From assembly GCA_018971725.1 (NCBI GenBank), contig JAGXAE010000002.1, positions 1 through 50,925 of the forward strand: a DNA stretch of 50,925 nt. Direction: 5' to 3'. The DNA comes from Pseudomonadota bacterium (GTDB lineage: Bacteria > Pseudomonadota > Alphaproteobacteria > Acetobacterales > Acetobacteraceae). This document shows, piece by piece, positions 1 to 50,925 of the stretch. How positions within the stretch are numbered: position 1 is the first letter of the stretch; every line of letters begins with the position of its first letter. The position numbers were made by a program, and so were the translations under genes. Below the pieces are notes generated by a model. That model saw only the letters and a list, made by a program, of their open reading frames with translations, had not been told where the DNA came from and made no database searches.

Positions 1-312
1 GATATCCGCACCTATAAGTTTCAACCCGGCAAGATGCCGGCATGGCTGAAACTGTACGAGGACCTCGCCTGGCCCTTGCAGCAGAAACATCTGGGCGAGT
101 GCCTGGGCTTTTACACCACCATCGAGGGCGAGCTGCATCAGGTGGTGCATATCTGGCGCTATGAGAGCCAGGCTGACCGCGAGGCGCGCCGCAACGCCCT
201 GGCGCAGGAGCCGAATTGGACGAAATTCCTCTCCGAAGTTGCGAAACTCGACGGGTTTATCTCCATGGAAAATAAACTTGCGCGGGAAACGCCCTTCTTC
301 AGCGCCAAATGA
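1..312 (+). CDS. NIPSNAP family protein, 5' end truncated by window edge
   Basis: Frame open from base 1 (DIRTYKFQPGKMPAWLKLYE...HLGECLGFYTTIEGELHQVVHIWRYES), NIPSNAP-like dimeric alpha/beta barrel pattern. Confidence 0.75.
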   Translation, partial: DIRTYKFQPGKMPAWLKLYEDLAWPLQQKHLGECLGFYTTIEGELHQVVHIWRYESQADREARRNALAQEPNWTKFLSEVAKLDGFISMENKLARETPFFSAK

Positions 313-1598
313 CCATGCAAAGCACCGCCATCATCATTGCTGCCGGTCTGGGCACGCGGATGAAATCCGCCCTGCCGAAGGCCGCGCATAAGATCGCGGG
401 GCAGCCGATGCTCACCCACCTCATCCGCGCCGCCGAGCAGGTGTTCGACCGCATCGCTGTGGTGGTGGGGCCGGATATGCCGGCGCTGGAACAGCTTGCC
501 GCTCCGCACGCCGTGGCCGTGCAGCGCGAGCGTCTGGGCACCGCCCACGCCACACTCCAGGCCGAGGCGTTTTTTGGTGAAGGCCCGGTGGCGGTGTTCT
601 ACGCCGATAATCCGCTGGTCTCGGTGGAGACCATGCGCGCCCTGCTGGAGCGCTTGAACGCGGGCGATGCCGGGCTGGTGCTGCTGGGTATGACCCCGCC
701 GGACGCCGCCAGATATGGAAGGCTGGTAATGGACGGCGAATATCTCGCCCGCATCGTCGAGTATATCGATGCGACGGAGGCGGAGCGCGCCATTTCCTTC
801 TGCAATGCCGGCGGCATGGCCGCGCGCGGCGCGGATATGCGGGACTGGCTGGCCCGCGTGGGCAACGCCAACGCCAAGGGCGAGTTTTACCTGACTGACA
901 TCGCCGGGCTGGCGCGGGAGGACGGCATCAATGTCGCCGCTCTCAACGCGCCTTACGATGAATGCCTGGGCGTGAATTCCCGCGCTGAGCTGGCGCAGGC
1001 GGAAGCCGCCTTCCAGACCCGAGCGCGGGCGCATCACATGGCGGAAGGTGTTACCTTGCAAGCCCCGGAAACAGTGTTCTTCGCCGCCGATACGGAGATC
1101 GGGGCAGATACGGTCATCGGCCCGCATGTGGTGTTCGGCCCAAGCGTGAAAATCGCCGCCAATGTGGAGATCAAGGCGTTCTCGCATCTGGAAGGCTGCG
1201 TTGTCAGCTCCGGCGCCATCATCGGCCCCTATGCGCGGCTGCGTCCCGGCGCTGAGCTTGGCGAAGGCGTGCATATCGGCAATTTCGTGGAAGTGAAGGC
1301 GGCGAAGCTCGGCAAAGGGGTTAAGGCCAATCACCTCACCTATCTGGGCGACTCAGAAATCGGCGCAGGCACGAATGTCGGCGCCGGCACCATCACCTGC
1401 AATTACGACGGCAAGGCCAAGCACCGCACAAAGATCGGCACAAACGCCTTCATCGGCTCCAATACCGCTCTGGTGGCGCCGGTTTCAGTGGGGGATGGCG
1501 CGCTCATCGCCGCCGGGTCCGTTATCAACCAGGACGTGCCGGACAACGCGCTGGCGCTGGGCCGCGCCCGGCAGGTGAACAAACCCCGGAAAAGCTGA
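309..1598 (+). CDS. glmU: Bifunctional UDP-N-acetylglucosamine diphosphorylase / glucosamine-1-phosphate N-acetyltransferase
   Basis: N-terminal IIIAAGLGTRMKSALPKAAHKIAGQPM nucleotidyltransferase motif; C-terminal hexapeptide repeats with GAGTITCNYDGKAKHRTKIG. Confidence 0.96.
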   Translation: MTMQSTAIIIAAGLGTRMKSALPKAAHKIAGQPMLTHLIRAAEQVFDRIAVVVGPDMPALEQLAAPHAVAVQRERLGTAHATLQAEAFFGEGPVAVFYADNPLVSVETMRALLERLNAGDAGLVLLGMTPPDAARYGRLVMDGEYLARIVEYIDATEAERAISFCNAGGMAARGADMRDWLARVGNANAKGEFYLTDIAGLAREDGINVAALNAPYDECLGVNSRAELAQAEAAFQTRARAHHMAEGVTLQAPETVFFAADTEIGADTVIGPHVVFGPSVKIAANVEIKAFSHLEGCVVSSGAIIGPYARLRPGAELGEGVHIGNFVEVKAAKLGKGVKANHLTYLGDSEIGAGTNVGAGTITCNYDGKAKHRTKIGTNAFIGSNTALVAPVSVGDGALIAAGSVINQDVPDNALALGRARQVNKPRKS

Positions 1599-1609
1599 AG
1601 CGCGCGGCG

Positions 1610-2185
1610 CTACGAAAGATGCAGCGCGTGAAACAGCTTGGCGCTGGCGGGTATGGCGCGCATCAAGGCATGGCGCTCCAGCACGATGACCGCCAGAATC
1701 AGCAGGATGAGCAGCGGAACCACTAGGTGTGGCCGTTTCACTTGCGGCCGTTGCCGCACGCGTTCGGGCTCCAGATCCATCTCGTTATTGCGGGCCGCGC
1801 GTACGAGGTCGGCAAAGCGATCGGCCTCGGTCACACCCGCGGGCTCCGGCGGTAGAACCAGGTTCTCCTGGTGGGGATGGCTGACCGCCTCGTCCCGCAG
1901 CGCAGCCTGCACCTCTGCCTTGGCTTCATCATCCATGGGCTGGCCGAACCGGCGGTTCAGCGGCTCGTCCATTTCCGGCGCTGGAAACTGTGCCTCCTGC
2001 TCAGGCGGGGGCTCGGGCGCTGCGTCCGGCATCGCCTCCTCGGCCTGGACCTCCGGCAGAAAGCGCCAGCCATGGCCGCATTGCCCACAGCGCAAAGGGC
2101 GGCCGGCGTTGCCGAGCAGATCGCCGGAAACTTCATAAAGCGCATGGCATTGTGGGCAGACGATCCGCATTTTACCTGAAGGCAT
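1610..2185 (-). CDS. MJ0042-type zinc-ribbon protein with C-terminal transmembrane segment
   Basis: MRIVCPQCHALYEVSGDLLGNAGRPLRCGQCGHGWRF zinc ribbon; C-terminal PHLVVPLLILLILAVIVLERH helix; start could be 2185 or 2170 (ORF track begins at 2209). Confidence 0.8.
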   Translation of the reverse strand: MPSGKMRIVCPQCHALYEVSGDLLGNAGRPLRCGQCGHGWRFLPEVQAEEAMPDAAPEPPPEQEAQFPAPEMDEPLNRRFGQPMDDEAKAEVQAALRDEAVSHPHQENLVLPPEPAGVTEADRFADLVRAARNNEMDLEPERVRQRPQVKRPHLVVPLLILLILAVIVLERHALMRAIPASAKLFHALHLS

Positions 2186-2314
2186 GGCATTTTTAACGGG
2201 TTGCCGCAATAAGGCGGCGGAGTACCGGTGGCATTTACCACAAATAAATGCCGCCTTCGTCTTGCCGGCACGCGGCTTCTCGCGGCACTAGAACTTCATG
2301 GAGGATCAAGCCTG

Positions 2315-2989
2315 ATGGTCCGATTCGACGATGTCTGGCTGCGCTACCAGCATGCTGGCCGCCCGCCGGAGGCCGAAGCGTTGCGTGGGATCAGCTTCGA
2401 GATCGAAGATGGCGGCTTCCGCTGGCTCACCGGGCCATCAGGCGCCGGCAAGACCAGCTTGCTGAAACTGATCTACCTTGCCGAGCATCCGGCGCGCGGG
2501 CGCATTGAAATCCTAGGCACCCGCGCCACGCAAGGCACGAGACGCGAAACGGCGCTACTGCGCCGGCGCATCGGCGTGGTGTATCAGGATTTCCGGCTGC
2601 TGCCGCAGCTGGATGCCTACGACAATGTCGCCCTGCCGATGCGGCTTGCCCGCCGCAGCGAGGCGCAGGTACAGGCGGATGTGAACGAGATTCTGCGCTG
2701 GGTGGGGCTGGCGCACCGGCTGCATGCACGGCCGGACGAGCTTTCCGGCGGCGAACAGCAGCGCATCGCCATCGCCCGCGCGGTGGTGGCGCGCCCCAGG
2801 CTGCTGGTGGCGGACGAACCGACGGGAAATCTTGACGATGAGCAGGCTGAACGGCTAATGCTGCTGATCACGGCGCTGAACAAGCTCGGCACCACCGTTA
2901 TCGTCGCCACGCATAATATGGGGCTGGTGGAACGCTACCCTTTCCCGCGGCTCAGCCTGGAATATGGCCGGCTGGTGCATAATGGCTAG
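2315..2989 (+). CDS. ftsE: Cell division ATP-binding protein FtsE
   Basis: Walker [11 protein letters not shown], signature [14 protein letters not shown], Walker [18 protein letters not shown] upstream of ATG 2315; followed by ftsX. Confidence 0.92.
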
Positions 2990-3872
2990 ACACAGGGGAG
3001 ATTTGCTGGGCCTGCGCGCCGCACTCTCGGACCGGCTATTGCCGGTGCTGGTGGGGGCGATGAGCTTTTTGGCGGCGCTGGCGCTGGGCGGCGCGCTGGC
3101 CTGCGCCACCCTGGCGGCAAGCTGGCGGGGCGATACCGCCGCGGCCCTCACCATCCAGGTGCCGCAACCCGATGACCCGGACACCGCGAATGACGGTACG
3201 CGCCTGGCCGCCGTGCAGCGTGCCCTTGCCGTGGACCCGGATGTGCAAGATGCGGCGGTGATGAGCAAAGCTGAGATGAACCGGCTGATCTCCCCCTGGC
3301 TTGGCAGCGACGCCACCACGCTCGGGCTTTCGCTGCCGGCGGTCATCACGGCGCAATGGCAAGGCCCCGGCAGCACGGACAAGCTGGCTTCGCAGCTCCA
3401 GCGGATGAGCCCCGGCACGCTGGTGAAAACCGGGGCGCTCTGGGCGGCGCGCGTGGCGGCACTCACCATCAGCCTGCAAGCCTGCGCGCTGGCAGTGCTG
3501 CTGGTGGTGGCGCTGGTGGCGGCGGCGGTGGTGGCGGTGGCCACCCGTTCGGGCCTCGCCCAGCTGCGCGAGACCATCGATACGGTGCATGGGCTGGGCG
3601 CGCTGGATTCGGATATTGCCGCCCGCTTCGCGGCGCGGGCCACATGGCTGGCGCTGGGGGGCTCCGCCGGCGGCACGTTGCTGGCCTTGCCTGCGCTGGC
3701 CTGGCTCGCATGGCTGGCGGCCCCCTTCACCGGCCCGGCCCGGCTGGGCGGTTTCTTCAATCTACCACCCGCCCTGATTGCCCTGGTGCCGCTGCTGCCG
3801 GCTGCCGCCGCGCTTATCGGCTGGACCACGGCCCAGCTAACCGTGCGCGGCTGGCTGCGGCATCTGCCCTGA
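2982..3872 (+). CDS. ftsX: Cell division protein FtsX-like permease
   Basis: Overlaps the ftsE end; four hydrophobic segments; QLRETIDTVHGLGALDSDIAARFAARA typical of FtsX. Confidence 0.85.
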   Translation: MARHRGDLLGLRAALSDRLLPVLVGAMSFLAALALGGALACATLAASWRGDTAAALTIQVPQPDDPDTANDGTRLAAVQRALAVDPDVQDAAVMSKAEMNRLISPWLGSDATTLGLSLPAVITAQWQGPGSTDKLASQLQRMSPGTLVKTGALWAARVAALTISLQACALAVLLVVALVAAAVVAVATRSGLAQLRETIDTVHGLGALDSDIAARFAARATWLALGGSAGGTLLALPALAWLAWLAAPFTGPARLGGFFNLPPALIALVPLLPAAAALIGWTTAQLTVRGWLRHLP

Positions 3873-4507
3873 TGGCGCGCTCTTCCTTCCGCCACCGCCG
3901 GCGCCGTTTTTCCCCTCTGCGGCTGTTCACGCGCCTCGTACTGTTGGCATGCGGGGCCTGGAGCGCGGGATTCCTCATCTATCTGGGCGCCGTCTTCACC
4001 TCCACGCCCCCCAACCCGCTGCCGCCGGCGGATGGCATTGTGGCGCTGACAGGCGGTGACGACAGAATCAGTGAGGCGCTCGCCCTGCTGGCCGCGCATG
4101 AGGCGCCGTTGATGTTGATCTCCGGCGCGGGGCAAGGCACCAATCTGGGCGATTTCACGCAGGATGACCAAAGCGCCGCCACCCGCTATGCCAGCGCCAT
4201 CACCGTGGGCCACATGGCCACCACCACCCATGACAACGGGGTAGAGACGGCGGCGTGGGCGAAGGCACATAACATGCACTCGCTCATCATCGTCACGGCG
4301 GATTACCACATGCCCCGCGCGCTTCTGGAAATCCACAAGGCGCTGCCGGATATGCGGCTCATCCCCGACCCGGTGCGCCCGCCGGCAATGCGCGACAGGC
4401 TCACCTGGCCCACGCTGCGCCTGCTGGCCGCGGAATACAGCAAATATCTGGTCGTGCGGGCCGGGCTGGGCAGCCTGTTCAGCGACAGTGCCTCAGGAAA
4501 CTACTGA
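3872..4507 (+). CDS. YdcF/DUF218 family protein
   Basis: In-frame ATG at 3872 inside ORF 3356..4507; PADGIVALTGGDDRISEAL and TADYHMPRALLEI motifs of the DUF218/SanA-YdcF family. Confidence 0.85.
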   Translation: MARSSFRHRRRRFSPLRLFTRLVLLACGAWSAGFLIYLGAVFTSTPPNPLPPADGIVALTGGDDRISEALALLAAHEAPLMLISGAGQGTNLGDFTQDDQSAATRYASAITVGHMATTTHDNGVETAAWAKAHNMHSLIIVTADYHMPRALLEIHKALPDMRLIPDPVRPPAMRDRLTWPTLRLLAAEYSKYLVVRAGLGSLFSDSASGNY

Positions 4508-4512
4508 ATAAA

Positions 4513-5196
4513 ATGCAAGCACTCCGATCTTTCGCCTTCAACACCGTGCTGTGGGGTAGCGGCGCTGCGCTCAGCCTCTGGTGCGTTCTCGCCGGCCGCT
4601 ATCAGAAGGACGGCATATTGCGCGCCGCACAGCGCTGGGGGCGCATAAGCCTATGGGCGCTGCGCGTGTTTTGCGGCATCACCGTAGAGGCGCGCGGGCT
4701 TGAATTTCTGCCCGAGGGCGGCTGCGTGATCGCCGCCCAACACCAATCGGCGCTGGACATCCTGGTCTGGATTGCGCTGCTGCCCCGCCCCGCCTTTGTA
4801 TTCAAGAAAGAGCTGCGGCGCATTCCCATGTTCGGTGCGCTGCTGGAGCCGAGCGGGATGATCCCGGTGGACCGGGGCGGCGGGCGCGCCGCCCTGCTGG
4901 CGATGGTGGAGCGCGCCCAGCAGGCCGTGCAGGCCGGGCGGCAGGTGGTGATCTTCCCGGAAGGCACGCGGGTGGCGCATGGCGTGCGAGGGGAACTGCG
5001 CCACGGCATCGCGGCGCTGGCGCAGGGCGTGGAGGCGCCCGTGCTGCCCGCCACCACCGATACCGGAATGCGCTGGGGGCGCCTGGCCTTCAACAAACAG
5101 CCCGGCCCCGTTCACGTCACTTTGCATCCGCCCGTCGCGAAAACCCTGACGCGGGACGAACTGCTTTCGCTGCTCGCTGAACTCTATTACGGCTAA
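4513..5196 (+). CDS. plsC: 1-acyl-sn-glycerol-3-phosphate acyltransferase
   Basis: HQSALD (HX4D-like) and FPEGTR acyltransferase motifs. Confidence 0.88.
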   Translation: MQALRSFAFNTVLWGSGAALSLWCVLAGRYQKDGILRAAQRWGRISLWALRVFCGITVEARGLEFLPEGGCVIAAQHQSALDILVWIALLPRPAFVFKKELRRIPMFGALLEPSGMIPVDRGGGRAALLAMVERAQQAVQAGRQVVIFPEGTRVAHGVRGELRHGIAALAQGVEAPVLPATTDTGMRWGRLAFNKQPGPVHVTLHPPVAKTLTRDELLSLLAELYYG

Positions 5197-6308
5197 GCGA
5201 CCGAACGGGCGGCGAAAAAGGTCAACCCCAGCAAAACCGCGTCCACCCCGAAAGCGGCCCCTAATCCGAAATGGCTGGAGACAAGCCCGATCATGACCGG
5301 CCCTGTGAGAAACCCGGCATAGCCGATGGCCACCACGGCTGGCATGGAATGATGCGCCGCCATGCCCGGCACCCGCGCCGCGGCGCTGAAGATTAGCGGC
5401 GCCATATTGCCGGTGCCGAACCCCACCAGCCCAAAGCCGATGATCCCTACAGGGCCGGAATTCACCAGCACAGCCAGGGCAAACCCCGCCACCCCCAGCG
5501 CCACCCCCAGGCGCATCACCGCCGCCTGCCCCAGCCACATCGCCAGCCGATCTCCGGTCAGGCGGGCCAGCGCCGTCATCACCGCGAAGGCGGCGTAGCC
5601 GAGTGTGGCGCCATCTATCGCCATGCCGCGCGAGAAGCGCAGGAAAATCGCGCTCCAATCCGTTGAGGCGCCCTCGGTCATGAAGGCGGCGTAGCAGCAC
5701 AGGCCCAGAACCAGCGCGCGCCGGTTGGGCCAGGCGAAATGCCGGCCGGAGGGCGGAGTGTCACCGCTTTTCGGAACCAGCCGGAAACTCTGCGTTAAAC
5801 CGGCCAGCACGGTCACGGCACTCACCACGCATAGCACCGGCACCGTGCCGCCGAGTTTCAACAGCAGGCTCGCCAGCAGCGCGACCGCCAGCGTGCCCAG
5901 GCTATAGCAGGCGTGGAAGCCAGACATATGCAGCCGGCCGGACATCGCCTCCACCACCGCACCCTGGGCGTTAATCGCCACGTCAAGCGCGCCGAAATTA
6001 GCCCCGTAGACGAACAAAAGTGCTGTGAACACCAGCGGCGAAGGCGCTGAGCCGAGTGCGGGTAGCAACAAACACATCAACAGCGCGGAGCCGATGATGC
6101 AGGAGCGGCTGCCCCAGCGGGCCACCGCCATGCCGGCCAGTGGCATGACCGAGACGCCGCCCGTGCCGCCGGCCAGCAGCACCAGACCGAGCGTGCCGTC
6201 GCCCAGGTGAAAGTGAATTTTGACGTAGGGAATGACAATGGCCCAGACCGAAATGCCGATGCCCGCCAAGAAGAAGACGAGCCGCATAGTCCAGAGTTTG
6301 CCTTGCAT
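5193..6308 (-). CDS. MFS transporter
   Basis: 12-TM-like hydrophobic pattern; MRLVFFLAGIGISVWAIVIPYVK... GTGNMAPLIFSAAARVPGM. Confidence 0.82.
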   Translation of the reverse strand: MQGKLWTMRLVFFLAGIGISVWAIVIPYVKIHFHLGDGTLGLVLLAGGTGGVSVMPLAGMAVARWGSRSCIIGSALLMCLLLPALGSAPSPLVFTALLFVYGANFGALDVAINAQGAVVEAMSGRLHMSGFHACYSLGTLAVALLASLLLKLGGTVPVLCVVSAVTVLAGLTQSFRLVPKSGDTPPSGRHFAWPNRRALVLGLCCYAAFMTEGASTDWSAIFLRFSRGMAIDGATLGYAAFAVMTALARLTGDRLAMWLGQAAVMRLGVALGVAGFALAVLVNSGPVGIIGFGLVGFGTGNMAPLIFSAAARVPGMAAHHSMPAVVAIGYAGFLTGPVMIGLVSSHFGLGAAFGVDAVLLGLTFFAARSVA

Positions 6309-6369
6309 GGCAGAGCGTTATCCCGGCCAGACCTCCGGGGCAAGGCGGGGCTGCGATGCGGGCAAGGAA

Positions 6370-6390
6370 AAGGGGGCTTAGCGCCCCCTT
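6370..6390 (-). terminator. Intrinsic terminator downstream of the GlsB-like gene
   Basis: 8-bp stem AAGGGGGC-TTAGC-GCCCCCTT followed on the minus strand by CTTTTCC; lies between 6417..6674(-) and 5193..6308(-). Confidence 0.65.
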
Positions 6391-6416
6391 ATTATACACG
6401 GCCTAAAGCAGCGCGG

Positions 6417-6674
6417 CTACAAAACCCGTCGCCCGGCTATGGCGTGGTAAATGACCAGAACGACCACCGCGCCAACCACCGAGACAAAGAGCGACCAAAG
6501 GTTGAAACCGGTGACGGGCACGGCACCGAGGGCGCTGAAAATCCAGCCGCCGACCAGCGCCCCGACAATGCCAAGAATGATGTCGATTAAAGGGCCGCGG
6601 CCGCCATTATCCACGATATGGCTAGCGATCCAGCCTGCGATAAGCCCAAGCACAATCCACCCAAGAAGTGACAT
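6417..6674 (-). CDS. GlsB/YeaQ/YmgE family stress-response membrane protein
   Basis: LLGWIVLGLIAGWIAS...GPLIDIILGIVGALVGGWIF transglycosylase-associated-protein pattern. Confidence 0.9.
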   Translation of the reverse strand: MSLLGWIVLGLIAGWIASHIVDNGGRGPLIDIILGIVGALVGGWIFSALGAVPVTGFNLWSLFVSVVGAVVVLVIYHAIAGRRVL

Positions 6675-6750
6675 GGTTTTGCCTCCGGAAAAGTTTCTTC
6701 CTGGGACATGGGCGGCGACGGCCTTCCCCGCAAGCCACCCGCCAAGAAGT

Positions 6751-7755
6751 TCACCCGGCGTTCATGTTCAGCTTAAGCTGCCGCGCCTCCAACCCCTGCC
6801 AGACAATTAGCACGGGCACCGCGATAACGAAATCCCGCGCCCGGCGAAGCAAGGAGAGAGACAGGGCGATATCCGGCGGGATGCCAAACAACCCGCCCAG
6901 CAGCGTGTAAGCGGCTTCCTGCACACCCACCCGGCCAGGGATGAAGAAGGCAAGCGCCATGATGGCATGCAGCATCGCCTCAATGCATACGGCGTCCAGC
7001 CAGGAGAGGTTCACGCCCAGTGCCTGAAAGCCGATGTAAGAGGCCGTGCCGGTGCCAAACCAACAAGCGAGATGAAACGATGCCGCCCAGGCGAGGCGAT
7101 GATGCTGGGTGTACATGCCGTCCAGCGCCTTTTGCAGCCGCTGCACGTTTTCCGCCGCCCCCTGCCCGGTTGTGCCGGCAATGCGCAGCGCCAGGCCGCG
7201 GAACAGCCTGGTGCCGGCACCGCGCTGCGCCACGATCAACCCCACCCCCAGCGCCACCGCAACGGCAAGCCCGATGGTGACTGGCAGCAGCAGGTCCGAC
7301 CCCGGCACCTTGCGCGAGAGAATGACAAGCCCGGTTCCGACGAACACAAGCTGGGCCAGGAATTCGGTGGTGATGTCACCCAAGGTGGAAGCAGCGGCAT
7401 CGGCCGTGGCCACCCCGCCCAGCGTCATGACCCGGGCGCCGATGACATAGCCGCCCACCTGCGAAAATGGCAGGAACTCGCCGGTGGCATCCCGCACCGC
7501 GCGGCCCCAGACACAGAGCAGGAACGAGCCTTTCTGGCGGGAGCGCAGCAGCATCCGCCAGCTTCCCCCCAGCCCCAGCAACAGTGCCAGCTGTGCGGCG
7601 ATATACATCGCCAAACCCGACGCGCTGACCGAGGTGAGCGCGTGAAGCACATCCCCCGCGCCGAAATAGATGACGAGACCGGTTATAACCGCCAGACCCG
7701 CCAGGGTTAACATGGCGGGGATAAGTTTGCCTTTGGCCGACAAGGAGATGCTCAA
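6751..7755 (-). CDS. hpnL: HpnL-like flippase-type membrane protein (lysylphosphatidylglycerol synthase TM-region family)
   Basis: Polytopic, PGRVGVQEAAYTLLGGLFGIPPDIALSLSLLRRARDFV motif of the UPF0104 family; next to hopanoid genes. Confidence 0.7.
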   Translation of the reverse strand: MSISLSAKGKLIPAMLTLAGLAVITGLVIYFGAGDVLHALTSVSASGLAMYIAAQLALLLGLGGSWRMLLRSRQKGSFLLCVWGRAVRDATGEFLPFSQVGGYVIGARVMTLGGVATADAAASTLGDITTEFLAQLVFVGTGLVILSRKVPGSDLLLPVTIGLAVAVALGVGLIVAQRGAGTRLFRGLALRIAGTTGQGAAENVQRLQKALDGMYTQHHRLAWAASFHLACWFGTGTASYIGFQALGVNLSWLDAVCIEAMLHAIMALAFFIPGRVGVQEAAYTLLGGLFGIPPDIALSLSLLRRARDFVIAVPVLIVWQGLEARQLKLNMNAG

Positions 7756-8705
7756 CGTCCCATGATGCGTGTCTTAAGGCGCAGAACGGCTAACCCGATA
7801 CGCCCCAAAGCTGGCATGGTGGTGGGGCGCTTCAAGCGCGAATCATATCCTGCCATGCGTCTTTTATCCTCTTCCAGGCAGATTGCCAAAAGCTGTGGCA
7901 GGTCCATCTCCTCGCTGATGGCCGTGGAGCCGTGCATGGTGAAGTTGGCGTCAGCGCCCTCCAGCCCGTCCACATCCTTGGCGATGCCGATGCGCTCGTA
8001 AATCAGGAACACCCACACGGCCCACACTTTCAGCTCGAACCATGGACGTTTCCACCATGTAAGCCTCGCGCGGTGCCAGGCCAGCCAGTTGGCGAAGAAC
8101 AGAATATGGCGACCCTCCTCCTGCACCACCGGCTCGAAGGTCTCCACCAGCTTATCCGGGAAATAGCCGGAGCGCTTGGCCATTTCGAACAGCCCATAGG
8201 CGAAGAAGCTGTCGATACATTCGGAAAACCCGGTAACGAGCCAGCCCCATTCGGCATCGTTGGGCAGGGTGTAAAAGGGTTCGGGCTGCATCGGGATGCC
8301 ATAGGCCGCGACAAGGCGGGAAAGCACGTCCTTATGCCGCGCCTCCTCACCGGCCATATGGAGCAGCGCCGCCCGCAATTCCGGCCGCGCCACGGTTTGC
8401 GAATAAAAGGTGATGCGCGCCGCGGCCTTTATCTCCGTCTGCACCGCGATATCCCAGATCGGTAGGGAAGTAATGCGCGTCAGCGTCTCCGAATCCAACA
8501 CCGGCCAGTCCAGCACGGCGGGCTTGTAGGGGTTGTAGGTGGCGTCCAGCAGGGCGGTGAACATGCGGTAATGCGCGTCCGAACCCGTTGGAATCGGGCC
8601 AGGTTCAAGAAACTCCCAATACCGGGCGCGACGATCGGCGGTGACAACATCCTCGTCATTTTCCGCGACCTCGGTTGGGGCAAGTGGAAGATCGTACATC
8701 TGCAT
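7752..8705 (-). CDS. Ferritin-like / diiron-carboxylate superfamily protein, function unknown
   Basis: Paired motifs TEIKAAARITFYSQ...GEEARH and ECIDSFFAYGLFEMAK...QEEGRH (two ExxH); start 8705 or 8699 preferred over 8786, which would overlap the hpnA 5' region; stop overlaps hpnL start. Confidence 0.75.
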   Translation of the reverse strand: MQMYDLPLAPTEVAENDEDVVTADRRARYWEFLEPGPIPTGSDAHYRMFTALLDATYNPYKPAVLDWPVLDSETLTRITSLPIWDIAVQTEIKAAARITFYSQTVARPELRAALLHMAGEEARHKDVLSRLVAAYGIPMQPEPFYTLPNDAEWGWLVTGFSECIDSFFAYGLFEMAKRSGYFPDKLVETFEPVVQEEGRHILFFANWLAWHRARLTWWKRPWFELKVWAVWVFLIYERIGIAKDVDGLEGADANFTMHGSTAISEEMDLPQLLAICLEEDKRRMAGYDSRLKRPTTMPALGRIGLAVLRLKTRIMGR

Positions 8706-8802
8706 CCTCAGAGTTGCGCCAAAAGCTGCAATGGGTTCTACAGCTTGTGCGCCGGCGGGTATATCGCCACGGCGGAATGGCAGCAAAGCACGGGGTATTG
8801 AA

Positions 8803-9798
8803 GTGGCGCAGGGCGATCTGGTGCTGGTGACGGGGGCAACCGGCTTTGTGGGCGCGGCGGTGGCAAGGGCGGCAAAAGCGGCGGGGTATCAGGTCCGGGT
8901 CACGGCACGGCGCGGCTCCAGCAGGCAGAATATCGCCAGCCTGGGCGCGGAGGTGGTGTTTCTGGACCTCGCGGAGCCCGAGAGCTTTGCCTCAGCGCTC
9001 TCCGGCTGCCGTTATCTACTGCATGTGGCCGCCGATTACCGGCTATGGGTGCCGGATGTGGCGGCCATGCGGCAGGTGAATATCGACGGCACGCTGGCCC
9101 TGCTGCACGCGGCCGAGAGGGCCGGGGTGGAACGCTCGGTCTATACCAGCTCTGTTGCCGCCTTGGGGCTTAAAGCGGATGGCACGCCCGCCGACGAGGC
9201 AACGCCGATCAAGCCCGAACACCATGTGGGCGCCTACAAGCTGAGCAAATACGATGCCGAGCAGGCGGTGCGCGCGCTTGCCAAGGAACAGGATATCGTC
9301 ATCGCCAACCCCTCCGCGCCGGTGGGGCCGGGCGACGTGAAACCAACCCCCACCGGGCAGATGGTGCTAGACGCCGCGCGGGGCAAAATGCCCGCTTACG
9401 TGGATACCGGGCTGAATGTGGTGCATGTGGACGATGTGGCGGCCGGGCATCTTCTGGCGTTGGAGAAAGGCCGCCGGGGCGAGGTTTATATTCTCGGCGG
9501 CGAGGATTTGATGCTGCGCGACCTGCTGGCCCTGGTGGCGGCGCAAAGCGGCCGCAAGGCGCCGGGGCTGCGCCTGCCGGTGGCGCCGCTGATGCCGCTG
9601 GCCTGGGTTATGGAGCGCATCGCCGAGCGCACGGGCAAAACCCCGCTGATGACGCCGGATATTCTTCACATGGCGCGGAAAAAGATGTTTTTCTCGTCGG
9701 AAAAGGCCAAAACCGAACTAGGCTATGCGCCCCGCCCCGCTGCACGGGCGGTGGAGGACGCGCTCATCTGGTTCCGCAAGGAAGGCATGCTCGCATGA
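8803..9798 (+). CDS. hpnA: Hopanoid-associated sugar epimerase
   Basis: GTG start at 8803; NAD-binding VLVTGATGFVGAAVARA; YKLSKYDAEQAV; first gene of hpnABCDE-shc. Confidence 0.9.
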   Translation: MAQGDLVLVTGATGFVGAAVARAAKAAGYQVRVTARRGSSRQNIASLGAEVVFLDLAEPESFASALSGCRYLLHVAADYRLWVPDVAAMRQVNIDGTLALLHAAERAGVERSVYTSSVAALGLKADGTPADEATPIKPEHHVGAYKLSKYDAEQAVRALAKEQDIVIANPSAPVGPGDVKPTPTGQMVLDAARGKMPAYVDTGLNVVHVDDVAAGHLLALEKGRRGEVYILGGEDLMLRDLLALVAAQSGRKAPGLRLPVAPLMPLAWVMERIAERTGKTPLMTPDILHMARKKMFFSSEKAKTELGYAPRPAARAVEDALIWFRKEGMLA

Positions 9799-10898
9799 TC
9801 CTGCTGCTCGCATTCGCCATCTGGCTGTATCTGGCCTTTTTCCATGGCCGGTTCTGGGCTTCAGCACCCGAGCTCGCCCCCGCCACACCGCTGGAGGCAC
9901 CGGAGGTGGACATCATCATCCCCGCGCGGGACGAGGTGGCAACCATCGCCCCGGTCATCGCCTCGCTGGTGGCGCAGGATTATCCCGGAACTTTCCGCGT
10001 GATCCTGGTGGACGACAACTCAACGGACGGCACCGCCGAAGCCGCCGGCACGCATGAGCGCCTGACGATCCTCACCGGGCAGGACAAACCAGCCGGCTGG
10101 TCCGGCAAGTTATGGGCGCTGAGCCAAGGTGTGGCGGCCAGCACCGCACCAGTGATTTTATTCGCGGACGCGGACATCACCCACGACCCGCGCCATCTCG
10201 CCACACTGGTGGCGAAGATGACCACGGACAGGCTGGAGATGGTCTCCGAAATGGTGCGGCTGAACTGCGCCTCCGAGCCGGAGAAACTTCTCATCCCCGC
10301 CTTCATCTATTTCTTCCAGATGCTCTACCCCTTCGCGAAGGTGAACGACCCGCGCGCCCGCGTGGCGGCGGCGGCCGGCGGCACGGTGCTGATCAAACGC
10401 TCCGCGCTGGAACGCATCGGCGGGCTGGAGGCGATGAAGGGCGCGTTGATCGACGACGTGACCCTGGCCACCAAAGTGAAGGCGACCGGGCCGGTCTATC
10501 TCGGCCATTCGGGTCTCGCCACCTCCATCCGCCCCTATCCGAAGGCGAAGGATATCTGGGACATGATCGCCCGCACCGCTTTCACCCAGTTGCGTTATTC
10601 GCTGGTCATCCTCGCCGGCACCATCATCGGGCTGGCACTGGTGTGGCTGGTTTTTCCCTTCGCCACGCTCTGTACCGGCTTTGGCTGGCGCGCGGCCTTG
10701 GGGCTGGCCATCTGGGCCATCGCGGCGCTCACCTACTTCCCAACGCTGGACCGCTATAAGGTGCATCGTGCCTATGCCATCGCCCTGCCCGGCATTGCCC
10801 TGTTCTATATGGCCGCCACCATCGGCTCGGCGGTGAATCACTGGCGCGGCACTGGCGCCAAATGGAAAAACCGCGCCTATGCCGGGGACAAGCCATGA
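9795..10898 (+). CDS. hpnB: Hopanoid biosynthesis-associated glycosyltransferase
   Basis: GT2 motif VDIIIPARDEVATIAPVIASLVAQDYPG...VDDNSTDGTA; C-terminal TM segments; operon position. Confidence 0.9.
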   Translation: MILLLAFAIWLYLAFFHGRFWASAPELAPATPLEAPEVDIIIPARDEVATIAPVIASLVAQDYPGTFRVILVDDNSTDGTAEAAGTHERLTILTGQDKPAGWSGKLWALSQGVAASTAPVILFADADITHDPRHLATLVAKMTTDRLEMVSEMVRLNCASEPEKLLIPAFIYFFQMLYPFAKVNDPRARVAAAAGGTVLIKRSALERIGGLEAMKGALIDDVTLATKVKATGPVYLGHSGLATSIRPYPKAKDIWDMIARTAFTQLRYSLVILAGTIIGLALVWLVFPFATLCTGFGWRAALGLAIWAIAALTYFPTLDRYKVHRAYAIALPGIALFYMAATIGSAVNHWRGTGAKWKNRAYAGDKP

Positions 10899-11764
10899 TC
10901 GCCAACGACAACACCTCCCCCACCCGCGCCAAGAGCGGCAAAAGCGTCGAGGCCTGGTCCGGCAAGGATAAGGGCGATGAGAATTTCCCCGTCGCCTCCC
11001 TGCTCATCGCCAAGCCACTGCGCGCCCGTGTGCATGCCTATTACGATTTCGCCCGCAATGCGGACGATATTTCAGACAGCGCCACCCTTTCCCCCGAGGA
11101 AAAGCTGGAGCGGCTGAATGCGATGGAAGTCGTGCTGACCGGCGCGCTGGACACGGGCAGCCCCAGCGCCACCAGGCTGCGCCAATCCCTGGCGGAGTCC
11201 GGCGTATCCAACATCCATGCCCGCGAATTGCTGACCGCCTTCCGCCAGGACGTGGTGAAACACCGCTATGAAAACTGGGGGGAGCTGATGCATTATTGCC
11301 GTTACTCCGCCGCCCCGGTGGGCCGCTATGTGCTGGATGTGCACGGCGAATCCCACGACACCTGGGCACCGTCGGACGCGCTGTGCGCCTCCTTGCAAGT
11401 GCTCAACCATTTGCAGGATTGCGCCAAGGATTTGCGCGACCTGGACCGCTGCTACGTGCCGCAGGACTGGTTACGAGAGGCCGGCCTGACCACGGACGAC
11501 ATCGCCCGGCCCGAGACCGTTCCCGCCCTGCGCACCGTGTTCGACAAGATGCTGGACGCCACGGAAACTCTCAACCGCACCGCCGCCGAGTTGCCCAGGC
11601 GCGTGAAATCCCGCCGGTTGCGGATTGAAACCGCCATTATCTGTGCGCTGGCCAACCGGCTCACCACCAAGCTGCGCCATGGCGACCCACTGGCGACCCG
11701 CGTGAAGCTCTCTAAGCTGGATGTGCTGGCCGCCACGTTATTGGGTTTAAGATACGTTCCATGA
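10895..11764 (+). CDS. hpnC: Squalene synthase HpnC
   Basis: YYDFARNADDISD, YCRYSAAPVGRYVLDVHGE, NHLQDCAKDLRDLDRCYVP; ATGA overlap with hpnB (ORF track start 10862 is less likely). Confidence 0.9.
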   Translation: MIANDNTSPTRAKSGKSVEAWSGKDKGDENFPVASLLIAKPLRARVHAYYDFARNADDISDSATLSPEEKLERLNAMEVVLTGALDTGSPSATRLRQSLAESGVSNIHARELLTAFRQDVVKHRYENWGELMHYCRYSAAPVGRYVLDVHGESHDTWAPSDALCASLQVLNHLQDCAKDLRDLDRCYVPQDWLREAGLTTDDIARPETVPALRTVFDKMLDATETLNRTAAELPRRVKSRRLRIETAIICALANRLTTKLRHGDPLATRVKLSKLDVLAATLLGLRYVP

Positions 11765-12606
11765 TCAGCTCCGACGACACCGCTTATGTCACCGCTTTGG
11801 TGAAAGCCTCCGGCACTTCCTTCTATCACGGCATGAAGATCCTGCCGCCGGAGCGGCGGGATGCGATGTATGCCATCTACGCTTTCTGCCGCGTGGTGGA
11901 CGACATTGCCGATGAGGAAGGCCGCGACTTCACAGCCAAGCAGGCGGAACTGGAAGCCTGGCGCCAGCGCGTCGCCGCCATGTATGAGCGCGGCGAAGCC
12001 GAGGACGCGATAACGCGGGCCTTGCTGGTGGTAATTCAGGATTACCATGTCCGCCAGGAGGATTTCATCGCCATCATCGACGGCATGGAGATGGATGCGG
12101 GAGAACCGATCATCGCCCCGAAGCTGGCGGAACTGGACCTGTATTGCGACCGCGTGGCCTCCGCTGTGGGCCGGCTTTCTGTGCGGGTGTTCGGGGATTC
12201 TTCTCCTGCGGCGGACGAGGTGGCGCACGCGCTAGGGCGTGGGCTGCAACTCACCAACATATTGCGCGACGTGGCGGAAGATGCGGAACGCGGACGCATC
12301 TATCTGCCCACCGAGTTTCTGGCGGAAGCGGGAGTGACGGCGGAGCCTTCGCGTATCCTCACAGCCCCCGCCTTGCCGCAAGTATGTGCCCGCGTGGCGG
12401 AGATGGCGGAGCAGAATTTCGCCCGCGCCCACGCAGCCATGGCCCATTGCGACGCCAAAGCCATGCGCCCGGCCCAGATGATGGAAGCCAGCTACCGCCC
12501 ACTGCTGGATATTTTGCGGCGGCGGAATTTCGATTACGCGCAGGGCCGTGTCTCGCTGCCGAAATGGAAGAAGCTGATGCTGGCGGCGCGGCTGCTGGCG
12601 GGATGA
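11761..12606 (+). CDS. hpnD: Presqualene diphosphate synthase HpnD
   Basis: SFYHGMKILPPERRDAMYAIYAFCRVVDDIADEEG, LQLTNILRDVAEDAERGRIYLP. Confidence 0.93.
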   Translation: MISSDDTAYVTALVKASGTSFYHGMKILPPERRDAMYAIYAFCRVVDDIADEEGRDFTAKQAELEAWRQRVAAMYERGEAEDAITRALLVVIQDYHVRQEDFIAIIDGMEMDAGEPIIAPKLAELDLYCDRVASAVGRLSVRVFGDSSPAADEVAHALGRGLQLTNILRDVAEDAERGRIYLPTEFLAEAGVTAEPSRILTAPALPQVCARVAEMAEQNFARAHAAMAHCDAKAMRPAQMMEASYRPLLDILRRRNFDYAQGRVSLPKWKKLMLAARLLAG

Positions 12607-12616
12607 GGGAAAGGGC

Positions 12617-13798
12617 ATGAGCGTCCATGTCATCGGCGCGGGACTCGCCGGGCTTTCCGCCGCCTGCCGCCTCGTGGAGTTGGGGCACGAGGTTGTGCTG
12701 TTTGAAGCCACCCCCAATGCCGGTGGGCGCGCGCGCTCTTATTTCGACAAGCAACTTGGCTGCCGGATTGATAACGGCAACCATCTGCTGCTCTCGGGCA
12801 ATCTTTCCGCGCTGAATTATCTGGACCGTATCGGGGCACGGGAGACGCTGACCGGCCCGGCGGCGCCGATTTTTCCATTCCGCGACGTGAGTACCGGAGA
12901 AGCCTGGACGCTGCGTCTCAACCAGGGGCATTTTCCCTGGTGGGTTTTCAAGCCCAGTCACCGCGTGCCGGGAACACGGTTCTGGAATTATCTGGCGCTG
13001 AAAAAACTGCTCAAGGCCAGGCCGGGGGATCTGGTGGAGCCTCTGGCGGGCGGCGGCGCGCTCTATGCGAAGCTGCTGGAACCGCTGGCCATCGCCGCGC
13101 TGAACACCATGCCGGACATCGCCGCCGCCCAGCCCCTGGGCGCGGTGCTGGCGGAAACGGTGGAGCGCGGCGGTTTTGCCGCCCTGCCCCGCTGGGCGCG
13201 AATCGGGCTTTCTGAAAGCTTCGTGGATCCGGCTTTGAACTGGCTGCGCCAGCGCGGCGTGGAGATAAGATTTGGCGAGCGCGTAGGCGAACTTCGCCCG
13301 GGCCAAACCACCATCCTGGCCGTGCCACCCTGGGCAGCGAAGGAGCTGATGCCCGAACTCACCGTGCCGGACGAATTCGAATCCATCTGCAACCTGCACT
13401 TCAAGGCGCAAATGCCCCCCGGCGAGGCTGGATTTTACGGGCTGTTGGGCGGCATGGCGGAATGGGTGTTTCCGCGCGAGGAGATTATCTCCGTCACCAT
13501 TTCCTCTGCCAACCGCTATGCGCATCTCGGCCAGGAGGCTATTGCCGGGCAAGTCTGGGCGGAGCTTTCCAAAACCTTTGGCCTGCCGCAAGCCCAACCT
13601 CAATGCCGGGTGCTGTGGGAAAAACGCGCCACTTTTGCCTGCACGCCGGCGCAATTGGCCCGGCGGCCCGGCCCCAGAAGCCAGCGCCCCGGCGTGGTTT
13701 TGGCGGGGGACTGGACGGATACCGGCCTGCCCGCGACCATTGAGGGCGCCATCCGCTCCGGCGAGGCGGCGGTGGCGGCATTGCCACAGCCCGCCTGA
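12617..13798 (+). CDS. hpnE: Hydroxysqualene dehydroxylase HpnE
   Basis: FAD-binding VHVIGAGLAGLSAACRLVELGHEVVLFEATPNAGGRARS; LAGDWTDTGLPATIEGAIRSGEAAV. Confidence 0.93.
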   Translation: MSVHVIGAGLAGLSAACRLVELGHEVVLFEATPNAGGRARSYFDKQLGCRIDNGNHLLLSGNLSALNYLDRIGARETLTGPAAPIFPFRDVSTGEAWTLRLNQGHFPWWVFKPSHRVPGTRFWNYLALKKLLKARPGDLVEPLAGGGALYAKLLEPLAIAALNTMPDIAAAQPLGAVLAETVERGGFAALPRWARIGLSESFVDPALNWLRQRGVEIRFGERVGELRPGQTTILAVPPWAAKELMPELTVPDEFESICNLHFKAQMPPGEAGFYGLLGGMAEWVFPREEIISVTISSANRYAHLGQEAIAGQVWAELSKTFGLPQAQPQCRVLWEKRATFACTPAQLARRPGPRSQRPGVVLAGDWTDTGLPATIEGAIRSGEAAVAALPQPA

Positions 13799-13856
13799 AC
13801 CTCAGCCATGCCCGCAAAGGCACTGGCAAACCCTGAGAAAAACTGCCAAATCCCGA

Positions 13857-15773
13857 ATGATGAACGCAGTACTGGATCATTCGATCGAGCTGGCCCGCGC
13901 CTCGCTGACGGCTGAGCAACGCACGGACGGGCATTATTGCTACGAGCTGGAAGCGGACGCCACCATTCCAGCCGAATATGTACTGCTGGAGCATTATCTC
14001 GACCGGATCGACGATGCTCTGCAGGCCAAGATCGGCGTGTATCTGCGCCGCATCCAGGGCGATTACGAAACCTGCCTGGGCGGCTGGCCGCTGTTTCATG
14101 GCGGCAAACTGGACCTTTCATGCTCGGTGAAGGCTTATTTCGCGCTGAAGGCGCTGGGCGATTCGCCTGATGCGCCGCATATGGCGCGGGCCCGCGAGGC
14201 GATACTGGCCGCCGGCGGGGCAGAGCGCGCGAACGTGTTCACCCGGTTCCAAATGGCCCTGTTCGGCGCCGTGCCCTGGGAAGCATGCCCGGTGATCCCC
14301 ATCGAGGCCGTGCTGATGCCGGAGTGGTTTCCCTTCACCATGCGCAAGGTTTCCTATTGGTCGCGCACGGTGATGGTGCCGCTGATGTTCCTGGCCAGCC
14401 GCAAGCCGCTGGCCCGCAACCCGCGCAATATCCGCATCGACGAGCTGTTCCGCACCAAGCCTTCCGAGGTGAAGGACTGGATTCGCGGACCTTATAAATC
14501 GGCCTGGGGCCCAGTGTTCAAGGTGCTGGACGATGTGCTGCGCGTGGCCGAGCCCTTCTTCCCCAAGGGTTCCCGCGCCAAGGCCGAGCAAAAGGCTCGG
14601 GACTGGATTATCGAGCGGCTGAACGGCGAGGACGGGCTGGGTGCCATTTACCCCGCCATGGCGAACGCCACGATGATGTTCGATTACCTGGGCGATAAAG
14701 AGCATTTCGACATCGCCTGGAATTCCGTACGCAAGCTGTTGGTGGTGAAGGAGGACGAGGCTTACTGCCAGCCTTGCCTCTCCCCGGTATGGGACACGGC
14801 CTTGGCCGGGCATGCTTTGGCGGAAGCCGGTGAAGCCCAGGCGGTGGCCGAGGCATGTGACTGGCTGATCCCGCGCCAGGAACTGGACGTGGTGGGAGAC
14901 TGGGCGGACAACACCCCCGGCACCCGCCCCGGCGGCTGGGCCTTCCAGTACAACAACCCGCATTACCCGGATGTGGACGATACCGCCGTGGCCGCCATGC
15001 TGCTGCACCGCGCGGGCGATCCCAAATATGCCGAAGCCATCTCCCGCGCGCGGGAATGGGTGATCGGCATGCAGTCCACCAACGGCGCCTGGGGCGCGTT
15101 CGATATCAATAACGACCGGCAGTACCTCAACCACATTCCCTTCGCGGACCATGGCGCGCTGCTGGACCCGCCGACGGAAGATGTTTCCGCCCGCTGCATC
15201 TCCTTCCTCGCCCAATTAGGGCATGAGGAAGACCGGCCCGCGATCGAGCGCGGCATCCAGTATCTACGCGAGACGCAGAAGCCGGATGGCTCCTGGTTTG
15301 GCCGCTGGGGCACGAATTACATCTACGGCACCTGGTCTGTGCTTTGCGCGCTGAACGCGGCGGGTGTTGCGCATGACGACCCGATGGTGACGAAGGCGAC
15401 ATCCTGGCTGCTGGCCAAGCAACGCGAAGATGGCGGCTGGGGCGAGGATAATGAGAGCTACGGCGATGCACCCGCTGGCGAATTCCATGGCGTTGCGGCG
15501 CAAAGCCTGCCGAGCCAGACCGCCTGGGCGGTGCTGGGGCTGATGGCGGCGGGGCTGGCGGACCATGACGCGGTGAAGCGCGGCATCACCTATCTGCAGG
15601 CCGCGCAGGGCGAAGATGGAAGCTGGACGGAGGCGCCCTATAACGCGGTCGGCTTCCCGCGCGTGTTCTACTTAAAATACCACGGCTACCCGCGCTTCTT
15701 CCCGCTGCTGGCACTGAGCCGGTACAAGGGCCTGCTGGCCAGCAATGACCGGGCGGTGAAGTTCGGATTTTAA
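13857..15773 (+). CDS. shc: Squalene-hopene cyclase
   Basis: QW-motif repeats and catalytic DVDDTA; start MMNAVLDHSIELARASL at 13857 within ORF 13518..15773. Confidence 0.95.
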   Translation: MMNAVLDHSIELARASLTAEQRTDGHYCYELEADATIPAEYVLLEHYLDRIDDALQAKIGVYLRRIQGDYETCLGGWPLFHGGKLDLSCSVKAYFALKALGDSPDAPHMARAREAILAAGGAERANVFTRFQMALFGAVPWEACPVIPIEAVLMPEWFPFTMRKVSYWSRTVMVPLMFLASRKPLARNPRNIRIDELFRTKPSEVKDWIRGPYKSAWGPVFKVLDDVLRVAEPFFPKGSRAKAEQKARDWIIERLNGEDGLGAIYPAMANATMMFDYLGDKEHFDIAWNSVRKLLVVKEDEAYCQPCLSPVWDTALAGHALAEAGEAQAVAEACDWLIPRQELDVVGDWADNTPGTRPGGWAFQYNNPHYPDVDDTAVAAMLLHRAGDPKYAEAISRAREWVIGMQSTNGAWGAFDINNDRQYLNHIPFADHGALLDPPTEDVSARCISFLAQLGHEEDRPAIERGIQYLRETQKPDGSWFGRWGTNYIYGTWSVLCALNAAGVAHDDPMVTKATSWLLAKQREDGGWGEDNESYGDAPAGEFHGVAAQSLPSQTAWAVLGLMAAGLADHDAVKRGITYLQAAQGEDGSWTEAPYNAVGFPRVFYLKYHGYPRFFPLLALSRYKGLLASNDRAVKFGF

Positions 15774-15872
15774 ATCAGAGAACATTCTACTTTTGGGAAC
15801 GCAATAATCCTGCTTTATTGCCCACCTGCTGAATGCGGCATCTAATGATGTCGTCTAGAACTGGAGCGCAAT

Positions 15873-16103
15873 ATGAGTCCACGAGATTTGCTTGGCGTGC
15901 TGGTGCGGTTAGGCGGTATCGCATTCGTCATATTCGGTATCGGCGATTTGATTATCGCAATCGCAAGGCTTTCGGGTGTGCATCTCAACCCTTATCACAC
16001 ATGGCAAGACGGCATGATTGGTGGCGGCTTCTGGCTACTGATTGGTGCTGGCTTGCTCTGTGGTGCAGACCATGTGGTCAAGCTGGCTTATCCGCGCAAT
16101 TAA
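15873..16103 (+). CDS. Small two-TM membrane protein, hypothetical
   Basis: MSPRDLLGVLVRLGGIAFVIFGIGDLIIAIARLSG...GMIGGGFWLLIGAGLLCGADHVVKLAYPRN. Confidence 0.6.
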   Translation: MSPRDLLGVLVRLGGIAFVIFGIGDLIIAIARLSGVHLNPYHTWQDGMIGGGFWLLIGAGLLCGADHVVKLAYPRN

Positions 16104-16149
16104 TAGCCTCTTCTAACCTTCTCGCTATTATTCCGGGGTATTTGAAACT

Positions 16150-16881
16150 TTAAGCCGGGACTTTGGCCAAAGCTTCGAGAACTCTTGGCGCCAGTTCCTT
16201 TTGGCAGATCAGCAGATCCGGCAGATAGGGGTCGGCGTTATTATAGGCCAGGGCTGAACCGTCAGCGCGAGTGGCGTGCAGCCCTGCGGCCAGAGCCACA
16301 GCGCCGGGGGCGCAATTATCCCACTCATATTGCCCGCCCGTGTGCAGATAAATATCCGCCTCTCCGCGCAGCACCGCCATTGCCTTCGCTCCGGCGGAGC
16401 CCATCGGCACCAGCTCGGCGTTCAGCGCCTCGGCCACGGCCAAAGCCTCCTTCGCGGGGCGGGTACGGCTGACCAGCACGCGCAGCTTTTGCGGCAAGGG
16501 CGGCAAAGCTTGAGGCTCGGAAAGAAACACTTGCCCCGCACCCGGCAACGCCACCGCGCCGATGGCGGGCTTGCCACCGATGGAAAGCGCGATATGCACC
16601 GCCCAATCCGTGCGGCCCTCGCCATATTCGCGGGTGCCGTCCAGCGGATCGACGATCCAGACGCGTTCAGCGGAAAGACGCGCCGCGCTGTCTTTCTCTT
16701 CCTCTGAAAGGATGGCGTCATCCGGCCGGTTTTCCCGCAGCGCGGTCATGATGAACTCATTGGCCACGCGGTCCCCCGCCTTGCCGAGCGCCTTGCCCTC
16801 GAACAAACCGGTGGCGCGCAAATCCAGAAGGATCTTGCCCGCACCTTCGGCAATGATCTTCGCCAGTTCCAGATCGGTCAC
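16150..16881 (-). CDS. cysQ: 3'(2'),5'-bisphosphate nucleotidase CysQ
   Basis: ILSEEEKD, WIVDPLDGTREY, YEWDNCAPGAVALAAG inositol-phosphatase superfamily motifs; next to cysNC. Confidence 0.9.
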   Translation of the reverse strand: MTDLELAKIIAEGAGKILLDLRATGLFEGKALGKAGDRVANEFIMTALRENRPDDAILSEEEKDSAARLSAERVWIVDPLDGTREYGEGRTDWAVHIALSIGGKPAIGAVALPGAGQVFLSEPQALPPLPQKLRVLVSRTRPAKEALAVAEALNAELVPMGSAGAKAMAVLRGEADIYLHTGGQYEWDNCAPGAVALAAGLHATRADGSALAYNNADPYLPDLLICQKELAPRVLEALAKVPA

Positions 16882-18788
16882 GGAATCAGCCTTTCAATGA
16901 TGAGGTCCGCCGCCTGCTCCGGCGTCATCTTCGCGGTGTTGATGTGAATTTCAGGGTCATATGGCGGCTCGTAAGGACTGTCGATGCCGGTGAAATTCTT
17001 CAGCTCGCCGGAACGGGCTTTTTTATAAAGCCCCTTCACGTCGCGGCGTTCGGCTTCTTCCAAGGCTGTGTCTATGAAGATTTCCACGAACTCGCCGGGC
17101 GCCATCATCTTGCGCACCATCTCGCGCTCCGACCGGAAGGGCGAGATGAAGGCGGTGATGACGATGAGGCCGGCATCGCTCATCAGCTTCGCCACCTCGC
17201 CCACGCGGCGGATGTTCTCGATCCGGTCCGCCTCGGTAAAGCCGAGATCCTTGTTCAGCCCATGGCGGACATTATCGCCATCCAGCAGGAAGGTGTGGCG
17301 GTTCATCCGCACCAGCTTCTTTTCCACCAGATTGGCGATGGTGGATTTGCCGGCGCCGGACAAGCCCGTGAACCAAAGCACGGCGGGCTTCTGATTCTTC
17401 AGGCCCGCATGAACCTCACGCGAAACATCCAGCGCCTGCCAATGCACATTCTGCGACCGGCGCAGCGAGAAGCTGAGCATGCCCGCCGCCACCGTGGCGT
17501 TTGTCATCTTGTCGATGACGATAAAGCCGCCCAAAGCGTGGTTCTTCTCGTATGGCTCGAAGGCGACCGGCCGGTCCGTGGTGATGTTCGCAACGCCGAT
17601 GGCGTTCAGCTCCAGCGTCTTCGCCGCCGCATGTTCCAGCGTGTTGACGTTGATCTGATATTTCGGCGCCTGGATGGAGGCGGACACGGTTTGCGTGCCA
17701 AGCTTGATCCAATAGGCGCGGCCCGGCGTCATTGCCTCATCGGACATCCAGACGATCGTGGCCTCGAACTGATCCGCCACCTGCACCGGCGCATCCGCCG
17801 GGGTGATGACATCGCCGCGTGAGCAATCGATCTCATCGGCGAAGCACAAAGTGACAGACTGCCCCGCGACCGCCTGCTGCAAATCGCCGTCCATGGTGAC
17901 AATGCGCGAAACGGTTGAGGTTTTGCCGGAGGGCAGAACCCGAACTTCATCGCCCGGCTTCACCACGCCACTGGCGATCTGCCCAGCGAACCCACGGAAG
18001 TCCAGATTCGGACGGTTCACCCATTGCACCGGCAGGCGCAACGGCTTGGCCTGGTCGGCGGTCACGTCCAGCTCCACCGTTTCCAAAAACTCTACTAACG
18101 GCACACCATTATACCAGGGCGTGTTTTCCGAGCGCGTGGTGATGTTATCGCCCGCATAGCCGGAGATGGGCATAGGGGTGAAATGCTTGATGCCGATGCC
18201 TTCCGCAAACTGCCGGTATTCGGCCACGATGGCGTCGTACTTGTCCTGGTCGTAACCGATCAGATCCATCTTGTTCACCGCCAGCACGATGTGGCGGATA
18301 CCGATAAGATGAGCGAGGTAGGAATGGCGGCGCGTCTGCGTCAGCACGCCTTTACGCGCATCGATAAGAATCACCGCGAGATCGGCGGTGGAGGCTCCGG
18401 TGACCATGTTGCGGGTGTATTGCTCATGGCCGGGCGTGTCGGCGACGATGAATTTACGCGTCTCTGTGGCGAAGAAACGATACGCCACGTCGATGGTGAT
18501 GCCCTGCTCGCGCTCGGCGGCGAGCCCATCAACCAGCAGCGCGAAATCGATATTCTGCCCCTGCGTGCCAACCTTCTTGGAATCGGCTTCCAAAGCGGCA
18601 AGCTGATCCTCGAAGATCATCTTTGAATCGTAAAGCAGCCGGCCTATGAGGGTGGATTTACCGTCATCCACCGAGCCGCAGGTAATGAAGCGCAGCAGCG
18701 ATTTATGCTGATGCTTCAACAGATAGGCGTCGATGTCCTGGGTGATCAGCGAATCGACCCTGTAGGAGCTTTCCTGGATCTCGCTCAT
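16878..18788 (-). CDS. cysNC: Bifunctional sulfate adenylyltransferase subunit 1 / adenylylsulfate kinase
   Basis: N-terminal GTPase CGSVDDGKSTLIGRLL, DTPGHEQY; C-terminal APS kinase GLSGAGKSTIANLVEKKL, LDGDNVRHGLNKDLGF. Confidence 0.95.
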   Translation of the reverse strand: MSEIQESSYRVDSLITQDIDAYLLKHQHKSLLRFITCGSVDDGKSTLIGRLLYDSKMIFEDQLAALEADSKKVGTQGQNIDFALLVDGLAAEREQGITIDVAYRFFATETRKFIVADTPGHEQYTRNMVTGASTADLAVILIDARKGVLTQTRRHSYLAHLIGIRHIVLAVNKMDLIGYDQDKYDAIVAEYRQFAEGIGIKHFTPMPISGYAGDNITTRSENTPWYNGVPLVEFLETVELDVTADQAKPLRLPVQWVNRPNLDFRGFAGQIASGVVKPGDEVRVLPSGKTSTVSRIVTMDGDLQQAVAGQSVTLCFADEIDCSRGDVITPADAPVQVADQFEATIVWMSDEAMTPGRAYWIKLGTQTVSASIQAPKYQINVNTLEHAAAKTLELNAIGVANITTDRPVAFEPYEKNHALGGFIVIDKMTNATVAAGMLSFSLRRSQNVHWQALDVSREVHAGLKNQKPAVLWFTGLSGAGKSTIANLVEKKLVRMNRHTFLLDGDNVRHGLNKDLGFTEADRIENIRRVGEVAKLMSDAGLIVITAFISPFRSEREMVRKMMAPGEFVEIFIDTALEEAERRDVKGLYKKARSGELKNFTGIDSPYEPPYDPEIHINTAKMTPEQAADLIIERLIP

Positions 18789-19708
18789 CAGAAATACCCC
18801 TCCTGCTTCTTCTTTTCCATGCTGGCGCCGCCTGCATCCTTGTCGATCACCCGGCCCTGGCGCTCAGAGGTGGTGGTGAGCAATGTTTCCTGGATCACCT
18901 CGGTGATGGAGTGCGCGTTGCTATCCACGGCACCCGAGAGCGGATAGCAGCCTAGCGTGCGGAACCGCACGGATCTCTGCACCGGCACCTCGCCGGGGTT
19001 CAGGCGGAAGCGCTCGTCATCCACCATGATCAAAAGCCCATCGCGCTCCACCACGGGGCGCTCAGCCGCGAAATACAGAGGCACGATGGGGATGTTTTCG
19101 AGGTGGATGTACTGCCAGATATCCAGCTCGGTCCAGTTGGAAATGGGGAACACGCGGATGCTCTCGCCCTTATTCTTGCGGGCGTTATAGAGGCTCCACA
19201 GTTCCGGGCGCTGGCTTTTCGGGTCCCAGCGATGATTGGCGGCACGGAAAGAGAAAATGCGCTCCTTCGCACGGCTCTTTTCCTCATCGCGGCGCGCGCC
19301 GCCAAAAGCCGCGTCGAAGCCGTATTTATCCAGCGCCTGCTTCAGCCCCTCGGTCTTCCACATATCGGTATGAAGCGGGCCATGGTCGAACGGGTTGATG
19401 TTCTTTTCCTTGGCCTCAGGGTTTTGATAAACCAGCAGCTCCATGCCGCTCTCACGCGCCATACGGTCACGCAGCTCGTACATGGCCTTGAACTTCCAGG
19501 TCGTGTCCACATGCAGCAGCGGGAAAGGCGGCGGCGCGGGATAGAAGGCCTTGCGCGCCAGATGCAGCATCACCGCACTGTCCTTGCCAACCGAATATAG
19601 CATCACCGGCTTCTCGGTCTCAGCCACCACTTCACGCATAATATGGATTGATTCAGCCTCTAGACGCTGCAAATGCGTCAAGCTCATCGTCACGTCCGGG
19701 GCTTGCAT
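18788..19708 (-). CDS. cysD: Sulfate adenylyltransferase subunit 2
   Basis: [25 protein letters not shown]-loop; start 19708 (MQAPDV) or 19687 (MSLTHL) preferred over 19771. Confidence 0.94.
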
Positions 19709-19960
19709 CCCAACTTGTCTCCGTCTCAACATGGCACGTACTTGGCACGTGAAACCAGCGGCGACAAACACAAAAACCTTATATAAATCCGAACGCCGCC
19801 AGACAAAATTTTTACCCCGGAAGCGGCTGCCTCAAATATATTCACCCAAAATCTATAAATCTTATTTTATATATAGGATTAATAGATAAATCATCTGCCG
19901 GCCGGGCTTGGGTTTTGCGGCGGTCTCGTCTATCCGGGATGGCATGCAGGTGAGATTGAT

Positions 19961-20728
19961 ATGAAGGGCGTGCTTGTTACCGGCGGAGGCAAGCGGCTTG
20001 GCGCCGCCATTGCCCGCCATCTTGGCGCCAAGGGGCGGCATGTGTTCGTGCATCACCACGGCTCCTCCGATGGCGCGCGCCAAGTGGTAGCAGACATCAT
20101 GGCGGCAGGCGGAGAGGCAAGTTCCGTCCAGGCCGATCTGGGCGATGCCGCGGCAGTGGCAAGGCTTTATGCGGAATGCGAGGCGATATGCCCGGTCGAA
20201 CTCCTGGTCAACAACGCTTCGAGTTTTGTCTATGACACCGCCGCAAGCGCCACCGCCGAGACGCTGGATGCGCATATGCGGGTAAATCTGTTCGCGCCGG
20301 TGCTGCTGACGCAGAAATTGCACGCCGCACTTACCGCGCGCGGGGCACAAGGCGTGGCCATCAACATTGTGGATAACAAGGTGTTCGGGCTGAACCCGGA
20401 TTATTTCTCCTACACCTTAACCAAGGTCGCCTTGCAGGGAATGATCCAGATGCAGGCGATGGCGATGGCCCCCACCCTGCGCGTGGCCGGCATCGCACCC
20501 GGGATCACGCTGATCAGCGGCTTGCAGACGGAGGCGGAGTTTGATCGCAGCCACCGCAACAACCCGATGGGCATGGGCTGCACGCCGGAACAGATTCTAA
20601 ACGCCGTGGATTTCATCCTGGCCAGCCCCGCCTATCATGGACAGACCATGGTGATCGATGGCGGGCAGGTGCTCCAGCGCCGCCCGCGCGACGTGGTGTT
20701 TCTGGAAAAGGGCAAACCCGCGCCCTGA
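19961..20728 (+). CDS. SDR family oxidoreductase (pteridine reductase/FolM-like)
   Basis: VLVTGGGKRLGAAIARHLGAKG, LLVNNASSF, YTLTKVALQG. Confidence 0.82.
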   Translation: MKGVLVTGGGKRLGAAIARHLGAKGRHVFVHHHGSSDGARQVVADIMAAGGEASSVQADLGDAAAVARLYAECEAICPVELLVNNASSFVYDTAASATAETLDAHMRVNLFAPVLLTQKLHAALTARGAQGVAINIVDNKVFGLNPDYFSYTLTKVALQGMIQMQAMAMAPTLRVAGIAPGITLISGLQTEAEFDRSHRNNPMGMGCTPEQILNAVDFILASPAYHGQTMVIDGGQVLQRRPRDVVFLEKGKPAP

Positions 20729-20785
20729 GCCTAATTATTTCCGTTGGAGCCGATGTGGCACTTCCAACAAAAGTCCAACGCCCAT

Positions 20786-21292
20786 TCAGACGGAGGACAG
20801 CAGGTAATCCTCTCCAGCATATTGGTGCGGGCGGTCAATGCCCGCATGGTCGCCAATAAAGGCGGCCCACGCCCCGCCGGGGCGCCAGATTTTCGCCATG
20901 TCGGCAAAGGCTGTTTGGTAATCCCACCCCAGCACCTCCCGCCTGTACCGGTAGAAAAAGGCGGAAACCCTCGCATTCATAATGCAATGCACGTAAAGCG
21001 GTACGTCCTCCACTACCTTCAAAACGGCCAGGAAGCGGTTGAAATCCTCCTCCCGTGGCTCCTCGAACGAGACGGGGATATGGATGTAGCACATGCCCAG
21101 CGCCGCCACGGTTCCGGCCTCGTCCGTCAGGGCCAGCCTATGAGTATGCAGACCGAGATTGACCACATACCCAACGCCCAAAGCCGCGATTCGCAAAAGC
21201 TGCGCCTCGCTGGGCTGACCGGAGGTGACAGTCCGCTCGTCCAGCCGGAGCCAGTTGATGATGTCCCGCGGGTCCGACAAATTTCGATCCAT
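20786..21292 (-). CDS. Atypical protein tyrosine phosphatase-like protein
   Basis: TVTSGQPSEAQLLRIAALGVGYVVNL...VPLYVHCIMNARVSAFFYRYRRE; phosphatase loop reads HC-X4-R; start 21292 (MDRNLSD) or 21319. Confidence 0.7.
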   Translation of the reverse strand: MDRNLSDPRDIINWLRLDERTVTSGQPSEAQLLRIAALGVGYVVNLGLHTHRLALTDEAGTVAALGMCYIHIPVSFEEPREEDFNRFLAVLKVVEDVPLYVHCIMNARVSAFFYRYRREVLGWDYQTAFADMAKIWRPGGAWAAFIGDHAGIDRPHQYAGEDYLLSSV

Positions 21293-21398
21293 TGCCGTAA
21301 TATGGTTCACACCCGGCAAACGGCAAGCGGTCCCGGCGTTGCGGGCGCGGTATTTCGCGGCTAATCAGGCCGGGTCAGTTTCTCAAGGGTTATTCAGC

Positions 21399-22658
21399 TT
21401 GCAGAACCGCCTATATCGCCTCGGCGTCCTCGCCTCTCTCGCCTTGCTCGCCGGTTGCGGCGCCGCCAATACACTCGGCCATCAGATTCTCGGGCTGAAT
21501 ACCGGCGGCAGCGACACATCCGGCGCCGTGCCCTCCGTGTTCGGCTATGCTGTGGCGGATGAACCGCAGGCGGCGCTGGTCGGGCGGGATATCCTGAACC
21601 GTGGCGGCAACGCCGTGGATGCCGCGGCGGCGGAGGGTTTTGCCCAGGCGGTGACCTTGCCTTCGCGCGGCGGCCTTGGCGGCGGCGGCGCCTGCCTGAT
21701 CAAGATGCCCAATGCCGATGGCAAAATGCAGCCGCCAGTAATGCTGGAATTCCCGGCCGGAGCTCCGGCTGCCAATGAGGGAGACCGCCCCGCCGCAGTG
21801 CCACTGCTGGCGCGCGGGCTGCTTGCCATGCAGGCGCGCTATGGGCAGTTGCCGCAATCGGCCGTGATTGTGCCGGCGGAGCGCCTGGCCGGCGGAGCGC
21901 AGATCTCACAGCCATTGGAATCCGATCTGCAAGTTGTGGGCAACGCCCTGCTGGCGGACCCGCAAGCCGCCGCCATATTTGCTCCGGGCGGGCAAATGCT
22001 GGCGGAAGGTGCCACCTTCCAGCAGCCTGACCTTGCCACCACGCTTGAAAACCTGCGCGCAAACGGTGTCAGCGGGCTTTATGCCGGAACCAGCGCCGCG
22101 CAGTTCGCGCAAGCTGCGGATGCGGCCGGCGGCGGGTTGACGGCGCAAGACCTGCTCGACGCCACGCCGAAATATGGCATGCCGGAAACCACCCAGCAGA
22201 ACGGTTATGCCGTGGCCAGCCTGCCGGCGGCCACCGCCGGCACCGGCGAGGCACTACCCGCCTCCGCCAGCTTCATGACGCTGGACAAAAATGGCGGCGC
22301 GGTGATCTGCGTGACCTCGATGAACAATCTGTTCGGCACCGGGCGCATTGCCCCCGGCACGGGCGTGCTACTGGCGGCATCGCCGCGCACCAACCCCACC
22401 CCGAACTTGGCCGCTGCCATGGCTTATACCACCGGCAGCTACGCCTTCCGCGCCGCCGCCACCGGCACCGGGCAGAATGAGGCGGATGAGGCGGCACGGA
22501 TCGGCCTCGCCAATGCGCTAACCGGCCAGAACGAGCCGGTTCCCGAACCGGGCCGGGCGAATATCATCTCCTGCCCCGGCAATGTGCCGGGCGGCGAGGC
22601 CAGCTGCCGCGCCAGCGCCGCACCCGATGGAAACGGCCTTGCCATCGGCGGGCGGTAG
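21399..22658 (+). CDS. Gamma-glutamyltranspeptidase-like lipoprotein, apparently catalytically degenerate
   Basis: TTG start at 21399 gives a lipobox signal (LGVLASLALLAGCG); NRGGNAVDAAAAEGFAQAVTLPSRGGLGGGGACLI and LFGTGRIAPGTGVLL are GGT-like. Confidence 0.7.
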   Translation: MQNRLYRLGVLASLALLAGCGAANTLGHQILGLNTGGSDTSGAVPSVFGYAVADEPQAALVGRDILNRGGNAVDAAAAEGFAQAVTLPSRGGLGGGGACLIKMPNADGKMQPPVMLEFPAGAPAANEGDRPAAVPLLARGLLAMQARYGQLPQSAVIVPAERLAGGAQISQPLESDLQVVGNALLADPQAAAIFAPGGQMLAEGATFQQPDLATTLENLRANGVSGLYAGTSAAQFAQAADAAGGGLTAQDLLDATPKYGMPETTQQNGYAVASLPAATAGTGEALPASASFMTLDKNGGAVICVTSMNNLFGTGRIAPGTGVLLAASPRTNPTPNLAAAMAYTTGSYAFRAAATGTGQNEADEAARIGLANALTGQNEPVPEPGRANIISCPGNVPGGEASCRASAAPDGNGLAIGGR

Positions 22659-22667
22659 CACGGCACC

Positions 22668-23822
22668 ATGAAAATCGGCGCCGGGCGGGTGGTGCCGCCC
22701 TTCCGGGTGATGGATGTGGCCCGGGCAGCCAATGAACGGGCCGCCAACTTGCCGCCGGGCGCTCCCAAAATCCTGCGCATGGAAGTCGGCCAGCCCGGCA
22801 CCGGCCTGCCGCACGGGGCAAAACTCGCCGTGCAGGCGGCGCTGCAATCCGGCGACGCGCTGGGTTATACCGAGGCGCTGGGCCGTCCGTCGCTGCGGGC
22901 GCGCATCGCCCGGCACATGGAAGATTGGTACGGCGTGAAAATCCCCGCTGCCCGCATCGCCGTGACGCTCGGGGCCTCAGGGGCGTTTTCCCTGGCCTTT
23001 CTCGCGAGCTTCGATCAGGGCGACAAGGTGGCGCTGGCAGCCCCTTATTATCCGCCTTACGTGAACACGCTCACCGCGCTGGGCATGCGGCCCGTGGTTA
23101 TGCCCTGCGGGATCGAGACCGGGTTTCAGCCGACGACTGAGATGCTGGACGCCTTGCCGGAAAAACCGGCGGGGTTGATTATCGCCAGCCCGGCCAATCC
23201 AACCGGCTCCATGCTGGCCCCGGCGGAGCTGGAGGCGCTGTGCCGCTATTGCGATGAAAACGGCATCAGGCTGATCTCGGACGAGATTTACCACGGCCTC
23301 ACCTACGGCAAGCCCCAGGCCAGCGCGGCGCAGTTCTCGGCCAGCGCCGTCGTGGTGAACTCTTTTTCCAAATATTTCTCCATGACCGGCTGGCGCGTGG
23401 GCTGGATGGCGCTGCCGGAGGACATGGTGCGGGTGACCGAGCGCCTGGCGCAGAACATGTTCATCTGCCCGCCGCATATCGCGCAGATCGCGGCAGAGGC
23501 GGCGTTTACCTGCCGGGACGAGTTGGAAGCCAACCGTGCCACCTATCAAGCCGCGCGGAGCATTCTTACAACCGGGCTGCGCGAGGCGGGCTATTCCACC
23601 TTCGCCCCGCCGGACGGTGCCTTTTACGTTTATGCCGATGTCAGCAGCCGGGCGGAGGACAGCGCTCTGTTCTGCGACCAGCTTCTAGCCAGCCATAACA
23701 TTGCCGCCACGCCGGGGCTGGATTTCGACGCGGAGCGGGGCGGGCGCTATGTGCGGTTCAGCTATTGCGCTCCTTTGGCGGACATCGAAGACGCGGTGGC
23801 GCGACTCAAACAACCCGGCTGA
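22668..23822 (+). CDS. PLP-dependent aminotransferase class I/II
   Basis: ASPANPTGSMLAPAEL, SDEIYHGLTYG, VVNSFSKYFSMTGWRVGWM (PLP lysine). Confidence 0.9.
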   Translation: MKIGAGRVVPPFRVMDVARAANERAANLPPGAPKILRMEVGQPGTGLPHGAKLAVQAALQSGDALGYTEALGRPSLRARIARHMEDWYGVKIPAARIAVTLGASGAFSLAFLASFDQGDKVALAAPYYPPYVNTLTALGMRPVVMPCGIETGFQPTTEMLDALPEKPAGLIIASPANPTGSMLAPAELEALCRYCDENGIRLISDEIYHGLTYGKPQASAAQFSASAVVVNSFSKYFSMTGWRVGWMALPEDMVRVTERLAQNMFICPPHIAQIAAEAAFTCRDELEANRATYQAARSILTTGLREAGYSTFAPPDGAFYVYADVSSRAEDSALFCDQLLASHNIAATPGLDFDAERGGRYVRFSYCAPLADIEDAVARLKQPG

Positions 23823-23923
23823 GTTTATTTACTCACGAGTAAGTGGGGGCTTTCCAGCGCCGGTAACATCCCATATCAAGGCTCAGCCCCCAATCGCGGG
23901 CCTGTTCACGAGGTATTGCAAAC

Positions 23924-24673
23924 ATGAAGTTACTTGTCGCGGTGAAGCGGGTGGTTGATTATAACGTCAAGGTTCGGGTGAAGTCGGACAAATCTGGCGT
24001 TGAGACCGCCGGCGTGAAGATGTCGATGAACCCGTTTGATGAGATCGCGGTTGAGGAAGCCGTCCGCCTCAAGGAAAAGGGCGTGGCGAGCGAGATCATC
24101 GCCATTTCCATTGGCGTGACACAGTCGCAGGAGACCATCCGCACCGCGCTCGCCATGGGTGCCGACCGCGGCATTCTTGTGGAAACCGATCTGGCGGTGG
24201 AACCGCTGGCGGTGGCCAAAATCCTGAAGGAAATGGCGCTGAAGGAAGATGTGGGTGCGGTAATCCTCGGCAAGCAGGCGATTGATGACGACATGAACGC
24301 CACCGGCCAGATGCTCGCCGCGCTGCTGGGCTGGCCGCAAGGCACCTTCGCTTCCAAGGTGGAGATCGCCGAAGGTGCGGCCACTGTCACCCGCGAGGTG
24401 GATGGCGGGCTGGAGACGGTGAAGCTGGCGCTGCCCGCCGTGATCACCGCTGATCTGCGCCTGAACGAACCGCGCTACGCCTCGCTGCCCAACATCATGA
24501 AGGCGCGCAAGAAGGCGATCGAAACGATGAAACCCGCCGATCTGAACGTGGATGTCACGCCGCGTTTGACCACGATCAATGTCAGCGAGCCGCCGGTCCG
24601 CAAATCTGGCATCAAGGTGCCGGATGTGGCCACCCTGGTGGACAAGCTGCGCAACGAAGCGAAGGTGATTTGA
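23924..24673 (+). CDS. etfB: Electron transfer flavoprotein subunit beta
   Basis: [63 protein letters not shown]. Confidence 0.95.
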
Positions 24674-24675
24674 CC

Positions 24676-25605
24676 ATGGCCGTTCTGGTTGTTCTGGATT
24701 TCGACGCCGAGGGCATCAAGCAGCCGTCGCGCTCCGCCATCGCCGCCGCGGCAAAACTGGGCGAAGTGCACGCGCTGGTGGCTGGCCAGGGTATTGGCAA
24801 CGTGGCGAAAGCCGCCTGCAAACTCTCCAACGTGGCGAAAGTGCTGGTGGCGGATGACGCCGCTTATGCGCACCATCTGGCCGAGCCGATGGCGGCGCTG
24901 ATCGTCTCGCTCGCGGGCAATTACAGCCACATTCTCCAGGCCGCCACGGCCTCGGGCAAGAACGTGCTGCCGCGCGTAGCGGCAATGCTGGATGTGCAGC
25001 CGATCTCCGATATCTCGGAGGTGGTGGATGCCGACACCTTCGTCCGCCCGATTTATGCGGGCAACGCGCTGGCTACGGTGAAATCCGCCGATGCGAAAAA
25101 GGTGCTCACCGTGCGCGCCGCCTCCTTCGACCCGGTGCCCGCCGAGGGCGGTTCAGCCGCCACGGAAAATGTGGCCGCCGCCGCGAATGGCGGCAAGTCC
25201 AGCTATGTGGGCGAGGAACTCTCCAAATCCGAGCGCCCCGAGCTTACCGCGGCGCGGGTGGTTATCTCCGGCGGGCGCGGCATGCAAAACAGCGAGAACT
25301 TCACCAAGCTGATCGAGCCGGTCGCGGACAAATTAGGAGCAGCGGTCGGCGCCTCCCGCGCCGCCGTGGACGCTGGCTATGTGCCGAACGATTACCAGGT
25401 CGGCCAGACCGGCAAGATCGTCGCACCCGAGTTGTACATCGCGGTCGGCATCTCCGGCGCCATCCAGCATCTGGCTGGCATGAAGGACAGCAAGGTTATT
25501 GTCGCCATCAATAAAGATGAAGACGCCCCAATCTTCCAGGTCGCCGATTACGGACTCGTCGGAGACCTGTTCACCGTGCTGCCAGAATTGGAAAAGGCTC
25601 TCTAA
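24676..25605 (+). CDS. etfA: Electron transfer flavoprotein subunit alpha
   Basis: [80 protein letters not shown]. Confidence 0.96.
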
Positions 25606-25636
25606 ATCATGAAATTGTCGAGCGAATGGTGCAACC

Positions 25637-26551
25637 ATGAGTGAGACTGCGCGCGGGGATGGTGGGGCGGCCGCGCGCCAAATAAAAATCATCGGAATCA
25701 TCGGCGCGGGGTTGATGGGAAATGGCATCGCCCATGCCGCGCTGATTTCCGGTTTTGATGTCATCCTCGTGGATGCGTTCGAGGCAGCTTTGGCCAAGGG
25801 CCTGGCAACCATGGAAAAGAACATGGACCGCCAGGTGGCCAAAGGCAGCCTCACGGCAGAGAACAAGGCGGCGGCCCTTGGCCGCCTCACCTCCTCCACC
25901 GATTACCATGCGCTGAAAAACGCCGACCTCGTTATAGAGGCCGTGCCGGAAAAGCTGGAGATCAAAGAGAGCATCTATAAAGAACTCAAAGACGTGCTGG
26001 CGCCAGAGACGATCCTGGCCTCCAACACATCTTCTCTCTCTATCACCAAACTCGCGGCACTTTCCGGCCGGCCAGATAAATTCATCGGGCTGCATTTCTT
26101 CAACCCGGTGCCGATGATGAAACTGGTGGAGATCATTCGTGGCCTCGCCACCTCGGATGAGACGTATCAAACCGCCGAAACCCTCGCGGAGAAGCTCAAC
26201 AAAACCGCTGCCACCGCGCAGGACGCACCTGGCTTCATCGTCAACCGCCTGCTCTGCCCGATGCTGAACGAGGCGATCTTCGCTTTGGGAGAAGGCGTCG
26301 CGGATGCGGCGTCTATAGACGATGCGATGAAACTTGGCGCCAATCACCCGATGGGCCCGCTCACACTCGCGGATTTCATAGGGCTGGACACGCTGCTTTC
26401 CATCATGCGGGTGCTGCATGAGGAACTGGGCGAGGACAAATACCGCCCCGCGCCCTTGCTGGTGAAATACGTGAATGCGGGCTGGCTGGGGCGCAAATCC
26501 GGCCGGGGCTTTTACGATTATAGTGCAAACCCGCCGAAGCCGGCGCGCTAA
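25637..26551 (+). CDS. 3-hydroxybutyryl-CoA dehydrogenase
   Basis: [52 protein letters not shown]. Confidence 0.93.
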
Positions 26552-28095
26552 TCCAGCACAGCGCCAGCTTCCCGCGGCCCAAGTGCCGCTTTGCGTTGCG
26601 GGCCACGCATCAGCAGCAGGCATAAAGCCGCCGGCAAAGTGGCGAGAAACATGAATTTATAATCGTCCATGTAGGCGATAATCTGCGCCTGCGTCGTCAC
26701 CATGGAATCAAGCCGTGCCGCACCGCCTTGGGTGGCCGGATTCCAATACCGGCTAACCGTCCCGCCCACCTGCAACGCGCGCGAAAATGGCGTGATATGC
26801 GTCATCAGATTGGCATGCATGTAAATGGTCATGTGGTCGAGCAAGGCCGTGGTCACGGAAATGCCAATGGCACTGCCAACATTGCGCAACAAGCTGAGCA
26901 GCGCCGTGCCCTGGGTGCGCAAAACGGGCTCCAACGTGTAGAATGCCACCACCTGCAACGGCACGAACACAAAGCCGAGCCCCGCCCCCTGCACCACAAT
27001 GGTCAGCACCATGTAGTCCTCGCCGGTCGCGGGCGTCCAACCTTCCTGCATATAAAGCGAGAGCCCCAGCAGCATATAGCCAAACAACATCAACAGCCTT
27101 GGGTCGATGCGATTGGTCAGACGCCCTGCGACCATCATGGCGAACATGGTGCCAAAACCGCGCGGCGCCATCACCAGCCCCGCCGTCGCCACCGGATAAT
27201 TGTCGAGATTTTCCAGATACGGCGCCAGCAGCGCAGAGGACGCCAGTAGCACCATGCCAACCAGGAACATGGTGATCAGGCCCGCGACAAAATTACGATC
27301 GAAGAAAATCTCACGTGGAATGAAGGTTCTCTGCGCGGTGAACATATGCACGAGGAAAAGATAGAACCCGACCCCCGCCAGCACGAAGGCGGCGATTATG
27401 GTGTTGGAACTCAGCCAGTCGAGCTGCTCACCCCGGTCCAGCGCCAATTGCAGCGCCCCCAGCCCGAGTGACAGCACGGCAAAGCCCGTCCAGTCGAACC
27501 TGCTTGCCTCACGCTGCTTGCCCCCCGGCATCAACGCCGCCAGCCCCAGCACCGCTGCAATGCCGAACGGCAAATTCACAAAGAACACATAGCGCCAGTT
27601 GAAATCATCGGTGAGGTAGCCGCCCAGGGTTGGCCCCAAAATCGGCCCCACCATCACCCCCATGCCCCAGATGGCCATAGCCGCTCCACGTTGCTCGGCC
27701 GGGTAGATGTCCAGCATCGTCGATTGCGAAAGCGGCACCAGCGCCGCGCCAAACGCACCTTGCAACAGCCGGTAGAGCACCATTTCGGTCAAGCTCTGTG
27801 CAATGCCGCACAGCATGGAAGTGACCGTGAACCCCACCAGGCAGGTGATGAAAAGCTGCTTGGTGCCAAACCGCGCCGCCAGCCAGCCCACAGGCGCGGT
27901 CATGATCGCGGCGGTCACCACATAGGAGGTCAGCACCCAGGTGATCTGATCGTAAGAGGCCGAAAGCGAGCCTTGCATGTAAGGCAGCGCGACATTGGCA
28001 ATGGTGGAATCCAGCGCCTGCATCAGCGTCGCGATCATCAGGCAGACGGTGATGATGCCCCTGTTCGGAACCTCCGTGGTGACGCCTTCGGCCAT
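26548..28095 (-). CDS. MFS multidrug transporter, DHA2/EmrB type
   Basis: 14-TM pattern; [50 protein letters not shown]. Confidence 0.92.
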
Positions 28096-29198
28096 CAGAA
28101 CAGATCCGAAAGATGCCGCTTATGATGCGTGTCGATGGAGATTTCCGTGCTCATCCCGGCCCGCAACGGCAGGTCCTTCGGCCCGGAGATGATCTTGATC
28201 CGCAACGGAATACGCTGCACCACCTTCACCCAGTTGCCGGAGGAATTCTGCGCTGGCAGAACCGAGAATTCGGAACCCGAAACCGGCGCGATGCTTTCCA
28301 CCTCGCCCTTCCAGTTCTGACCGGGATAAGCATCCACCGAAATGTTCACGCTCTGGCCGGGGCGCACCCAGGTCAACTGGTCCTCCTTCGGCTGGGCGGT
28401 GACATAAACATCAGTGTCGGAGACCAGGCCAAAAGCGGCGGTGCCCGCGGCCAGCATCATCCCGGGCTGCAACTGCTCAACCTCTGTGACTGTGCCCGAG
28501 AAAGGCGCTCGCACAACGCTATGGCGCTGGTTCAGCAACGCCTGGTTAAGAGCGGCCAAGGCGTTCAGATATTCCGGCGTCTGCGCCGGGTCGATATCCG
28601 GGTTGCCGTTCAGTTTCACCAATTGCTGCCCCGCAGCCGCCTGCATCTGCTGCAACTTCGCCTGGTCGCCCTGAAGGGCGAAACGGGCATCATCATATTG
28701 CGCCCTGGTGGCACCGCCCGTGTTCACCACGGCGGCATAACGGGCCAGATCAGCCTTATCTTTCTCCACAAGCGCTTGTTGCTCGGCAATCTGCGCCTGG
28801 GCCATCTTATAGCCGTGCTTGGCGGCATCGATGTCCTGCACCGCCTGGGCAAGCTTGGCACGGGCGGAATCCACCGCAATGGCAAAACCGTGCTGGCCCA
28901 GCGCGAAAAGCGGCTGCCCAGCCGTAACATGCTGATTATCCTGGACATAAACCGTGCCGACTAACCCACTCACATCGGTGGAAAGCGAAACCTTTGCTGC
29001 ATCCACGTAGGAATCGTCAGTGTAAACATACCGCCCGCCGAACAGCCAGTAGAGCAAGCACGCCAGCGCCACCAGCACCACCCCGCCGAGCATAAGCACC
29101 GCCCTGAGCGGGGATTTACGGCGGGCTGGTGCGGCAGCCGTGCTGGCGGCAGGGCGTTGCCCCGCCTGCTCCCGCGCCAGGGTATTGGATTGGGACAT
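28095..29198 (-). CDS. HlyD/EmrA-type periplasmic adaptor
   Basis: N-terminal TM; YVDAAKVSLSTDVSGLVGTVYVQDNQHVTAGQPLF; VVRAPFSGTVTEVEQLQPGMML. Confidence 0.92.
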   Translation of the reverse strand: MSQSNTLAREQAGQRPAASTAAAPARRKSPLRAVLMLGGVVLVALACLLYWLFGGRYVYTDDSYVDAAKVSLSTDVSGLVGTVYVQDNQHVTAGQPLFALGQHGFAIAVDSARAKLAQAVQDIDAAKHGYKMAQAQIAEQQALVEKDKADLARYAAVVNTGGATRAQYDDARFALQGDQAKLQQMQAAAGQQLVKLNGNPDIDPAQTPEYLNALAALNQALLNQRHSVVRAPFSGTVTEVEQLQPGMMLAAGTAAFGLVSDTDVYVTAQPKEDQLTWVRPGQSVNISVDAYPGQNWKGEVESIAPVSGSEFSVLPAQNSSGNWVKVVQRIPLRIKIISGPKDLPLRAGMSTEISIDTHHKRHLSDLF

Positions 29199-29680
29199 CA
29201 GCTGTTCTCCTGGAGTTTTTCATGGCAGCCCTTGGGCAAAGCCGCCCCGGCGCCACGCAGCAGATTGGCTTTCATGAGCTTCAGTGCCTCCATCACCACA
29301 TCACGGTCGGCATTGGTCAGGCCCGCAGTGATGAAGGCGGTAATTTCCTGGCGCTGGCGGTCAATCTCTTCCAGATAGGGCGCGGCCTCGGGCAGCAGAT
29401 GCAGGCGCCATATGCGCCTATCCTGGGCATCGGCCCGGCGCTCGATCAACCCGGCCTTCTGCAACCGGTCCACCAGCCGGGCGGCGGTGATCGGCTCAAC
29501 CTCCAGCAAATCCGCAAGCTCCTTCTGGGTCAGGCCCGGATTGAAAAAGACCTGCTTCAGAATGCCCCATTGCGCACGCGTCATCCCATGCTGGCGGGCC
29601 CTGCGGTCGGCTTCCACACGGGTAAGCCGGGACACCACCATCATCAGGATCAACAGATCATGTTCGTAATCCATTCCCAT
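29198..29680 (-). CDS. MarR family transcriptional regulator
   Basis: GMTRAQWGILKQVFFNPGLTQKELADLLEVEPITAARLVDRLQKAGLIERRADAQDRRIWRL. Confidence 0.92.
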   Translation of the reverse strand: MGMDYEHDLLILMMVVSRLTRVEADRRARQHGMTRAQWGILKQVFFNPGLTQKELADLLEVEPITAARLVDRLQKAGLIERRADAQDRRIWRLHLLPEAAPYLEEIDRQRQEITAFITAGLTNADRDVVMEALKLMKANLLRGAGAALPKGCHEKLQENS

Positions 29681-29731
29681 AACGAGCGGGATAATAACGT
29701 GGCTTATGAATTTGTCTGCTGTTGGATTCGC

Positions 29732-30403
29732 CTATCCGGCCAGCGCCTGATGCAACACTGGCACCAAGCCAGTAATGGCGATCTGCACCCCGATGCCCAG
29801 CAGCAGAAACGCCGCGATGCGGGAGACGACAACCTGCCCGGAATGGCCCAGCACCCGCACCATACGCTCTGAAGCGCTGTAACAGGCCCATATGAGCGCC
29901 GCATTGGCCAATACGGCCAAGGAGTCCGCCGCATAGAAAATCCACGCAGCAGAGAGGGTGTCTGGCCGGCCGGTGGCGAGCGAGATGGTGACGGCGATGG
30001 TGCCCGGCCCGGTGGTGAACGGCAGCGTGAGCGGAAAAAAGGCGTAACCCGCCAGATCTTCCTCGGCGGCGGCGTTCACTGGCTCGGCATCCTTTTGCTT
30101 GCGCTTCGTGGTGTTGTCCGGCGCGTTCAGCATCTCATACGCCCGCACGGAGACCACCAGCCCACCCGCGATGCGCAAGGCGTTCATCGAGATACCGAAG
30201 AAATTCAGGATATAGGTGCCCGCCAGCAGGGCGGACATCATGACCAGAAACGAATAAACCGCCACGCGCCGGGCCAGGGCTTGCCTTTGCGCGGTGCCTT
30301 GCTCGCTGGTTACCTCATGAAAGATGATGGCACCGCCAAGCGGGTTTATGATCGAGAACAGCGCTGGAAAAGATAGGAGGAAAGCGGCGAGGGCTGTTTC
30401 CAT
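29732..30403 (-). CDS. MarC family integral membrane protein
   Basis: SFPALFSIINPLGGAIIFHEVT; NALRIAGGLVVSVRAYEML; FFPLTLPFTTGPGTIAVTISL. Confidence 0.88.
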   Translation of the reverse strand: METALAAFLLSFPALFSIINPLGGAIIFHEVTSEQGTAQRQALARRVAVYSFLVMMSALLAGTYILNFFGISMNALRIAGGLVVSVRAYEMLNAPDNTTKRKQKDAEPVNAAAEEDLAGYAFFPLTLPFTTGPGTIAVTISLATGRPDTLSAAWIFYAADSLAVLANAALIWACYSASERMVRVLGHSGQVVVSRIAAFLLLGIGVQIAITGLVPVLHQALAG

Positions 30404-30409
30404 GGCGCC

Positions 30410-34092
<3,683 letters not shown>

Positions 34093-34099
34093 GGCCCTG

Positions 34100-34975
34100 T
34101 CAGAATGGCCAGTACCAATGATGCTTCGGCTTGGGCGCGGGCGGTGCCACCGAATCGGAATTGGCCGAGCTTTCGTCGCTCGCATTCACCAGTCCGTTGG
34201 CTTTCAGCCTGCCGTAAGCCGCCTCGTACCAGGAACTGCCGGGATAATTATAGCCCAGCACCGAGGCCGTGCGGATGGCCGGGTCGGTCAGGCCGAGATC
34301 CAGATACACCTCCACCATGCGCTCCAGCGCCTCGGGGGCAAAGGTGGTGGTCTGGTATGTGTTCGCCACATCCTGATAGCGGCCAATGGCGGCGGCGTAG
34401 AGATGCTGTTTCTCGTAAAACCGGCCAATCACCATCTCGTGCCCGGCGAGGCGGTTATAGGCGAGACGCATCTTGATCCGTGCGTCCCGGGCATAGGCGC
34501 TATCCGGGAAGCGGGTAGTCACATCCTGCAAAGCCTGGATCGTCTCATAGGTCGTGGTCTGGTCCCGCTGCACATCGTCGATCTGCTCGTAATAGCAGAG
34601 GGATTTCAGATAATAGGCGTAGGCGATCTCGTTATTTTCCGGATGCAGCTGAATGAAGCGGTTCAGCGAGCTGATCGCGTCGTCGTAATCCATCTGCTTG
34701 TATTGCGAGTACGCAGACAGAAGCTCCGCATGGGTGGACCATGTGGAGTAGGGGTAGGTCTCCTGCAACGCGTCGAAATCCTTCACCGCGATATCGTAAT
34801 CGCCCTTCTGCATCCGTGCGACGGCGGTGGCATAGGCCTGATCCGGCGGTGGCAGGGTACCGCTGGAGAAATCGCCCAGCGACGCATCCCCTTTGCTTGA
34901 GCTTGAACAGGCCGCCAGGGACAGACCGAGGGCGAGCAGGGACAGGCGGGCAAGGCCGGTGCGGAGATATGTCAT
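34100..34975 (-). CDS. bamD: Outer membrane protein assembly factor BamD
   Basis: Lipobox LALGLSLAACSSSS; TPR-like repeats FDALQETYPYSTWSTHAELLSAYSQYKQMDYDDAISSLNRFIQLHP; start 34975. Confidence 0.92.
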   Translation of the reverse strand: MTYLRTGLARLSLLALGLSLAACSSSSKGDASLGDFSSGTLPPPDQAYATAVARMQKGDYDIAVKDFDALQETYPYSTWSTHAELLSAYSQYKQMDYDDAISSLNRFIQLHPENNEIAYAYYLKSLCYYEQIDDVQRDQTTTYETIQALQDVTTRFPDSAYARDARIKMRLAYNRLAGHEMVIGRFYEKQHLYAAAIGRYQDVANTYQTTTFAPEALERMVEVYLDLGLTDPAIRTASVLGYNYPGSSWYEAAYGRLKANGLVNASDESSANSDSVAPPAPKPKHHWYWPF

Positions 34976-35105
34976 TGCGTCCGGCTTATAGCAGCTAATC
35001 CGTGAACATGAAGCCTGGGCCGACATGTCTGAAACCTCGGTTATCGCACGGTGGCGGGCGATGGCGCCCGTGCCCCGCGCAACCCTGAAAAATTCCCGGT
35101 TTTGC

Positions 35106-35133
35106 TTGACTTTGGCGCCATCAGGTCTAAACA
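35106..35133 (+). promoter_or_regulatory. Candidate sigma70-type promoter for rpsA
   Basis: TTGACT (35106-35111), 16-bp spacer, TAAACA (35128-35133), in the bamD/rpsA divergent intergenic region. Confidence 0.45.
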
Positions 35134-35258
35134 GCGCGGCATCAACAACCCGGACATCCCCGCCAAATGGCTGGGATGCTCTAGCCGCTGCCTGAATCCC
35201 GGGCCGCGCATACCCCCGGGCCGCGAACCGGCCCATTGTCAAGGACACACATAGCCAC

Positions 35259-36992
35259 ATGGCTTCTTCCAATATTGCCCTACGCCATTCCGACGCGCCG
35301 GCCTATTCCGGCACTGATGATTTCGCCGCCCTGCTGGACTCCTCCCTCGGCGGTGCCGCCGGGTTTGAAGGTTCCGTTGTCTCCGGCCGCGTTCTGCGCA
35401 TCGACGACGATTACGTGATCGTCGATGTCGGCCTGAAATCCGAAGGCCGCGTGCCGCTCCGCGAGTTCGCCCCCATCGGCGCCAAGCCCGAAGTAAACCC
35501 CGGCGACGTGTACGACCTGTTCATCGAGCGTTACGAGGACAAAGACGGCTCGATGGTGCTGTCGCGCGAGAAGGCGCGCCGCGAGGAAAGCTGGACCCAG
35601 CTTGAAAAGGCGTTCGAGGTTCAGACCCGCGTGAACGGCGTGATCCATGGCCGCGTCAAGGGCGGCTTCACCGTCGATCTCGGCGGCGCGACGGCGTTCC
35701 TGCCCGGCTCCCAGGTGGATATCCGCCCCGTGCGCGATGTCGGCCCGCTGATGGGCGTGGCCCAGCCCTTCCAGATTTTGAAGATGGACCGCCAGCGCGG
35801 CAACATCGTCGTCTCCCGCCGCGCGGTGCTGGAAGAAACCCGTGCGGAGCAGCGCTCCGAGCTGATCACCGGCTTGAAGGAAGGCCAAATCCTGGACGGC
35901 GTGGTGAAGAACATCACCGATTACGGCGCGTTCGTGGACCTGGGCGGCGTCGACGGCCTGCTGCACGTGACCGACATCGCCTGGAAGCGCATCAACCACC
36001 CGGCCGAGGCGCTGACCATCGGCCAGCCGGTGAAGGTGCAGGTGATCCGCTTCAATGCCGACACCCAGCGCATCTCGCTCGGCATGAAGCAGCTTGAGGC
36101 TGATCCGTGGGAAGGCGTGGACGTGAAGTACCCGCCGGGCGTGAAGGCTACCGGCCGCGTGACCAACATCACCGATTACGGCGCCTTCGTGGAGCTGGAA
36201 GCCGGCGTGGAAGGTCTTGTGCACGTCTCCGAAATGTCCTGGACCAAGAAGAACGCCCACCCGGGCAAGATCGTCTCCACCTCTCAGGAAGTGGAAGTGG
36301 TCGTGCTGGATGTGGACGCCTCCAAGCGCCGCATCTCGCTGGGCCTGAAGCAGGTTCAGCGCAATCCCTGGGAAGAGTTCCAGGACGAGCACCCGATCGG
36401 CTCCATCGTCGAGGGCGAGATTCGCAACATCACCGAGTTCGGCCTGTTCATCGCGGTCGGCGCGGAGATCGACGGCATGATCCATATGTCCGACCTCTCC
36501 TGGGAAGAAGCCGGCGAGGCCGCGATCGCCAAGTTCGACAAAGGCCAGGTCGTCAAGGCCAAGGTGCTGGATGTGGACGTGGAGAAGGAGCGCATCTCGC
36601 TCGGCGTCAAGCAGCTTGAGGTCGATCCGGCCGCCGGCGTGCTGGACCGCATCCACAAGAACCAGATCGTCACCTGCGTGGTCACCGCCGTGCAGTCCAA
36701 TGGCATCGAGGTGAAGGTGGACGATGTGCTGACCGGCTTCATCCGCCGCGCCGAACTGGCGCGCGACAAGGCCGAGCAGCGCCCCGAGCGTTTTGGCGTG
36801 GGCGACAAGATCGATGCCAAGATCACCGCGGTGGACCGCGCTGCGCGCAAGCTGCAGCTCACCATCAAGGGCAAGGAGATCGACGAGGACAAGCAGGCGA
36901 TCTCCGATTACGGCTCGTCTGACTCCGGCGCCTCGCTGGGCGACATTCTGGGCGCGGCCATCCGCCGCCGCAACCAGCAGACTGACGAGTAA
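35259..36992 (+). CDS. rpsA: 30S ribosomal protein S1
   Basis: Six S1-type repeats, e.g. [31 protein letters not shown]. Confidence 0.97.
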
Positions 36993-37059
36993 TCCGGCTC
37001 GCAATGACGACGGTGAGGCCCGGTCTCAGAGCCGGGCCACCATCAGAATCGCAAGACGC

Positions 37060-37093
37060 AAAAAACCCGGCAGCCTGCGCTGCCGGGTTTTTT
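37060..37093 (+). terminator. Intrinsic terminator after rpsA
   Basis: Perfect 15-bp arms AAAAAACCCGGCAGC-CTGC-GCTGCCGGGTTTTTT. Confidence 0.93.
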
Positions 37094-37174
37094 ATTGCCT
37101 GGCGATTATCGGCCCCGATTCAGATTACATTAGCAAAATCATCGTATCGCTGGGCAAACAACCGCCGAAAGGCC

Positions 37175-38890
37175 ATGCCCATGCCTGCCCTTAACCCGCT
37201 ACGCCTTTTCCAAAACGCCGCCACGCTCGGCGCACTGAACCAGTCCTTCGCCGTCATCGAATTCACGCCCAAAGGCATGATCCTGGATGCCAATGAGCTT
37301 TTCCTGAAATCCACCGGCTACACACGGGCAGAGCTGATTGGCCGCCACCACCGCATGCTGATGCCGCCCAAGGATGCCGCCAGCCAGGAATACACAGCTT
37401 TCTGGGACGATCTGGCCAGGGGTGTGCTCAAATCCGGGCGTTATCGCCGGATTGACAAGACAGGGCGGGATTTATGGCTGCGCGCCTCTTACAGCCCGGT
37501 GCGCGGGCACGGCGGCCGGGTGAAGAAGATTGTGAAGCTGGCGCTGGATATCACCGAGGTCCACCTGAAGGCGATCGAGGAGCTCAGCATCCTCAAAGCC
37601 ATCGACCGTTCCCAGGCGATGATCACCTTCAAGCCGGACGGCACGATCTTGGACGCGAACGAGAATTTCCTCGCCACCATTGGCTACCGGATGGACGAAA
37701 TAAAAGGCCAGCATCACCGCATGTTCGTGGAACCCGGCTTCGCCGCCAGCGCGGATTACACGCAATTCTGGCAGCGGCTGAACGCGGGGGAGTTCCTCTC
37801 TGGCGACTATCACCGGGTTGGCAAGGATGGGCGCAATGTCTGGCTGCAGGCCAGTTATAATCCGGTGTTCAACGCCGACGGCCAGGTGGTGAAGGTCGTC
37901 AAATTCGCCACGGATCTGTCCGAGCGGATGGAGAATATCCAACAGATCGGCGCCGCGCTGGCGGAACTCTCCCGGGGCAATTTGCAGGCGCATCTAAGCC
38001 GCAAGCTGATCCCCTCCATCGACCCTCTACGCGGGAATTTCAACAATGCCGTCGCCTCCTTAAGAGAAACGATGCAGGACATTTCCATCTCAGCTGAAAC
38101 CATCCTGCAAACCTCGAAGGCGGTGAGTGAATCCGCTGGCCAGCTTTCGCTCCGCACCGAACGCCAGGCCGCCAATCTGGAGGAAACCGCCGCCGCGCTG
38201 GAGCAGATCACCGCCACCGTCCGCAAATCCGCCGAAAACGCCACCCATATGCGCACCATGGCGGGCAAGGCGCGTGGCGATACGGAAAGCTCCGGTCAGG
38301 TGGCAGGCAAGGCCGTGCAGGCCATGGGCGAGATCGACGAAAGCTCTACGAAAATCGCCAACATCATCAGCGTCATCGACGAGATCGCTTTTCAGACCAA
38401 CCTGCTCGCCCTGAATGCCGGGGTGGAGGCCGCCCGTGCGGGCGATGCCGGGCGCGGTTTCGCCGTGGTCGCCACGGAAGTGCGTGCTTTGGCCCAGCGT
38501 TCCGCCGATGCCGCGAAGGAGATCAAAACACTCATCGCGGGTTCCGGCGAGATTGTCGCCGCCGGGGTAAAATCCGTGGCCGAGGCACAGCAATCGCTGG
38601 ACCGGATCGCCGGGCATGTGCTGGGGATCGACAATGCCATCGGCGCATCTGCTGCCAGCGCCGAGGAGCAATCCGCCGGTCTGGGCCAGGTGAACACCGC
38701 GGTAAACCAGATGGACCAAATGACCCAGGCCAATGCCGCCATGGCCGAGGAAGCCGCAGCCGCCAGCCAGACCTTGGCGCAGGAGGCCGAAACCATCTCG
38801 CGCTTGCTAGCCAAATTCAACACAGGCGGCGGCACGGCCAAACCGGCACGGCCAGCGCTCGCGCATCGGGTTAAGGAGGCGGCTTTTTAG
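37175..38890 (+). CDS. Soluble methyl-accepting chemotaxis protein with two PAS domains
   Basis: Two PAS repeats ([58 protein letters not shown]); MCP tip [41 protein letters not shown]; no obvious TM segment; start 37175 or 37181. Confidence 0.92.
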
Positions 38891-39498
38891 CGGCGCCGTT
38901 TCATCGCCTCGGCCAGAGCGGGGTTTTCAGCCGAGCTTCCAGCGATCACGCCGTCCTGGTCCGCCTGGCTGCGGTTCTGGCTCAGCTTCGCCTTGCCTTC
39001 CAGCTTCGTGATCGTCAGCACAAGTCCGACAATCCCCTTCAACTGCGCCGCGATGTAATCGTCCGGCGCGTCAGAAACCGCCCATGGATGCGCCCTGCCC
39101 TGCTCGTACCGGTTGGTCAGCGCCGTCACGATCTCCAGCAGCGGCCCTGGCGCTTCCACAATGGCAAGCCGCCCAGTGGCATGCACCACGCTGTAATTCC
39201 AGGTCGGCACCACGCGGCCATGTTCCTGCTTGGCGGGATACCAGGAGGGGCTGATATACCCATCCGCCGCCGTGAACATCGCCAGCGAGTCCTGGTCCGG
39301 GTCGAAATCACGCCAATGGAAATTACCCTTCGCCACATGGCCGATCAGCCTGCCTGGCGCCTGGAACATGAGCGGCAGATGCGTGGCAAGCAGCCCACCG
39401 CCGCGCGCGGGCGAAACCAGCACCGGCAAAGAGGCCGCACGCATGATGGCCTCAAGCTCCTCCTGGCGTTTTTCGGCAAAAGCAGGCGGGTTGTACAT
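38887..39498 (-). CDS. PaiB-like FMN-binding negative transcriptional regulator
   Basis: [29 protein letters not shown]...[51 protein letters not shown]. Confidence 0.9.
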
Positions 39499-39502
39499 GG
39501 GT

Positions 39503-40357
39503 TCACCCCTCCTTCAGCCGCGCAAGATAGCGCGCATAAAGCCGGTTGGCGATAAGCCCCGGCGCACCATTACCCACCGGCACGCCATCCAACGCTGTGA
39601 TGGGCTTCACGAAACTGGTGGCGCTGGTGATGAAAACCTCCCGCGCCTGGCGCAGCGCCTCCAGCGAAAACGCCTCCTCGCGGAAGTCCAGCCCCTCGGT
39701 CGCCACATCCTCCAGAACCGCCGCGCGGGTGCAGCCAGGCAGCACATGCTGGTCCAGCCCCCTGGTCCGCAGCACATTATCCGCTCCCACAATCCACACG
39801 GAGCTGGACGCCCCTTCCGTCACCATGCCCGCCTTGTCGAACAATATCGCCTCCAGCGCCACGGCCTGTTTCGCCGCTTCCCGCGCTAGCACGTTGGGCA
39901 GCAAATTGATGGATTTGATATCGCACCGCCCCCAACGCTCATCGGCCAGGGTGATGGCGCCCGCGCTCCAGCCATCCAACGCCTCCGGCGGCTCCGGCTT
40001 AGGCCGCACGGTTATAGTAAGAGCCGGGCGGGGAACGGGGCCGGGGAAAACATGGTCCCGCTTCGCCACACCGCGCGTGAGTTGCAGGTAAACCAGCCCC
40101 GTCTCCACCCGGTTGCGGCGCATCAGCTCATGGATCACCACACGCAGCGCCGCCGCCCCCATGGGCGAGGCCAAGCCGATTTCTCCCCGGCTGCGCTCCA
40201 GCCGGGCGAAATGCAGCGTCTCGTCCATCAGCCGGCCGCGGTAAGCATAGAAGACCTCATAAATGCCGTCGCCGAACTGGTAGCCGCGATCCTCGATATT
40301 CACCGTGGCATCGGTCAACGGCAGGTAGCGCCCATTCACATAGGCGATGCGCGCCAC
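39503..40357 (-). CDS. D-amino-acid transaminase (PLP fold type IV)
   Basis: VNIEDRGYQFGDGIYEVFYAYRGRL; CDIKSINLLPNVLAREAAKQ; VTEGASSSVWIV. Confidence 0.88.
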   Translation of the reverse strand: MARIAYVNGRYLPLTDATVNIEDRGYQFGDGIYEVFYAYRGRLMDETLHFARLERSRGEIGLASPMGAAALRVVIHELMRRNRVETGLVYLQLTRGVAKRDHVFPGPVPRPALTITVRPKPEPPEALDGWSAGAITLADERWGRCDIKSINLLPNVLAREAAKQAVALEAILFDKAGMVTEGASSSVWIVGADNVLRTRGLDQHVLPGCTRAAVLEDVATEGLDFREEAFSLEALRQAREVFITSATSFVKPITALDGVPVGNGAPGLIANRLYARYLARLKEG

Positions 40358-40361
40358 GGCT

Positions 40362-41153
40362 TCAGGCAGCCGTCATGGCGTGTGCAGCGGCCATTTTTGC
40401 CTGCTCAAACTGGTCCTGCGGCAGATAGGCCGCGAGAATCTCCTCCGGCGTGCCATCTGCGTGTACACGCCCGGAATCCATCCAGATGAGCCGGTTGCAC
40501 CATTGCATCAGAATGGCGGGATTATGAGAGGAAAGCACCAGAATCTCGGCGCTGCCCACCATCGTCTCCAGCCGTTCCCGCGCCTTGCCCAAAAACGCCG
40601 CGTCGCCTGCCAATATCCACTCATCCATCAGCAAAATTTGCGGGTGGATGGCCGTGGCCAGAGCGAAACCAAGCCGCACGATCATGCCAGAGGAATAGGT
40701 GCGCACCGGCAGGCTGAGGAAATCCCCCAGCTCCGAGAATTGCGCCACGTCCTCTTGCAGATCTTTGATCTGCGCATCGGTGTAACCGTTAAAGAGCGCG
40801 CGCATGCGGATATTTTCATTGCCGGTCAGCTCGAAATTCATCCCCTGGCCGGGGTCGAGCAGCGCCGTCACCACGCCGTCAATCACCATCCGCCCTGCCA
40901 CCGGCTCATAAATGCCAGCCATGGTGCGCAGAAGCGTGGTCTTGCCCGCGCCGTTGGAACCGATGAAGCCCAGCCGGTCCCCAGTATTTAACGAGAAGGA
41001 GACATTGCGCAGCGCCTCCACTGTCAGCCGGTGCTTGGCATCCTGCCCCATCCGCCCGGAGGCGGCGGCAAACACCGTTTTTTTCAGGCTGCGGCTTTCC
41101 CCGTGATAGAGCGGAAAAGCAACCGAGACATTTTCAACAAGCAGCTTGGCCAA
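40362..41153 (-). CDS. ABC transporter ATP-binding protein, polysaccharide export type (KpsT/Wzt-like)
   Basis: LGFIGSNGAGKTTLLRTMAGIYEP; YSSGMIVRLGFALATAIHPQILLMDEWILAGD. Confidence 0.88.
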   Translation of the reverse strand: MAKLLVENVSVAFPLYHGESRSLKKTVFAAASGRMGQDAKHRLTVEALRNVSFSLNTGDRLGFIGSNGAGKTTLLRTMAGIYEPVAGRMVIDGVVTALLDPGQGMNFELTGNENIRMRALFNGYTDAQIKDLQEDVAQFSELGDFLSLPVRTYSSGMIVRLGFALATAIHPQILLMDEWILAGDAAFLGKARERLETMVGSAEILVLSSHNPAILMQWCNRLIWMDSGRVHADGTPEEILAAYLPQDQFEQAKMAAAHAMTAA

Positions 41154-41156
41154 GGT

Positions 41157-42083
41157 TCACACCCAGTACGGAATGCGCGGCCGGGCGCGCACGAAAAGCA
41201 TGAAAGACAGCAGTACCAGCACCACGGAATAGCTCAGCGCGTTGATCCAAGCGCCAATCTCCAGCGGCTGGCCCAGGAACGGCCCGCGCACAATCTCCAG
41301 CAAGCCATAAAACGGATTCATGTCGATCAGCGCCAGGCTAAGGCCAAGCCCACGATGCGCCAACATGGCCGGGCTCCACATAATTGGCGTAATGTAGAAC
41401 GCGATCTGCATGACACTGCCGACAATGGGCGGCACATCGCGGTAGCGGGCACCCACCAACCCCAGTAGCAGCGCCGCGGCGGAGGCATCCACCACCCAAA
41501 CCGCCAGCGCCGGCAGTTCGCTCAGCAGCGACCAAGTGAGATGCGGCGGATAGATTATGAACACCACAACGATGACGGCGAGATTATGCGCCAGCACCAT
41601 CAGGTTGCGCATTACCACCCGGGCGGGATGCACCGTATGCGCCATGCGCTGCGACCGGATCATGTCAGCCGAGGTGGAAAAACACGTCGCACCTTCGGAG
41701 GTGATCACGTTGATGAAATTCCACAACACCAGCGAAATGGCCAGGAACGGCAGATATCCCGCGACATTCTGATGAAACAGGCGGGAATAAACGAAACCGA
41801 TGGCGCCGATCATCACGGCGGTGGACAGCGTGAGCCAGAACGGCCCCAGCAGCGACCCGCGATAGCGGAGCCGGATATCAAAGAGGCTGAGAGTCCACAC
41901 CAGAGGCCATAGCCGCAGGCTCTCTCCAAAGTCCTGCAAGGCGGAAGCCACTCTGGGCCGCCAGCCATGCGCCGCAGCGATAACCACGGGCTTGGGCGAA
42001 GGCCTGGCGGATCGCAAATGGCCGGCCCCATCCGGGTCGGATTCCGGCACGATCATATTCATGTGCTGCCGATAGCCGAACAA
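41157..42083 (-). CDS. ABC-2 type permease, polysaccharide export type (KpsM/Wzm-like)
   Basis: FDIRLRYRGSLLGPFWLTLSTAVMIGAIGFVYSRLF; six-TM pattern; upstream of the ATPase in the same operon. Confidence 0.87.
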   Translation of the reverse strand: MFGYRQHMNMIVPESDPDGAGHLRSARPSPKPVVIAAAHGWRPRVASALQDFGESLRLWPLVWTLSLFDIRLRYRGSLLGPFWLTLSTAVMIGAIGFVYSRLFHQNVAGYLPFLAISLVLWNFINVITSEGATCFSTSADMIRSQRMAHTVHPARVVMRNLMVLAHNLAVIVVVFIIYPPHLTWSLLSELPALAVWVVDASAAALLLGLVGARYRDVPPIVGSVMQIAFYITPIMWSPAMLAHRGLGLSLALIDMNPFYGLLEIVRGPFLGQPLEIGAWINALSYSVVLVLLSFMLFVRARPRIPYWV

Positions 42084-42183
42084 GGGCGCGGCTTCAACGG
42101 CTGCATCCTCTCATGACAGCGAGTTTACGCGGGCCACCGGCCAACATCAAATTTTCCAACATGTTATGCGACTAGTCCGATAG

Positions 42184-42534
42184 CTAACGAGCGACGATGC
42201 GCAGTTGCGGGGTTTCGCTCACAAGCACATTCGTCCCCGGGGTGAGCGCCCCCAGAGCGGTTCCGGGCGGCGGCACCAACGACTTCACCGAGCCATCCGG
42301 CATTTGTATCACGATTTCCCGCGCCGCCGCGTTTTGCCCGGCATCTGGTTCGCCCAGGGTCTGCAGCACTTGCGCCAGCGCTAGCCCGCCGGAAACCGGC
42401 CGCACCGCGAGCACCCTTGCCGTATAGGCCACCGGCTGCGCCGTGGCGGCCGCACTTTGCGTCACGGGTTGCGGGGTGGAGCATCCTGCCAGCAGGATCA
42501 AGCCAATGAGGACAACAAAGGCGGAGGCGCGCAT
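42184..42534 (-). CDS. Small lipoprotein, hypothetical
   Basis: MRASAFVVLIGLILLAGCSTPQP lipobox; remainder unassigned. Confidence 0.65.
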   Translation of the reverse strand: MRASAFVVLIGLILLAGCSTPQPVTQSAAATAQPVAYTARVLAVRPVSGGLALAQVLQTLGEPDAGQNAAAREIVIQMPDGSVKSLVPPPGTALGALTPGTNVLVSETPQLRIVAR

Positions 42535-42704
42535 GGCGCGTTGCTAGCATGGCGGCGCCAACATCCGGTAGCGCCCAGCGGGCAGGTTTTTTCCTTGCTC
42601 TAAGATTCGGCCTAGTTTAAGAGGTTACATCGCCTTTTTTAAGCCGTTTTTGAGCGAAATACCGCAACTCAATGGCGGATAGAACTGCGTGGAGGCTTTA
42701 AACC

Positions 42705-44180
42705 TTGGGTTCAACCAGAATTCTGGTCGGATTTGTCGTCCGGAAAGCGGCACGGCTGAAACCTGGGCTGGCAGCGGGCTGCGCTGGCTTAGCTCTGCTT
42801 TCCGCCTGCGCCAGCGGCGGGCACGGCTCGCGCTACGCCGGCGAAAACACGGCCTATTATCTCGCTCACGCCTCAGGCAGTTATAGGCCGCCCGGACCGC
42901 CCGGCGACCCTTGGGGCCCCTATATCAAAATCGCCGCAGCGCATTTCGACATTCCGGCAATGTGGATCCGCCAGGTAATGCGCGTTGAATCCGGCGGCCA
43001 TGAATATAGCGGCGGCCATCTCATCGTTTCCTCCGCTGGGGCGATGGGGCTGATGCAGCTTGAACCCGGCACTTATCAGGAAATGGCGGCGCGCTACGGG
43101 TTGGGCAACGACCCCTTCAACCCGCTGGACAATATCATGGCCGGCGCCGCCTATATCCACGAAATGTACCAGATCTACGGCTCGCCAGGCTTCCTCGCGG
43201 CATATAACGCCGGGCCAGGGCGGCTGGATTCCTTCATGAACGACAATGAACCATTGCCGGACGAGACGATCAATTACGTCGCCATGATTGCCCCGAACAT
43301 CGAAGGCTATTACCCCGAGCGGCGCTCGGCTGCGGATGAGCTGGCGCTGAATACCGAACCGATGGGCCAGGATGGCGGCATTTTGCCCAGCGGCTTCACC
43401 CCGGAAGCGCCAACGCCAGCACAACTTTCCGCCCCGGTTGAGATCGCATCGCTGGCCCCGGCCAGCGGCCCGGCCACGGGTAATTCCTCCGCCCCGGTTT
43501 CCATCCCCATCAGCTCCATTCTCCCCGCCGTGGCGCAAAACCAGACGGCGCCGGCGCCAAGCGCGCCGGTGCAAATGGCCTCCACACAATCCGTGCCGGT
43601 TCCACCGCCGGTTTCAGTGCCAGTGCCACCCCCGGCGCCGTCCGCCCCCTTGCAAGCGCCCGTGCGCATGGCCTCGGCAATCTATATGCCGAGCACCCGG
43701 CCCTCACCGCCGCCCGCACCAATAGCGCACACGGCAACCGCATATCCGGCGCCCGGCTATCTTCCTGTGCCGCCTCCGGTTCCGGCAACGCATCAATACC
43801 CCATGGTCGCCAGCAACACGCTGCCCGTGCCACCGCCTGCGCCCGCGGGGCGTAATTTCTCGCTCATCCCGCCTGCCCTGGCGGATACGCCGCCCGCGCA
43901 AACCGTCGCGTTCAATTCGGGCCGGAGCAGTTGGGGTATCCAGGTCGGGGCGTATGACACACCCTCCAACGCCAAAGCAGCACTGGGCATGGCTGAACTC
44001 ACCGGCGCAAACATGCTGATGCGGGCACAGCCGGTGGTGATGACCATCCATACTGGCAGCGGCACCAAATACCGCGCCCGCTTCGTAGGGTTGCAGCATG
44101 AGGAGGCGGTGAACGCCTGTTCGCGCCTTTCCGGCGGGCCCACAGGCTGCGTGGTGCTGTCGCCGGACGCTCAGTCCTGA
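42705..44180 (+). CDS. Lytic transglycosylase (SLT) lipoprotein with Pro-rich linker and C-terminal SPOR domain
   Basis: LSACASGG lipobox; RQVMRVESGGHEYSGGHLIVSSAGAMGLMQLEPGTYQEMA; YNAGPGRL; C-terminal SSWGIQVGAYDTPSNAKAAL SPOR-like; start uncertain (TTG at 42705). Confidence 0.85.
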   Translation: MGSTRILVGFVVRKAARLKPGLAAGCAGLALLSACASGGHGSRYAGENTAYYLAHASGSYRPPGPPGDPWGPYIKIAAAHFDIPAMWIRQVMRVESGGHEYSGGHLIVSSAGAMGLMQLEPGTYQEMAARYGLGNDPFNPLDNIMAGAAYIHEMYQIYGSPGFLAAYNAGPGRLDSFMNDNEPLPDETINYVAMIAPNIEGYYPERRSAADELALNTEPMGQDGGILPSGFTPEAPTPAQLSAPVEIASLAPASGPATGNSSAPVSIPISSILPAVAQNQTAPAPSAPVQMASTQSVPVPPPVSVPVPPPAPSAPLQAPVRMASAIYMPSTRPSPPPAPIAHTATAYPAPGYLPVPPPVPATHQYPMVASNTLPVPPPAPAGRNFSLIPPALADTPPAQTVAFNSGRSSWGIQVGAYDTPSNAKAALGMAELTGANMLMRAQPVVMTIHTGSGTKYRARFVGLQHEEAVNACSRLSGGPTGCVVLSPDAQS

Positions 44181-44191
44181 AAATCTAAATC

Positions 44192-45835
44192 CTAAACCGC
44201 CCCGTTGGCGAGCAGCGTGGCGCGCACGGCATCTTCCGGCACATCGCCGCTGGTGAAGGCCCGGCCGATGCCGCGCGTCAGCACGAAATGTAGCTTACCG
44301 CCGCGATTCTTCTTATCCAGCTTCATATGCGCCAGCAGATGCTCGGCGGGCAGGTCCGCAATCCGCACCGGCAACCCAGTTTCGGACAAATGCTGAGCGA
44401 TGCGCGGCGTATCCTCCTGCGGCGCCAGGCCCAGAGAGGCGGAAAGATGCGCCGCCAGCACCAGCCCGGTCGCCACCGCCTCGCCATGCAACAGCCCGCC
44501 GCCATAGCCGGTCTCGGCCTCCAGCGCATGGGCGAAGGTATGGCCCAGATTCAGCAGCGCGCGGCCGTCATTCGGTTTGGTCTCGCGCTCATCATCGCCC
44601 ACAACCCGGGCCTTGAAACGCACGGCATATTCGATCGCCTCGGCCAGCGCGTTCTTGTCGCCCGCCAGCAGGGCCGCGCCATGCGCCTCACACCATTCGT
44701 AAAAAGCGGCGTCAGCGATCAGCCCTGCCTTCACAATCTCGGCATAGCCCGCCGCGCGCTCACGCGGCGGCAGCGTTTCCAGCACGCCGGTATCGGCCAG
44801 CACCAGCAGCGGCTGGTAAAACGCGCCGATCAGGTTCTTGCCATGCACGGAGTTGATGCCGGTTTTGCCACCCACGGAACTATCCACCTGCGCAAGCAGG
44901 CTAGTGGGAATCTGCACGAAGGGCACGCCCCGCATGGCCGCAGCGGCGGCAAACCCCGCCAGATCCCCCACCACCCCGCCGCCCAGCGCGATGATGGTGG
45001 TTTTACGGTCTATCTTCGCGCCCAGAAGATCATCCATCAGCGCCTGGAAAGAGCCGAAGCTCTTGGATGTCTCGCCCGGCTGCACGGCGAAGCTTTCATG
45101 CGCGATGCCAACCTCATCCAGGCTGTTTTGCAGCGTGGGCAGATGCAGCTTCGCCACGTTCTCATCCGTCACGATGAAACAGCGCGGCTGCGGCAGCAGT
45201 GGCGCCATCAGCGCCCCGGCGCGGGCCAGCAATCCTTCGCCGATCAGCACCTGATAACTGGTGTCTGAAAGCGTCACCTCCACCTTGCGGGGTGGCTGAT
45301 AGCGTTCAACGGCTTGGGCGACTTTGGCGGTGGTCACGTGCTGGGGGTCCTCTGATCCGTCGACTATGATATCCGCCAGCGCATAAACCGGGCTGCGCAA
45401 CGCGGAAAGCCTCTCAAGTATCTCGGCCGGATTGCCGGCATTCAGCAAAGGCCGGTGGGTGCGCCCGGCGGTGCGCTGCACCAGCACCGGAATTGGGCAG
45501 CGCAGCCAAACGGAGGTTGCCCGCTTGGCGATGACGGCTCGTGTCTCCGCATCCATGAACGCGCCGCCGCCGGTAGCCAGCACAATCCGCCCATTGCTGA
45601 GCAGGCGCTGGATCACGCGCTTTTCTCCGGCGCGGAACGCGGCCTCGCCATGGGCCTTGAACATCTCGGCAATGCTCATGCCCGCCGCGCGCTCGATCTC
45701 CTCATCGGCATCATGGAAAGGCAGGCCCAGCAGCGCGGCCAGGCGCTTGCCGATGGCGGTTTTGCCCGCACCCATCAGGCCCACCAGCACGATGCTGCGC
45801 TGAGAGACCGGGGCGATTTGACTATTGAGTGACAT
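44192..45835 (-). CDS. aroKB: Fused shikimate kinase / 3-dehydroquinate synthase
   Basis: N-terminal VLVGLMGAGKTAIGKRLAALLGLPFHDADEEIE; C-terminal IIALGGGVVGDLAGFAAAAAMRGVPFVQIPTSLLAQVDSSVGGKTGIN in one uninterrupted frame. Confidence 0.95.
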   Translation of the reverse strand: MSLNSQIAPVSQRSIVLVGLMGAGKTAIGKRLAALLGLPFHDADEEIERAAGMSIAEMFKAHGEAAFRAGEKRVIQRLLSNGRIVLATGGGAFMDAETRAVIAKRATSVWLRCPIPVLVQRTAGRTHRPLLNAGNPAEILERLSALRSPVYALADIIVDGSEDPQHVTTAKVAQAVERYQPPRKVEVTLSDTSYQVLIGEGLLARAGALMAPLLPQPRCFIVTDENVAKLHLPTLQNSLDEVGIAHESFAVQPGETSKSFGSFQALMDDLLGAKIDRKTTIIALGGGVVGDLAGFAAAAAMRGVPFVQIPTSLLAQVDSSVGGKTGINSVHGKNLIGAFYQPLLVLADTGVLETLPPRERAAGYAEIVKAGLIADAAFYEWCEAHGAALLAGDKNALAEAIEYAVRFKARVVGDDERETKPNDGRALLNLGHTFAHALEAETGYGGGLLHGEAVATGLVLAAHLSASLGLAPQEDTPRIAQHLSETGLPVRIADLPAEHLLAHMKLDKKNRGGKLHFVLTRGIGRAFTSGDVPEDAVRATLLANGAV

Positions 45836-45863
45836 CGGCGCGCACGCTTATCACATAGCGGCG

Positions 45864-46760
45864 ATGATGCCAGATAGCCGTGTGGAAGCCTTTTTGGAAA
45901 TGCTGGCCGCCGAGCGCGGGGCGGCGGCCAATACCCTGGCGGCGTATCAGGCGGATCTCGATGATTTCTCAAGCTTTCTGGGCCGCTCCGCCCCTGTTTC
46001 ACGCGCCAGCGCGGCGGAGATCGCGGGGTATGTGCAAAGCCTCGGGTCCTCCGGAATGGCGGCCAGAACCCAGGCGCGCAGGCTCTCCGCCCTGAAGCAA
46101 TTCTTCCTTTTTCTGCTCCGCGAGGGTGCCAGGGCGGACAACCCCGCCGCCGAGGTCAGCGCCCCAAAACTGCCAAAATCTCTGCCAAAATACTTAAGTG
46201 AGAGCGAGGTGGATGCCCTGCTGGACGCGGCGCGCGGCATGGAGGGGCTGCCGGGGCTGAAAGCCCAGGCCGGGCTCGAAATTCTCTATTCCACCGGGCT
46301 GCGTGTCACGGAGATGCTGTCGCTCCGTGCGAGCGCCCTCACCACTGATGCGATGATGCTGCTGGTAAAGGGCAAAGGCGGCAAGGAGCGCATGATCCCG
46401 TTATCAGACGCCGCCCGCCAAGCCGCCGCCGCCTTGCGCGCAGCTTCTCCCGCCAAGGCACGTTACCTCTTCGCCGGGCGGGATATCTCCCAGCCCATGA
46501 CCCGCCAGGGCTTCGCGCTATTGCTGAAACAGGCGGCGATCGAAGCAGGGCTGGACCCGGCAAGGCTCTCCCCGCACGTGCTGCGCCATTCCTTCGCCTC
46601 GCATCTGCTGGCGCATGGGGCGGATTTGCGGGCGCTGCAAAAACTGCTCGGCCACGCGGACATTGCCACCACCGAAATCTACACTCATGTGCTGGCGGAG
46701 CGGCTGCAAAAACTGGTGCAGGCGCATCATCCGCTGGCCGTTAAGCCGGCAGGCGGCTGA
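45864..46760 (+). CDS. xerD: Tyrosine recombinase XerD
   Basis: LEILYSTGLRVTEMLSLRAS, SPHVLRHSFASHLLAHGADLRALQKLLGHADIATTEIYTHV; start 45864/45867. Confidence 0.93.
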   Translation: MMPDSRVEAFLEMLAAERGAAANTLAAYQADLDDFSSFLGRSAPVSRASAAEIAGYVQSLGSSGMAARTQARRLSALKQFFLFLLREGARADNPAAEVSAPKLPKSLPKYLSESEVDALLDAARGMEGLPGLKAQAGLEILYSTGLRVTEMLSLRASALTTDAMMLLVKGKGGKERMIPLSDAARQAAAALRAASPAKARYLFAGRDISQPMTRQGFALLLKQAAIEAGLDPARLSPHVLRHSFASHLLAHGADLRALQKLLGHADIATTEIYTHVLAERLQKLVQAHHPLAVKPAGG

Positions 46761-47730
46761 AAAGCTCCAGCCTTAACCTTGTGAACAACGTACCGCGCGG
46801 GCGGGTTTCATAAGCGCGGATATAATCCCGCATCGCCCCTGGCATTTTGCGCGGGGCCACAACCGATACGGCACGGCTCTGGCAAACCCCCGCCCAGGCC
46901 GCGCCAAAACAGCCATGCCGAGCCGCGATCAGCCCATATCCCAGCAGCCAGGGCGCCAAGGCCAGCCAGCCCCGCCCCCATTTGCGCCCGATGACAAGCC
47001 GGTTGCGGATGAAATGCGTCATCCGCACACCGCTCCAAAGAAAACGCCCCTCAGTGACGGGGGTGTGAATCACCGCCAGCCGGCCTTCATAAGTAATCCG
47101 CCACCCGCGCGCGATGGCGGCAAGGCAGAAATCATATTCCTCCCAAGTGAAGAAGAAGCTCCCATCATACCCGCCAACAGACTCCCAGGCGGCGCGGCGG
47201 ATGCCATGCCCGGCGCCCACAAAGGTGGTGGCGGCGAACCGCTCCCTGTAACGCGCCAGCAGCGCCTTCGGGTAGCCCCAGCTTGTCAGATCCGGCCCCT
47301 GAGCGTCAGCCCGCAGAATGGCGAAGCCGACGGCGCCCAGCTCCGGCACAGCCGAGAACCGCCGCAATGCCCCGGCCACCACACGCTCATCGGCAAAACG
47401 GGCGTCATTATCCAGCCCCACGATGATCCGCCCATGCCCCAGCGCCGCCAGGGCGTTGCGCCCGGCCGCCACGCCCTGGTTTTCCGGCGCGGCGTAAAGC
47501 GCGAAGCCTGGCACCTTGCTGAAGCGCGCTGCCAACTCCCGCAGCATTTCCGCATCAGAACCCTGGTCCAGCACCGAAACACGGAACCGCCCGCCTCTCT
47601 GTGCCAGCGCGGATTCGATGGCGGCTTTGGTTTCCTCCAGCCGCCCTAAACAGAGAATATTGATATCCGCGTCATACGCCCCCGGGGCGGGCCGTTGCCC
47701 GGCCAGCAAACGCGGCGCCTCAGCAGGCAT
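46741..47730 (-). CDS. Glycosyltransferase family 2 protein
   Basis: INILCLGRLEETKAAIESALAQ; NQGVAAGRNALAALGHGRIIVGLDNDARF; FVGAGHGIRRAAWESVGGYDGSFFFTWEEYDFCLAAIARG; start 47730 overlaps the previous gene's stop. Confidence 0.88.
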   Translation of the reverse strand: MPAEAPRLLAGQRPAPGAYDADINILCLGRLEETKAAIESALAQRGGRFRVSVLDQGSDAEMLRELAARFSKVPGFALYAAPENQGVAAGRNALAALGHGRIIVGLDNDARFADERVVAGALRRFSAVPELGAVGFAILRADAQGPDLTSWGYPKALLARYRERFAATTFVGAGHGIRRAAWESVGGYDGSFFFTWEEYDFCLAAIARGWRITYEGRLAVIHTPVTEGRFLWSGVRMTHFIRNRLVIGRKWGRGWLALAPWLLGYGLIAARHGCFGAAWAGVCQSRAVSVVAPRKMPGAMRDYIRAYETRPRGTLFTRLRLELFSRLPA

Positions 47731-49192
47731 TGGCGTGGCCGAAGGGCACCGGCAAGGTGCGGAGCAGAATTTCGATATCCAGCCCGACGGACCAGTTTTG
47801 GATATATTCGAGGTCACTCGCCAGCCGGTGTTCCAGCGCCGGCAGGGTGCGAGTTTCGCCCCGCTGCCCGCGCACCTGCGCCAGGCCGGTAATGCCGGGC
47901 TTCACCCGGTGGCGCAGCCGGTAGAGCTTCAGCGCGTTTTCAAAGCTGATGCCTTCCACCATGGTTTCCGGCGCGTGTGGGCGCGGCCCCACCAGCGACA
48001 TCTCGCCGCGAACCACATTCACAAGCTGCAACAGCTCATCCAGCGAAGTGCGGCGTAGGAAACGGCCAATTCTTGTCACCCGCGCATCGCCAGGGCGTGC
48101 CTGGGCAAAACCATGGCCGGGCTCGTGCCGCATGGTGCGAAATTTCAGCACGGTGAACGGCCGCCCCTGCGCACCCACGCGGCTTTGCCGGAATACCACC
48201 GGGCCGGAGCCGGAAAGCCGCACCAGCGCCGCCAGAAACGCCAACAGTGGCGCGCACAGCATCAACAGCAGCGAGGCAACCACGACATCAAACCCCCGCT
48301 TTACCATGTGATGAGAGGTAACAAGCTCATCCGTCACCACCGGCAACAGCTTGCAGCCACCGGCGCGGGCGCGCAGCACCTCCGGCAGATTGGCAGACAG
48401 GTCGAAGGCCAGCCAGATTCGCGCCGGGTAGGCCAGAAGCTCCTGCAAAAGCTCCTTCTGCGGCGCCTGGTTGAAAGCTTCCAGTTGAGGGTGATGGACG
48501 AACACCACATCCTGCACGGCCTCACTGGAAAAATTCCTGAACAGCTCGGCAGGATCGCGCAGCGCGGGCCAGGCGCCCGCCTCGCGAAAACCAGAGAGAT
48601 ACAGCACGCCGGCAATGCGCGAAGGCAGTTTGCGTTCGGCCAGCGCTAAGTCGAGGTCAGCGGGGCAGTGGTCGTAGCACACCACCAGCGTGGCACCGGC
48701 AGCAGTAGCGGCGGCCGGGGCGCGAGGCGGCAGAGTGGCATGGCTGAAAACCAGCAGTGCCGGGGTGGCGGCAAGCTCCAGCAGCGTCCAATGCCGAAGC
48801 AAAATACCAGGATGGTTCAGCAGCACCGCCAGCCCCAGTAGCGCAACGGCGGTGGCCAGAAAACAAATCGCGGCGATGCCGCCCTGGCGCCACCGCCCGC
48901 CCGGCGCGTACCCCCCGTGGGAAGCGCTAAGCCCCAGAGAAAACACCGCCAGTATGGCCCAAAACAATAGGTAATGCGGTAGATATTCCGTAGCCTGCCC
49001 AAGTGCGGCGCCCAGCAAAGGCAGCGCCAGAATGCACATCAGGTCGATGGCGGGCAGGACCCAGACGAATCCAGATAAGGGTCGCGATAAATCAACGTAA
49101 GGTTGTGCATTTAAGCAAAACCCTTCATAAGTCTTGGCAACCGCTCGCGTTTCAACCACCGGCAACCACCCCCTGGTTGCAATAGTTAACAT
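47720..49192 (-). CDS. Polyprenyl-phosphate sugar-phosphate transferase (bacterial sugar transferase)
   Basis: N-terminal TM region; KRGFDVVVASLLLMLCAPLLAFLAALVRLSGSGPVVFRQSRVGAQGRPFTVLKFRTM; RTSLDELLQLVNVVRGEMSLVGPRPH; exact start uncertain. Confidence 0.9.
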   Translation of the reverse strand: MLTIATRGWLPVVETRAVAKTYEGFCLNAQPYVDLSRPLSGFVWVLPAIDLMCILALPLLGAALGQATEYLPHYLLFWAILAVFSLGLSASHGGYAPGGRWRQGGIAAICFLATAVALLGLAVLLNHPGILLRHWTLLELAATPALLVFSHATLPPRAPAAATAAGATLVVCYDHCPADLDLALAERKLPSRIAGVLYLSGFREAGAWPALRDPAELFRNFSSEAVQDVVFVHHPQLEAFNQAPQKELLQELLAYPARIWLAFDLSANLPEVLRARAGGCKLLPVVTDELVTSHHMVKRGFDVVVASLLLMLCAPLLAFLAALVRLSGSGPVVFRQSRVGAQGRPFTVLKFRTMRHEPGHGFAQARPGDARVTRIGRFLRRTSLDELLQLVNVVRGEMSLVGPRPHAPETMVEGISFENALKLYRLRHRVKPGITGLAQVRGQRGETRTLPALEHRLASDLEYIQNWSVGLDIEILLRTLPVPFGHANAC

Positions 49193-49211
49193 TTAATTAC
49201 TTTAAGTTGAG

Positions 49212-49673
49212 TTACCGGAAAACGAAACGCTTGGAAAGCAGGTAATTGAAAATAAGTCCGGCAGCGGAACCAGCGGCGATGCCAATGACCGGATGCTTCA
49301 CCACGAGCGGCGAAAACGCCACCAGCAGGAAGAATGTGCCGCGATTCACCGCAAAGCCAAACGCATTGGCGATGAGGAATTTCATCCATTGCACATGCGC
49401 GGCGGCATGCTCCACATGCTGGAAGGTCCAGAGCCGGTTGATGATCCAGTTGATCGTCGCGGCGACAAGAAAACTGCACGTGCCCGCGATATAAAGGTTC
49501 ACGAAAGGCCGCAGCAGGTAAACCGTTCCGGTATCCCACACGAAACCCATCGTGCCGACGATGCCGAAGCGGATGAAGGACTCAGAAAAACCCAACCGCG
49601 CAACGAGTCCCACCAGCCTGTCCAACAGGTCCAGCGGGTTCATCGCGGCGCGGTGCTTGGGTTCAGCTGGCAA
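49212..49673 (-). CDS. GtrA family membrane protein
   Basis: [56 protein letters not shown]. Confidence 0.88.
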
Positions 49674-50925
49674 ACGGATCCTGCATCAGGATGGTGTCGT
49701 CGCGCTCCGGGCTGGTGGAGAGCAAGGTCACCGGCGCTTCCACCAGTTCCTCGATTCGCTTCACGTATTTGATCGCGCCGGCCGGCAACTGCCCCCAACT
49801 GCGCGCGCCCTGGGTGCTGTCGCTCCAGCCTTCCATCACCTCATAAACCGGCTGGGCCATGGCCTGAGCCGCCATCCCGGCGGGCAGATGCCGGAAATGC
49901 TGGCCATCGATCATATAGCCGGTGCAGATTTTCAGCTCCTTGAAGCCGTCCAGAACATCCAGCTTGGTCAGCGCCAGCCCCTGCACGCCCCCCACCTTTA
50001 CCGCTTGGCGCACCATTGCGGCATCGAACCAGCCGCAACGGCGCTTGCGCCCGGTCACGGTGCCGAACTCATGCCCGCGCTCGCCCAGCAATTGGCCGGT
50101 CTCGTCATGCAGTTCGGTGGGAAACGGCCCGGCGCCCACGCGGGTGGTGTAGGCCTTGGCGATGCCCAGCACGCGCCCCGCCGCATCCGGCCCCATGCCG
50201 CTGCCCGCCCCCGCCGTGCTGGCCACGGTGTTGGAGGAGGTGACGAACGGATAAGTGCCGTGATCCACATCCAGCATCACCGCCTGCGCGCCCTCGAACA
50301 AAATCTTCTCGCCCTTGGCTTTCGCCTCGGCCAAACGCTCCCACACCGGCTCCGCAAAAGGCAGCAGCTTCGGCGCCAACGCCAGCAGATCCGCCAGCAG
50401 GTCCTCTTTTTTAAAGGTCGGCGCGCCAAGGCCAGCCAGCAGGGTGTTATGGTGCAGCAGCAGCTCGTCCAGCTTGGCGGAAAGCGTCTCCGGCTCCGCC
50501 AGATCGCACATGCGGATGGCGCGGCGGGCCACCTTATCCTCATAGGCCGGGCCAATGCCGCGCCCGGTGGTGCCGATCTTGCGGTCACCCCGCGCAACCT
50601 CGCGGGCGGCGTCCAATGCTGCGTGCAACGGCAGAATCAAGGGCGCGTTCTCGGCAATGCGCAGCGTCTCGGGCGTCACTTTCACGCCCTGGGCGGAAAC
50701 GCGCTCAATCTCGGCCAGCAGCGCGGTCGGGTCCACCACCACGCCATTGCCGATCACGCCGAGCTTGCCGCTTACCACGCCGGAGGGCAGCAGCGAGAGC
50801 TTATAGGTCTGGTTGCCCACCACCAGCGTATGCCCGGCATTATGCCCGCCCTGGAAGCGCACCACGATATCGGCGCGGCTGGCCAGCCAGTCCACAACCT
50901 TGCCCTTGCCCTCGTCGCCCCACTG
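49663..50925 (-). CDS. purA: Adenylosuccinate synthetase, N-terminus truncated by window edge
   Basis: Frame continues to the edge as [53 protein letters not shown]. Confidence 0.97.

Follow-up and report, generated by a model that had tools for sequence, protein, structure and literature searches.

Hopanoids are sterol-like bacterial lipids, and optional genes that tailor them are known. HpnP and HpnR, both SAM radical enzymes, methylate ring A, while oxidative tailoring has been proposed for HpnX and for other 'sterol desaturase' candidates for hopanoid unsaturation, all of the sterol-desaturase family, the candidate from Methylovulum being an integral-membrane protein of the histidine-box type (PMC12583986, PMC6460317). 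A 2025 survey of 54 alphaproteobacteria measured unsaturated hopanoids and hopanoids with pentol or hexol side chains, and stated that no genes are known for either; the neighborhood of hpn clusters was checked for candidates and none was reported for pentol and hexol (PMC12583986). The pentol and hexol hopanoids serve as biomarkers. Pentol is mostly found as a cyclitol ether, which is built by the side-chain genes hpnI-J-K, and its makers also include Nostoc and type I methanotrophs. The gene described here, diA (type-A hopanoid-associated diiron protein), resembles hpnP and hpnR in being an optional tailoring gene, and HpnX and the other candidates in its proposed oxidative role. It differs from all of them in encoding a predicted diiron protein of the carboxylate type, folded as a four-helix bundle.

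The window analyzed is a stretch of 50,925 nucleotides from an Acetobacteraceae genome (contig JAGXAE010000002.1). The features of the hopanoid locus are listed below.

6751..7755, minus strand: hpnL (TIGR03476, 247.6 bits against a cut-off of 195.65), its start overlapping the diA stop
7752..8705, minus strand: diA, 317 aa, with putative ligands E91, E121, H124, E162, E197 and H200
8706..8802, no strand: divergent intergenic region between diA and hpnA, 97 bp, read from the sequence
8803..9798, plus strand: hpnA (TIGR03466), with a GTG start at 8803
9795..10898, plus strand: hpnB (TIGR03469)
10862..11764, plus strand: hpnC (TIGR03464)
11761..12606, plus strand: hpnD (TIGR03465)
12617..13798, plus strand: hpnE (TIGR03467)
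13860..15773, plus strand: shc, squalene-hopene cyclase (TIGR01507, 743 bits), start approximate

The diA gene is thus divergent from a run of hpnA-B-C-D-E-shc. The initial annotation had described an overlap of the diA stop with the start of an HpnL-like gene and a divergence from hpnA across about 100 bp; the TIGR03476 match bears out the first and the measured distance (8706-8802) the second. The overlap indicates that diA and hpnL are probably co-transcribed. A scan of 8706-8802 for promoters and terminators gave no match, and no sigma-70 consensus was found there. Just 3' of shc, on the opposite strand (window 16150-18788), sequence reading revealed genes for a CysQ-like phosphatase and a fused sulfate adenylyltransferase/APS kinase. 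An efflux pair of the EmrA/EmrB type, matching at subfamily level, is located at 26548-29198 on the minus strand.

The diA ORF runs from 8705 to 7752, has an ATG start and is present in one copy in its genome. Two helix-pair motifs had been claimed for its product and both were found, TEIKAAARITFYSQ...GEEARH (E91, E121xxH124) and ECID...QEEGRH (E162, E197xxH200), which give the complete diiron ligand motif E, ExxH, E, ExxH. In an alignment, E91, E120, E121, H124, E162, E196, E197 and H200 are identical in 86/86 relatives, the distant paralogue B included. The invariance of these eight residues shows that the diA motifs are not due to chance. The AlphaFold model, made from 51 sequences, is a four-helix bundle (pLDDT 88.8, pTM 0.89) whose predicted long helices (84-102, 108-134, 151-179 and 184-214) carry one motif element each, and the six ligands would be expected to converge on a single metal site. 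The top Foldseek matches of the model are diiron R2 proteins, R2-like ligand-binding oxidases and stearoyl-ACP desaturases, all weak (E >1e-3). At the level of the model, membership in the ferritin-like/R2-like diiron carboxylate superfamily is clear, while a close relative is not. Among the curated NCBIfam models, no family matched diA at E <= 1. The Pfam models Rubrerythrin (PF02915, 21.7 bits, cut-off 22.8), AurF (PF11583, 17.3 bits, cut-off 29.6) and COQ7 (PF03232, 15.2 bits, cut-off 23.5) all scored under their cut-offs, and a sequence search of the PDB returned no solved chain at a significant E-value. That diA represents a family of hopanoid-associated diiron enzymes without a curated name is well supported.

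The distribution of diA follows that of the hopanoid pathway. In a draw of 385 alphaproteobacterial genomes (class draw), shc was present in 107 (28% background) and diA in 27. The cyclase was found in 25/27 carriers of diA and in 82/358 non-carriers (p = 3e-13); collapsed to families, the figures were 13/14 and 40/159 (p = 7e-7). The two carriers lacking shc are genomes of 74% and 92% completeness. One family of 201 genomes showed the same association: diA occurs in five, all of them among the 19 with shc (5/5 vs 14/196, p = 4e-6). This family probably corresponds to the sphingomonads, as judged by one 16S gene, whose first 104 bases match Sphingomonas at 96% identity, and by the presence of a Zymomonas-like genus. 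The latter, which has two shc copies and genomes of 2.1 Mb and which we take to be Zymomonas, carries no diA. In the family of the window itself, diA is found in 105/195 genomes. It is absent from three genomes of the genus to which the window belongs, two of which are 99-100% complete, so loss is possible within the genus. Named replicons with a cyclase and no diA, in a search that covered these replicons only, were those of Azospirillum brasilense, Roseomonas marmotae and Methylorubrum extorquens CM4, and plasmids of Sinorhizobium and Mycetohabitans. Some genomes hold two type-A copies. In one, the copies have equal scores and lie 13.5 kb apart (G668:C1:1003718-1004581 and 1017224-1018087), probably after a recent duplication, and in Novacetimonas maltaceti and a Paraburkholderia MAG they have diverged and possibly differ in regiochemistry.

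A wide occurrence away from hopanoid genes, which the initial annotation had named as evidence against its proposal, was therefore not observed, shc accompanying diA in 25/27 and 5/5 carriers. The proposal of an oxidative enzyme of the diiron-carboxylate type tied to hopanoids is supported by the motif and fold as well as by the co-occurrence with shc, and diA is very probably a gene of the hopanoid pathway. These distributions also bear on another explanation, that diA encodes a general stress or iron protein, ferritin-like or rubrerythrin-like, which lies near hpn genes and does not act on hopanoids. The weak similarity to Rubrerythrin and other ferritin-like Pfam families agrees with it, as does the absence of hpn genes within 10 kb of diA in Acetobacter, the examined Burkholderia loci and some others. 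Nothing about function could be read from the genes around such copies in Acetobacter (PqqE, a diaminopimelate-type aminotransferase and ClpP), in Burkholderia or in Rhodoblastus. However, diA is nearly confined to shc-positive genomes even in the unlinked lineages, and three proteobacterial classes contain loci where it is linked to hpn genes, so we regard a general protein of this kind as very improbable.

The linkage, taken as one or more hpn genes no further than 10 kb away, was seen at 39 of the 80 named diA loci, in the alpha, beta and gamma classes. Several gene orders were found. In Acidocella, hpnA is divergent from diA-hpnL; in Dyella, Nevskia, Azotobacter and Azomonas the order is hpnI-J-K-L-diA; in Cupriavidus diA adjoins hpnB; and one alphaproteobacterial family has hpnI-J-K-diA-(B)-L-A-B-C-D-E-shc. 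Four sphingomonad genomes have diA precisely between hpnK and hpnL, and one more has it immediately following hpnK. Three other sphingomonad hpn clusters have equal gene order and no diA between hpnK and hpnL. Such presence or absence at one fixed position is what would be expected of a gene for optional tailoring.

The neighboring genes also inform on the substrate. Squalene, one of the substrates suggested initially, is not favored, because diA clusters with the side-chain genes hpnI-J-K and because roughly three in four shc-positive genomes of the class draw, and so most genomes that make squalene and hopene, lack it; a squalene-modifying role was set aside on these grounds. HpnJ was found in 16/29 diA carriers and in 13/51 other shc-positive genomes (p = 0.015). 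This is an enrichment and not a rule, which indicates that diA can do without the cyclitol ether as a substrate, and the idea that diA requires the cyclitol-ether module was dropped. At one locus (L171, genome G090), type A adjoins hpnA and type B lies beyond hpnN, in a genome with no HpnJ above the cut-off; A and B can thus occur without the module.

The type B paralogue is about 30-36% identical to type A and keeps all the ligands. All genomes found to carry B also have A, 7/7 in the class draw and 27/27 in a family draw, the two draws sharing one genome, and B usually adjoins A directly in tandem. In Acetobacteraceae bacterium KSS8 (G358, the genome that also holds locus L074), A and B are fused in one protein of 650 aa (L026:526-2475, minus strand). 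No B was seen among the 201 sphingomonad-like genomes. This absence matches the restriction of hexols, which are rare and have been reported only in Rhodospirillales. Type B may act after A, as the next hydroxylase and perhaps giving hexol, or it may be a partner of A. A more specific scheme, which we put forward tentatively as the less probable outcome, is that A and B are the two missing side-chain hydroxylases, A leading to bacteriohopanepentol (C-31) and B to bacteriohopanehexol (C-30). The restriction of B to genomes with A, and the fusion of the two in one genome, would then be accounted for.

Lipid data are available for some of the carriers. A scan of named genomes found diA in Acidocella aminolytica, Rhodopila globiformis and Acetobacter pasteurianus, for which the survey reports unsaturated hopanoids at 3%, 0% and 82%, and pentol plus hexol at 21%, 19% and 19%, respectively (PMC12583986 Table 3). 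The 48 hopanoid producers of the survey also include Sphingomonas mali (pentol 90%), Nitrospirillum amazonense (pentol 44%, unsaturated 0), Enhydrobacter aerosaccus (77% and 1%), Novosphingobium rosa (pentol 0) and Afipia broomeae (pentol 0, unsaturated 43%). Pentol or hexol is therefore present in 3/3 phenotyped carriers and unsaturation is absent or low in 2/3, in a comparison of three species of which one has both products. Pentol being constant across these carriers while unsaturation varies, we counted the comparison in favor of a role in pentol formation. Further points on the same side are that no gene is known for pentol or hexol; that Burkholderia cenocepacia, which makes pentol derivatives as well as unsaturated hopanoids, carries diA; and that the Zymomonas-like genus does not, a recent lipidomics-based model giving only tetrol derivatives for Zymomonas. 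In addition, diA was seen in Azotobacter beijerinckii, and Azotobacter vinelandii is a cited pentol producer.

The same data were used to weigh whether diA desaturates the hopanoid rings at delta-6 or delta-11, with B making the other double bond. Desaturases are known among the diiron carboxylate proteins, one of them (stearoyl-ACP desaturase) appears in the Foldseek results, acetic acid bacteria and Burkholderia, makers of unsaturated hopanoids, are among the carriers, and the gene for hopanoid unsaturation is not known (PMC12583986). Nevertheless, the low unsaturation in Rhodopila globiformis and Acidocella aminolytica is against it. In some sphingomonad genomes, diA is found within the hpn operon, yet the tested species have 0-1% unsaturation, with the pentol cyclitol ether in six of them (PMC12583986); if diA were the desaturase and the tested strains are taken as a random draw, zero unsaturation in eight sphingomonads has a chance of about 5%. 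The clustering with hpnI-J-K also points to the side chain rather than to the rings. We consider ring desaturation unlikely. Of the earlier suggestion of a desaturase or hydroxylase, the hydroxylase is thus preferred, and the desaturase fits less well, two carriers having 0-3% unsaturated and 19-21% pentol/hexol hopanoids.

Our preferred reading, to which we give an even chance, is that diA encodes an O2-dependent diiron hydroxylase acting on the side chain to form bacteriohopanepentol. As a monooxygenase of the ferritin/R2-like type, it would tailor extended hopanoids at a stage when the side chain is complete. Most probably it would hydroxylate the unactivated side-chain CH2 adjoining the tetrol (C-31), converting bacteriohopanetetrol, often as the cyclitol ether, to bacteriohopanepentol. 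O2 would be activated by two irons held in E91/E121/H124/E162/E197/H200, and the electrons would come from a redox partner.

Three observations count against the formation of pentol by diA. Pentol was found in 6/8 tested hopanoid-making sphingomonads, while diA is present in 5/16 shc-positive genomes of the family other than the Zymomonas-like ones; at this rate, six or more of eight would be expected with a chance of about 1%, if the tested strains are a random draw. Rhodoblastus carries diA, and no pentol is reported by the survey for its order (PMC12583986). Finally, Rhodopila sp. LVNP, which was grown anoxically and aerobically, contains the pentol cyclitol ether, the culture used for LC-MS being unstated; should pentol be formed there under strict anoxia, an O2-dependent enzyme would be excluded as the sole route. 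Alternatively, diA might be a hopanoid-linked oxidative enzyme with another role, such as oxidizing the side chain to give a 32-oxo or 31-ene intermediate, modifying C-34, C-35 or the cyclitol, or serving together with HpnL as a carrier or in quality control. The co-occurrence and synteny with hopanoid genes, though strong, leave the reaction undefined, an oxo/enol route to pentol was proposed by the 2025 survey (PMC12583986), and HpnA, HpnB and HpnL likewise have no known function. Against such a role, among the few phenotypes compared none other than pentol is common to the phenotyped carriers, and we find it rather improbable. Situated inside the hpn clusters of several lineages, diA is a concrete candidate for a pentol/hexol gene. 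Should the enzyme prove to depend on O2, pentol and hexol hopanoids might also come to serve as indicators of oxygen use.

Among known proteins, the AurF, COQ7 and Rubrerythrin families of Pfam share local similarity with diA at the metal-binding helices, all under their curated cut-offs. R2lox and the ribonucleotide reductase R2 (NrdF) are, like diA, four-helix bundles with paired carboxylate/histidine motifs, and they are its best structural neighbors in Foldseek (NrdF, E 4e-3, TM about 0.42; R2lox, TM 0.53/0.58, rmsd 6.0). They have no significant sequence match to diA, which differs from them in its hopanoid operon context. The soluble stearoyl-ACP desaturase is a lipid-modifying diiron carboxylate enzyme and a weak Foldseek match (2uw1, E 0.011, TM 0.38). 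It has no sequence match to diA, for which the phenotype pattern favors hydroxylation.
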